Source of the DNA: Polyangium sp. 15x6
GTDB taxonomy: Bacteria > Myxococcota_A > Polyangia > Polyangiales > Polyangiaceae
Reading direction: 5' to 3'
NCBI RefSeq assembly: GCF_029960785.1
Contig: NZ_JASBQE010000011.1
Span: 124,001-188,000 of the forward strand
Length of the DNA stretch: 64,000 nt
Shown: one piece after another, positions 1 to 64,000 of the stretch
Position numbering within the stretch: position 1 is the stretch's first letter
Layout: the number at the start of each line of letters is the position of its first letter
Translations under genes and position numbers: made by a program
The notes under the pieces: model-generated
Seen by the model: only the letters and a program-made list of their open reading frames with translations
Told to the model about the DNA's origin: nothing
Database searches by the model: none

Positions 1-2384
1 AGCGTCGTTCCTTCCGCAGGCACCCATTCTCGCCAAACGGCTTCGATCATTTCCTCCGGCACGGCCTCCTCCGCCCGCGTGACGACATAACAAAGCCGCC
101 GCGCTGGCACCGACAGCCGCTCTATCAAACGATCCGCCGCCTTGAAGGCCACTTCCTCCCAATAGGCCTGCGCAGCTTCCCGCTCCGCCCCCGTCACCAC
201 CGACTCGAAAAACCCCGGCGCTTCCGAGAACCCCTGCACCTCCAGTCCATCCACCACCTGTTCGATCGTTGCCCGCCCCTTCTCCGACAACCCGCGTCCC
301 GGCCGCACGTGTTGCCTCACCAGCGCATCGAGCTGCGCCAGCACGAATGGATGCCCGCCGCTTCGCGTGAGCATCTTGTCGAGCAGTTCTTTCGTCTCGC
401 CGCCCGCATCCACCATCGCCTGAAGATGCGGCCGGCCCTGGACGAAGAGCGCAGTCTCCCATTTCGAGAGCGCCCCGATCTGCACCCAGCAAACCTTGCC
501 AGGTCGGTATGCTTGCAGCACGTGGCGACTCGTGACCAGCACACGCGACGCGCGTCCCGCGAGATCGTCTACGAGCACCCCAAGCAGCGCGTCCCAGCGT
601 GGATCCAGGCAGGAATACCCACGCTCGGCGCGCTCGGAGCCGAGGTGCGTCTCGAAGTTGTCGAGGACGAGCAGAATCGACTCCCTCCGCATGACGTCGA
701 GCAGGTTCTGCTGGAGCGCATCGAGCCAGGTGTCAGATGAGAGGTCGCCCGGCTTCTCGAAATGGATCGCGCGTGTCGGGTTCTTCCGAACCGTCTCCCG
801 GTAATGGGGCAACTCGAGCAGGAGCTTCGTGTGCACCTGTCGGTAAAGCTCGTCGAGCCGCAAAGGCACCGCGCGGCTCTGGAACGCGAGCACCACGCGG
901 AACCGGTCGTGCCAGAGGTGGATCGCCTCCGCGGCCAGCGTCGTCTTGCCCATGCCGGCGAGCCCCGTCAGGAGCGCCATGGGCTGCGTCGTGCCATCGA
1001 TCCACTCGCGACCGAGCCTGCCGAGCTCGACGGAGCGGCCGAGGAAGCCGTGCGGCGGATCGAGATCCCGTATGGGCCGCGGTAAGAGCGGCGGTGGCCG
1101 AGGATCTCGGCGCTCCATCTGCGCGCTCGCGCCAGAGGCCGGACGAAGTTGCACGCGTCGGGCGCCGAGGATCACGGGATCAGCGTGATCCGCAGGATGG
1201 TACTGCCCGGCGCGCTGCGCGTCGTCGACCAGCTCCTTGCGCGCCAGGGAAAGCGCGACATCCGCCGGATGCAACGCCTCGTCCGCGAGCACATGGCGAA
1301 AGAAACGACGCGCGAGCCTTCGTGCATACACGTCCCGAACCTCGTACCGCATCGCGACGACCTGCTCGACGCCGGCCTCCAGCAAGCCGAGCGCGGTGCC
1401 GACGTGGCCGCGTGTCTCCTCGACGATCTTCGGCAAGGGCGCGAGCTCCCCGCTGCGCACCTCCTCGCCCATCTCGGGGTGCCTCGCGCGAGCTTGCAAC
1501 GCGGCCCATTCGCTGGCCTCGCGGATGTGGCCACCATGGCACGCGCCGAGGAAAAATAGCGAGGGAAAGAAGCCGCTCTCCCCGAAGATGTCGGCGAGCT
1601 CCTTGCCGCGGAGCGATACGCTCGGGCCGCCGGGCTCGTCGGGCTCGACGAGCAAGCCATCCTGCGTGCCGTGGCCACTCCAGTGGACGACGTGATACCC
1701 GCCGCGGTTCTTGATCTGGGTCGCGAGCCGCGCGCGGGTCACGCCGTGGCAAAGGACGTCGACCTCGACGCGGCGGTGCGGCAGGATCTCGTCGAAGAAA
1801 AGCGCGAGGAGCCGCTCGCGCTCCAGCCGGGCCGCGAGCAGGCGCGAGGAGCCGGGGGCTTCGGCGAAGACGAGCAAGACCTTGAGCGGCTCCTCGGCGC
1901 CGATTTCGACAGGCTCGTTCAGAATCGCATCCGCCGTTCGTCCGAAGGCGACGCGGACGACGAGGTTCCGGTCGAGCAGGCGGAGCGGATCCTCTGGCGC
2001 ACGCGCGAGCTCCCAGGGAATGCGGGCCAGCGCCGCGGCGAGCTGATTTCGTTTCGTGTCGTCTCCGGGCGCGGGGATCCGCACGAGGAGCGTGCGCTGG
2101 CGTTTGCCCTCGGCGAGGGCGCGCGTGATGGTCTCTCCGAGGATCGCCTTGCCGAGGAACGCCGCGACCTCGTCGAGCACGCGTGCTTCGTCGCCGGGCC
2201 CCTTGGCGACCCGACCGACGTGGGCGCGGGTGTCCCAGATGCCCTCCCAATCGCTCGCGGGATGGTCGGCGAGGCGCACCTCGCGGGCGTCGATCTGCAC
2301 GCCGCGGGCATCGAGGAGCCGTAGCGTGAATCCCTGTGCATCCTTCCGCGTGTCGAGCAGGAGCTGGAACAGGGATTCGGCCAT
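1..2384 (-). CDS. CHAT protease / STAND-type P-loop NTPase, C-terminus beyond window edge
   Basis: The ATG at 2384 opens a leftward frame that stays open to base 1, so 794 codons are visible and the end is missing. A CHAT (caspase-like) domain is recognised by IPWELA near residue 121, HWSGHG at 234-239 with the catalytic histidine at H238, and LGACHGG with the cysteine at C282; both catalytic residues are intact. After a linker comes a P-loop NTPase with Walker A GLAGMGKTT (K480) and a Walker B-like LLVLDNFE, as in NACHT/NB-ARC (STAND) proteins. CHAT proteins are cysteine proteases, and STAND ATPases act as ligand-triggered switches, so this could be a self-contained sensor-protease of the cell-death or defence type. 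That role is inference. The missing C-terminus would normally carry the sensor repeats. Confidence 0.85.
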   Translation of the reverse strand, partial: MAESLFQLLLDTRKDAQGFTLRLLDARGVQIDAREVRLADHPASDWEGIWDTRAHVGRVAKGPGDEARVLDEVAAFLGKAILGETITRALAEGKRQRTLLVRIPAPGDDTKRNQLAAALARIPWELARAPEDPLRLLDRNLVVRVAFGRTADAILNEPVEIGAEEPLKVLLVFAEAPGSSRLLAARLERERLLALFFDEILPHRRVEVDVLCHGVTRARLATQIKNRGGYHVVHWSGHGTQDGLLVEPDEPGGPSVSLRGKELADIFGESGFFPSLFFLGACHGGHIREASEWAALQARARHPEMGEEVRSGELAPLPKIVEETRGHVGTALGLLEAGVEQVVAMRYEVRDVYARRLARRFFRHVLADEALHPADVALSLARKELVDDAQRAGQYHPADHADPVILGARRVQLRPASGASAQMERRDPRPPPLLPRPIRDLDPPHGFLGRSVELGRLGREWIDGTTQPMALLTGLAGMGKTTLAAEAIHLWHDRFRVVLAFQSRAVPLRLDELYRQVHTKLLLELPHYRETVRKNPTRAIHFEKPGDLSSDTWLDALQQNLLDVMRRESILLVLDNFETHLGSERAERGYSCLDPRWDALLGVLVDDLAGRASRVLVTSRHVLQAYRPGKVCWVQIGALSKWETALFVQGRPHLQAMVDAGGETKELLDKMLTRSGGHPFVLAQLDALVRQHVRPGRGLSEKGRATIEQVVDGLEVQGFSEAPGFFESVVTGAEREAAQAYWEEVAFKAADRLIERLSVPARRLCYVVTRAEEAVPEEMIEAVWREWVPAEGTT

Positions 2385-2426
2385 GCGCGGTAGGATACCG
2401 GTCGTCAGGGACGAACGGCAAGCGCA

Positions 2427-3194
2427 TCAACCGCCCTGCGCGGGCTCCTCGGCCTTTTTCTTCGCGCGCCGCTTGTACAGGGCCGACAGCTCGAATGCCG
2501 TCGCAATCGCCGGCTCCCCGAGCTCCCGCGCCGCCGCCTCCGCGGCTTCCCTCGCCGTGCGCGCGAGGCTCACGATGATGCCGTCGATGAGGTCCAGCGT
2601 CTCCGTCTCCACGGGCGTCCCCCGCGGCTCTGCCTTCACCTTCGCGGCGTCGCGCAGGGCTTGCGCCTTCGCTTGCAGATCCAGGACCGCTTGGGGCCCG
2701 CCGCGATTTTTGGCGAAGTTCGCGACCGTGGTGTCTTTCAGCTGGCTGTGCAGGGCATCGAGTTGTTGGGCCAGCCCTTCGGCGTCGTCCGCGGCCGCGG
2801 AGTCCTGGCCGAGCAGCACGTCGATCTTCTGGACCGCTTCCGCTTGGCCCGCGAGGAGCAGCGCGCGTTTTGATCCGGCGAGCACCGAGCGGGCGCGCAA
2901 TCGAATCCCCTGCCCGTCCCGCATGGCCTTTGCGTGCGCGGCTGTGTCGATTTTCTTGTTCGTACGTTTCGCATTGCGCCCCACGCCCGCCCCGATGAGC
3001 AGATCCCGCGCGTCCTTCAATTCGGCGGCATCCTCGGGCGCGAAGCCGAAGGCCACGAGCTTCGAGCCGTGGGTCAGGTATGCGTTCAAGGTCTGGTTGG
3101 CCTGTTCGAGCGTGTCCTCGGAGCCGAACCGCTCGCCATCCTTGATGAAGGCCGCGCGAGCTTCCGGAGAAAGAGTCGTCAAGTCGAGCGCCAT
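2427..3194 (-). CDS. conserved hypothetical helical protein
   Basis: This is a 255-residue soluble protein with no signal peptide or membrane segment, rich in Ala, Glu, Lys and Arg, and probably all alpha-helical. It starts MALDLTTLSPEARAAF and is preceded by a good ribosome site (AGGGAGG about nine bases upstream on the minus strand). It ends 42 bp before the CHAT-NTPase start on the same strand, so the two are probably co-transcribed. I do not recognise the family. The pairing with a caspase-like protease hints at a substrate or regulator, but nothing in the sequence proves it. Confidence 0.75.
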   Translation of the reverse strand: MALDLTTLSPEARAAFIKDGERFGSEDTLEQANQTLNAYLTHGSKLVAFGFAPEDAAELKDARDLLIGAGVGRNAKRTNKKIDTAAHAKAMRDGQGIRLRARSVLAGSKRALLLAGQAEAVQKIDVLLGQDSAAADDAEGLAQQLDALHSQLKDTTVANFAKNRGGPQAVLDLQAKAQALRDAAKVKAEPRGTPVETETLDLIDGIIVSLARTAREAAEAAARELGEPAIATAFELSALYKRRAKKKAEEPAQGG

Positions 3195-3302
3195 GCGGAA
3201 CGTCCTCCCTGGAGGTTGCGCACGCTACATGAGCGAGCGCACATGTGTCCACGAGTCCGCGCCGCTCTTGTTGCTGATGGGTGGACCTGTAAACTGTCAA
3301 AC

Positions 3303-4034
3303 ATGAACTCCATGGCAACAAGGCTTACGGCATCCTTGGGGCTCGCCCTCGGCTTGGGCTTTGTCTTCACGCCGTTCGGCTGTGGCAGCGGCCCCATCGG
3401 GAACCCGCGGCCCAGCCATCACGGTTCGGGCGATGGCCCGTCGGTCCCTGCGGCGACGGTCTCCGAGCTCGAGGCGTGCGCCGAGCATGGCGCCGGTCGG
3501 CTGAAGGGCACCCACTACGCCATCATCTTCGACGTCGACGTAATGGAGAGCGGAGAGGTCCGCGCGGCCAAGATCCGGGAGTCGGAGATCGGCGATCGGG
3601 AGATCGAAACGTGCATGGAGCACGCGCTCCAGGCGATGTCGTTGCCTGGGGTCGTCACGCCGCTGCGATCCTCGGCGCCGGAGGGCGTGATGCTGTCCCC
3701 GCACGCCCGCGGCGCCATGGGGAATGTCGTGGTCCTGGGACCCGCCGTGAGCCTGGTGCCGGTGTTGATCGTTGCCGCGGGGGTGACGATCATCGTGGTT
3801 GTCACCGCGCATGCCGTGGAGGAGACGGCCGAGGCGATCCGTCGGCGGCCGAGGAAGGTCGAGAAGCTGTGTTACCCGCTGCTGGAGGAGTGTCTCGAGA
3901 ACCCATGGCAACCAGAGTGGAACAGGAGGAAGTTCGGCAATTACAAGCAATGTGAAGCATGTTTCGACCACTGTGTAAAGAAGGCCGTGTGGCCTGAAGA
4001 CAAGTGCCCGCGTCCAGGTTCTCGCCCGAAATGA
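3303..4034 (+). CDS. lipoprotein with TonB/AgmX-like domain and Cys-rich C-terminus; SitA-like toxin candidate
   Basis: The protein has 243 residues. The N-terminus is a lipoprotein signal (basic MATR, a hydrophobic run, then FTPFGC with C27 as the lipidated residue). Residues about 60-115 resemble the small TonB-C/AgmX-type fold (pattern FDVDV..GEVRAAKI..S..GD..IETCMEHAL). A strongly hydrophobic segment follows at about 140-172, then a basic tail with six cysteines (LCYPLLEEC, QCEACFDHC, DKCP). Myxobacterial SitA proteins are polymorphic toxins that are lipoproteins with variable C-termini, transferred by outer-membrane exchange and encoded just upstream of their immunity genes. The architecture and the two downstream paralogues fit that pattern, but the toxin assignment is inference. 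An ordinary envelope lipoprotein is the alternative. Confidence 0.75.
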   Translation: MNSMATRLTASLGLALGLGFVFTPFGCGSGPIGNPRPSHHGSGDGPSVPAATVSELEACAEHGAGRLKGTHYAIIFDVDVMESGEVRAAKIRESEIGDREIETCMEHALQAMSLPGVVTPLRSSAPEGVMLSPHARGAMGNVVVLGPAVSLVPVLIVAAGVTIIVVVTAHAVEETAEAIRRRPRKVEKLCYPLLEECLENPWQPEWNRRKFGNYKQCEACFDHCVKKAVWPEDKCPRPGSRPK

Positions 4035-4057
4035 TGCCCTTGCAGGAGTGAAGCGCC

Positions 4058-4786
4058 GTGCAGGCTCCCGACGAAAAACCTGAGATTTGCTGGTCCTGCA
4101 ACGAAAATGAGGCGACGGAGCCGTTCGCGTACCCTGGGGCACCCCTCACCTTGGTTTGCGCGAGGTGTCTCGAGTGGCTGAGCATGCGAGATGAATTGGA
4201 GCACGTACTCGGTCAAAGCTTGGAGCTTGCGGAACGTGGACACATCGACGAAGCGCTCGAGCGCCTGAATGCGTTTCTGGAGAAGAGTCGAGGCTGTGAC
4301 CATGACCGACGGTTCGCCCGCAGGGTCGCTCATGTCCGCGCGATGATCCTCTCCGACGCGGGCCGGTATGCCGAGGCGGAGCAAGCCTGTAAAGCGTGGG
4401 CACAGCTCGGCTTCACCAGGGTGTCGGAGCGATGGGAGCATGGCTTCGAAACAGCTCTGGCATTGGACGCGCTCGGGCGACCGCGAGAAGCGTTGGCTGC
4501 CCTCGAAGATGCGCTCGGCCATCGAGACCCTTACCTCTTTTCTGTAGGGGAAAAGCTCGTCGCCTTGGTGGAGCTTTCGGAAAAGCTCGGACAGCCTGTC
4601 GACCCGAAGTGGCAGAGCCTCGCTGAAGCGGTGGCGGAAGCCTATGGAATCGAGATGCCCGCTCATGAGTCGCTTGCAGAGCGCATGCTGGCGCTCGCGG
4701 AGATGACCCGGGAGATGCTGCCGAAGTGTGCGAGGGACTCGGAAAACGACGACCGGACTCGCAAGCCTCCCCAACTCGACGAGTGA
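4058..4786 (+). CDS. zinc-ribbon/TPR-like protein, first of two tandem paralogues (possible immunity protein)
   Basis: This 242-residue cytosolic protein has an N-terminal four-cysteine knuckle (C11, C14, C34, C37; CWSC and CARC) that could bind zinc. It is followed by helical TPR-like hairpins (about 50-180: GHIDEALERLNAF, GRYAEAEQA, GRPREALAALEDAL). It shares clear residue-by-residue similarity with the next gene, so the pair arose by duplication. It starts 23 bp after the lipoprotein gene and ends six bases before its paralogue, which indicates one operon. Stacks of diverged immunity paralogues behind a toxin gene are common in polymorphic toxin loci, so an immunity role is a reasonable guess. 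No family name is recognised. Confidence 0.75.
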   Translation: MQAPDEKPEICWSCNENEATEPFAYPGAPLTLVCARCLEWLSMRDELEHVLGQSLELAERGHIDEALERLNAFLEKSRGCDHDRRFARRVAHVRAMILSDAGRYAEAEQACKAWAQLGFTRVSERWEHGFETALALDALGRPREALAALEDALGHRDPYLFSVGEKLVALVELSEKLGQPVDPKWQSLAEAVAEAYGIEMPAHESLAERMLALAEMTREMLPKCARDSENDDRTRKPPQLDE

Positions 4787-4792
4787 AACATC

Positions 4793-5518
4793 ATGCCGTC
4801 TCCCAGTGAAAAAGCTCAACCTTGCTCGTTCTGCGAGAAGCGAGAGGCGACGAATACATACACGCGCGCGGGGCGCACGAACGAGGTGTGCGCCACGTGC
4901 CTCGACCGGCTGGAGGTGCAAGAGGCGGTGGAGTACAAAACCATCGATATCATCGAGCTCCTGGAGAGCAAACGATACGACGAGGCGCTCGCGCAGGTGG
5001 ATGGGTTCGAAAAGGCGAACCGCCATCGTGATCATGATGGATGGATGGATCGAAGCATCGCAACGGAGCGCGCGAACATTCTCTACGAGGCAGGCAGGTA
5101 CGAGGAAGCCCTGCAAGCATCCGAAGCCAAGGCGCAGCTCGGATTCGAGAACGTCACGGATCGATGGTCGTATGGCCTTGAAAAGGCGGGGATCTTGGAG
5201 CTCCTCGGAAGGCATCGCGAAGCCCTGGAGGCTTTCGAGGAGGCATTCAGCCATCAAGACCCCAAGTTTCTGGCGCGCGCCGCATATTACTTCCCCGCAC
5301 TGGTCGAGCTGTCGGAAGACCTCGGACAGCCAGTCGATGAAAAGTGGCGGCGCGTCGCGGAGGCGGCGGCGGAGGAGTTTGCCGTCGAGATGCCCGTCCG
5401 GGACTCGCTCGGAGAAAGCATGCGCGCGCTCGAGAAGATGACCCGAGGGATGCCTTCGAAGGCGGAGAGGGAGTGGAGAGCAACCCACGGCGGCGGAGCC
5501 GGCGGGGACGCGCTGTGA
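4793..5518 (+). CDS. zinc-ribbon/TPR-like protein, second tandem paralogue
   Basis: The protein has 241 residues and is a diverged copy of the preceding gene. It keeps the four cysteines (C11, C14, C33, C36; CSFC and CATC) and the helical repeats (KRYDEALAQVDGF, GRYEEALQASEAK, GRHREALEAFEEAF). The block LGQPVD.KW is shared exactly in both copies. The most variable part is the first helical hairpin after the zinc knuckle, the pattern expected if each copy recognises a different partner. It is co-directional and tightly spaced with its paralogue. Function is not known; immunity to a toxin from this or a lost neighbour is the working hypothesis. Confidence 0.75.
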   Translation: MPSPSEKAQPCSFCEKREATNTYTRAGRTNEVCATCLDRLEVQEAVEYKTIDIIELLESKRYDEALAQVDGFEKANRHRDHDGWMDRSIATERANILYEAGRYEEALQASEAKAQLGFENVTDRWSYGLEKAGILELLGRHREALEAFEEAFSHQDPKFLARAAYYFPALVELSEDLGQPVDEKWRRVAEAAAEEFAVEMPVRDSLGESMRALEKMTRGMPSKAEREWRATHGGGAGGDAL

Positions 5519-5717
5519 ATCGCTACGGCTCAGCCGCACGGTGCTGACATGAAGATTGTCTGGCGCAGAGGGAGTTCGGGGCGAAGGCGCGGGTCGCATG
5601 GGTGATAGGGGCGCCTGGTGGGCGAAACGAAAACTTGATACCTCCTGCAAGGCATGAAACCGTGCGCGCCATGCGGGCGGCCTGGCACGATGGCTGCCGC
5701 AGCACCGAGGTGTGAAT

Positions 5718-6203
5718 ATGACGACGAATCGCGAGCGCGGATGTTTGTGGTTATTCAAAGACAAGGCCGATTTTCGCGCACTTCCAACGGCTGCCACGTT
5801 CGAAGGTTACATGAAGGCGGTCCTCATTTGTGCCAATGGTGACGGTACATTGGCACCCGAAGAGAGAGACTGGGCGGTCGGTCACTCTGCTGCGTTCGGC
5901 GCGCCGGACTCGCTGGTCGACGAGCTCAAATCCTACGGGGCCGACGAAGACATCGAGCAGCTCATCTCGTCGACGCCGGAGTCGAATGCTTGCCGGCGTT
6001 TTCTCGTCTACGACGCGATTCGAGCCTGCAGCGCGGATGGCGAATGCAGCGACCGGGAGAGGGCGATGGTGATCCGAATGGCAGCGAAGCTCGGGCTCTC
6101 CGAAGAGCTGGTCCGACAGATCGAAGACGTCTGTCGCGAAGAAGCCCGACTGCGGGAGAAACGACTGAAGCTCGTGTATCCAGAGGGGCAGCCGCCTCTG
6201 TAG
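5718..6203 (+). CDS. TerB-like domain protein
   Basis: This 161-residue, all-helical, acidic protein has the TerB-type pattern of two repeated acidic loops: LICANGDGTLAPEERDW near residue 40 and ACSADGECSDRERAMV near residue 108. In the TerB/DUF533 families these acidic loops bind metal and the proteins sit in tellurite-resistance or stress complexes. The ATG at 5718 is favoured over the GTG at 5712 because GAGG lies seven bases before it. The stretch 5519-5711 upstream holds no gene that I can support. No membrane segment or signal peptide is seen. Confidence 0.7.
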   Translation: MTTNRERGCLWLFKDKADFRALPTAATFEGYMKAVLICANGDGTLAPEERDWAVGHSAAFGAPDSLVDELKSYGADEDIEQLISSTPESNACRRFLVYDAIRACSADGECSDRERAMVIRMAAKLGLSEELVRQIEDVCREEARLREKRLKLVYPEGQPPL

Positions 6204-6377
6204 GTCGAGTGTGCGAGGGACTCGGGAGACGAGGACCGGCAGGCGAAGGTGAGCTGCACGCCGCCCGTCCACGTCGCGGCGACCGTTGGTCCTGGACGAA
6301 CCCCGGGTTTGCCGGCGTGCACCTGGGCAAACGGTTTGTCTTGACCGGCCTCGTCGATCGGGGGTACGCTCGCGCGC

Positions 6378-7376
6378 ATGAAACTCCTGCACGCCGCAAG
6401 CGCGGCTCTCTTCGCTGGTTCCCTCGTCTCCTCGTCGGTGATGGCGGCCCCCACGGTGGACGCTTCCCCGACCGAGCCCCCCAAGATCCCGTACCTGTCG
6501 TACACGTCGGGCCGGGCCCTCTCGACGTGGTACCCGGACACGCTGGCTCTGCTCCGGGAAGCCCAGACGCTCGAAAAGGAAGGGAAGACCAACGAGGCTC
6601 TCGAAAAGTACAGGGACGCCTGGCGACTGGAGCCGTACGGCAACACCTACGTCGAGCTCGGCCTCGCCGACGCGCGGGCCGGCAACATGCTGCCTTGCGC
6701 TCGGAACCTCCAGACCGCTCTCCAGGGCTGGACGCGTCAACTCGATTTCGTGCGTCCGGTCGAGCTGGTTCGCGAGGTCTTCAGCCATTGCAAGAAGAGT
6801 GTTGGCGCGATTGCCATCAAGATCAACGTACCCGACGTGCGCGTGACGATCGACGGGGAGGACGTCCGGGAGTGGCCCTACTTCTCGGAGATCTACGTGG
6901 AGCCCGGGAAGCACACCGTGAAGGCCAAGAAAGACTCGTACTGGATGAATCAGACCTATGTGGAGGTCGGGCCCGGAGAGCGGAAGCCGCTGTCGATCGC
7001 AATGCAAACGAAGTATGATACTCATTTTGTTGGATTCAGCCGCCCTGTGAATTTCAGCGTCAACGCGAACCTCGCTACCGGGGGGAAGAATGAGGAGCCG
7101 ACTTGGCCGACGAAGCTCATGATCGCAAGCGGCGTCGGGATCGGGCTCGGCGTCGGGGCTGTCGTCACGGGCCTCGTCATGGTGAATAACGCAGAGTCGA
7201 AATCGGCAGCCGCGACGTGGACGGGAATTGCCGCCGCCGGTGGTATTCTCACAGGGATCTCGCTGACCGGCCTGATCATCGGCGTCGCCAGCCGTCCCCG
7301 CGAGCCCAGCGTCATCATCCAGCCCAGCGTGTCGAACGACGGTGCGGGCGTGCAGCTCACCGGCACCTTGGAGTAG
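6378..7376 (+). CDS. exported PEGA-domain protein with TPR-like N-terminus and two C-terminal membrane segments
   Basis: The 332-residue protein starts with a Sec signal peptide (MKLLHAASAALFAG... ending SSVMAA). Residues about 55-110 form TPR-like helices (EAQTLEKEGKTNEALEKY). A PEGA beta-domain follows at about 155-210 (VRVTIDGEDV, VEPGKHTVKAKK). Two transmembrane helices lie at about 250-310 (IASGVGIGLGVGAVVTGLVM and GIAAAGGILTGISLTGLIIG). PEGA proteins are typically surface-associated and bind glycan or protein; many myxobacterial paralogues share exactly this TPR-PEGA-TM layout, but their task is unknown. It is probably a single-gene transcript: 174 bp separate it from the TerB-like gene and 362 bp of repeat-bearing DNA follow. 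Confidence 0.8.
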   Translation: MKLLHAASAALFAGSLVSSSVMAAPTVDASPTEPPKIPYLSYTSGRALSTWYPDTLALLREAQTLEKEGKTNEALEKYRDAWRLEPYGNTYVELGLADARAGNMLPCARNLQTALQGWTRQLDFVRPVELVREVFSHCKKSVGAIAIKINVPDVRVTIDGEDVREWPYFSEIYVEPGKHTVKAKKDSYWMNQTYVEVGPGERKPLSIAMQTKYDTHFVGFSRPVNFSVNANLATGGKNEEPTWPTKLMIASGVGIGLGVGAVVTGLVMVNNAESKSAAATWTGIAAAGGILTGISLTGLIIGVASRPREPSVIIQPSVSNDGAGVQLTGTLE

Positions 7377-7738
7377 GGCTGGACCTGGGCCGGAGGCGCG
7401 TGGGGCTCTCCAGGGACCGCATGCGGTTGATGCGGAACCGTAGTGGGGTTCACACGACCGCGCGTGGACCTGACCCAGGAACGCGTGGACCTGACCGGGG
7501 AACGCGTGGACCTGACCCGGAACCGTGCGCGGGCTGCGCGCGCGGCGCCTGGACCGAAGGTCGAGCGGTTGGATCTCGGCGAAGCCATGCGCGAGGTTCC
7601 GCACGGAGCGTCTGAAGCCGAGGACGGAGCGGTCAGGGTTGACCCAGCCGCGCCTGGACCCGAGACGGGGCGCGCCTGGACCTTTGGCGGAATCACCCGG
7701 ACCGCTCGGCGCGGCACCTGAGGTATTCTTCCCCCGCC
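7377..7738. other. intergenic stretch with degenerate direct repeats, no supported gene
   Basis: These 362 bp separate the PEGA gene from the ADP-ribosylglycohydrolase. They hold three exact-frame copies of a 21-bp unit (7461-7523) and decayed relatives on both sides (GGACCTGGGCCGGAG near 7381, GCGCCTGGACC near 7653 and 7673). A frame stays open across them, but its translation is only the repeat (VDLTxER), so I do not call a gene. No promoter with recognisable -35/-10 boxes was seen. Confidence 0.5.
7461..7523. repeat. three tandem copies of a 21-bp unit
   Basis: The unit begins CGCGTGGACCTGACC and recurs at 7461, 7482 and 7503, with changes only in the last third. Its length is a multiple of three, so any frame across it yields a seven-residue repeat (VDLTxER on the plus strand). 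Confidence 0.8.
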
Positions 7739-8662
7739 ATGAACCTCCCCGCCGATCACGCAGCCCGCATGGAACGCGCCCTGCTCGCCCTCGACGGCCT
7801 CTCCACGGGGGACGCCTTCGGAGAGCGCTTCTTCGTGCACCCCGACCACGTCGAGCGTCTGATCGCCGAGCGAGCCGTCCCCGCCGCTCCCTGGAGGTAC
7901 ACCGACGACACCGTGATGGCCCTGGGCATCGTCGAGGTGCTCGAGCGCCTCGGCACGATCGAGCAAGACGCGCTGGCGCGCGTGTTCGCCAGGCGGTACG
8001 GCGCCGAGCCGCATCGCGGGTACGGCGGCGCGGCTCACGAGATCCTGCGGAACATCGTCACGGGGACTCCGTGGCAGGTCACGGCGAAGGCGGTCTTCGG
8101 CGGGACAGGCTCGATGGGCAACGGCGGCGCCATGCGCGTCGCGCCGCTTGGCGCTTATTTCGCCGACGATCTCGACGAGGTGGTGCGGCAAGCCAAGGCC
8201 TCGGCCGAGGTGACGCATGCCCACCCCGACGGCCAGGCAGGCGCCGTCGCGGTGGCGGTCGCGGCGGCGGTGGCGTGGCAGATGGGCACGGGCAAGGAGG
8301 TTCGATCGGGCGAGGCGTTGCTTCGCGCGGCGTTCCGCTTCACGCCCGACGGTGAGACGAAGGACGGTCTGGCGAAGGCATTGACGATCCCGCTGGAGGA
8401 CGATCCGCGCACGGCGGCGAGCACGCTCGGATCGGGGTATCGGGTGCTTTCGTGGGACACGGTGCCGTTTGCGCTGTGGTGCGCCGCGCGGCACCTCGAC
8501 AGCTACGAGGAAGCGCTCTGGACGACCGTCGGCGGTCTCGGGGATCGGGACACGACGTGCGCGATGGCGGGCGGCGTCGTGGCGCTGTCGGCCGGGCGCG
8601 CGTCGATCCCAGCCGAATGGATCGCCGCGCGAGAGCCGCTCGCGCTCGGCGCGGAAAGATAG
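7739..8662 (+). CDS. ADP-ribosylglycohydrolase family protein
   Basis: The 307-residue protein is an ARH/DraG-type hydrolase, which removes ADP-ribose from protein or small-molecule targets using two Mg ions. The diagnostic metal motifs are present: STGDAFGE near residue 22, YTDDTVM near 54-60, the glycine-rich GTGSMGNGGAMR near 121-132, and GDRDTTCAMAGG near the C-terminus. In the family the paired aspartates of TDDT and DxDT hold the dinuclear metal. It is a standalone cytosolic domain of normal length. It converges on the crosslink glycosylase gene, with four bases between the stop codons, and both act in reversing nucleic-acid or protein modification, although convergent order argues against an operon. 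Confidence 0.88.
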   Translation: MNLPADHAARMERALLALDGLSTGDAFGERFFVHPDHVERLIAERAVPAAPWRYTDDTVMALGIVEVLERLGTIEQDALARVFARRYGAEPHRGYGGAAHEILRNIVTGTPWQVTAKAVFGGTGSMGNGGAMRVAPLGAYFADDLDEVVRQAKASAEVTHAHPDGQAGAVAVAVAAAVAWQMGTGKEVRSGEALLRAAFRFTPDGETKDGLAKALTIPLEDDPRTAASTLGSGYRVLSWDTVPFALWCAARHLDSYEEALWTTVGGLGDRDTTCAMAGGVVALSAGRASIPAEWIAAREPLALGAER

Positions 8663-8666
8663 GTCG

Positions 8667-9878
8667 TCACGCGGGGAGCGCCGAGACGGCTGCCCCGAGC
8701 GCTTTCGCCAGGTTCCCCCGCGCCGCCACCTCGACGCGCTCCATCCCGAGCCATTCGGCCATATGGGAGAGCTCCACCGCCAATAGGTCGGGCGTGTCGG
8801 GCCCCGCCCCGGGCTCGGTGTGGGAGGCCTGCACCCGCAGCACGCCTGCCTTGCGGTCGGCCTTCAGGTCCACCCGCGCGGTGATGGTGTCGCCTTCGAG
8901 GAACGGGAGCACGTAATAGCCGTGGGTGCGCTTCTCGGCCGGCGTATAGATCTCCAGCCGGATCTTCACCCCGAAGAGCCGCTCGGTGCGGTCGCGGAAC
9001 CAGATCAGGTTGTCGAACGGCGAAAGCAATGCGCGCGCCGCGATCCGACGCGGCGTCTGCGCCTCGGGATGCAGGTACGCCGGCTTCTGGAAGCCCTCGA
9101 CCGACACCTGCAAGAGGTCGCCGGCCTCGACGAGCTCCTGCACGCGGGCGCGAGCCACCTGCACGGGCAATCGGAAATAATCGCGCAGGTCGGCCTCGGT
9201 CGCGACGCCCATGGCACGCGCGGCCATACGGACGAGCTCGCGCTGGGCGTCGGCCTCGGGCGGCGTGGGCAAGGCCATGATGTCGGCAGGCATGACCCGC
9301 TCGGTCAGATCATACACCCGCTCGAAGCCGCGCCGCGTCGCCGTCGTCAGGTATCCAGCCCAGAACAACCATTCGAGCGCGCTCTTGCCGTCGGACCACG
9401 ACCACCAGCCCGGCGCGCCCCGGGGGCCCGTGGCGAAATCGCCCCCCGTGACCGGACCGCGCTTCTCGATCTCGGCGAGGACGCTCTTGATATAAGCGCG
9501 CTTCTCCTTGGCGAAGCGCGCGAGCCCGCCCCAGAGCTCCCCCGCCCGCGCGCGCGCCATGCGCCAGCGCAGCAAGGGCTGGAGCGCGAGCGGCATCAGC
9601 GAGGCCTCGTGCCCCCAGTACTCGAAGAGCGAGCGCTTCTTGCCCCAGGCCTCCTTTTCGAGGAGCGCCTGCGGATACACGCCGAGCCGCGAGAATGCGG
9701 GGAGGTAGTGCGTGCGGACGAGGACGTTGACGCTGTCGAGCTGGATCACGCCGAGCCGCTCCGCCGTCTTCGCGAAGTGGCGTCGGTTCACGCTCGCCGG
9801 GCGCGCTTCGGCAAAACCTTGCGCCGCGAGGGCGATACGCCGTGCTTGCTTGGCCGAGAGGTCGAGCTTCTCCTTCAT
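8667..9878 (-). CDS. ycaQ: YcaQ-family DNA interstrand-crosslink glycosylase (winged helix, HTH_42)
   Basis: The 403-residue length matches E. coli YcaQ (AlkX). The family is built of winged-helix modules and unhooks alkylated bases and DNA interstrand crosslinks; its catalytic signature is QxD, seen here as VIQLDSVNV with Q46 and D48. Other conserved blocks are LVRTHYLPAFSRLG, EYWGHEASLMP and ARALLSPFDNLIWFRDR. I place the start at ATG 9878 (MKEKLDLSAKQAR) because family members begin just before the QxD block; the frame remains open upstream to 10208, but that part is low-complexity. A crosslink-repair enzyme 6 kb from a putative nitrosourea cluster is suggestive as self-resistance, though YcaQ proteins are widespread. 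Confidence 0.87.
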   Translation of the reverse strand: MKEKLDLSAKQARRIALAAQGFAEARPASVNRRHFAKTAERLGVIQLDSVNVLVRTHYLPAFSRLGVYPQALLEKEAWGKKRSLFEYWGHEASLMPLALQPLLRWRMARARAGELWGGLARFAKEKRAYIKSVLAEIEKRGPVTGGDFATGPRGAPGWWSWSDGKSALEWLFWAGYLTTATRRGFERVYDLTERVMPADIMALPTPPEADAQRELVRMAARAMGVATEADLRDYFRLPVQVARARVQELVEAGDLLQVSVEGFQKPAYLHPEAQTPRRIAARALLSPFDNLIWFRDRTERLFGVKIRLEIYTPAEKRTHGYYVLPFLEGDTITARVDLKADRKAGVLRVQASHTEPGAGPDTPDLLAVELSHMAEWLGMERVEVAARGNLAKALGAAVSALPA

Positions 9879-10171
9879 GGGGGACCCGCATGGTAGCCGT
9901 GGTACGTCCGAGGGCCAAACGGGGCGTGAGCGCCGCGCCGTGCAGGCAGGCGCGTGGGCTCTTGACAAGGCACCCTCAACGCGTGCAAGCTCACGCCGCC
10001 ATGCTCTTCTTCTTCGTGTAAGCGCGAAGGCCCGTCCCACATCGTCGCCCCTGGTGTTTCTCGTACCCAGGGCGGACGGGGACGAGTGCGCGCGCTGCAC
10101 GTGATCTGCTGGCCGACCGAAGCCGCGCCGCGTACGCGCCATTCGTCCGCGTCCGCCCGATGGAGGAGCGC

Positions 10172-13135
10172 ATGGACTCCGCCTATGGCGCATCGAACCC
10201 GTTTGCAACGGGCTCGATGGCGCGCGTGATTGTTTTTGTTCGTCGAATGGTCGCCATTTCCGCAGTCCTCCGCCGGCCCGCCGTGCGTGCCGGCGCGTTG
10301 ATTCACCTCGCCGCTGCTGCGCGTGCGCTGGAGCGGCGATATCTCGGGTCCGTCGCGCGCGAGGGTGAGCTCTCCGGCGAGATCCTCGCGTCGCTGCGCA
10401 CGCTCGTGGGGCTACGCGAGGATTGTGAGGCCGGCCCGGCGGGAGCGTTGCTCGTGACGTATCTGGAGGAGCGGCTCGCGGCGGAGGAAATGCCGACCTC
10501 GCGGGCCCTCACGCGGATCGCCGAGCGCGCGGAAGGGCTCTTCGGCAGCGTCGAATTCGCGCGGATCCATCGTTTCAGCGTCGAGCTTTCGAGCGGCCGG
10601 CGTCGCGAGGCCCTCGAGCGCGCGAGGGCTTTGCCGAAGGGATGGCTGCGCGAGCGCGCCCTCGCGCGGATCGAGGACGGGATCGAGCATCACCCGGGGC
10701 GCGAGCGCGCGTGTTCGTTCGTGGGAAATCTCGATTCGCTGGAGGAGGCGCGCGTGTATACGCCGTCGTTGCCGCTCGTGCGCGAGCTCTTCGTGATGGG
10801 CGGGGACGCGTTGTCCCTCGCCGAGGAAATGCTGCCGCGCATCGACGGCAGCGCAGGACAGGAGGCGCGCGCGCTCCTTGCGATTGCGCGGTATCCGGAG
10901 CGTGGGCCCGCGGGAGTCATCGCGCTTCTGCGCGCCGTGCGGCATCGAAGCGCGTGGAATCATGGCTGGCTCGGCGCGGTCGGGGCTGCGCTCCACGCGG
11001 AGCGCCTGGACCACGCCGAGGCGCTGCTCGTGTACGCGCCGGGGCGCTATCTGCGAGGTCGCGCCGAGCTTGCCATCGCGGGGTCTCTCGCCGATCGGGG
11101 CGAGCGGCTCGCCGCAAGGCGGTGGATCCAGCGCGTGGAGGATCCCGCGCTCGCACCCGCGATCCAGCTCTTGCTCGCGCGCCTCGATCTCGACGCAGGG
11201 CTCGTGCGGCGAGCCGAGAAGCGCGTGCTTGCCTTGCCGATGACGCTGCTCGTCCCGCCGCGGCGCGCGGCGCTGCACGATCCGCGGCTCCCCGGCGAGC
11301 CCGAGCCGATGGAGACGCTGCTCGCTCGCGAGGCATGGCTGCTCCGGCACGCGCTCGTTCGTGCACGCGGTGGAGACGACCACGACGGCCTGCTGTCGCG
11401 TCGTGCCTTCGAGGATGCTTCGCTGCGCCGCGCGTTGTTCCATCGAATCAACCCGGGCAATGACGTTCTCGTCCCGGACGCGGCGTGGATCATGGAGCAC
11501 TGCCTGAAGCTCCTCGCGAGCGCCTCCACGCTGCAGGGCACGCTCGCCGAGCTCGACGGCGACGGGCCCGTCACGCCCGAGGCGGCCTTCGCGTTCGGCG
11601 CGCTCGGCCCGGCGTCGAGCTGGGATCGCTGCCGTCGTGATCCACGTTTCCGCGACGCCCTCGGCGCCGCGCGCGCCCACTACGACGAGGGGATCTCGAT
11701 CACGAGCATGCGCAAGCGGCGCCGCGTGGCGCTGCTCGACGCGGCCCGCGCCCACCTGCGCCGCGTGCTCGACGTGGATCTCGTACATGGCGAGGAAACG
11801 CGTGTCGCCACGATATCGCGGATTCGTTGCCTCCAGAACCTCGGCGGAGAGCAAGCCGCGACGATCCTGCAACGCGCGCACGCGCTTTCGGCGAAACACA
11901 TCGGGCACTGGGAGATCAGAAAAGGCCTGTTCCAAGCGCTCGCCGTGCTCTCGCCAGAGCGCGCGACGGAGGTTTTCGTCGAGCGTTACGACGTCTTCGC
12001 CCGCGATCGACAGGCAGGCTGGGCCGCGGAGCAGATCGAGAAGCAGGATCTGTTCCCGCCCGGCACCGCGAACGCGCACCGGTGTGTGTTCACGCGCCTC
12101 ATGTTGCGCCTCGGCGATCGTGTCTCCTCGTGGCTCGCCGACTTCGTCCGGACCTTTACGCGCGATGTCGGCACGCCTCCCGGCCCGGAGGTGCTGGCGA
12201 TCGTGGATACGCCCGATCTGCCGGAGGCCGGCGAGGAGCGCGTGCGCCAGATCCTCGAACGTCGCGAAGCACTGTTCCAGCATGATCCCGAGGAATTCGT
12301 GCGTGGGCTCGCCGAGGACCCAGATCGGCTGCGGCTGCTCTCCGCGTTGTGCCCCGTGTCGCCGGGGCACAACGCAGCCGCGTGGAGTGAACGCGATTGG
12401 CAGCGTATCGTGGAGCGCTTGCAGAAGGACGTCGGCCCGGTCGCCGTCGGCCCGATCGCGCGCCTGCGCCGACACTTGCCCGGCGCCGACCACGCCGTGC
12501 AGGCGCTCGTCCAAGGCGCGCCGCCCGTGCCCGCGTTGATGCGACCGCTGCCCCTGGGATCGAACGGCACCCTCGCGCTGCGGTACCTCGACAAACGGCG
12601 CGATTTCGCGGCGTTCTTGCGCTTCGCCGACTGCGTGCCGTGCTGCTTCAACAGCACGAGCTCCATGTATGCGTACGGGCACGATTCGGGCACCCAGCGC
12701 ATGGTGCTCGCGCTCTGGAAGGACCCGCTCTCCTTCTGCTTTCAGGTCGTGCGCGCGCCCCGCGCGGGCGTCGCGGAGGCGCAGGGTTTCGTGTTTGGCA
12801 GCTTCGGGCTCTGCGACGATGGGCCCGCGGTCCTGCTGAACGGCCTCTATTTGCGAAGGCAGATGCCGTGGTTGCGCTTCGCGATCGTCGAGGCCATCGA
12901 GCAAGCGCTCTGCCGGCCGCTCGGGATTCGCCTGGTCGCGATTGCCACGCGGTACGGCGGCTTGGGCCCGCTGCCGCCCGACTACACGACGCAGCCACGG
13001 CGCGTCGTGCACCGGCTGCGGGCGCTCTGCGAGCCGAACGGCGTCCTCATGACGCGCGTGTACGACGACTTGTCGTCGCGCATCAACGACGACATCACCT
13101 CGCTCCACGGCATTTCCTGGAAAAAAATCGCGTGA
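10172..13135 (+). CDS. large hypothetical protein (helical repeat body, conserved C-terminal domain)
   Basis: The start is ATG 10172, chosen because GGAGG sits five bases before it; in-frame ATGs at 10160, 10217 and 10250 are alternatives. The 987-residue product has no signal peptide. Residues up to about 750 are Arg/Ala/Leu-rich helical repeats (FVGNLDSLEEARVYT, YPERGPAGVIALLRAV). The C-terminal 180 residues are more globular, with CVPCCFNSTSSMYAYGHDSG and the aromatic stretch LRRQMPWLRFAIVEAIEQAL. An imperfect inverted repeat (ATCGAACCCGTT, loop TGC, AACGGGCTCGAT) lies inside the first codons at about 10191-10218. A TTGACA at 9962 has no fitting -10 partner. I do not recognise the family. 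It converges on the propeller gene. Confidence 0.7.
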   Translation: MDSAYGASNPFATGSMARVIVFVRRMVAISAVLRRPAVRAGALIHLAAAARALERRYLGSVAREGELSGEILASLRTLVGLREDCEAGPAGALLVTYLEERLAAEEMPTSRALTRIAERAEGLFGSVEFARIHRFSVELSSGRRREALERARALPKGWLRERALARIEDGIEHHPGRERACSFVGNLDSLEEARVYTPSLPLVRELFVMGGDALSLAEEMLPRIDGSAGQEARALLAIARYPERGPAGVIALLRAVRHRSAWNHGWLGAVGAALHAERLDHAEALLVYAPGRYLRGRAELAIAGSLADRGERLAARRWIQRVEDPALAPAIQLLLARLDLDAGLVRRAEKRVLALPMTLLVPPRRAALHDPRLPGEPEPMETLLAREAWLLRHALVRARGGDDHDGLLSRRAFEDASLRRALFHRINPGNDVLVPDAAWIMEHCLKLLASASTLQGTLAELDGDGPVTPEAAFAFGALGPASSWDRCRRDPRFRDALGAARAHYDEGISITSMRKRRRVALLDAARAHLRRVLDVDLVHGEETRVATISRIRCLQNLGGEQAATILQRAHALSAKHIGHWEIRKGLFQALAVLSPERATEVFVERYDVFARDRQAGWAAEQIEKQDLFPPGTANAHRCVFTRLMLRLGDRVSSWLADFVRTFTRDVGTPPGPEVLAIVDTPDLPEAGEERVRQILERREALFQHDPEEFVRGLAEDPDRLRLLSALCPVSPGHNAAAWSERDWQRIVERLQKDVGPVAVGPIARLRRHLPGADHAVQALVQGAPPVPALMRPLPLGSNGTLALRYLDKRRDFAAFLRFADCVPCCFNSTSSMYAYGHDSGTQRMVLALWKDPLSFCFQVVRAPRAGVAEAQGFVFGSFGLCDDGPAVLLNGLYLRRQMPWLRFAIVEAIEQALCRPLGIRLVAIATRYGGLGPLPPDYTTQPRRVVHRLRALCEPNGVLMTRVYDDLSSRINDDITSLHGISWKKIA

Positions 13136-13162
13136 CCTGCGGAGAGCGCGGCCTCTCAGGTC
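13134..13162. terminator. possible bidirectional terminator hairpin between convergent genes
   Basis: GACCTG-CGGAGAG and CTCTC-AGGTC pair with a small bulge, spanning the gap between the stop codons of the two convergent genes. There is no T-run, so this is a weak call. Confidence 0.3.
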
Positions 13163-15036
13163 GGCAGGGCGTAGACGCCGACGTCGCCGTGCTCGGTGCC
13201 GACCACGAGCGTCCTGCCGCGGAAGGCGCAGAAGGCGCGCTCGCCGTGGACGCTCCGGCGGCCGAAGATCGGGCCGGTCCATCCGGCGATGGTGCCGTCG
13301 CGATCGCAGAGGACGACGCCGAGCGCGTGGCTCTTCGTCTTCGCGGTCGCGGCGATCCAGCGGCCGTCGTGGCTCACGGCCACGCTGCGCAAGGGGCCGT
13401 CGGAGAACTTCGGATCGGTCTTCGCGCCCCCGATGCCGTTCTCGAGCGCGTTGAGCCGCTCGCAGTTGCCGGCCGCATCCCAGCGGAAGATGCGGCACCT
13501 CGCGAGCGCGTAGACCTCGCTCCCGTGGACGACGAGCTCCGAGGGCCACGTGTAGCCCTTGAGCTTCTTCGGGACCGGGAGCGTGCGCAAAACCGCGCCG
13601 CTTGCGTCGCGCTCGACGAGCGTCGTGTCGGTGCCGACGAAGAAGCGGCCCGCGCCGTCGCTGCCGAGGCAAGCGGAGCCCGGGAGGTCACCGAGCGCCG
13701 TGAGCACGCCGGTCGTCACGTCGAGCACGCGCAGACCGGTGGAGCCGTGGACGGCGAGCCGATCCCCGTCGATCCACGCGACGGAGGCGGCGGGCTCGAT
13801 CCGCCGCACTTCGCGGCCTTCGGCGAGGTCGAGGATCACCACCGGGAAGCCGGCATGGCCGCAGCGCACCGCCGCCCAGCGGCCTCCGGGCGAGATCCGG
13901 AGCCCATCGAGGACGGGCTCGACGGCCGGCGTGACCGGGATGGGCGCGCCGCCGTCGACGCGGACACCGTCTTCATGAAGCGTGACGACACGCTCGCCGG
14001 CGAGCGCGAGGCCGAGCAACGCCACGGGTCCGTCGCCGATCGGGCGCCCCGTGCGCGGGTCGACGAGGAAGAGGCCGAAGCGCGACGCGATCGCCACGTG
14101 CTCGTCGAGGAGCGCCCAGACCCCGGGGCCGCGCAGCGTATGCTGGGGCGGCACCACGGGCAGCTCCTCCGGCTCGAGGCGCTCCGCGTCGAAGAGCGTG
14201 TCCTTGCCGACATAGCGACCGAGGATGAAGCGGCCGTCGACGCTCGCGAGCATCGGGTTACGCGCGCGCCGTGCGTCCGCGCGTCGCCAGGCCTGAAACG
14301 CCTCGGGCACCGGGATCTCTGTGCCGTCGCGGCCGCGGCGTTGCGTGGCGCCGGGTTGCTCGACGTCATGACCGAGGTGGAGCGTGCCACGTCCGACGCG
14401 GAGCACATGGCCGGGGCTCTGGCCGCCATCGATCGGGGTGAAGGCACCGCCCTCGCGCGCGTACCAGCCGTCGTAGAGCAGGACATCGCCGGTCGCCGGA
14501 TCGACCTGGGGCGGGACACCTCCGCTGTTGCCAATGCGGAGCGTGTCGACGAGGGTGTTCGTGCTCGTGTCGTGCGTCTCGATCACCTCACCGCCGTCGC
14601 GGTACACGAGGAGGCGCAGCCGCTCGGGCGTGATGGGATCGAAGAAGGGCCACGCGCCGGGGGCCTCGATCTTCGACGCGCTTCCGCCGGGTCGGACGAC
14701 GTGGATCGTGCTCCCCACGGCGAAGGCGACGACGCCGGCATCCGACACCGCCGCCTTCCCGAGCCGCGCGTCCCCGAAGCGATAACCGATGCGCGCCGGG
14801 CTGTGGTCGAGGACCTCGGTGAAAGTGCGCCCATCATGCGAGAAGACACGGACCCGGAGGGCGTCCTTGTCGTCGCGCTCGTTCTCGGCTTCGGGCGGGA
14901 GGGCGTCGAAGACCGCGACGTAGAGGCCGCGAGGCGCGACCACGACAGTCTCGTCGATCGCCGCCGGCCGACCGGAAAGCGGCGGAGACAGATCCGATAC
15001 ACGGGGCAGAACGGCCCAATTCGTCGATTTTGCCAT
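13156..15036 (-). CDS. WD40/beta-propeller-like protein
   Basis: The 626-residue cytosolic protein is built of repeated four-stranded beta units (ISPGGRWAAVRCG, VSHDGRWIAATAKTKS, ASVDGRFILGRYVG, GTEHGDVGVYALP), the look of one or two beta-propellers that form a scaffold or binding platform. The ATG at 15036 is preferred over one at 15063 because GGAGAG lies six bases before it. There is no signal peptide, so it acts inside the cell. It stands alone on its strand: the next leftward-reading gene upstream starts at 15611 and the two are separated by 86 bp. Function is unknown; the repeat composition supports the fold but not a partner. Confidence 0.78.
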   Translation of the reverse strand: MAKSTNWAVLPRVSDLSPPLSGRPAAIDETVVVAPRGLYVAVFDALPPEAENERDDKDALRVRVFSHDGRTFTEVLDHSPARIGYRFGDARLGKAAVSDAGVVAFAVGSTIHVVRPGGSASKIEAPGAWPFFDPITPERLRLLVYRDGGEVIETHDTSTNTLVDTLRIGNSGGVPPQVDPATGDVLLYDGWYAREGGAFTPIDGGQSPGHVLRVGRGTLHLGHDVEQPGATQRRGRDGTEIPVPEAFQAWRRADARRARNPMLASVDGRFILGRYVGKDTLFDAERLEPEELPVVPPQHTLRGPGVWALLDEHVAIASRFGLFLVDPRTGRPIGDGPVALLGLALAGERVVTLHEDGVRVDGGAPIPVTPAVEPVLDGLRISPGGRWAAVRCGHAGFPVVILDLAEGREVRRIEPAASVAWIDGDRLAVHGSTGLRVLDVTTGVLTALGDLPGSACLGSDGAGRFFVGTDTTLVERDASGAVLRTLPVPKKLKGYTWPSELVVHGSEVYALARCRIFRWDAAGNCERLNALENGIGGAKTDPKFSDGPLRSVAVSHDGRWIAATAKTKSHALGVVLCDRDGTIAGWTGPIFGRRSVHGERAFCAFRGRTLVVGTEHGDVGVYALPT

Positions 15037-15122
15037 GAACTCTCCAGCAGAGCGCGGTCTCATACACGCTCATGACCCCGGCCGCGAGCACGATGTCCAC
15101 GCTGCTGTTTTGGAGGGGCGCC

Positions 15123-15611
15123 TTACGCGTATTCCGTCGTCGAACGCGCGGACGTGAACATCCCGATGATCTCCGCCCCGTCCCCCGACACGGTGACGCA
15201 CGGGGCCTCGTCCCCGAGCAAGCCACGCTCCCGCGCGAGCGCTCGCACGGCGACCGTTGCATTTTGAAGCTGGAGCCCCACCGCCCCACCGCCGATCCGC
15301 ATCGGCATCCCCCGCTTCAGCTCGATCACGTATGCCCGCCGCTCGGCCCGCCGCGGGCTCGACATGTCGACGGCCAGGAAATCGCCACAAAAGGCGCGTT
15401 GGTTCGCGCGGAAGAGCCAGAGCTCGGTACGGCGGGAGAGAAGTTCGCGGGCGAATGCATGCTCGTCCGCCTTGAAAGCGAATGCATGAAACGCGAAGGC
15501 CGCCTCGGCCTGGGAAGGTTTCGTGATTTTCTGGACGAGCTCGCAGAAGATGTCACGCCGCGCGACGGCGCGGCGGGTGAGCTTGATGGCAAGCGGAAGA
15601 CAGGGCGCCAT
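15123..15611 (-). CDS. small hypothetical protein with PD-(D/E)XK-like signature
   Basis: The 162-residue protein contains GDFLAVD followed after a basic loop by YVIELKRG, the spacing of a PD-(D/E)XK nuclease core (Asp on one strand, then E-x-K on the next). The N-terminus is basic and helical (AIKLTRRAVARRDIF). The C-terminal half has Ala-rich helices. This could be a small nuclease or a catalytically idle nuclease-fold protein. The frame ends at 15123; a start further downstream is possible because no strong ribosome site is visible. It lies 199 bp from the Rieske gene on the same strand and is probably not part of that cluster. Confidence 0.6.
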   Translation of the reverse strand: MAPCLPLAIKLTRRAVARRDIFCELVQKITKPSQAEAAFAFHAFAFKADEHAFARELLSRRTELWLFRANQRAFCGDFLAVDMSSPRRAERRAYVIELKRGMPMRIGGGAVGLQLQNATVAVRALARERGLLGDEAPCVTVSGDGAEIIGMFTSARSTTEYA

Positions 15612-15810
15612 GAGGTCCTCGGTGGTCGAAGGTCGAACGCAGGCCGGCTCGCTCGCGCAATGTGAGCGCGGGACAAACGGCGACGAAGCGCGCCGGCAAG
15701 AGCAACGCGGGCGGCGGGGAGACCCGCCCGGCGAGAGGACCGCGTTGCTACCGGAAGACCTTCATGGCGCCACCTGAACGCGAAAACCCTACACCATCCG
15801 GGTGATCGGG

Positions 15811-16140
15811 TCAACGCTGCGTCGCCAGGATCAGGCGGCCGTCGACGGTGATGGGCTCTCCGCCCGGGTCCGGCAGGACGGCGGTCGCGCTGCCGGGTCG
15901 CATGACGAGCGGCGCGGCGTCGCGCTCCAGGCAACGGAGCGGAATGTCGTTGTCGTGCCACGGGCAACGAATGACGCCGCGGCTCGCGTCGAGCTGCCCG
16001 AGGTGCAGCGGACCGCCGCGATGCGGGCACGTCGTTCGCAGCAGATGAAAGACGCGCCCATCGGTCGTGCTCAGGAAAAAGCTCCGGCTCCCCGCCTTCA
16101 CGAAGCGGGCGTGGCCCGGATCGAACGTCACGACAGCCAT
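15811..16140 (-). CDS. Rieske [2Fe-2S] protein, stand-alone; candidate redox partner of the SznF-like enzyme
   Basis: The 109-residue protein is a single Rieske domain with CPH (C38, H40) and CPWH (C59, H62), spacing C-x-H-x18-C-x2-H, so the iron-sulfur cluster should assemble. Stand-alone Rieske ferredoxins hand single electrons to non-haem iron oxygenases. Its ATG lies 13 bases inside the end of the upstream diiron/cupin gene, in another frame, so the two are translationally coupled and probably made in similar amounts. That makes it a plausible physiological reductant of the diiron site, which must be reduced for each turnover. This is inference from linkage. No other electron-transfer gene is seen in the cluster. 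Confidence 0.85.
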   Translation of the reverse strand: MAVVTFDPGHARFVKAGSRSFFLSTTDGRVFHLLRTTCPHRGGPLHLGQLDASRGVIRCPWHDNDIPLRCLERDAAPLVMRPGSATAVLPDPGGEPITVDGRLILATQR

Positions 16141-17576
16141 TGCTCGTAATCTCCGATGGAATGGATGTCGTAGGTGCACTCCTCGGACTCGATGATCGCG
16201 CCGTGCAGCCGATTGCGACGGATCACCGTCCCCTCCCCCGCGTGCAGCAGCACGGACCGCTCGTGGCCCGTCACGAATCGCATGATGCCGGACTGGATGA
16301 AGCAGAGCTCGTCGCCGTCGTGCACGTGGGTCACCGAGAGCTCGCCGCGTGGCTCGATGAACCGCTGCACCTTCGGCTTCTCCCGGCTCTGCTCGATGTT
16401 CCGGTGGATCGCCGGGGCCAGCAATTTCCAGTGAGCGCTGCCGTCCGACCAGACGACCTGATCGAGGAAATCCTGATTCGCGATCCCGGTGAGGAACTTG
16501 CCCTCCTCGAATCCGCGCACGATGTCCGGGATGATGCCCTCCCCGAACATCTCCACGGCCGGCAGGATCATCTTGTCGAAGACCATCCGGCTGTGGTGTT
16601 GATCGATATGGGCGTGCTCCTGGAAGTAACGGACATCGACGCCCGGGCCGAAGACCTTGCGCAGCGTGTCGGCCATGCGGCGGCACATCTCGATGAAGCC
16701 GGTCTCGGCCTGGAAGAGCGCTCCGATGTACCGGAAAAAACGGCCGTGGTTGCGGCACACGTAATTGTAGTAGTTGTTCAGGAGGAGCGATGATGTCAGG
16801 TAAAACTGCCAGTACGTGTGCGGCATCGAGGCGAGGCCGACGCTCTCCATGGTGGCCTCGTAGAGCGAGCTGTGCCGGGTCCGATGTACGCCGTAGCCGA
16901 GCTCGTCGATGAGGATCTTGAACATCTCCGACTGGAGCGGCCCGTAGCTGCCGCCCACGTTCCGCCCCATCGCCGACGATTCGAGGAGGAAATCGCCCGC
17001 GAGCTGGACGAGGCACGTCCGGGCCGCATGCTGCGGGTTGTCCGAGGTGAGGATGGCGGTGGCCATCGAGCAATCGCTCCGTCGCCGCTCCTCGGCGACG
17101 AAGCTCTCGAAATACTCCCTCATGGAGGAGAGGGTCCAGCGGCCGGAGATCGAGATCGCGTCGTCGAGGAAGCCGAACAGGTACGACTCCAGCCACGGGC
17201 GCACGATGGCGCCGAGGACCTGCGCGCGCCGCCCGTAGAATTCATCCAGATCGGCGCGCTTCGACGCGAGGTCGCGGCGCGGGAGCAGGATGAAGTCGCT
17301 CTCGTAAATGGTGAGCAACGTGCGACACGCGGTCAGGCTGGTGTAGGTGAGCAGCTCCTCGCGGGCGAGCGGCTTGCCGAAATCGAGGTACTTGAACACG
17401 TGCGGCCGCAGCGGGCGGCGGTACGGGTTGTCCTCGACGAGCCAGGTTTCGATGTCGGCGAAGAGGTTGCTCTCGCCGAACTCCTCGAGGCACCGCGCGA
17501 AGAAATCGTAATCGTCGACGGCCGGGATTTTGGGGCGTTCATCCGAGCGGGGGCGTTTCTTGTGCTGCATCGTCAT
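16128..17576 (-). CDS. sznF: SznF-like nitrosourea synthase (haem-oxygenase-like diiron domain plus cupin)
   Basis: The 482-residue protein compares with 471 in Streptomyces SznF, which oxidises N-omega-methyl-L-arginine and rearranges it to an N-nitrosourea. The order is the same: N-terminal helical region, central haem-oxygenase-like diiron domain, C-terminal cupin. Diiron ligands are E199, E225, H235, E291, H321, D325 and H328 (LLESSAMG, IDELGYGVHRTRH, AETGF, EHAHIDQHH). Cupin ligands are H417, H419 and H458 (THVHDGDE, RNRLHGA). From memory, the SznF ligands are E189, E215, H225, E281, H311, D315, H318, H407, H409 and H448, so every one is matched at a constant offset of ten with no indel. 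The upstream neighbour is an arginine-methyltransferase-like gene, 23 bp away. No strong ribosome site is seen; ATG 17570 is an alternative start. Confidence 0.93.
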   Translation of the reverse strand: MTMQHKKRPRSDERPKIPAVDDYDFFARCLEEFGESNLFADIETWLVEDNPYRRPLRPHVFKYLDFGKPLAREELLTYTSLTACRTLLTIYESDFILLPRRDLASKRADLDEFYGRRAQVLGAIVRPWLESYLFGFLDDAISISGRWTLSSMREYFESFVAEERRRSDCSMATAILTSDNPQHAARTCLVQLAGDFLLESSAMGRNVGGSYGPLQSEMFKILIDELGYGVHRTRHSSLYEATMESVGLASMPHTYWQFYLTSSLLLNNYYNYVCRNHGRFFRYIGALFQAETGFIEMCRRMADTLRKVFGPGVDVRYFQEHAHIDQHHSRMVFDKMILPAVEMFGEGIIPDIVRGFEEGKFLTGIANQDFLDQVVWSDGSAHWKLLAPAIHRNIEQSREKPKVQRFIEPRGELSVTHVHDGDELCFIQSGIMRFVTGHERSVLLHAGEGTVIRRNRLHGAIIESEECTYDIHSIGDYEQWLS

Positions 17577-17599
17577 TCCATGGAGGATCGGTCGGTGAG

Positions 17600-18733
17600 T
17601 CAAGCGATCGAGAACCGGATGCTCGTGTCGTCGTGCTTGCACGTGACGGTCACGACCTGGTTGCGCTCGACGTCGATCGGCGTCTCGAAGCACTGGACGG
17701 CCTGCATCCAGTGGCTCTGGTGGTTCGTCGGTGCGTTCGTCAGCACGACCCCGCGGCCGAGATCGAGCTCGAACCAGAACGCGATGCCGTGGACGCGGCC
17801 CCGCTGCTTCGTCGTGACGGATACGGTGCATGTCCGCGGATCCAGGGGGCCTCGCTCGAAGTCGAATTCGAAGGCCTCCGCGGCCGGGCTCAGGAAGGCA
17901 TGCGGGTGCGCGCGCAGGCGCACCGGAAAATACGTCTTCGTCGAGACCTGATTGAACAGGCTCACGTCGAAGCCGCCTGCCTCGAAGGCGAAGTTGTTGC
18001 GATGGACGGCGTCGCTCTCGAGGAGCTGGAAGCAGACCTTCGCCCGCCCCGGGATGATCTTCGCCTCCGGTCGCAGGAGTTTTTCCCGCGCGTGGCGGAC
18101 GATGGGCAAGATCCCTTCGCCGAGCAAACCACAATCGACGGTCTCGGTCACCAGCAAATCGGCCCGCCGGGGCATGTCCCGGCCGACGACGAGGTCCGTC
18201 GACACCTTGGGGATGACCGAGATGTGATGGTCGAGCTTGTTCTCCGCGATGATCCGCCGTGCCAATCGCGCGATCGCCACGACCGATTCGCAGGTGAACA
18301 CGGCCCCGGCCCCCGCGCGGGCCGCCATCATGGCGAGCAGCCCCGTCCCGGAACCCACGTCGAGCACCGTGCACGGCGAGCCTCCGATGGCGATCTCGAG
18401 CGCGCGCTCGAAGGCCTGGTTTCGCTCGTGATCGTTCAGCATCGCGAAATGACAGCGTGGAACGAGCTTGCGCTGGAGCCCATTCATCGTCAGAACGATG
18501 GCCTCGTTGTCGGCGTCGAGCGTCGAGGCCTCCTCGAATCGTTCGAGGGCCCGCTCCAGTTGGAAGCTCGCGGCGAGGTGACGGCCCTCCTCGACGAGGG
18601 CGCTCGCGCGCGCTCGATCGACCACCACGCGTAGCTTCGCGCGGGGGGCTCGCCGCTGCTCCCGGTTCGATTGCGGACCCGTATCGGATGCGGGTGAACG
18701 GTCCTTTCCGCTCATTCCCTCATACAACTTCAC
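17600..18733 (-). CDS. sznE: PRMT-type arginine N-methyltransferase, SznE-like
   Basis: The 377-residue enzyme is a class I SAM methyltransferase of the arginine-methyltransferase type, closest in motif to PRMT7/PRMT9. Motif I is VLDVGSGTGLL (123-133), with an acidic ribose contact in FTCES (E149). The guanidinium-binding double-E loop is LVTETVDCGLLGEG, with E197 and E206 nine residues apart as in PRMTs. Residues 40-90 form a TPR-like helical pair, a feature also of PRMT9. In streptozotocin biosynthesis SznE methylates free L-arginine to feed SznF, and the gene order here repeats that. The GTG start at 18733 is chosen for its strong AAAGGAGG nine bases upstream; ATG 18715 lacks room for a ribosome site. 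Substrate (free versus peptidyl arginine) is inferred from context. Confidence 0.87.
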   Translation of the reverse strand: MKLYEGMSGKDRSPASDTGPQSNREQRRAPRAKLRVVVDRARASALVEEGRHLAASFQLERALERFEEASTLDADNEAIVLTMNGLQRKLVPRCHFAMLNDHERNQAFERALEIAIGGSPCTVLDVGSGTGLLAMMAARAGAGAVFTCESVVAIARLARRIIAENKLDHHISVIPKVSTDLVVGRDMPRRADLLVTETVDCGLLGEGILPIVRHAREKLLRPEAKIIPGRAKVCFQLLESDAVHRNNFAFEAGGFDVSLFNQVSTKTYFPVRLRAHPHAFLSPAAEAFEFDFERGPLDPRTCTVSVTTKQRGRVHGIAFWFELDLGRGVVLTNAPTNHQSHWMQAVQCFETPIDVERNQVVTVTCKHDDTSIRFSIA

Positions 18734-19061
18734 GAGATGTGTCCTCCTTTGGGCGGTGTGCTGCAAGCCCCCCTCACAGCATTCCGCGTGCCAGACACGA
18801 TTCGCGTCTTTCAGGCCGCCAGCGCCGCTGTTGCCCGCTCCGGCGACCTCCGCGCGCCTGCCGAGCCCGAGCATTGCTGACTCTTGCGTTGTCTTGCAGG
18901 GTTTTGCTCGACCATGCAAGCAAGCGGGGTTCGTCCGGTCGACAAGGAAGCGACAAACGCCCCGGATCGTGGCCCGGACGGGGATCGTGGCTCGGTGGCA
19001 CGACGCTTGAGTGAGCGGGCGCCGAGGGGCCCGAGCCCAACGAGAAAACAAGGAGACCACG
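18734..19061. promoter_or_regulatory. divergent intergenic region between the two arms of the nitrosourea cluster
   Basis: These 328 bp lie between divergently transcribed arms and must hold both promoters. AAAGGAGG (minus strand, just beyond 18740) and AAGGAG (19049-19054) are the ribosome sites of the first genes. I could not assign convincing -35/-10 or sigma54 boxes and see no coding potential. Confidence 0.5.
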
Positions 19062-20342
19062 ATGCCGAAGGTCCATCCGAATGCCGACCCGAGTGGCCGT
19101 CCCACCGTCCTCCTCGTGAGCAGCGGGTATCACGTTTACCGCGAATATCTCCTGCGAATGATCTCGCAGGCCGCGCGGGTGATTCTCTTCCTCGACCGGG
19201 AGCCTTCCTGGGAACGGTCGTACATCACGGATTCCAAGATCGTCGACACGCTCGACGCGGAGGCCATGATCACCGCCGTCCGCGAGGTCGCGGCGCGCAT
19301 CCCGATCGACGGCGTCATTTGCTGGGACGAGATCCGCATGGTGCACGCGGCCCGCGTCGCCGAGGCGCTCGGCGTGCCGGGCACCGACCCGGTCGCGGTC
19401 GCCCGGTGCCGCGACAAACACCAGACCCGCCGCGCATTGGCCGCGGCTGGCGTGCCGCAAGCGATTTCCAAGCTTGTCTCCTCCGTCGAGGAGGCGGCCG
19501 CGACGGCCTGGCAGATCGGGTACCCGGTCGTGGTCAAGCCGCGCGCGCTCGGCGCGAGCATCGGCGTGAGCCGCGTCGAGAGCCCCGACGAGCTCGCCGC
19601 GGCGTATCACCACGCCCGGACGTCGACGGAGGACGGCGTACCTCATTACGATGCGAGCGTGCTCGTCGAGGAGTACCTCGAAGGGCCGGAGATCAGCGTG
19701 GACGCCGCGTGGGTGAACGGCCGGCCGATCCCGCTCTTCGTCGCGCGCAAGATCCTCGGCTTCCCTCCGCATTTCGAGAAAATCGGGCACGTCGTGGACG
19801 CGGCCGATCCGCTGCTCCTCGACCCGGCCTTGCTCGGCGTGCTCGACGCGGCGCACCGGGCGGTCGGCTTCCGGACCGGGATCACGCATACCGGGCTCCG
19901 CCTGACCGACGCCGGTCCCAAGGTGATCGGAATCAACGCCCGGCTGGGCGGCGACCTCATTCCTTACATCGGCTGGGTCGCCTCCGGCATCGACGCGGGG
20001 CAGGTCGCCGTGGACGTGGCTTGTGGCCGCTCGCCGCGCGCCACGCCGAGCCGGCTGCGGGTCGCGTCCGTGCATTTTTTCTATCCGGCAGAGGACACGA
20101 TCGTGGGCGCGGTGGAGATGGATAAGGCCGCCCTGCCGGCCTCCGTGGACGTCGCAGCCGCCCTCGCGACGCCCGGGCAGCGCCTCGAATTGCCGCCGGC
20201 CGGGCACGTCACGAGCCGCTACGCGTACGTCGTCACGACAGGAAAAAACGCTGCAGAATGCGCCATCGGCGCCGACGTGGCCGCGCGCGTGATCAAGCTG
20301 CGCCCGGGGGAATCCCCGAAAGCCGTGGGAGGCGGGCAATAG
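19062..20342 (+). CDS. ATP-grasp ligase 1 (CarB-like), with altered metal-site motif
   Basis: The 426-residue protein is an ATP-grasp carboxylate-amine ligase, a class that joins an acyl phosphate to an amine. The N-terminal pre-ATP-grasp domain (PTVLLVSSGYHVYREY) is followed by ATP-binding blocks: GYPVVVKPRALGASIGVSRV, then VLVEEYLEGPEISVDAAW, then the distal metal loop VIGINARLGGDLIPY. In active relatives that loop reads IEINxRLGG; here the first glutamate, an Mg ligand, is glycine, so activity may be reduced or the metal site remodelled. ATG 19062 has AAGGAG eight bases upstream. It opens the rightward arm and is followed by one base and the transporter fragment. In this setting it probably extends or caps the nitrosated amino acid. 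Confidence 0.85.
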   Translation: MPKVHPNADPSGRPTVLLVSSGYHVYREYLLRMISQAARVILFLDREPSWERSYITDSKIVDTLDAEAMITAVREVAARIPIDGVICWDEIRMVHAARVAEALGVPGTDPVAVARCRDKHQTRRALAAAGVPQAISKLVSSVEEAAATAWQIGYPVVVKPRALGASIGVSRVESPDELAAAYHHARTSTEDGVPHYDASVLVEEYLEGPEISVDAAWVNGRPIPLFVARKILGFPPHFEKIGHVVDAADPLLLDPALLGVLDAAHRAVGFRTGITHTGLRLTDAGPKVIGINARLGGDLIPYIGWVASGIDAGQVAVDVACGRSPRATPSRLRVASVHFFYPAEDTIVGAVEMDKAALPASVDVAAALATPGQRLELPPAGHVTSRYAYVVTTGKNAAECAIGADVAARVIKLRPGESPKAVGGGQ

Positions 20343-20343
20343 C

Positions 20344-20799
20344 ATGAATACGCAGGCCAAGGGGGCCGCGTTGTTGCCCTTTGTCCTCTTCGTCCCCTTT
20401 TTGCTGTTCGGTTTGCCGGCGGGTGCCGTCGTCGACCGGCTGCCGCGGCGCTTCACGATGATCATCTGTGATGCCTCACAAGCCGTGATCTTCTTGACGG
20501 TCGCGGCGCTCGCCGTCCTCGGCGCGCTCTCGTTCCCGCTGCTCCTCGTCCTGGTCGCCCTCGCCGGCACGGCGACGCTTTTCTTCCAGGTCTCATATAC
20601 GTCGTACCTGCTCGCGTTGTGCCCCGACCCCCGCGATTTTAAGATCGGAAATGCGCGCCTGTTTTTCTCCGAATCGGTGTCACCAACGCTCGGCATTCGC
20701 GATGGCCTGGTCCAGCGCTGGGCCGCCGCGCGCGGCCGCGTCCTCTCCCCCTGCCCTTCGACCCCCACCGGCGCTCCGAGCGCCCCCGAGGAGGATTGA
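20344..20799 (+). pseudogene. truncated MFS transporter remnant
   Basis: The 151-residue frame matches the second to fourth membrane segments of an MFS drug exporter: PFLLFGLPAGAVVDRLPRR is the signature cytoplasmic loop, and LFFQVSYTSYLLALCP with NARLFFSESV is the usual following block. The first membrane segment is absent before it, and everything after SESV (eight or so helices) is missing; instead a Pro/Arg-rich tail runs to a stop next to the following gene. No continuation is visible in another frame, so this looks like a deletion rather than a single-base frameshift. It would not transport on its own. It marks a lost self-resistance or export step in the cluster. Confidence 0.75.
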
Positions 20800-21747
20800 A
20801 TGCCTCTCGCCGATGGCCTCCACACCTTCATCGACCGATGCAATCGGGCCATGCCGCCCGATTTCTACACGCGCCCCCTCGTGGAGCAGCGCGCTCTCTA
20901 TCTCGGGCTCACCCGCGAATTCCCGTACGAGGTGCCGCCGGACGTGACCATCACCGACGACGTGGTCGCCCATGGGCGGCGGCGCCTGTCGATGCGCGTG
21001 TATCGACCGCGCTCCCCGGTGGGCCGCGGCCTGCTCGTCTACATTCGCGGCGGCGGGTTCGTCGTCGGCTCGCTGGAGACGCACAACACCGTCGTCGCCG
21101 AGCTCGCCAGCCGCTCGAGGCTCGTCACCATTGCACCCGACTTTCGCATGGCACCCGAGCACCCCTTCCCGGCGGCCCTCGAGGACTGCTACGGCGCCCT
21201 TTGCGGCATCGTCGTCGAGGCCGCGCGGCTCGGCATCGATCCCGACCGGATCGTCATTGCCGGCGACAGCTCCGGCGCGAACATGGCCGTCGCCGTGGCC
21301 ATGATGGCCCGCGACCGCGGCGGCCCCAGGCTCTGCGGCCAGGCGCTCATCAGCCCGGTCCTCGACTTCACCCGCTGGCGCCGCGGCGGCGCCGACGCCC
21401 CGCTGCTCACGGGCGGCGAAATGGAATACTACACGGCCTGCTACGCGCCCGATCCCGGACAGGTCGCGCACCCGTACGTGTCCCCGCTCCTTCGCGGGGC
21501 CTTCGACGGCCTGCCGCCTGCGTACCTGATGGGCGCGGAGCTCGACTCCTTGCGTGTGGACGCGGAAGCCTACGCACGCCACCTTCGCGCGCACCGCATT
21601 GCCGTCGACCTCGTCATCGAGCCCGGCCTCGTGCATTCCGCCGTCCGCGCGCGCGGGCTCTGTCCGCAGGTCGAGGACGCGTGGGCCAGATACTGCAGCC
21701 GTGCGGCCCGGCTCGCTTGCGTGGAGGAAGACCATGTGGCGAAGTAA
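20800..21747 (+). CDS. HSL-family alpha/beta hydrolase
   Basis: The 315-residue protein belongs to the hormone-sensitive-lipase esterase family. The nucleophile elbow is AGDSSGAN with S157. The oxyanion segment reads YIRGGGFVVGS where the family has HGGG, so its leading histidine is R83. A C-terminal acid (AELDSLRVDAEAYA) and histidine (PGLVHSA) complete the triad. The fold and family length are complete. Its ATG directly follows the stop of the MFS remnant and its 3' end overlaps the next ligase gene by 14 bases, so it belongs to the rightward cluster operon. It may trim an ester or amide during maturation, or hydrolyse the product. The substrate cannot be read from sequence. Confidence 0.85.
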   Translation: MPLADGLHTFIDRCNRAMPPDFYTRPLVEQRALYLGLTREFPYEVPPDVTITDDVVAHGRRRLSMRVYRPRSPVGRGLLVYIRGGGFVVGSLETHNTVVAELASRSRLVTIAPDFRMAPEHPFPAALEDCYGALCGIVVEAARLGIDPDRIVIAGDSSGANMAVAVAMMARDRGGPRLCGQALISPVLDFTRWRRGGADAPLLTGGEMEYYTACYAPDPGQVAHPYVSPLLRGAFDGLPPAYLMGAELDSLRVDAEAYARHLRAHRIAVDLVIEPGLVHSAVRARGLCPQVEDAWARYCSRAARLACVEEDHVAK

Positions 21748-23014
21748 CCCGAATGGGCCGGCCGTGATCGTCGACCCCTATTCCTCGGGCGCCCTCTTCG
21801 CGCCCGCGTTCGCGGCGGCCGGCGTTCCGGTCGTGGCGGTCGTCTCCAGCCCCTCGCCGCCGGCCGTTTACGCTGCCTCCTACAGACCGGAGCATTTCGA
21901 GACGATCCTCACCGCGACCGACGACCTCGAGCCCTTGGTCGCGCGCCTGCGGGCCTTGCGCCCCCGGTGCGTGCTGCCGGGCTGCGAATCGGGCGTGGAG
22001 CTCGCGGACGCGCTCGCCCCGCGGGTCGTCCCGGACGTCGCCAACGACCCCGAGAAGGCGAGCGCGCGCCGGCACAAAGGCGACATGGCTGCGGCCGTGG
22101 CCCGGGCCGGCTTGCCCATCATCCGCCAGCTCTGCACGAGCGACGCCGACGAGGTCGAGGCATGGCTCTGCCGCTCGCACCTCGCCGGCCGGGACCTCGT
22201 GATCAAGCCGCCGAAGAGCGCCAGCACGGACGGCGTGACCCGCGTCCCCCGCGGCGAAGGTTGGCGGGAGGTGTTTCATTCGATGCTCGGCCGTCCGAAC
22301 CGCCTCGGCATCGTCAATGATCGGCTCGTCGTGCAGGAACACGTGATCGGCACCGAATACGTGGTGGACACGTTCACCTACGAGGGCAAACACACCGTCA
22401 CCGACGTGTGCCGCTACCACAAGGTGGACAACGGCCCGCACATGGCGGTGTACGAGCGCATGGAATGGTTATCCCCCAAAACTCCGGGGATCGAGCGCTT
22501 GATCGGCTACACGCGTGGCGTGCTCGACGCGGTCGGGATCCGGTTCGGCGCGGCGCACGTGGAGCTGATGCTCACCCGCGAGGGGCCTCGGCTCATCGAG
22601 GTCGGCGCGCGCCCGCACGGCGGCGGCCAGCCGAGGTTTTGCCGCGTCGCGACCGGCGACAGCCAGGTGGACCGGACCGTGCGATATTTCGCTCGGCTCG
22701 GGTACGTCCGCGAAGGCTTCGGCCTGCAATCGCATGTCCTCGTGGTGTTCCTGATCGTCCGGGCGCCGGGTATCGTGCGGAATGCGGAGGTCTTCGCCGA
22801 TGTCGAGGCGCTCCCGAGCCACCATTTCTCGGTGATCCGCTTCCGGAACGGCGATCGATTGCAGCCCACGAGGGATCTCTTCGGCAGCCTGGACCTCGGC
22901 TTCGTGGTCCTCGCGCACGCGGACCGCTCGCAGGTGCTATCCGATTACCACAAGATCCGCGACAGGGAGCGGCAGCTTCAGCTCGACGATTCACGAGGAG
23001 GAGCGCCACCATGA
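21734..23014 (+). CDS. ATP-grasp ligase 2
   Basis: The 426-residue ATP-grasp ligase starts MWRSNPNGP, with GGAGGAAG seven bases upstream and inside the end of the hydrolase gene. ATP-binding blocks are DLVIKPPKSASTDGV and RLVVQEHVIGTEYVVDTFTY. The metal loop is RLIEVGARPHGGGQPRF: the glutamate lacking in ligase 1 is present here, while the usual asparagine two residues on is glycine, as in amino-acid ligases of the IEVGxRxxGG subgroup. The N-terminal domain begins AVIVDPYSSGALFAPAF. It is likely to form an amide or peptide bond. Two non-identical ligases in one cluster imply two condensations, or one active and one accessory enzyme. Confidence 0.87.
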   Translation: MWRSNPNGPAVIVDPYSSGALFAPAFAAAGVPVVAVVSSPSPPAVYAASYRPEHFETILTATDDLEPLVARLRALRPRCVLPGCESGVELADALAPRVVPDVANDPEKASARRHKGDMAAAVARAGLPIIRQLCTSDADEVEAWLCRSHLAGRDLVIKPPKSASTDGVTRVPRGEGWREVFHSMLGRPNRLGIVNDRLVVQEHVIGTEYVVDTFTYEGKHTVTDVCRYHKVDNGPHMAVYERMEWLSPKTPGIERLIGYTRGVLDAVGIRFGAAHVELMLTREGPRLIEVGARPHGGGQPRFCRVATGDSQVDRTVRYFARLGYVREGFGLQSHVLVVFLIVRAPGIVRNAEVFADVEALPSHHFSVIRFRNGDRLQPTRDLFGSLDLGFVVLAHADRSQVLSDYHKIRDRERQLQLDDSRGGAPP

Positions 23015-23313
23015 GCACGGAAAAGGCCGCCGCGGCCGCGGAGCCTCGGGCGTTCGTTCACCCCGCAGGGCGTCTCCACGACGTCGGCGGGCATCGCTTG
23101 TGGGTGGAGCAGGCCGGCAAAGGCGAGACCGTGGTCTTGCTGGCCGGCCTCGGCCCCGCCGGACTGCTCGCCCAGGCGCTGGCGTTTGCGCCCTCGGCCG
23201 AATTTCGCGTGCTCGAGCGCAGCGGCTCGTTCGGGCACGTCGAGGAGCCCGACGAGGTGCTTCGGATCCTGCGGGATTTCTGGGCCCGCACGTCGGCTCT
23301 CCGCCTTGCCTGA
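23011..23313 (+). pseudogene. alpha/beta hydrolase with internal deletion
   Basis: The 100-residue frame starts with the N-terminal strand block of an alpha/beta hydrolase (HDVGGHRLWVEQAG, ETVVLLAGLGP) and jumps directly to the C-terminal block (EFRVLERSGSFGHVEEPDEV, LRILRDFW). The central 150 or so residues with the nucleophile are missing, and the catalytic histidine of the usual SGHF motif is serine. It cannot be an active hydrolase. The ATG overlaps the stop of ligase 2 (ATGA), so it was the last gene of the rightward arm. Together with the MFS fragment it shows deletion-type decay in this operon. Confidence 0.75.
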
Positions 23314-23488
23314 TCACGCAAGGACCTGCCCCATCCCTCCCCCGAAGAACGGCCGAACCGTAGCATGACGGATCGGCGCCAAACCGCGTTTCTCCTGCGA
23401 ATCGTAAGTGAGCTGCGGCCGCCGGGACGCTCGGCGGCGCGCCTGGCCTCACGGTTGCACTTCGGCGTGAGGCACGGGGGGTAAAGGT

Positions 23489-25444
23489 ATGAATTATCGA
23501 ACGAGCGGCGATCCCAACGAGGTCTATCGGCGCGTCCCGGACGACGATCGCGCCCGGTGTGACCTCGTGATGAAGGGCGGCGTCACCAGCGGCGTGGTGT
23601 ATCCCTCGGCGGTCCTCCGCCTTGCCAAGGAGCGCCGTTTTCGTTGCATTGGCGGCGCCTCGGCCGGCGCCATCGCGGCCGCGGCCGCCGCTGCGGCCGA
23701 GTATGGCCGAGCCGACGGAGGTGGCTTCGCTCGGTTCGAGCGCATGCAAGAGGACCTCGACCGGGAGGGCTTTTTGATGGGCCTCTTCCAGCCGACACCG
23801 CAGGCTCGCCCCATCTTCGAAATGCTCCTCCTCGCGAAGCGGCTGCGTGAGAGGCAGCCGCAGAACGGCGAGGAAAGACGCTCGCCCCACCCCGCTCGGC
23901 GCCTGTTCACCGAGGTGCGCAAGTCGGGCATCGATTCCATTTGCGCGGCCTGCCCCGGTGAAGGCTACACGCGGGGTCGGCGGTGCGGCGCTCGCATGGG
24001 CGCCCTCGTCTCCCTCGCGATCGTGGTCCCGACCGCGGCGCTCTTTACAATGGCGCTCGCGAGCGAGCTCTCGTGGCTCCCCCTGCTCCTCGGTTTGTCC
24101 CTCTGCGGGGGCCTCCTCGTCTCCGGAGCCTATCTCGGCGGAATCGTGGGGACGCTCTTCGCGTGCCTCCGGCACGTCCACGACGACGAGGGCAAGAGCC
24201 TGTTCGGCTTGTGCACGGGCTCGATCGACGACGGCTCGCGCCATGATCAGGGCCCCCTCACCGAATGGATGCACGAGGGCCTCCAGGAGATGGCCGGCCT
24301 GCCCGTCGATCGCCCCCTCACCGTGGGAATGCTTCATGCGAGGGGCATTCGTTTCAAGGTGGTCACCTCCGACCTCAACGTCCGGCAGCCGCGCGGAATG
24401 CCCGAGGAAGAGCTCGACGGCACGATCAAAAAAGACCGCTCGTTCGTCTTCGACGAAAACGAGATGCGGCGCCTCTTCCCCGAGAGCGTGGTCCGTTTCC
24501 TGGTGAACGTCGCGCCCCCGCACGAGAGCGCCGCGCTCCCGCCGGGCTACCACGTCTTTTCGATGGACGAGAACATGCCCGTCCTCGTGGCGATGCGGAT
24601 GAGCCTCAGTTTTCCCGTGCTGCTCTGCGCGGTGCCGCTGTATACCGTCGACGAATCGGGGGCGCTCCGGCGCCACTGGTTCAGCGACGGCGGCATCGGG
24701 ATCAATTTCCCGATCCACTTCTTCGACAGCTGGTTCCCCCGCTTTCCGACCTTCGGAATCAACCTGCGGGAGAAGGCGCCTCGCGCGAAGGAGAGCCACC
24801 ACGCGAGCGGGAACGACGTCTCCTTGCCCGAGCCGCGCGACGGACACACGTCGAGCCCCACGTTCCGCGAGATCGCCGACATGAAGGATTTTTTATGGGC
24901 GGTCTTCGAGCTGGCGCAGAGCTTTCGGGACGATAGCCAGGCCGCGCTGCCTGGCTACCGCGAGCGAGTCGCCCAGGTCTACCTCGAAAAACACGAGGGA
25001 GGGCTCAACCTGGACATGAACGTCGAGACCATCGACAGGCTCGTCGCGAAAGGCGACACCGCGGCGCGGCTCTTTCTCGAACGATTCGATTTCCCGCAGC
25101 ATCGATGGGTACGCACGGTGCTCCTGATGTCCCGCATGGAGGTCGAGCTGGGGCGCCTCTGCAAGAGTTTCACCACGAACGGCCTGAGGCAGGAGCTCCA
25201 CGATCTCCTCGAACAGGAGCAAGAAGCCTATCGCAGCGACAAACCATGGTACGGCTCCGTGAGCCCAGCCGAGGACGAATGGTTCCACCAGGCCGAGGCG
25301 CGGATGGACGCGCTCGTCGATCTGATGGCCCGGTGGTCCGAGCTCCAGGAGACGTGGCGAAAGCGCCACCCGACCGACGAGTTCTTTTTCGCCGAGCGCA
25401 AGCTCAGTCCGGCGGGGAAGCTGCGGTTCACGCCCGAGGTATGA
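23489..25444 (+). CDS. patatin-like phospholipase with embedded membrane segments
   Basis: The 651-residue protein has the patatin Ser-Asp dyad: oxyanion block VMKGGVTSGVVYPSAV (28-43), nucleophile GASAG (S58), and WFSDGGIGINFPI near residue 400 carrying the aspartate. Patatins cleave acyl chains from phospho- or glycolipids. Unusual for the family, residues about 170-227 form two hydrophobic spans (LVSLAIVVPTAALFTMALA and LLLGLSLCGGLLVSGAYLGG), which would anchor it in the membrane near its substrate. The C-terminal 200 residues are helical. It is the first gene of an operon: the next gene starts 39 bp later and then overlaps a peroxidase-P450 fusion. The likely output is free fatty acid for that fusion (inference). 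Confidence 0.87.
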   Translation: MNYRTSGDPNEVYRRVPDDDRARCDLVMKGGVTSGVVYPSAVLRLAKERRFRCIGGASAGAIAAAAAAAAEYGRADGGGFARFERMQEDLDREGFLMGLFQPTPQARPIFEMLLLAKRLRERQPQNGEERRSPHPARRLFTEVRKSGIDSICAACPGEGYTRGRRCGARMGALVSLAIVVPTAALFTMALASELSWLPLLLGLSLCGGLLVSGAYLGGIVGTLFACLRHVHDDEGKSLFGLCTGSIDDGSRHDQGPLTEWMHEGLQEMAGLPVDRPLTVGMLHARGIRFKVVTSDLNVRQPRGMPEEELDGTIKKDRSFVFDENEMRRLFPESVVRFLVNVAPPHESAALPPGYHVFSMDENMPVLVAMRMSLSFPVLLCAVPLYTVDESGALRRHWFSDGGIGINFPIHFFDSWFPRFPTFGINLREKAPRAKESHHASGNDVSLPEPRDGHTSSPTFREIADMKDFLWAVFELAQSFRDDSQAALPGYRERVAQVYLEKHEGGLNLDMNVETIDRLVAKGDTAARLFLERFDFPQHRWVRTVLLMSRMEVELGRLCKSFTTNGLRQELHDLLEQEQEAYRSDKPWYGSVSPAEDEWFHQAEARMDALVDLMARWSELQETWRKRHPTDEFFFAERKLSPAGKLRFTPEV

Positions 25445-25483
25445 GTTTTCACGACGATCTGCCCGTACGATCAAGGAGACATC

Positions 25484-26206
25484 ATGCGTGAATTGGAAAC
25501 CATCGCTCCGGCGACGCGTGTGCAATCGCTCGTGCTCGTCACGCCGATCCTGCAGGGATTCGTGCCCTCGCTCCCCGCGCTCCGGTACGTCGATCGCCTC
25601 CGGGTGGTCCTCGCCGGGTCCTCGGATGGCAAGGACACGGGGCCGAGCGTGCTCGACCTCATCGACGCCGTGCATTTCGCCCAGTGGTCCATCCTCGACG
25701 GCGGCCGGCGGCTCCTCTTCGTCTCGATGTTCGTGGGCGAGCTCGAGCCGTACCTGAAAGACTTCTCGGTCCGCATGGCCTGGGGCCTCGATCTCGTCTG
25801 GATGCATTGCGATGGATACCCCGGAGCCGCGCAGTTCGAGCCGTTCGTCGCGTGGGTGAAGCGCCACATGGTGCAGGCGGACCGGTTTTACGCGGCGAAC
25901 CCGGGCGTGACCGTCATCGACATCCGGTGGTGGAAGGCGCTCCACGTGCAATTCGAGGAATTCCGGCGCAAGGCCCGCTGCGGCGGCGACCTCGTCTCGT
26001 TGTTCGCCGAGCTCGAGCGTGGGATCGCGCGGCTCTCCGGCGTGGACGAGGCAGCGGAGAGCCGCTTCCTCCGGTCCATCGCGAGCAGCGTTCGCGCGGA
26101 CATCCAGGGCCTCAAGGACCAGAGGCTCTTCGCGCCGGCCGAGATCGAGCCCATCGAGCGTCATTTCGAGGAAGTCATGGCGACATTGCAGGGGGAGAAT
26201 TCATGA
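25484..26206 (+). CDS. conserved hypothetical protein between patatin and DyP-P450
   Basis: The 240-residue soluble protein starts MRELETIAPATRVQSLV and has AAGGAG close upstream. It shows alternating beta and helical segments (SLVLVTPILQGFVP, RRLLFVSMFVGELEPYLKD, WGLDLVWMHCDGYPGA, VTVIDIRWWKALHVQFEEFR) and a charged helical C-terminus. The paired blocks and the phrase FVSMFVGELEPYL hint at a ferredoxin-like alpha/beta fold, the same fold type as the halves of DyP peroxidases. I do not recognise the family. Its stop overlaps the start of the DyP-P450 gene (ATGA), so the two are coupled; it may be a partner or chaperone for the fusion enzyme. Confidence 0.72.
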   Translation: MRELETIAPATRVQSLVLVTPILQGFVPSLPALRYVDRLRVVLAGSSDGKDTGPSVLDLIDAVHFAQWSILDGGRRLLFVSMFVGELEPYLKDFSVRMAWGLDLVWMHCDGYPGAAQFEPFVAWVKRHMVQADRFYAANPGVTVIDIRWWKALHVQFEEFRRKARCGGDLVSLFAELERGIARLSGVDEAAESRFLRSIASSVRADIQGLKDQRLFAPAEIEPIERHFEEVMATLQGENS

Positions 26207-28770
26207 AAACGAGGAAAGACTCCATGATCGAGTTCGAGGACGTGCAGGGCCACCTCCTGCTCTCCTATGCCAAGACATTCCACATGCGCCACGCGCGCTT
26301 CCTGTTCCTCCATTTCGAGGACGCCGATGCCGGGCGCCACTTCATCGCCACGAAGATCCCGGAGGTCACGACGGCCCGCACCAGGCCGCCGGGGCCGCCG
26401 ACCACGCTGAACCTCGCGTTCACGTTCGAGGGGCTCGGGGCGCTCGGGCTCTCCGCCGAGGAGCTCGAAAGCTTCCCGGAGGAATTTCGCGAGGGAATGG
26501 CGCGGCGCGCGGCGTTCCTCGGCGACGTCGGCGAGGACGCGCCCGAGCGCTGGGATCTCCTGCCCCGCGGCGCGCCGGCCTTGCACGCGATGGCGATCGT
26601 CTATGCGCGCAGCGATGCCGAGGCGGACGCGCGCGCCGACGAACTGCGCGCCCAGGCCGAGAACGCGCGGGTGCGAGTCCTCCACGTGCAAACGGCGGCG
26701 GGGCTCGAGGGTGGGCGGGAGCATTTCGGGTTCGCCGACGGCGGCAGCAATCCAAGCATCGTCGGCGACGGGACGGACGCACCACCGGAGCGCGCGCTCG
26801 AGCCCGGCGCGTTCCTGCTCGATCACCCCGATGATTTCGGTGCCGTCGCTGCTCGGCCGAGCCCGAAGGCGCTGCGCCGCAATGGCACGTACATCGCCTT
26901 GCGCAAGTTACGCCAGGACGTCCCCGGATTTCGCCGTTTCGTCGCGAAAAACGCGGCCATTCTCGGAATGGACGAAGAGCTCGTCGCCGCGAAGCTCATG
27001 GGCCGGTGGCGGAGCGGCGTCCCGCTCGTGCTCGCCCCCGACAAGGACGAACCCGACATGCCCGTCGAGCGGCGCGACGATTTCGGCTACCAGGAGCAGG
27101 ATTCGCAGGGCCTCCGCTGCCCGTTCGGCGCCCACATCCGTCGCGTGAACCCGCGTGACGCCATGCCCATTGCGAGGCGCACCGCCGTCCGCACGCACCG
27201 GCTCATCCGGCGCGGGATGGCGTATGGCCCGCCGCTTCTGGAGGGCCAGGACGAGGACCACGTGGATCGCGGGCTCATGTTCATCGCCTACTGCGCCTCG
27301 CTCTCGCTCCAGTTCGAGATCGTGCAGCAATGGCTGAACAACGGAAACGTCAGCGGCGAGCCCAGCACCGTCCACGACCCCGTCGCAGGCTCTCCCTTCC
27401 CGCAGGGGACGTTCACCATTCCCGCGGCCGGCCCGAACGGTGAGCTCGCCTCGGTCCACACCCTTTGCGGGCTACCGAGCTTCGTCCGGGTGCGCGGAGG
27501 CGCGTATTTCTTCGTGCCCGGCATCGAAGCGATCCGGTACATCGCGGACGCGGAGAAACCTAAGCCTGATGCAATCGAAAAGTTCCTGCAGAAGTACGCG
27601 CTCGCGCAAAACGACGAGGACAAGAAGGACTGCGTCGAAGCCTGCCTCCTGGACCCCGTGACCGCGCAGAGGCCCTTCTGCGACACCGCGGAGAACTGGC
27701 GCGCGTTGCGCCAGGAGCAGCCCATCTTCGAGACCCCGCACGGCGTGCTCGTGTCGCGCTTCCGGGACGTGCAGGAGGTCCTCGCCAAACCCGAGGTCTT
27801 CTCGGCCCAGGAATACGGTGCTCGCATGGCGGCCACCGTGGGCCCGTTTTTCCTGGGCTTCGACGGCGAGCGCCACAAGCGCGAGGCATCCCTCGCGCGC
27901 CTCGTCGTCCGGCCTCGGGACCTGCCGAGGCTCCTCGAGCGTGCCCGCTTCGTCACGCCCGTCGTCCTCGATCTCCTGAAGAAACGCGGCAGCGGCGCGC
28001 CGGACGTTCTTCCGCAGGTCGTCATCGCCTCGGTGGTGCGTGTCGCGGGTGAATACTTCGGCGTGCCCGGACCTTCCGACGAGGACCTTTTCCTCTGGCT
28101 GAGCGTGGCGTCGGCCTACATCTTTTTCCCGCTGCCGAGCGGCGAGCGCGCAGCCTCCGGCGCTGCGGCCGGAATCGCATACCAGCATTACCTCGAAGAA
28201 CTCCTGCGCGCGCGGGAGCTCTCGATCGCGAGTGGAAAACCCGCGGGTGACGACGTGCTCGGCCGGCTCCTCATGCTCTCCACCACGCACGGGCTCGATC
28301 GCGTGACCATCCGTCAAATCCTGGGCGGGCTCGTCTCCGGGATGATGGTCCCGACCGCGATGACCCTCCTGCATGCCCTCACGCACCTCCGAGGCGCGCC
28401 CGAGGCCTGCGAGAAGGCGCGCGAGGCCGCGAGGAAACAGGACATGGACCGGCTGACGGACATCCTGCTCGAAGCCGCTCGGTTCGACCCCTATCCGTCG
28501 CTGCTCTACAGGACCGCCCTCACCGATTACGAGCTCGCTGCGGGCACACCCCGCGCGACCCGCATTGCGAAGGGCAGCCGGGTCATCCTCTCGCTCGCCT
28601 CGGCGATGGCCGACGAGGAGGCGCTCGAAGACCCCGACGTGTTCCAGCCGGGTCGCCCGGACGAACACTCTCTGCTCTTCGGCTACGGCTCACACGCCTG
28701 CATCGGTCGATTTCTGGCAGGTCCGCTGATGGCCGAGATCGCAGCCCCGCTGCTCGTATCGGGGCTCTGA
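26203..28770 (+). CDS. DyP-type peroxidase / cytochrome P450 fusion
   Basis: This single 855-residue chain has two haem domains. Residues 1-445 are a DyP-type peroxidase, with the distal GFADG motif (D179), CPFGAHIRR with the proximal histidine H311, and flanking arginines. Residues about 470-855 are a cytochrome P450, with the K-helix ExxR motif as EAAR, and LLFGYGSHACIGR with the haem thiolate C833. In the P450 I-helix the oxygen-activating acid-Thr pair is absent (LVSGMMVPTAM), as in P450s that use or rearrange peroxides rather than reduce O2. There is no signal peptide. The start at 26203 overlaps the previous stop. Fungal Ppo enzymes are the functional analogue (peroxidase domain plus hydroperoxide-isomerising P450). 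With the upstream lipase, an oxylipin-like pathway is plausible but unproven. Confidence 0.9.
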   Translation: MKTRKDSMIEFEDVQGHLLLSYAKTFHMRHARFLFLHFEDADAGRHFIATKIPEVTTARTRPPGPPTTLNLAFTFEGLGALGLSAEELESFPEEFREGMARRAAFLGDVGEDAPERWDLLPRGAPALHAMAIVYARSDAEADARADELRAQAENARVRVLHVQTAAGLEGGREHFGFADGGSNPSIVGDGTDAPPERALEPGAFLLDHPDDFGAVAARPSPKALRRNGTYIALRKLRQDVPGFRRFVAKNAAILGMDEELVAAKLMGRWRSGVPLVLAPDKDEPDMPVERRDDFGYQEQDSQGLRCPFGAHIRRVNPRDAMPIARRTAVRTHRLIRRGMAYGPPLLEGQDEDHVDRGLMFIAYCASLSLQFEIVQQWLNNGNVSGEPSTVHDPVAGSPFPQGTFTIPAAGPNGELASVHTLCGLPSFVRVRGGAYFFVPGIEAIRYIADAEKPKPDAIEKFLQKYALAQNDEDKKDCVEACLLDPVTAQRPFCDTAENWRALRQEQPIFETPHGVLVSRFRDVQEVLAKPEVFSAQEYGARMAATVGPFFLGFDGERHKREASLARLVVRPRDLPRLLERARFVTPVVLDLLKKRGSGAPDVLPQVVIASVVRVAGEYFGVPGPSDEDLFLWLSVASAYIFFPLPSGERAASGAAAGIAYQHYLEELLRARELSIASGKPAGDDVLGRLLMLSTTHGLDRVTIRQILGGLVSGMMVPTAMTLLHALTHLRGAPEACEKAREAARKQDMDRLTDILLEAARFDPYPSLLYRTALTDYELAAGTPRATRIAKGSRVILSLASAMADEEALEDPDVFQPGRPDEHSLLFGYGSHACIGRFLAGPLMAEIAAPLLVSGL

Positions 28771-28776
28771 CCACCT

Positions 28777-31700
28777 CTATGCGGCGCACGTGCTCCCCGA
28801 GAGAGCGACCGGAGCGAGGAGCGCGCGCGCCTCGACCACGAAGCCGGCCATTCCCATGGCCTCGAACGCGGCGAGCGCCGCGGCCGCTTCCTCGCGCGCC
28901 GCGGCGGGCGCCCCTTCGTCCCGAAAAACCCTGGACGCGCAGAGGTGGGCGAGCGCCTCCTCGCGCGGGGATTTCTTCTGGCGCGCCGTCTCGATGGCCG
29001 CATCGACGTGCACGCGCGCCGCGTCCCCGCGCGCCGTGAGCGCGAGCGCCCGGTGCGCCGTCGAAAGACCAATCCGATCTCCCGCTTCTGCCCGCGCGAG
29101 CGCGGCGCGCGCATAGGCCGCCGCTTCCTCGGTCCGTCCCGCGAGCGCGAGCGCTTCGGCGAGCGCGCCGTAGCTCCACGAGACGCTGAGCCGCGTCCCC
29201 GTGGCCTCGATCCATTGCACAGCCTCCCGCAGGAGCGCGAGCCCCTCCTCTCTCTTGCCGAGCGAGAACAGCGAAAGCCCCTCGGCGGTCTTGCTCATGG
29301 TCGCGACGTAAGGTGCGCCCAGGACCGCGGCGAGCTGCTGCGCGCGTTCCGCCGTCGCCGAGCACGCCTCGAACGCGCCCTGCCACGCTTCGACCATCGC
29401 GCGCTGCACGAGCACCGAGCTCTCGAGCGAGCGGCGCCCGAGCTCGGCCGCAATGGCGAGCGCGGTATCGAGGTGCGCGTGCGCCTCCGCGAATTCACCG
29501 CGATCGCCGTGGATCATGCCCAGGTATCCGTAGGCGTATGCGCACCCCGCGGTCCGGCCGCCCCAGGGGGATTGCTCCTTCATCGACATGCCCTGGTGGA
29601 TGTACGCGAGGGCCTCGTCGTATGCCCCTGCCGCGGCGTGATTCTGGCCCAGGTTCAGCACGAGCTGGTAATGCAGCTTGTGGTCGCCGAGCGCGCGCGC
29701 CTCGTCGAGCGCGCGCTCCGAGATCCGGATGGCCCCCGCGTGATCGCCGAGCGCATAAGCGATCCAGCCTGCCCAGTAATCGCAACGCACGACTCCGCTC
29801 GCATCCCCGATCCGAGCCGCGATCTCCCGGGCCTCCGCGAGCACCTCGATCTGCCGCTGCGATGGCTCGTACAGGCACGCCTCGGCCCACCGCACCGTGA
29901 CGTTCACGCGCTCCCTCGCGACGTCCTCCGTCTGGGGGAGTTTTTCCATCAGGGCGAGCGCGTCGCCGTAACGTCGCCGCGCATCGTCGAGCGCGTACGC
30001 GCGCGCTGCCTTCGCCGCGGCCTCCACGGCATACTGCGCCGCTTTCTCGAACTGGCCACTCTGCCGATGATGATACGCGAGCGCCTCGACATGCTCCCTT
30101 CGCTGCTCGCCTTGAAAAACCTCCTCCAGCGCTCGCCCCACGCGCGCATGCGCATCCTTCCGCTCGTCCTCGGGGATCTCGGCATAAGCGCGCTCGCGGA
30201 GCTTTTCGTGCAGGAACCGGAGCCGGCCCCCGCCTCCGTCCTCGAGCACGTACGCGCGCCGCAGGCTGCCGAGAGCATCCATCAACGTCGACTCGGGCAG
30301 ATCCGCGGCGCGGCGCAGGACCTCCTCGTCCACCTCGCGTCCGAGCGTCGCCGAGAGATGGACGAGCCAGCGGCTCGGCGCGTCGAGGCCGGCGAGGTGC
30401 CGCTCGATGAGGCCCGCGAGCGAGCGCGGCAAACCGAGCGCGGCACGCACCGCGCTCGGATCCTGGCCCTTCGCGGCGACACGGAAGACACCGCCCGCGT
30501 CCCGGTACAAGAGCCCATCGGACAGAGCCGTGCGTAAATATTCGGCCAGGAAAAACGGGTTTCCGTCGGAGGCGTCGACCACGAAATCGAGGAACGCCCG
30601 GGGCAAGTCCGGCAATGCGAGCATGTCGCGCGCGACCTGCCGCGTGCTCGCTGGATCGAGGGCGCCGAGCTCGACTCGACTCGCTCGAGGTGCGGCGAGC
30701 AGGCCCGCGAGCGCGTCGCTCACCTCGTCCGTGCGGTACGTCCCCACCACGAGCATGCGCTGGCCCGCGAGCGGCCGGAACACGAGATCCCGAAGGAGTC
30801 GCAGAGAGAGCTCGTCCGCCCATTGGAGATCGTCGATCGCCAGAAGCAGCGGCTCGGTCTCGGCGAATGCGAGCAGCGTCTCGGTCAAGCCCGCGACGAC
30901 CCGCTGCCGGGCTGTCGCCGAGGGCAGCGCGGAAAGGGGCTCGTCCGCCGTCGCCTCCGACGCGAGCATGGCGAGGGCAGGCTCGTACGCGGCGAGCATG
31001 GCCGCGCGATCACCGAGAATGCGCGCCGCCTCCTCGGGACCTACACGACGGCAATGGTCGGCGATGGCGAGCAAGAGCGGACGAAACGGATGGAGCGGCG
31101 CGGCGCCGGCCCCGTGCGCGCCGAATGCGACGCATTCGCCGGTCACCACCGAAAAACCCGCCCGCAGCGCGAGGCCGGCGAGCTGGGCGACGAGGCGTGT
31201 CTTGCCGATGCCGCTCTCGCCGCCGATGAACACGCACTTCCCCTCTCCGCTCCGCGCGGCGCCGAGGTGCCGTTGCAGCTTCCAGACGACGTCGTGCCGG
31301 CCGATGAAGCTCGGTCGATAGAGATAAGGCTCCGCCCAGCACCGCTGCGTGGCCTCGGCCGGCGCGAAGGCGGCGAGCGCGGCCGCCACGTCCTCGGCAT
31401 AACCCATTCGATCCTGCGGTCGTTTGGCGAGCAGATCGAGGACCAGGCGATCGAGCACCGCGGGAATGCCGGGCACGCTCGCCGACGGCGGCGTGGGCGC
31501 CTCGCTGAGGTGCTTCGCGATCACGTCGCGGGGCGTGTGCCCCTCGAAGGGTGGCCGACCCGTGATGCATTCGTAGAGGATGCAGCCGAGCGCATAAAGG
31601 TCACTTCGCGCGTCCACCAGATCGCCGCGGATCTGCTCGGGCGACATGTAAGGTGGGCTGCCCGTCACCACGCCCATTTCGAGCGCGTCGCGCCCGCTCG

Positions 31701-32202
31701 TCCCGCAAAACCTCGCGGCGATCCCGAAATCCACGAGAACGGGCTCGCCGTCGTCCCGGAGAAAAATGTTCTCCGGCTTGAGGTCGCGGTGGACGAACTC
31801 GGCGCCGTGCAGGCACGACAGCGCCTCGCAGAGGCGGCGCATGATGCGGCAGAGCGTCGTGAGCTCCTCGGGCGAGAGAGGCTCGCCGGGGCGCCGCGTC
31901 TCGATGAACGCGCGCAAGGTGCGTCCGCGGAGTAGCTCCATGGCATACCACGGCCGCCCGTCGTCCACGCCCTGGGCGAGGATTTGGACGATGCTCGGAT
32001 GCCGGAGGCGGCCGAGGGCGTGGATTTCGCGTCGAATGCTGGCGATCTCCTGCCCAAAGGCGGCCTGGACGGTCTTGATGGCGACCTCTTGCCCCGTGTC
32101 CCGGTGCTCGCCCCAGTAGACGATCCCCATTCCCCCGCGCCCGAGGATGCCTCGGACACAGTAGGGGCCGAACGTCGCGGGCTCGTCCCGCCCTCTGGAC
32201 AT
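28777..32202 (-). CDS. Ser/Thr protein kinase / AAA ATPase / TPR giant
   Basis: The 1,141-residue protein starts at ATG 32202 (MSRGRDEP); an in-frame ATG at 32256 is possible. The kinase domain lies at about 13-290, with the glycine loop GRGGMGIVY, beta3 lysine K43, catalytic HRDLKPEN (138-145) and VDFG (157-160), all intact. An AAA ATPase follows with Walker A GGESGIGKT near 325-335 and LLAIDDLQW. The C-terminal half is TPR repeats (AYDEALAYIHQGM, GEFAEAHAHLDTAL). This kinase-AAA-TPR format is a hallmark of large myxobacterial genomes and is thought to act as an ATP-switch signalling scaffold. It is cytosolic and ends six bases from the P450 gene, convergent. Its target is unknown. Confidence 0.9.
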   Translation of the reverse strand: MSRGRDEPATFGPYCVRGILGRGGMGIVYWGEHRDTGQEVAIKTVQAAFGQEIASIRREIHALGRLRHPSIVQILAQGVDDGRPWYAMELLRGRTLRAFIETRRPGEPLSPEELTTLCRIMRRLCEALSCLHGAEFVHRDLKPENIFLRDDGEPVLVDFGIAARFCGTSGRDALEMGVVTGSPPYMSPEQIRGDLVDARSDLYALGCILYECITGRPPFEGHTPRDVIAKHLSEAPTPPSASVPGIPAVLDRLVLDLLAKRPQDRMGYAEDVAAALAAFAPAEATQRCWAEPYLYRPSFIGRHDVVWKLQRHLGAARSGEGKCVFIGGESGIGKTRLVAQLAGLALRAGFSVVTGECVAFGAHGAGAAPLHPFRPLLLAIADHCRRVGPEEAARILGDRAAMLAAYEPALAMLASEATADEPLSALPSATARQRVVAGLTETLLAFAETEPLLLAIDDLQWADELSLRLLRDLVFRPLAGQRMLVVGTYRTDEVSDALAGLLAAPRASRVELGALDPASTRQVARDMLALPDLPRAFLDFVVDASDGNPFFLAEYLRTALSDGLLYRDAGGVFRVAAKGQDPSAVRAALGLPRSLAGLIERHLAGLDAPSRWLVHLSATLGREVDEEVLRRAADLPESTLMDALGSLRRAYVLEDGGGGRLRFLHEKLRERAYAEIPEDERKDAHARVGRALEEVFQGEQRREHVEALAYHHRQSGQFEKAAQYAVEAAAKAARAYALDDARRRYGDALALMEKLPQTEDVARERVNVTVRWAEACLYEPSQRQIEVLAEAREIAARIGDASGVVRCDYWAGWIAYALGDHAGAIRISERALDEARALGDHKLHYQLVLNLGQNHAAAGAYDEALAYIHQGMSMKEQSPWGGRTAGCAYAYGYLGMIHGDRGEFAEAHAHLDTALAIAAELGRRSLESSVLVQRAMVEAWQGAFEACSATAERAQQLAAVLGAPYVATMSKTAEGLSLFSLGKREEGLALLREAVQWIEATGTRLSVSWSYGALAEALALAGRTEEAAAYARAALARAEAGDRIGLSTAHRALALTARGDAARVHVDAAIETARQKKSPREEALAHLCASRVFRDEGAPAAAREEAAAALAAFEAMGMAGFVVEARALLAPVALSGSTCAA

Positions 32203-32310
32203 GCCTGCAGTATAGTCCGCGCTCCTAGGTGGTATAACCCGCGCCGGTCCGAGCACACGTAACGCATCCGGGCACCCGAGGAGCGAGCGGTGCGAGCAGC
32301 CGCTCGGTGT

Positions 32311-32927
32311 TCAGCGTCGCAAGGGAATTCCCAAGATGACGCCCACGCTGAACGTGCCGGTATCCACACGCCCGGTCTGCGGCGTGTAGAGCTGCGGCCC
32401 GCTGATATGCGGCAAGACGAACCAGCCCCCGAGCGACCGGCTGGCCTTGTAGCGCAATGCAATGCCGAGCGGAACGGCGGCCGGCGCTTCGCCGAGCTTT
32501 TTCACCTCGAGCCCGCTGTCGAGGCGCACCTCGACGTGCCTCGACAGCGGCAGGTGAGCGCGAATCGGGATGGACAATCCGAGGCTCGGCTCGGGGCGAT
32601 GCGCGCCCTGGCCCTGCGCGGGACCGAGGTGAATGGGCCCGAGGGGCGCTTCGATTTGCAGCTCGTCCGCGGCGCCCCAAGGACGCCGAGCCCGAGGTCG
32701 ATCTGGCGTTCGCCGGACAGGGCGCCGTCGAGGGTCGTGGCGGCATAAGGGACGACGACCCCGGGCGGGAGCAACAGGAGGCTCCCTGCTCCGACCTTTT
32801 TCGATGGCTCCACGCGCTCGCTTTGACCGGAGCGGCCCCGGGCCGCTCCGACGGATGCTGCATGCGCGTGCGTGGCGAGGGCGAGCACGGCGCCGAGCCG
32901 TGCCCCGATGCGGGACGAAAAACGCAC
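32311..32927 (-). pseudogene. exported beta-barrel-like protein, disrupted by a one-base frameshift
   Basis: The 5' part starts MRFSSRIGARLGAVLAL with a signal peptide ending at AHA, and reads through VGAGSLLLLPPGVVVPYAAT to GLGVLG. At the C-run 32675-32678 the frame breaks: one added base would join GLGVLG to AADELQIEAPLGPIHLG, which then runs on as SRHVEVRLDSGLEV to the final VGVILGIPLRR. The joined product would have about 205 residues, with alternating beta-strand character and a short terminal strand as in outer-membrane barrels. The lesion is in a four-base homopolymer, so either a real mutation or an assembly error is possible. It stands alone between the kinase and the histidine-kinase gene. 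Confidence 0.7.
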
Positions 32928-33244
32928 GAAGGCTCCCTTCGCGTGACGGCCGCAGCGCGGGTCACGTCACGCGTTTTGGTTCAGGGGCGCCCGAGCAAGG
33001 CGCGAACCACACCCCGCGCGCTCGTACATCGATGCGCTTCGCCGGAGAATTCGGTGCCTGCCGGCCTGGGCGCGCGTCGCGGCAAACGGGCGGCGGCGTC
33101 TGCCGCTCGTTGCCTGACCACGCAAGGCAACGGCGACCGAGCGGGCCCGAATCAATGGCGAGTTACGCGCGGATCCGGCGAAAGAAAGAGATGCGTGTCC
33201 TGGCACGGTCGATGCTCGAGGGAAAACCGACGAGGAGTCCAACC
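32928..33244. promoter_or_regulatory. divergent intergenic region with an inverted repeat
   Basis: These 317 bp separate the frameshifted exported-protein gene from the rightward histidine kinase. GCGTGAC at 32941-32947 is repeated in inverted form as GTCACGC at 32966-32972, a possible operator next to the leftward gene. No clear promoter boxes were found. Confidence 0.35.
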
Positions 33245-34061
33245 ATGTGTGCTCGGCATCCCTCCCCCGCCCTCGCTGCCCGATCGGGCTCCCCCGTCGA
33301 GGCCCGACAAAAACCGCCTTGCATGCGGGCGCCGTGTGACGAGTTCATCTCGCTCGCCTCCCACGAGCTCTTGACCCCGGTCACCGCGCTCCGGCTTCAG
33401 GCGCAGCATATGCGGCGCCTCCTCTCGCAGCACCCCGAGGAGGCCCCGGCGCGTATTCCGACCATGGTGGAGACCTTCGACCGCCAGCTCGGGCGCCTGG
33501 CGCTCCTCTGCGACGAGCTCCTGCACGCCACGCAAATCGTGGCGAGCGAGCTCCCGCTCGCCTGCGAGGACGTCGATCTCGCCGCGCTCGTCGGCGACAT
33601 CGTCGACCGCGTGGCGCAGCGCCCGGACGCCCGCGCGCTCGTCACGATCCGCGTCTCCGGCGCGCCTCGCGGGCAATGGGACCGCATGCTGGTCGAGCAG
33701 CTCGTCTTGCACCTCGTCCGCAATGCGCTCGTCTATGGCGAAGGCAGGCCCGTGGCCATCGAGGTCGCGGAGGTGGAGGGCGGAGCCCGGCTCGTCGTGC
33801 AGGATCACGGGATCGGAATCGCCAAGGAGGACCAAGCGCGCATCTTCGAGCGATTCGAACGAGCGGTCTCGTCCTCGCGCTTCGGCGGCCTCGGCCTCGG
33901 TCTTTACATCGCGCGTGCGGCCGCGGAGGCGCACGGCGGGTCGATCCGCGTCGAGAGCGAGCCTGGACGAGGCGCGACGTTCATCGTCGAGCTCCCGACC
34001 GCGCGCAGCGTGACGCGGCGGGCGCTCGATCACGCCCCCCACGCTGCGCGCTCGCTCGGGC

Positions 34062-35969
<1,908 letters not shown>

Positions 35970-36139
35970 GTTGGTCTCCTGCAATCTTGTCCGATCCACG
36001 CGCGCGGGTCGATGGGCGAAGTAAGGACGCCGAGCCGGCCGACGTGGCCGCGTGAAATTCGTGGCGTCCACCGGATGCCGAACGTCCACGCCGGCACCAT
36101 AGGGCGGCAAGACCGCCGCGCCTCCTCGCCGCGTACACC

Positions 36140-39913
<3,774 letters not shown>

Positions 39914-39928
39914 GGGGGACCGACCGCA

Positions 39929-41515
39929 ATGGCATGGGGCTCCGCGACCAGGATCGGGATCGGGATGGTGTGCTTCGCGCTCGTAGGAGCCCTCTTCGGG
40001 GCGGCGCCTCGTGAGCCCGCGCCCGGAGGCGGCGTCGAGAAGCGACCTCCGCGCGCCGCGCCTCCCTATCCGACGGAGCCGGGGTATCGCTCCGCCGACG
40101 CGAAAATGCATTCGCTCGGGGCCGCCCTCGCGGACATCGACGGCGACGGATACAAGGACCTCGTCGTCGCCAATGGAAACGACCTCGCGCGGCGACCCGT
40201 GACCGTGTATCGGAACGACGGTCGGGGTGGCTTCCCGAGCGAGCCGAGCTGGTCCTCCGCCGACGAGGATTTTCATGCCGGCATCGCCGTGGGGGACATC
40301 GATCTCGACGGACGCGTCGACGTCGCGGTCACCGTGGGCCCCTGGCTCGACGCGGACACGCGGGGGTACGCGAAGGTCTATTTCAACCGCGAAGGCACCC
40401 TCGAACGGACGCCCAGCTTTCGCACGGCCGACAAGTTCTCGAGCTTCGGCGCCGCGCTCGGCGATTACGACGCGGACGGCGATCTCGATCTCGCCGTCGG
40501 GGTCGCCTTCGAGCTCGTGTCCTCGCCCGGACAGGTGCGGATCTATGAAAACGACGGAGGCATGCTGTCGTCCGATCCTGCATGGAAATCCGACGCTCAC
40601 ATGCACGCCCTCACCCCGAAATTCGCGGACGTCGACGGCGACGGGGTCCTCGATCTCCTCATCGCCGCGCGTGGTTTGCCGATTCACCGGGGTGCGCTCG
40701 ACGAGGACGGCAAGGTGAACCTCGACACGGTGGCCTCCTGGACCGCGCGTGTCGAGCGCGGCCTTCCGCTCTTCGTCGACGTGGGGATGATCGGCGGTCG
40801 TCGTGGAGTCGTCACGTTCTACAATGACCATTACAAGGACATCCTGCCGCCGGATGATCTCGCGCCGGCTCGTACGCCGGAGACGCCCCGCGCATACGTG
40901 GGCAACCTCTACCCGAGCCCGCCCCCGCCCGGGAGTTGCGCGAACGGCATCGGCAGCGATTCACGCCTGATGGCCTACTGGCCTTTTTCCGGCTCCGATC
41001 CCATCTGGACCTCGGACACCTCGGGCTGGGGCGCGGGCGTCCGCCTCGCCGACGTGAACGGCGACGGCGCGCTCGACCTGCTCGCGAGCCGCTGGGGCCC
41101 GCAGTTTTACGGGTATGGCGCGCCGCTCGTCATCTTTCTCGGGACGCCGCGCGCCTTCGAGTCGACGCCAGCGTGGTCCTCCAGCACGTGCGGCGTTGGC
41201 GAGGCGATTGCCGTGGCGGATCTCGATCGGAGCGCTCTCGTCGAGACCGTCGAGTCCTTCGCCATCGAAAGACCGCAGGCGGGGTTGACCCTATCGGCCC
41301 AGCTCGTCGAGGACATCCTCGAAGTACGCCGCGATGGCGCTCTCCTCGGCCGCGGCGCGTACGTGGTGGTCCCCGGCGACAACTGGATCTCCTTCGCGCG
41401 ACGCCTTTCGCCCGGCGAGCGCATCCGCGTCCGCTACACGCATTCGTCGGCGCCGGATATCGCCCTCGCGAGCACGATGGATTCCAATTACGTCTTTTAC
41501 CGTCGCCCGCGCTGA
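39929..41515 (+). CDS. exported FG-GAP/VCBS repeat protein
   Basis: The 528-residue protein has an N-terminal signal (IGIGMVCFALVGALFGAA) and then at least five FG-GAP repeats with calcium-binding DxDxDG loops (ADIDGDGYKDLVVAN, GDIDLDGRVDVAV, GDYDADGDLDLAVG, ADVDGDGVLDLLIA, ADVNGDGALDLLAS), forming an integrin-like beta-propeller outside the cytoplasm. The last 110 residues form a separate beta domain (LEVRRDGALLGRGAYVVVPG). Such propellers bind ligands or partner proteins. It lies 15 bp after the giant kinase gene and 35 bp before the next gene, so a common transcript is likely. Its ligand is unknown. Confidence 0.85.
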   Translation: MAWGSATRIGIGMVCFALVGALFGAAPREPAPGGGVEKRPPRAAPPYPTEPGYRSADAKMHSLGAALADIDGDGYKDLVVANGNDLARRPVTVYRNDGRGGFPSEPSWSSADEDFHAGIAVGDIDLDGRVDVAVTVGPWLDADTRGYAKVYFNREGTLERTPSFRTADKFSSFGAALGDYDADGDLDLAVGVAFELVSSPGQVRIYENDGGMLSSDPAWKSDAHMHALTPKFADVDGDGVLDLLIAARGLPIHRGALDEDGKVNLDTVASWTARVERGLPLFVDVGMIGGRRGVVTFYNDHYKDILPPDDLAPARTPETPRAYVGNLYPSPPPPGSCANGIGSDSRLMAYWPFSGSDPIWTSDTSGWGAGVRLADVNGDGALDLLASRWGPQFYGYGAPLVIFLGTPRAFESTPAWSSSTCGVGEAIAVADLDRSALVETVESFAIERPQAGLTLSAQLVEDILEVRRDGALLGRGAYVVVPGDNWISFARRLSPGERIRVRYTHSSAPDIALASTMDSNYVFYRRPR

Positions 41516-41550
41516 CGGTGCATTTCTTCGATGCATAGGGGGAGGTACTC

Positions 41551-42114
41551 ATGCTGCTCGCGTTCGTCATGAGCCTTTCGCAGGATCCGGATATCCAGGA
41601 GGCATACCGGCGGGATCCGGTCGCGGTCGTATCCCAGCGGGAGGATCTGTCCGCGGAGGAGAAGGAGATCCTGCTGTCGAGCGATCGGCGTCGCATTCTC
41701 GAGGCCCTGTCGAACGAGCTCGGTGACAACGAATCCAGCACGCAACTGATCACACCGACGCCCTTGCCCTGGGTCTACGGCCGACAAACGGTCACGGGCT
41801 TCTTCTGGCATCGGAGGGACGGAAAGCTTCTCCTCACGGTTTTCGGGACCAAGCTTCAGGGCGCGTTCACGCGATGCGAGCTGCGGCAGGGCAAGATCCG
41901 CATTCGAGGGCAGATCGGGCGAGTGGAGACCACGCGCGGCGGGGAAAAGGTCACCCTGCGTTTCGCCCTCCCACCGAATGCACCCCACGGCGTGTACTGG
42001 GCGTTCGCGGATCCGCGTCGGGAGGGCGGGAACGAGGGTTCGGCGCCGGCGGAGCTGCAGAACCTCCAACTCGGCTTCGAGATCCACGGCCTATCGAAGG
42101 GGGGCAAGCGGTGA
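41551..42114 (+). CDS. small protein with LigA/NHLP-leader-like N-terminus
   Basis: The 187-residue protein starts at ATG 41551 with GGAGG five bases upstream. Residues 1-55 (LSQDPDIQEAYRRDP, LSAEEKEILLSSD) resemble the helical LigA-type domain found in protocatechuate dioxygenase alpha subunits and in the leader regions of NHLP/Nif11-type peptide precursors. The rest is a beta-rich domain (QTVTGFFWHRRDGKLLLTV, CELRQGKIRIRGQIGRVE) without cysteines in a core-like tail. It is therefore more likely a small binding protein that borrows the leader fold than a true precursor. Its stop overlaps the GTG of the next gene (GTGA), so the two are translationally coupled. Confidence 0.7.
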   Translation: MLLAFVMSLSQDPDIQEAYRRDPVAVVSQREDLSAEEKEILLSSDRRRILEALSNELGDNESSTQLITPTPLPWVYGRQTVTGFFWHRRDGKLLLTVFGTKLQGAFTRCELRQGKIRIRGQIGRVETTRGGEKVTLRFALPPNAPHGVYWAFADPRREGGNEGSAPAELQNLQLGFEIHGLSKGGKR

Positions 42115-43139
42115 TCGTCGCGCCCGACGCGATGCTCCATCTCGTCGCGCCGCTTCTCCCGGAGGCACTGCTTGCGGCCTCTGCCCGGAGCGCGCTCCAG
42201 GCCGTCACGCGAGGGCTGCCGAGGGCCGCGTCCGGCATCGCCCTCGAATGCCGCCTCGAGGAAAACCCGCGCGTCGATTTCCTGATGTATCTGCTCGCGC
42301 GTTCGGGCGGACCGCGGGCCCTCCTGCGTTGCGCTCCCGCGCTCGATGCGCGGGCGTGGCGCGGCGTGCTCGATTTTTGCGGACAATGGGTCGATCCCGC
42401 GTCGCCGCTCCACACCGAGATTCCCGCGTTGTGGCTCGAATTCGACGTGAACGGGGATTCCGTCGCCGCGCGGCAGCCGCTCCCGTTCGCCTGCATCGAG
42501 CGGCACATCTGCGACGAAGAGCCGCCGGAGGAGCAGGACGAACGAGGGCGCGCCGGTTGTCTCGACATCCTCGACCGCGCGACCACGCTCCTGCTCGGGC
42601 GCCCGCTCCCGTGCGGGACATTCGACACCATGACTCGTCTCGTCGAACGATTGCCTCGCCGAGGCCGCGTCCTTCACGTCGCGCCGCTCGCGTCGCGCGG
42701 CATCGAGGCGCTCCGCCTCGTCGCCACGATCCCCCGGGACGAGCTCCCGGCTCATCTCGATCGAATCGAATGGCCCGGAGCGCGTCCGCGGCTCGAACCG
42801 CTCCTCGCCGCCACGGTCCCCGCGAACATGCGGATCGGCTTTCACCTGGACATGGGCGACCGTGTCCTGCCGACGCTCGGCATCGAACTGCATCATCCCC
42901 CCGGCGATCCTCGCTGGTGCCCGATCCTCGACGAGCTCGTCGCCTGGGGAGTGTGCACGCCGGACAAACGCGACGCGCTCCTCCAGTTCCCACCCTACGC
43001 GCGGCTCGCCCTGCCCGAGCATCGCGCCCCGAGCCCCGTATCGACCACGCTCGGGATCAAGCTCGTCCTCGCGCCGGACGAGCCCTTGGCGGCCAAGGCC
43101 TACCTCGGGTTCGTCCCGCTGCACCCCCTCCTCGGCTGA
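42111..43139 (+). CDS. conserved hypothetical protein with AKAYLGF C-terminal motif
   Basis: The 342-residue soluble protein starts at GTG 42111, which overlaps the preceding stop and is preceded by AAGGGGGG. Recognisable features are IPALWLEFDVNGD near residue 105, an acidic loop, LASRGIEALRLVATIPRDEL, HLDMGDRVLPTLGIELHH, and a C-terminal IKLVLAPDEPLAAKAYLGF. The recurring strand-plus-charged-residue pattern with a closing KAYL block is reminiscent of ABBA-type prenyltransferase barrels, but I cannot show the substrate residues and do not name it as such. It is coupled to the LigA-like small protein and so probably acts with it. Confidence 0.68.
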   Translation: MIVAPDAMLHLVAPLLPEALLAASARSALQAVTRGLPRAASGIALECRLEENPRVDFLMYLLARSGGPRALLRCAPALDARAWRGVLDFCGQWVDPASPLHTEIPALWLEFDVNGDSVAARQPLPFACIERHICDEEPPEEQDERGRAGCLDILDRATTLLLGRPLPCGTFDTMTRLVERLPRRGRVLHVAPLASRGIEALRLVATIPRDELPAHLDRIEWPGARPRLEPLLAATVPANMRIGFHLDMGDRVLPTLGIELHHPPGDPRWCPILDELVAWGVCTPDKRDALLQFPPYARLALPEHRAPSPVSTTLGIKLVLAPDEPLAAKAYLGFVPLHPLLG

Positions 43140-43143
43140 GGCT

Positions 43144-44433
43144 TCAATCGAGGCCCCGCGCCATCTTCCGCGCCCGCTCCGCGAGCCCCTGCACGACCGA
43201 ATGAAAACTCCTCAGCTTGCGGAGCTTCCCTTGCCCGAATCGCTCTTCGAGAGCGCGCGCGAGCCGCGGGACCCGCGCCGTCCCTCCGGTGCAACAAACC
43301 ACGTCGATCGCCCCGAAGCCGAGCCCAGCCTCTTCGAGTGTCCGATCGAGCGACCGCAAGATCGCGTCGATCGAGCGCTCGGCGCCGGCCTCGAACTCGT
43401 CGCGGGTGATCCATTCGTGGATGTTCATCGTCGGATATTCGAACGCGAACTGCGTCCTCGTCACCTCCGAGAGCGCGCACTTGCTGTGTTCGATGGCCTC
43501 GAACACCTGGAACGCGAGCGAATCCTCGACCAGGCAGAGGAGCTGATCCATCCGTTTCTGGTCGTCTTCTCCGAGCGACCACGCCTGCACGTCGCGCAGG
43601 AACGCGAGCATGTCCCGGTGCTGCAGCACGGCCATGTCCGCCGGCGAGCAGAGCTTTTCCATGATCCCGCGCGGCATCGTGAGCAGGTTCTTGCCGAGCG
43701 GGACCTGGTAGGTGACCTCCGCGCCGAAATGGCGCGCGATCTTGTGGCGCATCAAGCTCCCGTCGAGCGCGTCGCCGGCCACGGACACGCCACCGAGCGA
43801 GAGCACGTCCGCGGCCGCGAAGCCCTCCGGCCGCATCCGCACGACCGTGTAATCCGAGGTCCCGCCGCCGAAATCGGCGACGAGGACGGTCATGGGCCGA
43901 TCGAGCTCGAGCTCGAAATCGTGGGCGGCGGCGACTGGCTCGGGGCAAAAGGCGACCTCGGAGAAACCCGCGCTCTGCGCCGCGCGTTGGAGCCGGCTCT
44001 GGGCGAGCCGGTCCTCCTCGGGATCGAGCGAGAACATGGCCGGCCTCCCCAGCACCACGCGCGTGACATCGGCGTCGAAATGGCGGTTCGCGCGGTCCCG
44101 CATCATCCGCAAGAAGCGGCTGATCAGATCCTCGATGGTGACGACGCGCTGGTTGATCTGCGTTCCGGCGAAGCCGCGATCAGGGAGAAACTTCTTGATC
44201 GAGCGGATGAGCCGCCCTTGCATGCCGCTCGCGACGAAGTCGCGGATGGCCACCGCGCCGCACGAGAACTCGTTCTTGCCGAAGAAGAGCAGGCTACGCA
44301 GGATGGTCGGGTCGGACGCGGCGTCGTCGAGGGGGATCGGGGGGCACGTGGACGTGGCGTTCGCCGCCGCCAGCAGCGAATTGGTGGTGCCGAAATCGAT
44401 GGCGTAGACCTCGGGCTTGAATCGTGAGGACAT
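43144..44433 (-). CDS. yegD: YegD-like Hsp70-family protein
   Basis: The 429-residue protein is an Hsp70 ATPase domain without the substrate-binding domain, as in E. coli YegD. Phosphate loop 1 is AIDFGTTNS near residue 11, phosphate loop 2 is VADFGGGTSDY, and the adenosine motif is CTGGTARVP. It is cytosolic. The length and the missing C-terminal lid fit the YegD subgroup, whose clients are unknown. It converges on the AKAYLGF-protein gene with four bases between the stops and is divergent from the DUF2804 gene. No DnaJ or GrpE partner is nearby. Confidence 0.88.
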   Translation of the reverse strand: MSSRFKPEVYAIDFGTTNSLLAAANATSTCPPIPLDDAASDPTILRSLLFFGKNEFSCGAVAIRDFVASGMQGRLIRSIKKFLPDRGFAGTQINQRVVTIEDLISRFLRMMRDRANRHFDADVTRVVLGRPAMFSLDPEEDRLAQSRLQRAAQSAGFSEVAFCPEPVAAAHDFELELDRPMTVLVADFGGGTSDYTVVRMRPEGFAAADVLSLGGVSVAGDALDGSLMRHKIARHFGAEVTYQVPLGKNLLTMPRGIMEKLCSPADMAVLQHRDMLAFLRDVQAWSLGEDDQKRMDQLLCLVEDSLAFQVFEAIEHSKCALSEVTRTQFAFEYPTMNIHEWITRDEFEAGAERSIDAILRSLDRTLEEAGLGFGAIDVVCCTGGTARVPRLARALEERFGQGKLRKLRSFHSVVQGLAERARKMARGLD

Positions 44434-44538
44434 GGGTCGACTCTCCGGGGGGATGCCTGGCGCGCCCCGGGATATGGCCCCCAGCGAGCCTCTTTACAAG
44501 CTAGAAAGTTCATGAGAAAATTCGTGGAGGCTCTCCGG

Positions 44539-45561
44539 ATGAGCAGAATTTCTCACGAGCTCCACCGCGACGTGGCCCTCTGCACGCTGGAAGGTCGGCT
44601 GAACCCCGAGGCGAAGGGTTGGTCGCGCCGGCCGCTTCATCGATGCAACCTGGGTGGCCCCTGGGGGCGCAGAAAGCGCTGGGATTACTGGGGCGTCACC
44701 TGGAAGGGCGGCGTCCTGTCGCTGACGTACGCGGACTTCGACTACCTCGGCATGGCGAGCGCGCTCCTCCTCGATCTGGAGACCGGCCGCGAGCTCGAAA
44801 GGGTCGTCCCGGTCCCGCTCGCGCTCGGGTTCTCGCAGCCCGACACGGTCGGCGGCGGCGATATCGTGTTCGATGGGCTCGGGCTCCGGCTGGAGTTCCG
44901 GGAGGAGAGCCGAGGCACACGCCTGGTGACCAGGTTCCAGAGCCGCGGGCGCTTGGTGCAGGCCGACGTGCTCGTGGTTCGGCCGCCCGGGCACGAGACG
45001 CTCAATGTCGTGGTGCCGTGGAGCGAGAGGTTGTTCCAGTTCACCTCGAAGCAAAACACGCTCCCCGCGACCGGGACCGTCCGGGTGGACGGCGTCGAGC
45101 AGGTGATCGGCCCGGACGAGCAGGCCTTCGGTTGCCTCGATTTCGGTCGCGGCGTCTGGCCCACGCATTCTGTCTGGAACTGGGCGTCGGCGTCGGGAAT
45201 CGTCGGTGGGAAGGTCGTCGGCCTGCAATTCGGCGGCAAGTGGACGGATGGGACGGGGGCGACCGAAAATGGGATCTGTATCGACGGCCGGCTCCACAAG
45301 ATCGGTGAAGACGTCCGGTTCGACTACGACCGCCGCGATTTCCGCAAGCCCTGGCGGATCATCACGGAAAACTCCGATCGGGTACGGCTCGACTTCCAGC
45401 CGGCGCACGAGAAACGGACGAAGGTGCCGCTCGTCGTGGCCGGCGCGGATCTCCATCTATGCTTCGGTCGTTTTTCCGGCGAGGTGAAGGGCGACGGGGG
45501 CGAGCGCGTGATCGTCGATGGTCTCTTCGGCTGGGCCGAGGAGATGCGCGCCCGCTGGTGA
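44539..45561 (+). CDS. DUF2804 family protein
   Basis: The 340-residue protein belongs to DUF2804, a beta-rich lipocalin-like family of unknown chemistry. Typical blocks are RRWDYWGVTWKGGVLSLTYA, GRGVWPTHSVWNWASASG and LQFGGKWTDGTGATENGIC, with the conserved Trp-rich WNWA core and a C-terminal FGRFSGEVKGDGGERV. ATG 44539 is chosen because GGAGG lies eight bases before it; an upstream ATG at 44512 is possible. It has no signal peptide or membrane segment. It stands alone, divergent from the Hsp70 gene and convergent with the membrane-protein gene, one base between stops. Confidence 0.85.
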   Translation: MSRISHELHRDVALCTLEGRLNPEAKGWSRRPLHRCNLGGPWGRRKRWDYWGVTWKGGVLSLTYADFDYLGMASALLLDLETGRELERVVPVPLALGFSQPDTVGGGDIVFDGLGLRLEFREESRGTRLVTRFQSRGRLVQADVLVVRPPGHETLNVVVPWSERLFQFTSKQNTLPATGTVRVDGVEQVIGPDEQAFGCLDFGRGVWPTHSVWNWASASGIVGGKVVGLQFGGKWTDGTGATENGICIDGRLHKIGEDVRFDYDRRDFRKPWRIITENSDRVRLDFQPAHEKRTKVPLVVAGADLHLCFGRFSGEVKGDGGERVIVDGLFGWAEEMRARW

Positions 45562-45562
45562 A

Positions 45563-47350
45563 TCACCCGCCGATCGCGACCTGATACGAAGCCACGGGCA
45601 CCTCGCTCGTCTCCCCGACCTTCGGCACCACGAACGGCACGAATCGGGTTCTCTCCCAGACGACCCACGCCATCGAAGGATCATCCAGCGATCGATCGAA
45701 ATGAAAATCGATCCGCGAAGGGAACTTGCCATCCTCGGTCAGGGACACGATCTCGGCCACCATGGCCCCGAGCGGGACGCGGTCTCCCACGCGCAGCGGG
45801 TACTTCTCCGTGTCACGGAACACCGTTGCCGTCGGATCTCGAAAAAAGCCGTCGGAGAGCGTCACCGACAGCGTGCGATCGTCCACGCGGCCGACCTTCA
45901 GCGTCCCGGCGACCGCCGTCGAGAGCACGCGGAGCACCGAGGGCAACGGTGCATTCTCGTTGACCCACGCCGCCATGACCGTACTCACGATCACGCTGTC
46001 GGGCGCGCTCACCACCACGAGCGTCCGCCCCTCGGCCCCATCCAATCTGGGCATGCTGGCGATCGCCCGCTCGGTGAAGCCGTGCAGCATCGATCCCGTC
46101 GACCACGCACGCAGCGGCAGCAGCAGGGGCGCGAGCACGAGGTGGAAGAGCACGAGGACCGCGGCCACCGCGCCCACGTACATGCGCGCCGCCCGCCCGA
46201 GGTGTTCCCGCGAGGCCGTGAGCATCGACGCGACGAGCCCCGATCCCCCGATCCCCGCGAAGAGCAAGAGCCGATCGCCCGGCCAAACCGCGCAGGTCGG
46301 CAGCAGGGAGAGCACCATCCCCAGCGCGAAGAACGCGGCATTGCGATCGCGGCGCAGCACGGCGAAGATCCCGCCGCCCACGACGAGCAGCACGAGCAGG
46401 CAAATCGTCACGAGGCGCCGGGTCTCGGTCGGCGGCCAGAGCATCCACATGTCGGCGGGCGGCGCGGCCATCTGCCCGGCGAGGAGCACGGGCAGACGCT
46501 CGCCGACCGCGCGGACGAACTCGCCCGTTTGCCGCAACGGGTCGATGTAAAACGCGCCGCCGGCCGCGCCATAACCGCCGAGCTTGTATGCGACGAACCA
46601 GACGAGCGCTGCCCCGACGTGCGGGAGGAGCGCGGCCACGCGGGATCGCAGGGGCGCGCGATCGAGGAAGAGGGCGTACGCGAAGAGATACGCGAGCGCG
46701 CCGAGCCCGGTCTCCCCGGAGAACATGGCCCCGAGCAGCGCGAGCGGCGCGAGGAAGACGCCCGGCTTCCAGCCGTCCCTGCGAGCACGATCGTGCGCGA
46801 CGAGCGCGAGCACGCCGAACAGCGTCGCGAGGAGCGCGTGCCTGTTGGCGATCCAGGTGATGACCATCGCATGGGCGTCGTCGACCGCGAAGATCAGCGC
46901 CGCGAGCCCGGCGGCGACCGTGGCGCCGAGCAGCCTTCGATAGAGGTGCGCCGCGAAGAAAGCCGTCGCCGCGAATACGAGGACGCTCTCGGCGTGCATG
47001 AACCAGTGCGCGTTCGGCCAGACGCGATAATCGAGCGCGTGCCACAACGACGCGAGGGGACGGAGAAACGCGAGCTTCGATCCGTCGACGGTCCACCACG
47101 GCCACATCCCCTGATCGCGGAGGTACTTCAGCGCGGCGGGATCTTCTTCGAGGAAGCGGAAAAGATCCCAGTCGCCGTGGGGCCCCCCGGGCCGCGTGAA
47201 CGTCGGATGATACGCCATCCGGTGCGCGTGATCGTCCATGATCGCCCCGGCCCCGAGCGTGGGCAGGAGCAGGAGAATCGCGAGAAGCGCGACGAGCAGC
47301 GGGACACGCCTGTCTGTCAGCCATCCCTTGACGCGGGCCAGCATGGCCAC
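45563..47350 (-). CDS. polytopic membrane protein, GT-C-like
   Basis: The 595-residue protein has about ten to twelve transmembrane helices (VPLLVALLAILLLLPTLGAG, VFAATAFFAAHLYRRLLGA, RRLVTICLLVLLVVGGGIF, AAVLVLFHLVLAPLLLPLR). After the first helix a periplasmic loop holds IMDDHAHRMAY, the acidic pair that GT-C glycosyltransferases use to bind a lipid-linked sugar donor. A 130-residue soluble C-terminal domain follows (VGDRVPLGAMVAEIVSLTED). A sugar-transfer role is suggested by layout only; no family is recognised. Starts at 47350 or 47344 are equally possible. The small two-helix gene upstream on the same strand is 67 bp away. Confidence 0.75.
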   Translation of the reverse strand: MAMLARVKGWLTDRRVPLLVALLAILLLLPTLGAGAIMDDHAHRMAYHPTFTRPGGPHGDWDLFRFLEEDPAALKYLRDQGMWPWWTVDGSKLAFLRPLASLWHALDYRVWPNAHWFMHAESVLVFAATAFFAAHLYRRLLGATVAAGLAALIFAVDDAHAMVITWIANRHALLATLFGVLALVAHDRARRDGWKPGVFLAPLALLGAMFSGETGLGALAYLFAYALFLDRAPLRSRVAALLPHVGAALVWFVAYKLGGYGAAGGAFYIDPLRQTGEFVRAVGERLPVLLAGQMAAPPADMWMLWPPTETRRLVTICLLVLLVVGGGIFAVLRRDRNAAFFALGMVLSLLPTCAVWPGDRLLLFAGIGGSGLVASMLTASREHLGRAARMYVGAVAAVLVLFHLVLAPLLLPLRAWSTGSMLHGFTERAIASMPRLDGAEGRTLVVVSAPDSVIVSTVMAAWVNENAPLPSVLRVLSTAVAGTLKVGRVDDRTLSVTLSDGFFRDPTATVFRDTEKYPLRVGDRVPLGAMVAEIVSLTEDGKFPSRIDFHFDRSLDDPSMAWVVWERTRFVPFVVPKVGETSEVPVASYQVAIGG

Positions 47351-47417
47351 CCTGTATAGGGGATCGGGCGAGCGCGGACCAGAGGCGCGCGTGCCCCACC
47401 CCGCACATCAAGGTGCC

Positions 47418-47750
47418 TCACCTCCACAAGCGGCGTCTTGCTCTCACCACCCGCACCAGGGTACGCGCTCCCCATCGCGTGAGCAGGCATTCCGCCGCGA
47501 CATGATGAATGGTGCCGAGCGCCGCGAGGACGAGGCCTGGGTGGCTGATGGTGATGCACTTGCCGCTGCCGATCGGGGCATTCACGTCGAGCGAGCGCGG
47601 AAGAACGCCACTATGCACGTCATCGGCGCGTCCATGGAGCACCAGGTAGGCCGTCAAAATCCATTGGAGGACGGAGAGCAGGATGCCGATCCCGATCAGC
47701 ACGCTGCCCATCCAGACGAGGGCACTCGCTCGATTGCATCGGGTCGACAT
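47418..47750 (-). CDS. small membrane protein
   Basis: The 110-residue protein has one long hydrophobic span near the N-terminus (LVWMGSVLIGIGILLSVLQW) and a second weaker one (ISHPGLVLAALGTIHHVAAE), with a strongly basic tail (RVVRARRRLWR). ATG 47750 has AGGAG nine bases upstream on the minus strand. The frame stays open upstream to 48023, but that part is Arg/Pro-rich and lacks a ribosome site. No family is recognised. It may be co-transcribed with the polytopic membrane protein downstream. Confidence 0.65.
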   Translation of the reverse strand: MSTRCNRASALVWMGSVLIGIGILLSVLQWILTAYLVLHGRADDVHSGVLPRSLDVNAPIGSGKCITISHPGLVLAALGTIHHVAAECLLTRWGARTLVRVVRARRRLWR

Positions 47751-48090
47751 CGAACCATCTCCTGCCCGGATGAAAATACGCCACGAGCGGCATGGAGCAC
47801 GAGCCCGCGCGCGCCCGAACCGCCGTCCAGGCAATCTCATGTCGTCGGGGGCGATCGACGTCAAGCGTGCCCCCTCTGGACGTCCTGCGTCGAATCGGGC
47901 GAATACGTTTCTTTCGTACGGCGCCGCCGGCGCGCGGAAGCCCTCGGGTCTACCCCGAGGCTCGTTCAGGCCGCGTCCCCCGAGAATGGCTGGACGGACG
48001 AGCGTCGCGCGCGGCTCGCCCATGACCAGAAAGACCCCGCGCCCGGCGTCGCGGGCCCGCGCGGTTCGTGTTTCCGCCTCGAGTGGCCTT
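47751..48090. other. intergenic stretch without a supported gene
   Basis: These 340 bp lie between two leftward genes. They contain a small hairpin (CCTCGGG/CCCGAGG, 47942-47960) that could be part of a terminator for the DUF4419 gene, without a T-run. Nothing else is recognised. Confidence 0.4.
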
Positions 48091-49713
48091 TCAGCGCCGG
48101 TTTTTCTTCCGAGGCGGCGGCGGGGGCAGGAAGTACCACTCCGCGAGGATGTCGCGCAATCGACCGTCCTCGGGCAACTCCGTGGCGCCGCCGCTGTCGA
48201 GGGCTCGGGTCAATACCTCGCCGAGCGGCAGGCGAAGAATCGTCACCTCCTCGAACGACTGGCTGGAGCGCCGCTGCTGCGGGAAAACCTCGATGGATTC
48301 GGGGCCATACGGGTCCCCCTTCGCCTTGGGCGGGGGCGGAGGCTCGATCGCGTCGATCCGGCCGCGGACGAGGAGCGCCTCGCCGTCGTGCCGCGTCATT
48401 GCGAGGAACGTGCCGTCGGGCAGGTCGAGGAAGCGCTGGACGTCCGTCGTGCGCTCGTACGGCAAGGAAAAAACGACGCGATGCTGCTCCTCGGGCGGGA
48501 GGAGCCTCCAGGGGTTCGTCTCGGCGAACAACGTCGCTTCTTCGAATGCATGGTAAATGGCCATGAAGTCGGCCGGGCCGGCGAGGCTGTACCAGGCGCG
48601 GTCGTCGCGCTCCCGCGCGGGGACGAACCGATGCCCGGCGCGGATGCGCTCGAGGACCTCGCCGATGGCAGGGCTGCTGCGGCGCAAGGCCCAGCCGGAG
48701 ACGGGGGCGAGGCGGCCGTCGGCGTCCTGCGAGACGGCGGTCACGCCACCGTCGAGGGCGACGACGTGGCGCTCGTTCGTGAACATGTCGACCACGTGAA
48801 TCCGCACCGTCGACGGGCGACCGAGCACCTCGCGGGTGCGAATGCCTGGGCCCTGGTACCAGCGGTCCTCGCCGCCGCCCGACGGCTCGTCGAGGGGGAG
48901 ATCCAGCAGCGGATTCCGCTCGGCCGCGCGGCCCTCCCCGACCAGGTATGGGTAAAACCGCGCGATCCAGCCGGTGATCACGTCCCCACCATACGCATCC
49001 TTGGGCTTGTAAATACGGCGCCAGAATGCGAGATCCGGCTGCCCCGAGGCCGCGCGCACGAGCTCGTCGCAGATCGGCGCGAGGGAGCGGGTCCAGAAGT
49101 CGAGATCGAGCTCCGCGATCACGTCGATGCGCTCGCGGATCCGCTTCCAGTCGGCAGGCGTGCCGAGTAGCGTGATCTCCGGGATACCGCAGATGCACAC
49201 GAGGTAATAATCGAAATAGGGAGCGTAAGCGTCGAGGAGGACGACCTGGCTCGCGATGAGATCGACCTCCGTGCTCGTGGAAAAATCGCATTCGAAGAGC
49301 CGCGCGCGTCCGGCGCCGACCTGGTCCGCGACGCGGTCGCGGAACGAATGGACGATCCCGACCCAGGAAGCCGCGTCCGTCGGCATCGGCCCGTCCCAGG
49401 GAACCTCGATCCGCGCCGTGCCCGTGTGCCGGACGAGCCGTGTTCGTAGCTGTTCGGCGTGGAGGCGGACGTGCTGCGCGACGCCCTGCGCGATGGTCAA
49501 CCACACGGCGTCGGGCGAGAGCACGAGCGGCCGGTGCTCCGCGAACGCGAGGTGGACAGCGCCGAGCAGCGCGTGCGTCGCGCCGTGGTCGACCACGCGA
49601 AGCTCCGGGTCTCCCCCGAAAGCCAGCGCGTCGCCGAGGGTCTCGGCGAGCCGGCGCGTCGGCAGGGGCTCGGTCGCGCGGGCGACGTCGTCGACGAGGA
49701 AGGTCACGCTCAT
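48091..49713 (-). CDS. DUF4419 family protein
   Basis: The 540-residue protein matches DUF4419 in its first 330 residues: HRPLVLSPDAVWLTIAQGVAQH (shown in part: PDAVWLTIAQGVAQHV), SWVGIVHSFRDRV, CDFSTSTEVDLIAS, CGIPEITLLGTPADWKRI and YGGDVITGWIARFYPY are the family landmarks. The remaining 200 residues are a more variable domain. The family occurs in bacteria and fungi, with no known activity. There is no signal peptide. ATG 49713 is chosen at MSVTFLVDDV; nearby ATGs at 49722 and further upstream are possible. It is divergent from the epimerase-like gene, with 88 bp between the starts. The C-terminus is highly basic and proline-rich (PPPPPRKKNRR). Confidence 0.85.
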   Translation of the reverse strand: MSVTFLVDDVARATEPLPTRRLAETLGDALAFGGDPELRVVDHGATHALLGAVHLAFAEHRPLVLSPDAVWLTIAQGVAQHVRLHAEQLRTRLVRHTGTARIEVPWDGPMPTDAASWVGIVHSFRDRVADQVGAGRARLFECDFSTSTEVDLIASQVVLLDAYAPYFDYYLVCICGIPEITLLGTPADWKRIRERIDVIAELDLDFWTRSLAPICDELVRAASGQPDLAFWRRIYKPKDAYGGDVITGWIARFYPYLVGEGRAAERNPLLDLPLDEPSGGGEDRWYQGPGIRTREVLGRPSTVRIHVVDMFTNERHVVALDGGVTAVSQDADGRLAPVSGWALRRSSPAIGEVLERIRAGHRFVPARERDDRAWYSLAGPADFMAIYHAFEEATLFAETNPWRLLPPEEQHRVVFSLPYERTTDVQRFLDLPDGTFLAMTRHDGEALLVRGRIDAIEPPPPPKAKGDPYGPESIEVFPQQRRSSQSFEEVTILRLPLGEVLTRALDSGGATELPEDGRLRDILAEWYFLPPPPPRKKNRR

Positions 49714-49801
49714 GGCTGCCATGCTACCCATGATTCGGCGGCATTGGAACGAACTCGTGGCCAAGCTTGGCATTTCGAGCTCGGCGGGGCATGGTGTCCG
49801 C

Positions 49802-50815
49802 ATGCGGATCCTCGTTCTCGGCGGTACGGCGTTTCTCGGTCGGACGATCGTGGCGGAGGCGCTCGGGCGTGATCACCACGTGACCACGTTCAACCGCGGC
49901 CGAAGTTTCACCGACCCGCCCGGCGTGGAGGTGATTCGCGGCGACCGGACCGAGCGGGCCGATCTCGAACGGCTGCGGGCCGGGCGCTGGGACGCGGTGG
50001 TGGATACGAGCGGCTACGTGCCGCGTGTCGTCGGCCAGGCGGCAGCCGTGCTGCGAGAGGTCGCCCCGGTGTATACGTTTGCCTCGTCGGCGTCCGTCTA
50101 TGTCGATCGGCCGCGGCTCCCTGTCGACGAAACGAGCCGCGTGTACGATTGCGCGCCGGATGCCGGCCCCGATGATGGTGATTATGGAACGCTCAAGGCC
50201 GGGTGCGAGCGGGCCGTCGTCGATCATTATGGGGATGCCGCTTTGCTCTTGCGGCTGGGCGTGATCGTGGGGCCGTACGAGGACGTCGGTCGGCTCCCTT
50301 GGTGGCTTTCGCGGATCGCCCGCGGCGGTGAGGTGCTCGCGCCGGGGTCGCCCGACGTGCCCATGCAGCTCGTGGACGTTCGTGACGTCGCGAGATTGAC
50401 CGTGGACCTCCTGGAGCGCGGCGAAGGAGGCGTGCTCAATGTCGCCGGACCTCCGGGCCATCCGACGTTCGGGTCTCTCCTTTCGGAATGCGCGAAGGTC
50501 ACGGAGAGCGCGGCGCGCCTCGTGTGGGCCCGCGACGATTTCCTCCTCGCGCACGACGTCAAGCCGTGGAGCGAGCTACCGATCTGGGCGCCGATGAACG
50601 CGGAATGCGGCGCCGCGTGGCAAATGGCCGTCCCGCGCGCCGAACGGCTCGGGCTTCGTTGTCGTCCGATGATCGAGACGATCGCGGACACGTGGGCGCT
50701 GATGCGCGCGGGCTGGCAAGCGCGGCCCCGGCCCGAGCTGCCCAAGCTCGGCATCGACGAAGACAAGGAGCAGCGAATTCTGGCCGCGCTGGGATCCCTC
50801 GAACAGCCGCAGTAG
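49802..50815 (+). CDS. NAD-dependent epimerase/reductase family protein
   Basis: The 337-residue protein is an extended SDR/NmrA-like enzyme. The N-terminal nucleotide motif is GGTAFLG (7-13), followed by NRG and VIRGDRTER, VVDTSGYVP, then YTFASSASVY with the serine, and DYGTLKAGCE carrying the YxxxK pair (Y and K conserved). These residues indicate an active NAD(P)-binding oxidoreductase or epimerase acting on a sugar or small metabolite. The same format is frequent next to sugar-modifying loci, but no such genes are adjacent here. It is followed by a GNAT gene after about 40 bp, so co-transcription is likely. Confidence 0.85.
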   Translation: MRILVLGGTAFLGRTIVAEALGRDHHVTTFNRGRSFTDPPGVEVIRGDRTERADLERLRAGRWDAVVDTSGYVPRVVGQAAAVLREVAPVYTFASSASVYVDRPRLPVDETSRVYDCAPDAGPDDGDYGTLKAGCERAVVDHYGDAALLLRLGVIVGPYEDVGRLPWWLSRIARGGEVLAPGSPDVPMQLVDVRDVARLTVDLLERGEGGVLNVAGPPGHPTFGSLLSECAKVTESAARLVWARDDFLLAHDVKPWSELPIWAPMNAECGAAWQMAVPRAERLGLRCRPMIETIADTWALMRAGWQARPRPELPKLGIDEDKEQRILAALGSLEQPQ

Positions 50816-50855
50816 CCTGCGCGGCCGGCGGTTGCAAACGTTCCTTTCTTGCGCA

Positions 50856-51383
50856 ATGCTCGCCCCCGTGAGCCCCCTCCTCGTGCGCCCCGAGCTCCCC
50901 GCCGACATCGCCGCCGTGCGCCACGTGAACGAATGCGCCTTCGGCCGCCCCGAGGAGGCGTCGCTCGTCGATGCGCTCCGCCAATCCGAGGCCATCACGC
51001 TTTCGCTCGTCGCGGAGCAAGACGGGCGCGTCGTCGGCCACATCCTGTTTTCGCCCGTGGTAATCGACCGAGATGACGGCCGCGATGTCGCGCAAGGGCT
51101 CGCTCCGATGGCCGTGTTGCCCGAATTGCACCGGAAAGGCATCGGCAGCGTGCTCGTTCACGAGGGGCTCGAACGGCTGCGGGGAGCCGGGCACGGCGCG
51201 GTCGTCGTGCTCGGTCATCTCGCGTATTATCCGCGCTTCGGATTCGAGCCCGCCGCGCGATTCGGGTTGCACTGGGAGGTGCCTGGGCACGACGAGGCCT
51301 TCATGGCGCTCGAGCTACGCCCGGGTTTTCTCGGCATGCGGCCCGGCGTGGTCCGCTACCGGCCCGAGTTCGGCGCCGTTTGA
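50856..51383 (+). CDS. GNAT-family N-acetyltransferase
   Basis: The 175-residue protein is a single GNAT domain. Motif A, the acetyl-CoA pyrophosphate loop, is LPELHRKGIGSVLVHEGL, and the C-terminal LGHLAYYPRFGFEPA is typical of the YhbS-like subgroup. The start at ATG 50856 is preferred over a TTG at 50832 that gives eight more residues without a ribosome site. The substrate is not predictable. It follows the epimerase-like gene on the same strand. Downstream lies the 830-bp repeat region. Confidence 0.87.
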   Translation: MLAPVSPLLVRPELPADIAAVRHVNECAFGRPEEASLVDALRQSEAITLSLVAEQDGRVVGHILFSPVVIDRDDGRDVAQGLAPMAVLPELHRKGIGSVLVHEGLERLRGAGHGAVVVLGHLAYYPRFGFEPAARFGLHWEVPGHDEAFMALELRPGFLGMRPGVVRYRPEFGAV

Positions 51384-51495
51384 GGATCGATTCGTAGGGG
51401 CTCGCGCGGGGGCCGTTTCGCTGGGGCGTTGCCCCAGACCCCACCAGGGGCTATCCGCCCCTGGACCCGGACCAGCCAGGGGCTGGACCCGGGGT

Positions 51496-51524
51496 CGATG
51501 AACTGCGCGATGCGCAGTTCATCG
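51496..51524. repeat. perfect palindrome, 13-bp stem and 3-base loop
   Basis: CGATGAACTGCGC, loop GAT, GCGCAGTTCATCG. The same 13+3+13 design recurs at 52086-52114 with a different stem, so this is likely a REP-type element rather than a chance terminator; there is no T-run. Confidence 0.8.
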
Positions 51525-51603
51525 AACAGCCGAGGAACCCCTGCCCATCGAGACAGCCGCGCTGCCCTTTCGGCTGGCAACGCGGTCCCACCGGCCCGGT
51601 GGA

Positions 51604-51904
51604 GGGTGAGGACGCCCAGGGAGGCGCACGTGCTCGTGCCCGGAGAGGATGAGTACGCCCAGGGAGGCGCACGTGCTCGTGCCCGGAGAGGATGAGGACG
51701 CCCGGGGAGGCGCACGTGCTCGTGCCCGGAGAGGATGAGGACGCCCAGGGAGGCGCACGTGCTCGTGCCCGGAGAGGATGAGGACGACCGGGGAGGCGCA
51801 CGTGCTCGTGCCCGGAGAGGATGAGGACGACCGGGGAGGCGCACGTGCTCGTGCCCGGAGAGGGTGAGGACGCCCGGGGAGGCGCACGTGCTCGTGCGCG
51901 ATGA
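51604..51904. repeat. tandem array of a 43-bp unit, seven copies
   Basis: Copies begin at 51604, 51647, 51690, 51733, 51776, 51819 and 51862, each exactly 43 bp on. The consensus opens GGATGAGGACGCCCAGG and ends in CGTGCCCGGAGA, and each copy carries the palindrome GCACGTGC. Copies differ at a few positions only; decayed copies continue to about 51965. There are no spacers. Confidence 0.9.
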
Positions 51905-52085
51905 GCGAGAGCACGCCCAGGGGGGCGCACGTCCTCGTGGACGAAGCAGGATGAGGACGCGCGAGGGGAAGGGCTACGACGACGTCGTTTACAGAGACGT
52001 GGACGCGGTGGAGGTCTGCTCGAGGCTGAGGCAGCGCTGCCGCCTCGACTGGCAACGCCGCTCCGGGTCTTGCCTTGGCCCCGTC

Positions 52086-52114
52086 CGAGAAACCGCGCAT
52101 CGCGCGGTTTCTCG
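52086..52114. repeat. perfect palindrome, 13-bp stem and 3-base loop (second)
   Basis: CGAGAAACCGCGC, loop ATC, GCGCGGTTTCTCG. It shares with the first palindrome the CGA start and the central GCGC-NNN-GCGC, and lies on the other side of the 43-bp array. Confidence 0.8.
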
Positions 52115-52213
52115 GCCTTCGGTCCAGGCCGTGCCTGGTCCGGGGTGCAGGGGGCGGACAGCCCCCTGCTGGGGTGCGGGGCGACGCCCCGCGCTCCCCC
52201 GCCCTCGCGAGGG

Positions 52214-52630
52214 TCAGGCTTTGGTGTGCTCGCCGCCGCCGATCATCCAGGGGACGCCGAAGCGGTCCGTCACCATGCCGAACGCCTCGCTCCAGAATGT
52301 CTTCTCGAGCGGCATCATCACCTTGCCGCCGTCGGCCAGGGCGTCGAAGACCCGCTGCGCCTCGGCCTTCGTCGGGAAGCCCAGCGAAACGGAAAAACCT
52401 TTGAAGCCCTCGTGGGGATACTTCGGCACGGTGTCGGACGCGAGCAGCCGGCGCGCGCCGACGGTGAGGCTCGCGTGCATGATGCGCCCGGCGCCGCCCT
52501 CGGGACATGGGGCCGGCCCCTCGTCGAACTTCATCATGAACTCGATCTTGCCGCCGAACGTGCGCTCGTAGAAGCGCATCGCCTCGGCGCAGTTGCCATC
52601 GAAAAAGAGGTAGGTGTCGAGCTCGTTCAT
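52214..52630 (-). CDS. VOC-family (PhnB/glyoxalase-like) protein
   Basis: The 138-residue protein is a PhnB-type VOC domain made of two beta-alpha-beta-beta-beta modules: YLFFDGNCAEAMRFYERTFG opens the first, and VSLGFPTKAEAQRVFDALAD the second, ending in DRFGVPWMIGG. ATG 52630 has GGAGG five bases upstream on the minus strand. These proteins bind small molecules or a metal, but the metal ligands of true glyoxalases are not evident, so the activity is open. It is divergent from the methyltransferase gene; the starts are 76 bp apart. Confidence 0.87.
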   Translation of the reverse strand: MNELDTYLFFDGNCAEAMRFYERTFGGKIEFMMKFDEGPAPCPEGGAGRIMHASLTVGARRLLASDTVPKYPHEGFKGFSVSLGFPTKAEAQRVFDALADGGKVMMPLEKTFWSEAFGMVTDRFGVPWMIGGGEHTKA

Positions 52631-52706
52631 CGGTGCCTCCATGAGGGTTCTGGGGCATGGACTGCCGCGGCGGCGAAGACTCATCGGTCGCCTGCACTTT
52701 TTTTCG

Positions 52707-53585
52707 ATGGCCGTTCGGACGGGGCGCGGGCGGGCGCTCGGGGCCTTGATGCGCCGCGCGGGCACCCCCATCATCGCGCGCATGCGCCGCATGCAACTCG
52801 TCGAGCTCGAGGATCTCCCCTGGATGCCCGCTGCCATCCGCGACGGCGGCACGGATCTGCTCGATTTGGCCTTCGATCGCGTGGGGTTTTACCGCGGCGT
52901 CGTGCCGAAGCTCGAGGCCCTGCTCGATCGCACCGGCAGCACGCAGGTGATCGACGTCTGCTCGGGCGGCGGCGGCGGCGCGCTCTACGCGATCCGCGCG
53001 CTGCGTGACGCGGGGCGCGAGGACGTGCGGTTCGTCCTGACGGACCGGTACCCGAACGATGCCGGCCGCGCGCGTGTCGCCGAGAGAAACGACCCCAGGC
53101 TCGTCTACCGCGAAGAGCCTGTCGACGCCCTCGCGGTCCCGCCCGAGCTCGACGGCGTGCGCACCATGTGGGGCGCGCTGCACCACTTCCCGCCCGAGGC
53201 CGTCACGGCGCTCGTCGCCTCGATCGTGCGTGATGGAAAGCCGCTCGGGTTCTTCGACGTCGCGGCCTCGAAGACGATCCGAGGGCTGCCGACCGTGCTC
53301 GCGCCGGTCGCGATGGGGGTCAACATGGCCACTCTGTTCGTTGGCTCGTTCGTCCTCGTCCCCTTCGTGCGCCCGCTGCGGGCGTCGCGCTGGGCGCTCA
53401 CGTACCTCGTCCCGCTGATTCCGGCGCTCGTGGCGTGGGACGGCACGGTGTCCGCGGTTCGCGCCTACACGCCCGACGAGCTGCTCGTGATCGCGCGCTC
53501 CGTGCCCGGCGGCGACGCCTACACGTGGGACGCAGGCGTCGCAGGGTCGGCGCTTTACTTCACGGGATGCCCGCGCGCGTCGTGA
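52707..53585 (+). CDS. class I SAM-dependent methyltransferase-like protein
   Basis: The 292-residue protein has a Rossmann motif I variant VIDVCSGGGGGALYAIRAL (glycine run in place of GxGxG), an acidic residue in FVLTDRYPND, and TMWGALHHFPPEAV as post-motif, all compatible with SAM binding. A hydrophobic stretch near 210-245 (MATLFVGSFVLVPFV, LTYLVPLIPALVAW) may lie in or on the membrane, so a lipid-linked substrate is possible. ATG 52707 is one of several candidate starts; 52749 and 52785 are alternatives since no ribosome site stands out. It converges on the lipoprotein gene pair. Confidence 0.75.
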   Translation: MAVRTGRGRALGALMRRAGTPIIARMRRMQLVELEDLPWMPAAIRDGGTDLLDLAFDRVGFYRGVVPKLEALLDRTGSTQVIDVCSGGGGGALYAIRALRDAGREDVRFVLTDRYPNDAGRARVAERNDPRLVYREEPVDALAVPPELDGVRTMWGALHHFPPEAVTALVASIVRDGKPLGFFDVAASKTIRGLPTVLAPVAMGVNMATLFVGSFVLVPFVRPLRASRWALTYLVPLIPALVAWDGTVSAVRAYTPDELLVIARSVPGGDAYTWDAGVAGSALYFTGCPRAS

Positions 53586-53609
53586 GGCGCGGGCGACCCC
53601 GAGCGCTCC

Positions 53610-55052
53610 TCATTTCGATTTCGCGGCCTTGATCTCGATGACCCGGGGGCTTCGCGGGGCGTAACAGATGAGCTCGGGGTGCTCGTCCTTCATGTTCGCC
53701 TTGACGTGGGCGATGACGGCCTCGGCTTGCTCCTTGCTCTTCACCGTCACGCCGAGACGCCGGCCGTCCTCGTAATACTCGACGAGCCCGAGATCGGCGA
53801 CGGCCGGGAACGTGGAGAGCGCCTTCGCGGTCGTGGGATAGGCGTACTTCGCGTCGTTTTTCCAGGACACCTCGTACAGGTACACGAACGGCGTCTTGCA
53901 ATCGTCCGCGGCTTCGGCGCTCTCGGTCTCGCGCAGCCGGGACACGCCGCTGTACGAGACCCAGATCGTCTCCTTTTCATCCATCGCGATCGTGGAAAAA
54001 CGCATGGGCTGGGGGAAATTCGCGATCGTCGTCCATTTGCCCTCGTCGTAGCGGACGATCGACCGGCCCGCGATGCCATGGAGCTTGCCGCTCGGCGAGA
54101 CGAAGAGGTCCCGGATGGGTTTGTCGAGACCCGGCAAGGCCTCGAATTTCCCGCCGTTGTAATGGAGCACCGGCGTGGATTCGACCCAGAGGTCGTCCCC
54201 CTTGCCCCGGAGGATCTTGGGGAAGTAGCCGAGATCCTTCACCATGCTGCCGAGCTCGACGATGCGTGACTTGCCCGGCTCATCCCAGACCTCCGCGGCC
54301 GGGGTCTTCTCCCGCTCGCAGAGGTTTCCGAGCGTCACGAGCGTACCGGCCTCGGTCCCGGCGATGGCGCGGGGCGGGAGCGCGAGCGCCGCGTCGTTGC
54401 CCCAGGCCTTTCGCACTTCGTCTTCCTTGCAACCGCCCTTCTCGGCGTCGAGCGGTTTGAGCACCCACGTCGGCCCTCGGACGGTCTCGATCCGGTGGCC
54501 CCCTTCCCCGTCGTACCCCGCCACGAGCGTCGTCTTGCCGAGCCGCGTCGTGCCATTGATCCACCCGAGCCCGCCCCCCGGGCCGAACCTGCGCTCCACG
54601 CCCTTTCCGGTGAGCGGAAAGAGCGTGGGCATCAGCGCGCGGCCATTGTTCGTCGTGTACAGGACGTCGACGCCGTCCGGCCAGTAGCCGTGCACGGAAG
54701 AGATACGATTGCCGCCGAGGGATTCGTTGCCGTCCGGGATGCTCCCGATCCATTCGACGCGCTCTTCGACGATGCGGCCGACGCGCAGGCCCTCGGTGAC
54801 GAGGAGCGCGCCCTCGACGGCGAAGAGGTCCACGGAGAGCATCCTCGTGGCCTCGAACGGCTCGGGGACGAGCGTGGGAATCGTCTTCTTCGGCGGCTCG
54901 CGCTCGGTAGACACGGCGCTCGCGCTCGGGGCGATGGGCGCGGCGCTCGGCGTGCTCGTCGCCTCTTTTTCGGGCGTCGGGGTCGACTTGCTACACGAGA
55001 GCGCGAGCGCGGAGAGGGCGGCGAGCGAGATGATTCGAGGTCGAAAGATCAT
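53610..55052 (-). CDS. large lipoprotein, propeller-like
   Basis: The 480-residue protein has a lipoprotein signal (IISLAALSALALSC, lipobox LALSC with the cysteine at about residue 20) followed by a low-complexity Pro/Ser/Thr linker to residue 60, which would hold the domain away from the membrane. The rest consists of beta-strand repeats (VTLGNLCEREKTP, LFVSPSGKLHGIAGRSIVRY, STIAMDEKETIWVSYSGVSRL), as in two-component-type or SMP-30 propellers. The start overlaps the Sel1 gene stop (ATGA), giving an operon of two lipoproteins. Function is unknown. The last 60 residues form a small alpha/beta tail. Confidence 0.78.
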   Translation of the reverse strand: MIFRPRIISLAALSALALSCSKSTPTPEKEATSTPSAAPIAPSASAVSTEREPPKKTIPTLVPEPFEATRMLSVDLFAVEGALLVTEGLRVGRIVEERVEWIGSIPDGNESLGGNRISSVHGYWPDGVDVLYTTNNGRALMPTLFPLTGKGVERRFGPGGGLGWINGTTRLGKTTLVAGYDGEGGHRIETVRGPTWVLKPLDAEKGGCKEDEVRKAWGNDAALALPPRAIAGTEAGTLVTLGNLCEREKTPAAEVWDEPGKSRIVELGSMVKDLGYFPKILRGKGDDLWVESTPVLHYNGGKFEALPGLDKPIRDLFVSPSGKLHGIAGRSIVRYDEGKWTTIANFPQPMRFSTIAMDEKETIWVSYSGVSRLRETESAEAADDCKTPFVYLYEVSWKNDAKYAYPTTAKALSTFPAVADLGLVEYYEDGRRLGVTVKSKEQAEAVIAHVKANMKDEHPELICYAPRSPRVIEIKAAKSK

Positions 55053-56992
55053 GGTTTTTCCTGGCAAAAAGCATTGATGGCCTCGACGATCGGATCCTCT
55101 TGCTTGGCCGCCTTGTCGAGGTCGGCCTGCGCGGCGTTGATGGCGGCGACGTCCTTCGCGTCCGCGGCCTTCGCCATGGCGCGCGCGGCCTTCGCGACGG
55201 CGCCGGTCATGCTGCGATAATCCGCGTTGAACTGGACGAGCTTGGGCACCGTGAGGCGGACGCCCGCCGCTTGCTTCTCCACGCGATCCATCACGTCGGC
55301 CATGCTGCGAAGCGCGCGCGCGCCCGTGGGATCGTTGGCAGCGTCCGGGCCCGGCGCCTTCTCGAGGTCCTCGACGCCCGTGTTGATGACCTCGATGAGC
55401 GCATTGCATTCCTCGACCTTCGTGCGGTGTCTGGCGCGAAGGGCGGCGCGATCGGCTGGCTTCGCCGCGACGAGCGAGCAGCCGAGGTCGATCTTGGCTT
55501 CACACGCCTTCTGGAGGAGCGCGGTGGACGCGGCCTCGTCGCGCGGGCCGCCGCGCCCCTCGGCGCGGAAGAGGCCGAGCTCGAGGCACGCGCTCTCTCG
55601 ATGGCCGTCGCACGCGCGGCGAAAGAGCTCGGCCGCGCGCGCGTCGTCCCGCGCCGTCCCCTTCCCCTCGGCGTACACGATGCCCGCCTGCTCGCAGCCG
55701 GTCGGTGAGCCCACCTCGCAGCTCTCCTGGAAGAGCGCGAGCGCGCGCGTCGGATCCGGCGCGGCCGTCGTTCCCTTCTGGATGAGCTTGCCGAGCACCG
55801 CGCAGGCGTCGGGCAGGCGCGCGTCGCACGCCGCGGAGACGAACGCGTAACCGCCCCGCTTGTCCATCGCGATGCCTTCGCCCTGCACCATGAAGAGCCC
55901 GAGCGCCGTGCACGCGTGCACGTCGCCGGCGGCGCACGCGCGCCGGAGGAGCGAAGCTGCTTTCTGCGCATCCTTGGGCACGCCCGCGCCCTTGTCGTAC
56001 GCCGAGGCGAGGTAAATGCAGGCCGAGGGCTCGGCGTCGCAGCCGCGCCGCGCGGCCGCGGCCCCTTCCTCGGCATCCCGCGCGCCGCCCACGCCCTCGA
56101 TGAGGAGGGTGCCGAGCGTACCGCAGCCGTGGGGGCTGCCCTCCTTGCAGCTCTGCTCGGCGAGGGCGCGGGCGCGGGGCGCGTCGAGCGGGACGCCGAC
56201 GCCGTACGTATAGGCCATGCTCAGCCAGTCGCATCCGTCGGCAAACCCCGCCGTGCAGGCGCGCTGAAAGATCGCCACGGCGCGCACATGGTCCCGCCGC
56301 ACGCCACGTCCGAGGACGAGCGCCTTTCCGAGCGAAAGACAAGCGCGCGGATCCCCGGCCGCGCAGCCCTTCTCGCTCACCTGCGCCGCCTTGACGAAGA
56401 GCTCCTCTGCGCGCTCGGAATCGGGCGTGACGGCGATGCCGAAGAGCAGCGCGATGCCGAGCACGTCGCAGCTCGCGCCGTCGCCCTCGTCGCAGGCCCG
56501 CGCGAGCAGCGGGGCCCCGCGCTGCTCGTCGATGTCGACGCCGATGCCGTGGAGGAACATCCGTCCGAGATCGCCGCAGCCCGCAGGGTCGTCGCCGTCG
56601 CAGGCGCGGCGCGCGAGGGCCACGGCTTCTCCGGGGTCGGCGTCGACCGCCCCGGGAAAACCGTACAGCACGAGGCGAGAGCGCTTCTGGCAGCCGCGCG
56701 CGCGCCCCCCGCTGCACGCCTTGCCGAATGCCTCCGACGCGGCGAGGGCCCGCGAAGGCCCGCGGTCGCGATCCTGCAGCACGAGGTCCCCGAGGCGCTC
56801 GCAGCAGGCCGCGTTCCCGCCGTCGCATGCCGCCTTGCAAGCGCCCTCGCTCGTGGCATCGCAGGCGCCCGCGGCGGTGCTCGTGGCCGCTCTGGGCGCC
56901 GGCTCCTGCGGCGCATTTCCTCCACACGCGGCAGGCGCGAGCAGAGCGAGGCCGAGGAGGAGCGAAGCAGCCGAGCGAGGCATACCCCTCAT
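55049..56992 (-). CDS. Sel1-repeat lipoprotein
   Basis: The 647-residue protein starts with a lipoprotein signal (ASLLLGLALLAPAACGG, lipobox AAC). Residues about 60-500 hold roughly twelve Sel1-type helical repeats, each with a pair of cysteines at fixed places (GDPRACLSLGKALVLGRGV, GSPHGCGTLGTLLIEGVGG, GDVHACTALGLFMVQGEGI), which suggests disulfide-stabilised repeats outside the cytoplasm. The C-terminal 130 residues form a helical coil (EECNALIEVINTGVEDLEKA). Sel1 proteins act as assembly scaffolds. It is coupled to the downstream propeller lipoprotein. Both may belong to one envelope complex. Confidence 0.88.
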   Translation of the reverse strand: MRGMPRSAASLLLGLALLAPAACGGNAPQEPAPRAATSTAAGACDATSEGACKAACDGGNAACCERLGDLVLQDRDRGPSRALAASEAFGKACSGGRARGCQKRSRLVLYGFPGAVDADPGEAVALARRACDGDDPAGCGDLGRMFLHGIGVDIDEQRGAPLLARACDEGDGASCDVLGIALLFGIAVTPDSERAEELFVKAAQVSEKGCAAGDPRACLSLGKALVLGRGVRRDHVRAVAIFQRACTAGFADGCDWLSMAYTYGVGVPLDAPRARALAEQSCKEGSPHGCGTLGTLLIEGVGGARDAEEGAAAARRGCDAEPSACIYLASAYDKGAGVPKDAQKAASLLRRACAAGDVHACTALGLFMVQGEGIAMDKRGGYAFVSAACDARLPDACAVLGKLIQKGTTAAPDPTRALALFQESCEVGSPTGCEQAGIVYAEGKGTARDDARAAELFRRACDGHRESACLELGLFRAEGRGGPRDEAASTALLQKACEAKIDLGCSLVAAKPADRAALRARHRTKVEECNALIEVINTGVEDLEKAPGPDAANDPTGARALRSMADVMDRVEKQAAGVRLTVPKLVQFNADYRSMTGAVAKAARAMAKAADAKDVAAINAAQADLDKAAKQEDPIVEAINAFCQEKP

Positions 56993-57046
56993 CGGACCGC
57001 TCGCCGTGCCCGGCTGTCAAGCGACGAACGTGAGCGTCGTGCTCGA

Positions 57047-57847
57047 TCAGCCGGATGCTTGGTCGTCGCGGACCGCCTTCGCCGGCGTCGCCTCCTCGAT
57101 CCGCTGCCGAACGAACGTCGTGTACGAAAGCCCCAGCGGCAACTCGAAATCCACGTGGATCCGGCGCCGCGTCGTGACCACGGGGCTTCCATCGCGCCCG
57201 TCGCGGCCGACGTGCTCGACGTCGTGGTAATAGAGCCCCACGCCGCGTTTTTGCCACGCCGGCAGGTCGTTGAACTGGATCCCGTTCTGGAACAAGAACT
57301 CGTTCCGAGCCGACACCGACTGCCCTTCGAGCTGCCGCGTCGCCGCGCGATCCGTGAGCCCCTGCGATCGGAGCAGCCAGTAACAATGTCCGCTGAGCGC
57401 ATTGCGGTGCGCGTCCTCGTGCCGCCAGCGGAAGTAATCGACCACGTCCTGCTCGGTGGGCAGCTGCGAGATCCGGGCGTCGAAGGCCGCGTGATCGTCG
57501 AGGAGCCGCGCGAACCTGGCGCTCGCCTCGCCGGCCAGGATCGACTCGTACTTGCGCAGCTTGCGGCCGAAGACGTCCGTGTCGCGGCGAAACAAGAGGG
57601 AAATCTCGTCGCTCTGCGTGTAGCCGAAGACCACGGGGAATCCGCAATCCATGAGGTGCTTGGTCGTCTCGACCATCATGTCGCGGACGCGGACGTCGAA
57701 GGGCGCCTCGAACGGCTTGCGCTCGCGAACGAGCTTGGTGAAGCTGCGGCCGTCGAGCCGCGCGACCATGTAGATCCCCGGAAGGACCTGGTGGTCGTGC
57801 GCGGTTTCGTAGATCCGCATCTTCGCTTCGAGATCGTCGAACTTCAT
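57047..57847 (-). CDS. Thg1-like 3'-5' nucleotidyltransferase (tRNA-His guanylyltransferase family)
   Basis: The 266-residue protein starts MKFDDLEAKMRIYE and carries the Thg1 catalytic carboxylates: D32 in ARLDGRSFTKL, and D80-E81 in YTQSDEISLLF. The signature HRNALSGHCYWLLRSQGLT (shown in part: EDAHRNALSGHCYW) is also present. Thg1-family enzymes add nucleotides in the reverse, 3'-5' direction; the bacterial members are called TLPs, and repair tRNA 5' ends rather than performing the essential eukaryotic G-1 addition. The length and active site are complete. It is divergent from the tam-like gene, 88 bp apart. The phyletic pattern in bacteria is patchy; myxobacteria are among the known holders. 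Confidence 0.92.
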   Translation of the reverse strand: MKFDDLEAKMRIYETAHDHQVLPGIYMVARLDGRSFTKLVRERKPFEAPFDVRVRDMMVETTKHLMDCGFPVVFGYTQSDEISLLFRRDTDVFGRKLRKYESILAGEASARFARLLDDHAAFDARISQLPTEQDVVDYFRWRHEDAHRNALSGHCYWLLRSQGLTDRAATRQLEGQSVSARNEFLFQNGIQFNDLPAWQKRGVGLYYHDVEHVGRDGRDGSPVVTTRRRIHVDFELPLGLSYTTFVRQRIEEATPAKAVRDDQASG

Positions 57848-57935
57848 GGCGCGGCCAGGGTAGCAGCCGCAGCGCGACGTCGCGAAGATCCTGCATGCGA
57901 TCCCGGCGAGGCCGTGTTACGTGCCCCGTGTTTCG

Positions 57936-58709
57936 ATGTGGGATCCAAAGCAATACAGCCTGTTCCGCGAAGCACGACGAAGGCCGTTCTTCGATTTGCT
58001 CGCGCAGGTGAACGCCTCGTCCCCCGCGCGTGTCGTCGACCTCGGCTGCGGCACGGGCGACCTGACGCTCGCCCTCGGCGAGCGCTGGCCCGAAGCCGAG
58101 ATCCTCGGCGTGGACAGCTCCGCGGCCATGCTCGCCGAGGCCCAGACGAGACTCGCGTCCTCGCGCGTCCGCTTCCTCCAGGCCGACCTCGCGCGTGCCG
58201 CCTTGCCCGGGCCCGCCTCCGTGCTCTTCTCGAATGCGGCCCTCCACTGGCTCGACGATCACGCCGGCCTGCTCACGCGCCTCGCCGGCTTGCTCTCGCC
58301 GGGCGGGACGCTGGCCTTCCAGATTCCCGCGAATTTCGAGGCGCCTTCGCATCGGCGCGTGGAAGAGGTCCGCGCCCTGCCCCGCTTCGCGAGCGCGCTC
58401 CGTGACGTGCGCCGAGGCCACGCCGAGCCCCTGGCTTTTTATCTGGATCACCTCGTCGGCCTCGGATTCGTGGTCGAGGCGTGGGACACGACGTACCTGC
58501 ACGTGCTGCCCGGCGAGGACGCGGTCTTGCAATGGTTGCTCGGCACCACGCTGCGCCCCCTCGTGAGCACGCTCGGGCCCGAGGAAGGCGCCGCCTTCCT
58601 CGATACGCTCCGTCCGCTCCTGCAATCGGACTACCCCGCCCGGCCCTATGGCACGCCGTTTCCGTTCACGCGAAGGTTCGTCGTGGCGACGCGCGTATCG
58701 TCTTCTTGA
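57936..58709 (+). CDS. tam: trans-aconitate 2-methyltransferase-like
   Basis: The 257-residue protein has the size and format of E. coli Tam, which methylates the carboxylate of trans-aconitate. Motif I is VVDLGCGTGDLTLAL, followed by ILGVDSSAAMLAEA, FSNAALHWLDDH and LSPGGTLAFQIP, the last two characteristic of the Tam/UbiE subgroup. The start is ATG 57936 (MWDPKQYSLF), which matches the WxPxxY start of Tam; the GTG at 57921 is also in frame. It is cytosolic and probably followed as one transcript by the small lipoprotein gene, 32 bp on. Substrate is assumed from family. Confidence 0.83.
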   Translation: MWDPKQYSLFREARRRPFFDLLAQVNASSPARVVDLGCGTGDLTLALGERWPEAEILGVDSSAAMLAEAQTRLASSRVRFLQADLARAALPGPASVLFSNAALHWLDDHAGLLTRLAGLLSPGGTLAFQIPANFEAPSHRRVEEVRALPRFASALRDVRRGHAEPLAFYLDHLVGLGFVVEAWDTTYLHVLPGEDAVLQWLLGTTLRPLVSTLGPEEGAAFLDTLRPLLQSDYPARPYGTPFPFTRRFVVATRVSSS

Positions 58710-58741
58710 CGGGGCGGCGGGGCTCGCCTCTACTCGGCAGG

Positions 58742-58990
58742 ATGAGACGCAAGAAAGCTCCGCGGCTCGCGGCCGCGTTCGTGGTCACGATTTCCGCGGG
58801 TTGCGGCGGAGCGGCGCAGGAGCCCGCCAAGCCGGACCCGAACGACGACATCTATGTGCCGAACCTCGGGAGCGTGAAGGAAGGTTTTTCGCGCAACGAA
58901 GACGGGACCTGCTCGATCACGCACGCCGCGAATCCGCCTTGGGTCGAGCAGGTGGATTGCGAGACCCAAAAGCCGATCGAAAAACCTTAG
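58742..58990 (+). CDS. small lipoprotein
   Basis: The 82-residue protein has a basic N-terminus (MRRKKAPR), a short hydrophobic core and the lipobox TISAGC, with GGAAQ after the cysteine. The mature part is short and acidic, with two further cysteines (DGTCSITH, QVDCETQ) that may form a disulfide. It lies between the methyltransferase and the membrane protein on the same strand. Family and role are unknown. Confidence 0.7.
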   Translation: MRRKKAPRLAAAFVVTISAGCGGAAQEPAKPDPNDDIYVPNLGSVKEGFSRNEDGTCSITHAANPPWVEQVDCETQKPIEKP

Positions 58991-59898
58991 GATACATCCA
59001 CGCCGTGCAGCATACGCTCCCGCTTCGGGCCCGGATCCTCGGTGGCCTCCTCTGCGCCGTGGCGCTGGCGCTCACGGTGTACTGGGTCGCGACCGGAACC
59101 GGTCCCTACGCGGTGTTCCTCGCGGCCGAGCTCGGCGAGAATCCCGCGCAGCATCCGCTCGCTGCCGCCGGCCTCACGTTCATCGTGACCGAGGTTCCGG
59201 CGCTCGTGCTGATGTTCGTCCTCGCCGCGTTCACGCTGCGGCGTGAAGGGCGTGATCCGCGCGAAATGGCCGCCGCCGCGCGCGCCGAGATCCGCGCCGC
59301 CATGGACGACACACACGCGGACCCCGAGAGCATGCGCGCTGCCAGGAATTTCGGCATTGCGGCCGGCGGCGGCGTGGCCGGTGCCGTGATCCGCGCGGGC
59401 TGGCTCGAAGATTGGTTCGGCGATCCCGGCGCGCTCGCCCCGGCGATCGTCGTGGCCGCATTGTTCGGGCTCGTCGCGGGGCTCTTGCAGGGCCGGACGG
59501 CGCTCGCGCGCCTCGGCTTTTGCATCGCGCTCGTGGCCGTCGCGCTCGGCTCGCTCCCGGCGGTCGCGTGGTACCTCGACCTCCGCCCCGAGCCGCTCAC
59601 GATCGAGCTGCTCCTGCCGATCTTCGTGGGAGGTCTGCCGGGCGCGCTCCTGTTCTGGGGCGTCACGTTCCTCGTCCGGCGCGCGCGTTAGGGGCGGGGG
59701 CAGCTTCACGGCCCAGAAGAGGTCTTCCGAGTCATTGGCCTCGACGTCTCCGGAGGGGAGCTTTCGTGCGAGGATCGTATTCCACCGGATGGCCCAGCCG
59801 GTCGGGATGCGGAGCGGGACGAGGCTCCATACGGGGCCGATGGCCGCGGCGATCGGTGCGTCCGGAGAGAGCTGGAAGATGGGCTCCACGTCGCTCAT
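58987..59898 (-). CDS. small hypothetical protein whose frame runs on antisense through the membrane-protein gene
   Basis: The first 70 residues (MSDVEPIFQLSPDAPIAAA, PLRIPTGWAIRWNTILARK, NDSEDLFWAVKLPP; 59898 to about 59690) look like a genuine small domain rich in Trp and Pro. From there the frame remains open for another 230 residues, but these are only the Arg/Glu/His-rich shadow of the membrane-protein gene. The most likely reading is a real gene of about 75 residues that has lost its own stop, or a long natural extension. The stop given is the first in frame. No family is recognised. Confidence 0.45.
   Translation of the reverse strand: MSDVEPIFQLSPDAPIAAAIGPVWSLVPLRIPTGWAIRWNTILARKLPSGDVEANDSEDLFWAVKLPPPLTRAPDEERDAPEQERARQTSHEDRQEQLDRERLGAEVEVPRDRRERAERDGHERDAKAEARERRPALQEPRDEPEQCGHDDRRGERAGIAEPIFEPARADHGTGHAAAGRNAEIPGSAHALGVRVCVVHGGADLGARGGGHFARITPFTPQRERGEDEHQHERRNLGHDEREAGGSERMLRGILAELGREEHRVGTGSGRDPVHRERQRHGAEEATEDPGPKRERMLHGVDVS
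59005..59691 (+). CDS. integral membrane protein, five to six helices
   Basis: The 228-residue protein starts at GTG 59005 and has hydrophobic segments ILGGLLCAVALALTVYWVA, LTFIVTEVPALVLMFVLAAF, AIVVAALFGLVAGLLQG, GFCIALVAVALGSLPAVAWY and IFVGGLPGALLFWGVTFLV, separated by a polar loop of about 50 residues. No transporter or enzyme motif is recognised. Read on the opposite strand, the whole interval is also open (see the next entry), but only this strand gives plausible membrane segments, so it is the real gene here. An ATG-type start is absent. Confidence 0.72.
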   Translation: MQHTLPLRARILGGLLCAVALALTVYWVATGTGPYAVFLAAELGENPAQHPLAAAGLTFIVTEVPALVLMFVLAAFTLRREGRDPREMAAAARAEIRAAMDDTHADPESMRAARNFGIAAGGGVAGAVIRAGWLEDWFGDPGALAPAIVVAALFGLVAGLLQGRTALARLGFCIALVAVALGSLPAVAWYLDLRPEPLTIELLLPIFVGGLPGALLFWGVTFLVRRAR

Positions 59899-59943
59899 GC
59901 AAGGGACGGTAACCCCGATCGACGCCGAAGCGGACTCCGTCGC

Positions 59944-60249
59944 CTACTTCTTCTTGGCCCTGCCATGGCCGCGATGCTTGTTGGGATCGTGTCCCTTGCC
60001 GGTGTCGTGACAGCGGCCGTCGGACCAGCGGTGCCCCGGGGGACAATCATCGTCGTTGGCGCGGCTGGCATAGGGACGTGCAGGGCTCCTACTCGGACGC
60101 GAGGGCGTCGAGCGGTACGTGGTCGTGCGGGACCGGTTCCTGTCCCAGCGATCGTCATCGCGCGCGTACGCACCGCCACGCGCCGTAGCGACGCAGCCGG
60201 TGGTCATTGCAGTGACCAGAAGACAACCGAGGAGGAGAATGGCTCGCAT
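59944..60249 (-). CDS. small lipoprotein with basic, disordered mature part
   Basis: The 101-residue protein has a lipoprotein signal MRAILLLGCLLVTAMTTGC (cysteine at 19) followed by an Arg/Ser/Asp/Pro-rich disordered region and a small conserved C-terminal knot DCPPGHRWSDGRCHDTGKG, a YARHG-like pattern with two cysteines. It starts at ATG 60249 with GAAGAGGG directly upstream. The very basic tail (HRGHGRAKKK) could bind polyanions such as polysaccharide or DNA at the surface. The function is unknown. It is divergent from the GNAT gene at 60426 with 176 bp between. Confidence 0.65.
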   Translation of the reverse strand: MRAILLLGCLLVTAMTTGCVATARGGAYARDDDRWDRNRSRTTTYRSTPSRPSRSPARPYASRANDDDCPPGHRWSDGRCHDTGKGHDPNKHRGHGRAKKK

Positions 60250-60425
60250 CCCTCTTCGATAGCATATTCCTGGGGTCGGGCAAAACCATGCGGCGCGTTC
60301 GTTTTGTGCTGCAATGAAGCGTGATGTCGGGGACGGGGCTCGCCCATCAAGGCATCGAACCGGGTTCGGATACAGGAGCATTGACGCGCGACGTGACGAC
60401 GGCATAACCTGTCGCCCGGTTACCC

Positions 60426-61226
60426 ATGAGCCAGCACGAACAAAACGACGAGATTGTGGAGTCGGTCGATCAGATGATCCGGATGTGGAGCATCTTCGCC
60501 GGCAGGTTCCCCGACGCGAAGATCGCGGCGTTGCCCGGGATCACGGTCACCCTCTCGGGCACGCCGATGACCTTCGTCAACCTGATTCATCTCTCCTCCC
60601 CCGTGCGTGACGGGGACGACCTCGCGAAGCGGTGCCGCGTGGCCATCGAGCACGGCAAGGCGAGCGGGGCGCCCTGGCTCTTCTCGGCGTGTGACCCGTG
60701 GCTCGGGGATCCCAAGGTCGCGGAAGAGGTGCTTTCGGGGCTGGGACTCACAAGGCAGCTCGGCACGAAGGGAATGGTGACCGACACGCTCCTTCCTCCG
60801 CGGAGGCCCGTCCCTGCCGAGCTCGAGATCCGGCGCGTGCGCGACGCGGAGACGCGAAATGCGCTCTCCGATCTGAACATGATCTCGTACGGGATGCCGA
60901 TCGCGCTCGGCCGCGACGCCATCGCGCAAGACTTCTACTGGGCTGATGACTTTTATGGGCACGTCGGCTTCGTGAACGGAGAGCCCGTCAGTTGCACGCT
61001 GACGTCGCCCCTCGATGGGCGCCTGTACGTCGCGTGGGTGGCGACGCACCCCGAGCACCGTCGAAAGGGGTATGGCGACGCCGTGATGCGCCGCTCGCTG
61101 GAGGAGGCGCAAGCCGCGACGGGCCTGCATCGCACGGTGCTGCACGCGACGGACATGGGGTATCCGGTCTACGAGGCGATGGGGTATCACTCGGTCGTCG
61201 GCTTCTCCTGGTACGCGCTCGGGTGA
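60426..61226 (+). CDS. GNAT-family acetyltransferase with N-terminal extra domain
   Basis: The 266-residue protein has a C-terminal GNAT domain with the acetyl-CoA loop VAWVATHPEHRRKGYGDAVM and the closing ATDMGYPVYEAMGYHSV. The first 120 residues look like a second, degenerate GNAT half (FVNLIHLSSPVRDGDDL, WLFSACDPWLGDP), so it is of the tandem GNAT type seen in many actinobacteria and myxobacteria. The enzyme is cytosolic; its acceptor is unknown. Its last 40 bases overlap the convergent P-loop kinase gene. Confidence 0.85.
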   Translation: MSQHEQNDEIVESVDQMIRMWSIFAGRFPDAKIAALPGITVTLSGTPMTFVNLIHLSSPVRDGDDLAKRCRVAIEHGKASGAPWLFSACDPWLGDPKVAEEVLSGLGLTRQLGTKGMVTDTLLPPRRPVPAELEIRRVRDAETRNALSDLNMISYGMPIALGRDAIAQDFYWADDFYGHVGFVNGEPVSCTLTSPLDGRLYVAWVATHPEHRRKGYGDAVMRRSLEEAQAATGLHRTVLHATDMGYPVYEAMGYHSVVGFSWYALG

Positions 61227-61723
61227 CTGCCCTCGCGATACGCCTCCACGAACCACGTCCCCTCCACCCCACGCGCGAAATAGAGTTCGTCGAATCCCTC
61301 CTCGCGGGACGGTAGCTCCATCCTCGACCGCATTCCGAGCACGGCCACGTCCGGCACGCGCTCGTGGGGCGGGCGCTTCGCATTGCGATCGAGGCAGACG
61401 TCCTTCCGGCTCTCGAAAAAGTAGCCGTGCACGAAAAATCCCGCTTCGAGCGCGGATTCGATGTATCTCGCTCGTTCGGCGCGCGAGACGTTCGTCTTGT
61501 CGACGACGAAGCTCGTGCCTCCCTGCAGACAAGCGTCGACGAGCAGCCGCTCGCGGGCCGCCGTGCGGAGCATGTCGCCGTTGATGCGGATGTGCGTGTC
61601 GACGAACCGCGCCCGGAAGAACGTCGACTTTCCGGCCGCGGGCAGCCCGATGAAGACGACACACACAGGCACGCGGTCGCCCCACCGCTTGCGTCGTTCG
61701 GTTCGCTCGTTTTCCGTCATCAT
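61187..61723 (-). CDS. P-loop kinase, polynucleotide-kinase-like
   Basis: The 178-residue protein is a compact P-loop kinase: Walker A GLPAAGKST (26-34), then RINGDMLRTAARE as in zeta-toxin and polynucleotide kinases (the GD pair contacts the phosphate acceptor), and DKTNVSRAERARYI, the lid-helix signature of the T4 Pnk/PNKP-type kinase group. A nucleotide or nucleic-acid 5' end, or a small hydroxyl compound, is the probable acceptor. No antitoxin-like partner lies beside it. ATG 61723 is followed closely by a second Met. It is 13 bp downstream of a lipoprotein gene on the same strand. Confidence 0.8.
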   Translation of the reverse strand: MMTENERTERRKRWGDRVPVCVVFIGLPAAGKSTFFRARFVDTHIRINGDMLRTAARERLLVDACLQGGTSFVVDKTNVSRAERARYIESALEAGFFVHGYFFESRKDVCLDRNAKRPPHERVPDVAVLGMRSRMELPSREEGFDELYFARGVEGTWFVEAYREGSHPSAYQEKPTTE

Positions 61724-61736
61724 GGGGATTCTTGTC

Positions 61737-62642
61737 TCACAAAGGCGCGATGACGACCTGCGTCCGGGCCGTGGCGGCGTCGCCGGTCGGGTCCGTCAGG
61801 GTGAAGTCGATGTCGAGTGGAAGGCCCCGGACGGTCCCGACCGCGATGCCTCGGTCCACCTGGAATCGGATCCCGTAGATCTCGCAATGGTCGTCTGCTT
61901 TGCGGAGCGTGACCTGCGAGGAGAACGGAGGCAGCTCGTAGTCGAGATCGGGATAGAACCCGCCCACCTTGAGCTTCGAGCCCATCTGGCGGAGGCCCGT
62001 CACGCGGAGCGCGAGCCACACGTGGTGGCCTCCTTGCGGGCCCTGCTCGATCGGCACCACCTCGCCCTCCGCGAGCGAGGCGAACGCCATTTGCCCCTGC
62101 CCGACCACGAGGGCCGGATCCCCCGACGACGCCGTCTTGCACGCGTCTTCCGCCGACTGGATCCACGCCGGATCGTAGGCCGCGAGGGACGACGGGTCGA
62201 GGAAAGGATCGACGCACGCGCCCGCCACGCAGGTCGCATTCGCCGCGCACGAGACCCCGGCGCACGCCTCGTCCAGGGAGACGGGCAAGAGCAGCGATTG
62301 CCCGCCGAGCACGCGCGTCTTTGCCTCGCGCGTCACGACCGGGGCGTCCTCGTCGAGACGTTTGGCCGCGAGGGACAGCTCGATCGTGGCGCCCTCCGTC
62401 GCCGTCGGAACCCGAAGCTCCGCCGGGAGGAGCAAACTCCCCGCGCCATACGAGAGAAGCTCGCTTTGCGCGACGACCCCGTCGACCTTCAGGGTCCGCT
62501 CGAGCTCATGAAAATCGAAACCAACGGCCATGTTCGTCGTGAGGCCGACCACCACCTCCGTGCTCGATTCCTCATCGGCACAACCAGCGAGGGCCAGGAC
62601 GAGCAGCACGAAACACGAAAGGGAGATCGGCCGCACGCTCAT
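61737..62642 (-). CDS. lipoprotein with short EGF-like cysteine loop
   Basis: The 301-residue protein has a lipoprotein signal (SLSCFVLLVLALAGC, lipobox LAGC). The mature part is beta-rich, with a compact cysteine loop CAGVSCAANATCVAGACVDP near residue 150, similar to the EGF-like CxxVxCxxxxxCxxGxC units common in myxobacterial surface lipoproteins. Its start is four bases from the stop of the cysteine-rich gene upstream, so the two are one operon. The C-terminal domain is a beta sandwich (IYGIRFQVDRGIAVGTVRG). Function is unknown. Confidence 0.78.
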   Translation of the reverse strand: MSVRPISLSCFVLLVLALAGCADEESSTEVVVGLTTNMAVGFDFHELERTLKVDGVVAQSELLSYGAGSLLLPAELRVPTATEGATIELSLAAKRLDEDAPVVTREAKTRVLGGQSLLLPVSLDEACAGVSCAANATCVAGACVDPFLDPSSLAAYDPAWIQSAEDACKTASSGDPALVVGQGQMAFASLAEGEVVPIEQGPQGGHHVWLALRVTGLRQMGSKLKVGGFYPDLDYELPPFSSQVTLRKADDHCEIYGIRFQVDRGIAVGTVRGLPLDIDFTLTDPTGDAATARTQVVIAPL

Positions 62643-62646
62643 TGCA

Positions 62647-63507
62647 TCACCGGGACGAACGCGAATCGCGCTTGCGGCGCCGCGAGAGGAAGCCGGCCGT
62701 GGCCGCGGCGAACAAGGCGAACGGCCCGATGAGGGTGCCCTTGTCGCCCGGGCTGTAGGAGCAGACGCCCGCGGCGAGGTTGCCATTGATGCCGTCGGGG
62801 CCGATGCTCACGTTCGCCTCGGCCTTCACCTCGATGCCCTGCGCGGCGAGCGCCTGCAGGCAGGCCGGCAGCTGCGAGCCGGAGATGATGTACTCGCCGC
62901 CGCAGAAGAGCGCGCCGTCGCCGCTGCAGGAGGCCTCGCAGTTCGCGCGGAACTCCTGCTCGCACTCCTCGAACTCGACGTCCTGGCAGCTGTATTGGCA
63001 GTCCATGTTGGCGTCGGCCGTGCACGAGCCGCCGCAGCACTCGATGCAGTGCTGATAACAGCCTCCGTCCACCGTCACGCATTTGGCGTCACACTCGTTG
63101 TCGCAGTTCGCGTCCCACGTCGCGGCGCACTGCGCCGGGTCGGATTTCGCGGCGCACTCGGTGTCGCGCCTCGTCGTGCATTCTTCGAAGCAGTTGTGGG
63201 AGCAGATGACGTTGACGCCGTTGTCGCAGTCGGACTTGCACTGCACGGTGCAGTTGTCCGTGCAGGTCGCCTCCGCCGAGAGCGTGCATTGGTTGCCGCA
63301 GACCTGAACGAGCTTCGTGGCGCACGCCGTCTTGTAGATGCCGAACTCGCTGCACCCGGCCGTGCACTGGGCCGTGACGCGCACCTCGCAGTTCGAAAGC
63401 CCCTCGAAACGGATGTTGCCGCACTGGTCGACGCCCGCGCTCGCGGGGAGCGCCGTCGTGAGGCCGATGGCAAGACCCAAGAGCCCGAGGATACCGCTTT
63501 TACGCAT
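62647..63507 (-). CDS. exported cysteine-rich protein with C-terminal anchor
   Basis: The 286-residue protein has a signal peptide (ILGLLGLAIGLTTALPASA) and a mature part with about 40 cysteines in repeated units (CTDNCTVQCKSDCDNG, CIECCGGSCTADANMDC, CEQEFRANCEASCSGDG), the pattern of stacked disulfide repeats. It ends with a hydrophobic helix and an Arg-rich stop (GPFALFAAATAGFLSRRRKR), resembling the C-terminal sorting tails of myxobacterial MYXO-CTERM-type surface proteins but lacking the usual Gly-Cys before the helix. It is probably surface-displayed. It is first in an operon with the downstream lipoprotein. The 224 bp upstream hold its promoter. Confidence 0.8.
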   Translation of the reverse strand: MRKSGILGLLGLAIGLTTALPASAGVDQCGNIRFEGLSNCEVRVTAQCTAGCSEFGIYKTACATKLVQVCGNQCTLSAEATCTDNCTVQCKSDCDNGVNVICSHNCFEECTTRRDTECAAKSDPAQCAATWDANCDNECDAKCVTVDGGCYQHCIECCGGSCTADANMDCQYSCQDVEFEECEQEFRANCEASCSGDGALFCGGEYIISGSQLPACLQALAAQGIEVKAEANVSIGPDGINGNLAAGVCSYSPGDKGTLIGPFALFAAATAGFLSRRRKRDSRSSR

Positions 63508-63731
63508 GGAAGGTCTCCTTTGCCGAGGAAGGCAAGTACATGAGCTTAAGCAAGGCCTCTGCCATGGGGAAGCTTTCTCTGCGCGCGTGGAGGTTTTCGG
63601 TCACGCCACGCTTCACGGCTCGCAGCGCTCGTCCGCTGTGTAAACGCCGGGTGATGGGCTCACGTGAACACGCGGCGACAGCCGGCCCGACGTGGGCAAT
63701 GGGCTTACCAGCCAAGCCATGGCGTGGCGCG

Positions 63732-64000
63732 TCAATACACGTATTCGTCGCAGTGCACGTCCTCGTCGAGGCCGTCGTACGGGACGTCCACGTATTCGAC
63801 CGCGTCGAGGGTACGCCCTTCGAGCAGGTAGGCGCGTTCGGTCGGCATGAAGTCGGGGGCGGGGCTGGGCATCCGATTGCAGGTGCCCGGGATACGCACG
63901 ACGCGCCGCTCGACCACGTTGAGCCGCGGCCGGAGCACGAGGAGCTTTCCGTCGGCGGTGGCGGCGAGCGAGTATAAAACGTCGTCCCTGCCCGCGCGGA
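63732..64000 (-). CDS. hypothetical protein, 5' part beyond window edge
   Basis: The frame reads leftwards from the window edge to a stop at 63732, giving 89 codons (DDVLYSLAATADGKLLVLRP, NVVERRVVRIPGTCNRM, YLLEGRTLDAVEYVDVPYD, with a C-terminal DEDVHCDEYVY). The pattern LYSLAATADGKLLVL is compatible with a beta-propeller or secreted beta protein, but the start is not visible and no family is recognised. No other gene is supported between 63508 and 63731. Confidence 0.6.
   Translation of the reverse strand, partial: RAGRDDVLYSLAATADGKLLVLRPRLNVVERRVVRIPGTCNRMPSPAPDFMPTERAYLLEGRTLDAVEYVDVPYDGLDEDVHCDEYVY

What the first reader, a model, noticed from the sequence alone, without database searches (positions are those of the whole stretch)
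16128..17576. SznF-type nitrosourea synthase in a myxobacterium-like genome, all metal ligands conserved at constant offset
Seen: a 482-residue protein with E199, E225, H235, E291, H321, D325, H328 (diiron) and H417, H419, H458 (cupin). Established (recalled): SznF of streptozotocin biosynthesis uses E189, E215, H225, E281, H311, D315, H318 and H407, H409, H448. The offset is +10 for all ten, so the two proteins align without gaps across 260 residues. The order of domains and length agree. Such a match is not expected by chance and points to N-hydroxylation followed by N-nitrosation chemistry outside Streptomyces.
Basis: partly seen in the sequence, partly recalled or inferred. Interest (0 to 1): 0.95.

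Follow-up and report, generated by a model that had tools for sequence, protein, structure and literature searches.

The report
Nitrosourea synthase with Rieske ferredoxin partner
A soil myxobacterium (Polyangium) carries a close relative of the enzyme that builds the reactive group of the cancer drug streptozotocin, in a small gene cluster that also encodes an iron-sulphur protein likely to feed it electrons; the enzyme family is known, but that electron partner is a testable prediction.

Summary
A 482-aa protein on the MINUS strand (16128-17576) is a full-length SznF homologue: E = 6e-147, about 50% identity, all seven diiron ligands, three cupin histidines and Tyr459 conserved at offset +10, no gap from 199 to 458. 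The genome is a Polyangium. Homology and context support the interpretation, but SznF homologues in diverse bacteria are already in print (PMC10849742).

New here: a Rieske [2Fe-2S] gene overlaps or closely follows the enzyme gene in 11 of 11 records with a complete diiron site, including cupin-less Rhizobium homologues, and in 0 of 3 with a dead one; in two of those three a ChmN-family N-oxygenase domain sits alongside instead. Best reading: the Rieske protein is the electron donor of the N-hydroxylating domain. The cluster adds an arginine-methyltransferase-like gene and two amino-acid ligases, so a small N-methyl-N-nitrosourea peptide is likely. DNA-methylation repair genes lie near two relatives' clusters. 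In this species the exporter gene is badly truncated, and two sister genomes lack the synthase but keep other cluster genes: the pathway is eroding in the genus. No activity is shown.

The parts
16128..17576 (-). SznF-type N-nitrosourea synthase gene (482 aa: N-terminal, HDO diiron and cupin domains)
15811..16140 (-). Rieske [2Fe-2S] ferredoxin-like gene; its ATG overlaps the SznF stop by 13 nt; motif CPHRGGP...CPWH
   Evidence: Pfam Rieske 31.9 bits, cut-off 20.3; overlap; motif
17600..18715 (-). PRMT7/9-like arginine N-methyltransferase gene (SznE-like role); start inferred at ATG of MSGKD
   Evidence: Pfam PRMT_C 51.9 bits, cut-off 27; PDB PRMT7 E 9.8e-42; start
19062..20342 (+). ATP-grasp amino-acid ligase 1 (BL00235/BacD-like); start inferred
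20344..20799 (+). MFS exporter remnant, 151 codons: against two sister genomes it lacks about 131 nt at the 5' end and 245 codons inside (junction 20691-20693)
20800..21747 (+). alpha/beta hydrolase (Abhydrolase_3)
   Evidence: 49% identical copy in the Methylobacterium cluster
21734..23014 (+). ATP-grasp L-amino-acid ligase 2, the ligase shared with other szn-like clusters
   Evidence: PDB 30vh E 4.5e-55; 59% Methylobacterium, 44% Pantoea, 33% Gloeothece, 56% G465

Best explanation
A szn-type pathway. (1) The PRMT-like enzyme makes N-omega-methyl-L-arginine (inferred). (2) SznF hydroxylates the N-delta and N-omega' guanidine nitrogens at its diiron site; each turnover needs two electrons, which the gene-overlapping Rieske protein delivers (inferred from co-occurrence). 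(3) The mono-iron cupin rearranges the dihydroxy compound to N-delta-hydroxy-N-omega-methyl-N-omega-nitroso-L-citrulline (established for SznF; inferred here from conserved ligands and Tyr). (4) ATP-grasp ligases join this amino acid to others, giving a small peptide with a nitrosourea group that releases NO and/or a DNA-methylating species; hydrolase and exporter handle it (inferred). In this species the exporter gene is truncated, so export is lost or done by another protein.
For: SznF homology and ligands; same side of the tree as SznF. Same neighbours elsewhere: PRMT, SznF, Rieske, ATP-grasp in that order in G465 and Methylobacterium; the same four gene types in Pantoea. Rieske motif beside 11 of 11 records with a complete diiron site (10 distinct sequences), 0 of 3 with a degenerate one (tblastn also finds none in those three). 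Rhizobium homologues with diiron ligands but no cupin keep it. In G466 and G467 a YqcI_YcgG (ChmN-family) match ends under 300 bp from the diiron-dead homologue; G465, G000, G339, G377 have none. SznF and Rieske genes overlap in the window (13 nt) and by annotation in L005, L006, L007, L008. Repair genes: Ada, AlkA and an Oxygenase-NA family gene within about 9 kb upstream of Methylobacterium sznF, Ada directly upstream of Pantoea sznF; a passage of PMC12224297 implies O6-methylguanine-DNA methyltransferase genes in streptozotocin clusters. Window SznF dN/dS 0.24 and 0.30, like flanking genes.
Against: No biochemistry. PRMT and ATP-grasp families are not exclusive to such clusters. No PRMT match in the Azospirillum, Gloeothece or Rhizobium stretches and no ligase match in Azospirillum or Rhizobium. 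Other HDOs are supported by ascorbate or NADH with phenazine methosulfate (stated in PMC13185094), so a protein donor may not be essential. No O6-methylguanine methyltransferase gene near the window cluster: the genome's three matches are on other contigs. The exporter is truncated. Cupin_2 Pfam score just under cut-off (25.9 vs 27.2). The Rieske rule rests on about seven lineages with and two without.
Confidence: 0.7

Rival explanations
1. The SznF homologue works on a peptide-bound (methyl)arginine: the ligases act first and the enzyme modifies the di- or tripeptide, as the HDO MboA does in mangotoxin biosynthesis.
For: Two ATP-grasp ligases lie in the cluster; MboA acts on Leu-Ala-Arg made with two ATP-grasp ligases (PMC13185094, passages and section 7).
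Against: SznF itself takes free N-methylarginine (PMC11705231, passages), and the window protein is 50% identical with no gap in the ligand span.
Confidence: 0.2
2. The pathway is decaying and makes nothing in this species; the synthase gene is a recent relic.
For: The exporter lacks 245 internal codons and about 131 nt at its 5' end; G368 lacks SznF, Rieske residues 1-72, ligase 1 beyond residue 109 and most of the exporter; G378 has matches only to the two ligases; SznF is in 3 of 6 genus genomes, own included.
Against: SznF, PRMT, Rieske, both ligases and the hydrolase are open along the length of their relatives; window comparisons of these genes give dN/dS 0.12-0.36, flanking genes 0.17-0.29. 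The exporter gaps are seen in one draft assembly.
Confidence: 0.25
3. It makes a diazeniumdiolate (graminine) metallophore building block, as GrbD, MobE and ChmM are thought to.
For: Those proteins are SznF homologues (PMC10849742, passages).
Against: The window protein is 26% identical to the Tistrella homologue and 50% to SznF, keeps all diiron ligands, and no NRPS was among the neighbours given to Pfam.
Confidence: 0.04

Closest known systems
SznF/StzF of streptozotocin biosynthesis (Streptomyces achromogenes)
   Same: HDO + cupin domains, all ten metal ligands and Tyr459, no gaps in the ligand span; an arginine methyltransferase gene in the cluster
   Different: 50% identity; myxobacterial; ATP-grasp ligases in the cluster; a Rieske gene overlaps it (whether the Streptomyces cluster has one could not be checked: the 2019 Nature paper is not held)
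G465 myxobacterial cluster (same family, genus g256, unnamed)
   Same: PRMT, SznF, Rieske, ATP-grasp ligase and an MFS gene
   Different: Its SznF is 68% identical to Streptomyces SznF but 50% to the window's; amidase gene instead of alpha/beta hydrolase; one linked ligase
GrbD / MobE / ChmM diazeniumdiolate enzymes
   Same: Cupin histidines and Tyr in the three examples read here
   Different: Diiron ligands lost and no Rieske in those three; ChmN-family domain linked in G466 and G467
MboA-MboB (mangotoxin)
   Same: HDO with a genomically linked redox protein and two ATP-grasp ligases
   Different: MboB is an NAD(P)H flavin/Fe2S2 reductase, here a small Rieske protein; MboA makes an alkyne

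Membership tests
SznF-type N-nitrosourea synthase | HDO and C-terminal cupin domains in one chain | tested here: met
   phmmer 31-479 vs SznF 22-469; Haem_oxygenas_2 89.2 bits over cut-off 28.9; Cupin_2 25.9 bits, just under cut-off 27.2
SznF-type N-nitrosourea synthase | seven diiron ligands | tested here: met
   7 of 7
SznF-type N-nitrosourea synthase | three cupin His and Tyr459 | tested here: met
   4 of 4
SznF-type N-nitrosourea synthase | groups with SznF, not with MobE-type homologues | tested here: met
   12-row tree: Tistrella, G466, G467 separated at 100/100; the order within the SznF side is partly unresolved
SznF-type N-nitrosourea synthase | arginine methyltransferase (SznE-like) in the cluster | tested here: met
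   PRMT7/9-like gene 17600-18715; not compared with SznE itself, whose sequence I did not have
SznF-type N-nitrosourea synthase | converts N-omega-methyl-L-arginine to the N-nitrosourea | not testable with these tools
   needs purified enzyme
Diazeniumdiolate (GrbD/ChmM/MobE) enzymes | NRPS context; degenerate diiron site in the ChmM-type group | tested here: not met
   diiron site complete; no NRPS domain in the 14 window proteins given to Pfam
Rieske [2Fe-2S] protein (partner) | C-x-H...C-x2-H cluster motif | tested here: met
   CPHRGGPLHLGQLDASRGVIRCPWH; Pfam Rieske over cut-off
Dedicated HDO-redox partner pair (as MboAB) | partner reduces and is needed by the HDO | not testable with these tools
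   only co-occurrence and gene overlap were examined

The most novel reading that the evidence does not exclude
SznF-family diiron N-oxygenases come with a dedicated Rieske ferredoxin that travels with the diiron domain, not with the cupin, in at least four classes of three phyla; it would be a Rieske-type HDO redox pair, and the Polyangium cluster uses it to make a nitrosourea-bearing peptide by NRPS-free ligation.
Probability: 0.5. Interest if true: 0.65.

Novelty: new member of a known kind. Interest (0 to 1): 0.5.

Why it matters
[quoted passage not shown] A linked Rieske protein gives a direct candidate for SznF's natural electron donor, testable in one reconstitution. The cluster also predicts NRPS-free peptides carrying an NO-releasing, DNA-methylating group from myxobacteria, and the genus offers fuller, damaged and synthase-free versions of one locus for comparison.

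Tried and rejected
AlphaFold model of the window protein with a 2-sequence alignment: mean pLDDT 33.9; unusable, not searched further, so no structural superposition is claimed. Viral contigs with alignment A1: 33 stretches matched a pattern, none encoded a relative. The AlkZ-like DNA glycosylase (window 8667-9878) as a self-resistance gene: rejected as specific evidence, because it is also present at the G368 and G378 loci, which lack SznF. The genome's other seven Haem_oxygenas_2 matches were not followed. For the Tistrella homologue position 189 reads E in one alignment and R in another; positions 215, 225, 315 and 318 are lost in both. The 2019 Nature paper and McBride 2020 and 2021 could not be read, so whether the Streptomyces cluster holds a Rieske gene is unknown to me. 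Searches for an SznF-Rieske link in the held library: SznF and Rieske together only in PMC13108848 among the 12 listed of 13 papers; the Rieske passage shown there concerns a dioxygenase; 0 papers; 1 paper, the same; 3 listed of 5 papers, none with Rieske. One search (ferredoxin terms) listed 10 of 14 papers; of those I looked only in PMC10849742 and PMC13185094 for ferredoxin. In the motif scan one loose C-x-H...C-x2-H hit in L017 lacks the HRGG motif and was not counted.

Full report
OBSERVATION. The protein lies on the minus strand, 16128-17576. phmmer against PDB sequences gives three SznF chain sequences at 5.9e-147 to 7e-147 (one labelled 'cupin domain-containing diiron protein', 6vzy) and then a fall to 9.5e-4. 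In a MAFFT alignment all ten metal ligands and Tyr459 match SznF, offset +10, no gap from 199 to 458, identity 50.4%.

ORGANISM. The window is G000:C22:124001-188000 of a 13.38 Mb genome with one match to the protein at E <= 0.001. The named relative is Polyangium fumosum DSM 14668 (85% identical); the contig of that record has the same length as G377:C186 of the same genus (49,916 bases), so I take G377 to be that species.

NEIGHBOURHOOD. Minus strand: a PRMT7/9-like methyltransferase (17600-18715), SznF, then a Rieske protein whose ATG overlaps the SznF stop by 13 nt. Divergent, plus strand: ATP-grasp ligase 1, an MFS remnant, an alpha/beta hydrolase and ATP-grasp ligase 2. Flanking genes look like genus background: the patatin is in 5 of 6 genus genomes and the 635-aa protein in 4 of 6, own included, and the AlkZ-like glycosylase also lies at the SznF-less loci of G368 and G378.

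DISTRIBUTION. Own genome included, SznF homologues are in 3 of 6 genomes of the genus, 6 of 183 of the order and 2 of 377 in a phylum sample. The three beyond the genus are G465 (50% identical) and G466 and G467 (23%, diiron site degenerate). Plasmids: 8 of 72,556 records: Methylobacterium indicum, Azospirillum argentinense, Gloeothece verrucosa, Pantoea dispersa, Tistrella mobilis and three Rhizobium leguminosarum. The genome-contig scan with a single protein finds close relatives only and gave one locus, so absence elsewhere is not shown; I had no genome handle in other phyla.

TREE. In a 12-row tree SznF pairs with G465 (100/99), the three Polyangium sequences form a clade (96/100), and Tistrella, G466 and G467 stand apart at 100/100; three inner branches are unresolved. 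The two myxobacterial genera thus hold different szn-type lineages; horizontal transfer is my inference.

RIESKE PARTNER. A six-frame scan for C-x-H...C-x2-H finds a Rieske motif just downstream of SznF in the window, L002, G339, G465, L005, L006, L007, L008 and L015 and in L030 and L031, which are identical to each other: 11 of 11 records (10 distinct sequences) with all seven diiron ligands. It finds none in L009, G466 and G467, whose diiron sites are degenerate (0 of 3), and tblastn with the window Rieske finds none there either. Pfam's Rieske model is over cut-off in the seven of these that I scanned: window, G465, L005, L006, L007, L008, L015. The Rhizobium homologues keep the diiron ligands and lack a cupin (best tblastn match of the window cupin region E = 2.2) yet keep the Rieske gene. 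In G466 and G467 a YqcI_YcgG match, the family of the heme guanidine N-oxygenase ChmN (PMC10849742, passages), ends under 300 bp from the SznF homologue, while G000, G339, G377 and G465 have no such match (2 of 6 genomes); in G466 it is the first domain of an NRPS-like frame. At the G368 locus, where SznF is missing, only Rieske residues 73-106 match. So the Rieske gene follows the oxygen-activating diiron domain, not the cupin. The diiron reaction consumes electrons and the cupin rearrangement does not (established chemistry, recalled), which fits a donor role. The sample is small: about seven lineages with, two without.

PRODUCT LOGIC. PRMT-like genes accompany SznF in Polyangium, G465, Methylobacterium and Pantoea but tblastn finds none in the Azospirillum, Gloeothece or Rhizobium stretches; ligase 2 has a match in Gloeothece (33%) but none in Azospirillum or Rhizobium. 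The best PDB match of the window PRMT is PRMT7; that PRMT7 makes only monomethylarginine is recalled. Neither PRMT nor ligase 2 is specific to such clusters. PRMT relatives occur in 8 plasmid records, two of them beside SznF; of the other six only Tistrella's record is also in the SznF search, some 240 kb away; I opened three of the six. Ligase 2 relatives occur in 136 plasmid records and, at E <= 1e-60, in 8 of 183 genomes of the order, including G466 and G467 more than 1.5 Mb from their SznF homologues. Ligase 2 best matches a solved L-amino-acid ligase, 30vh, at 4.5e-55. The peptide product is an inference of moderate strength.

SELF-PROTECTION. Upstream of the Methylobacterium cluster, on the other strand, lie AlkA, Ada and a 2OG oxygenase of the DNA-repair family Oxygenase-NA; Pantoea has Ada directly upstream of sznF. 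A 2025 paper reports, in a Streptomyces region, two O6-methylguanine-DNA methyltransferase genes similar to genes of the streptozotocin clusters (PMC12224297, one passage read). Near the window no such gene was found; the genome has three family matches on other contigs. This is against a dedicated repair gene in Polyangium.

EROSION. In G339 and G377 the MFS gene runs at least 396 codons from the point where the window copy begins to align, and in G339 the frame is open further upstream. The window copy has 151 codons: 245 codons are missing inside, in frame, and about 131 nt at the 5' end. G368 lacks SznF, most of Rieske and ligase 1 beyond residue 109, and keeps MFS residues 284-396 of 396, so its break points differ from the window's (117/362). 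G378 has matches only to the two ligases. Pairwise dN/dS with the window: SznF 0.24 and 0.30, Rieske 0.35 and 0.36, flanking patatin and glycosylase 0.17-0.29; the highest value in the set is Rieske between G339 and G377, 0.47. The synthase has thus been under purifying selection, but the exporter damage counts against an active pathway in this strain.

KNOWN VERSUS NEW. Wide distribution of SznF homologues, and a network cluster of SznF plus 135 proteins in szn-type gene clusters, are in print (PMC10849742, passages read). ATP-grasp ligases near HDOs are in print (at least 25 unique clusters, PMC13185094 section 7). I found no statement of a Rieske partner for SznF in the held library, but the primary 2019-2021 papers are not held, so this is no proof of novelty. 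Hence: new member of a known kind, with a testable partner prediction.

Searches were made for this check; they added the second exporter gap, the missing PRMT and ligase in the Rhizobium loci, and the NRPS fusion in G466.

Noticed in passing
window 20344-20799; L010-L014, L016, L017: The cluster's MFS exporter lacks 245 internal codons and its 5' end in the window genome, and two sister genomes show different deletions, with the synthase missing: repeated erosion of one cluster within a genus.
   Followed up: yes
L015 5755-7318; L030, L031: Rhizobium leguminosarum plasmids carry a cupin-less SznF-like diiron protein plus Rieske; in L015 GTP cyclohydrolase II and a deaminase are annotated nearby: possibly N-oxygenation in a pterin-type pathway.
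   Followed up: partly
G466:C1:11770399-11772656; G467:C1:12004524-12006802: Diiron-dead SznF homologue beside a YqcI_YcgG domain that lies in an open frame of about 7,000 codons; in G466 that domain is followed by adenylation, carrier and condensation domains, and a TonB-dependent receptor gene lies near: a likely diazeniumdiolate siderophore locus with the N-oxygenase fused to an NRPS.
   Followed up: partly
L005 5858-7693; L007 13390-14217: A MOSC + FAD/NAD + [2Fe-2S] protein sits upstream of the Methylobacterium PRMT gene and a MOSC-domain gene is annotated near the Gloeothece cluster: either the reductase feeding Rieske or a reductase of N-hydroxy compounds.
   Followed up: partly
window 8667-9878: AlkZ-like DNA glycosylase (QLD motif) about 6 kb from SznF, present also at the two sister loci without SznF.
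   Followed up: yes
window 10160-13135: 991-aa ORF with no Pfam match, conserved at the G339, G377 and G368 loci.
   Followed up: no
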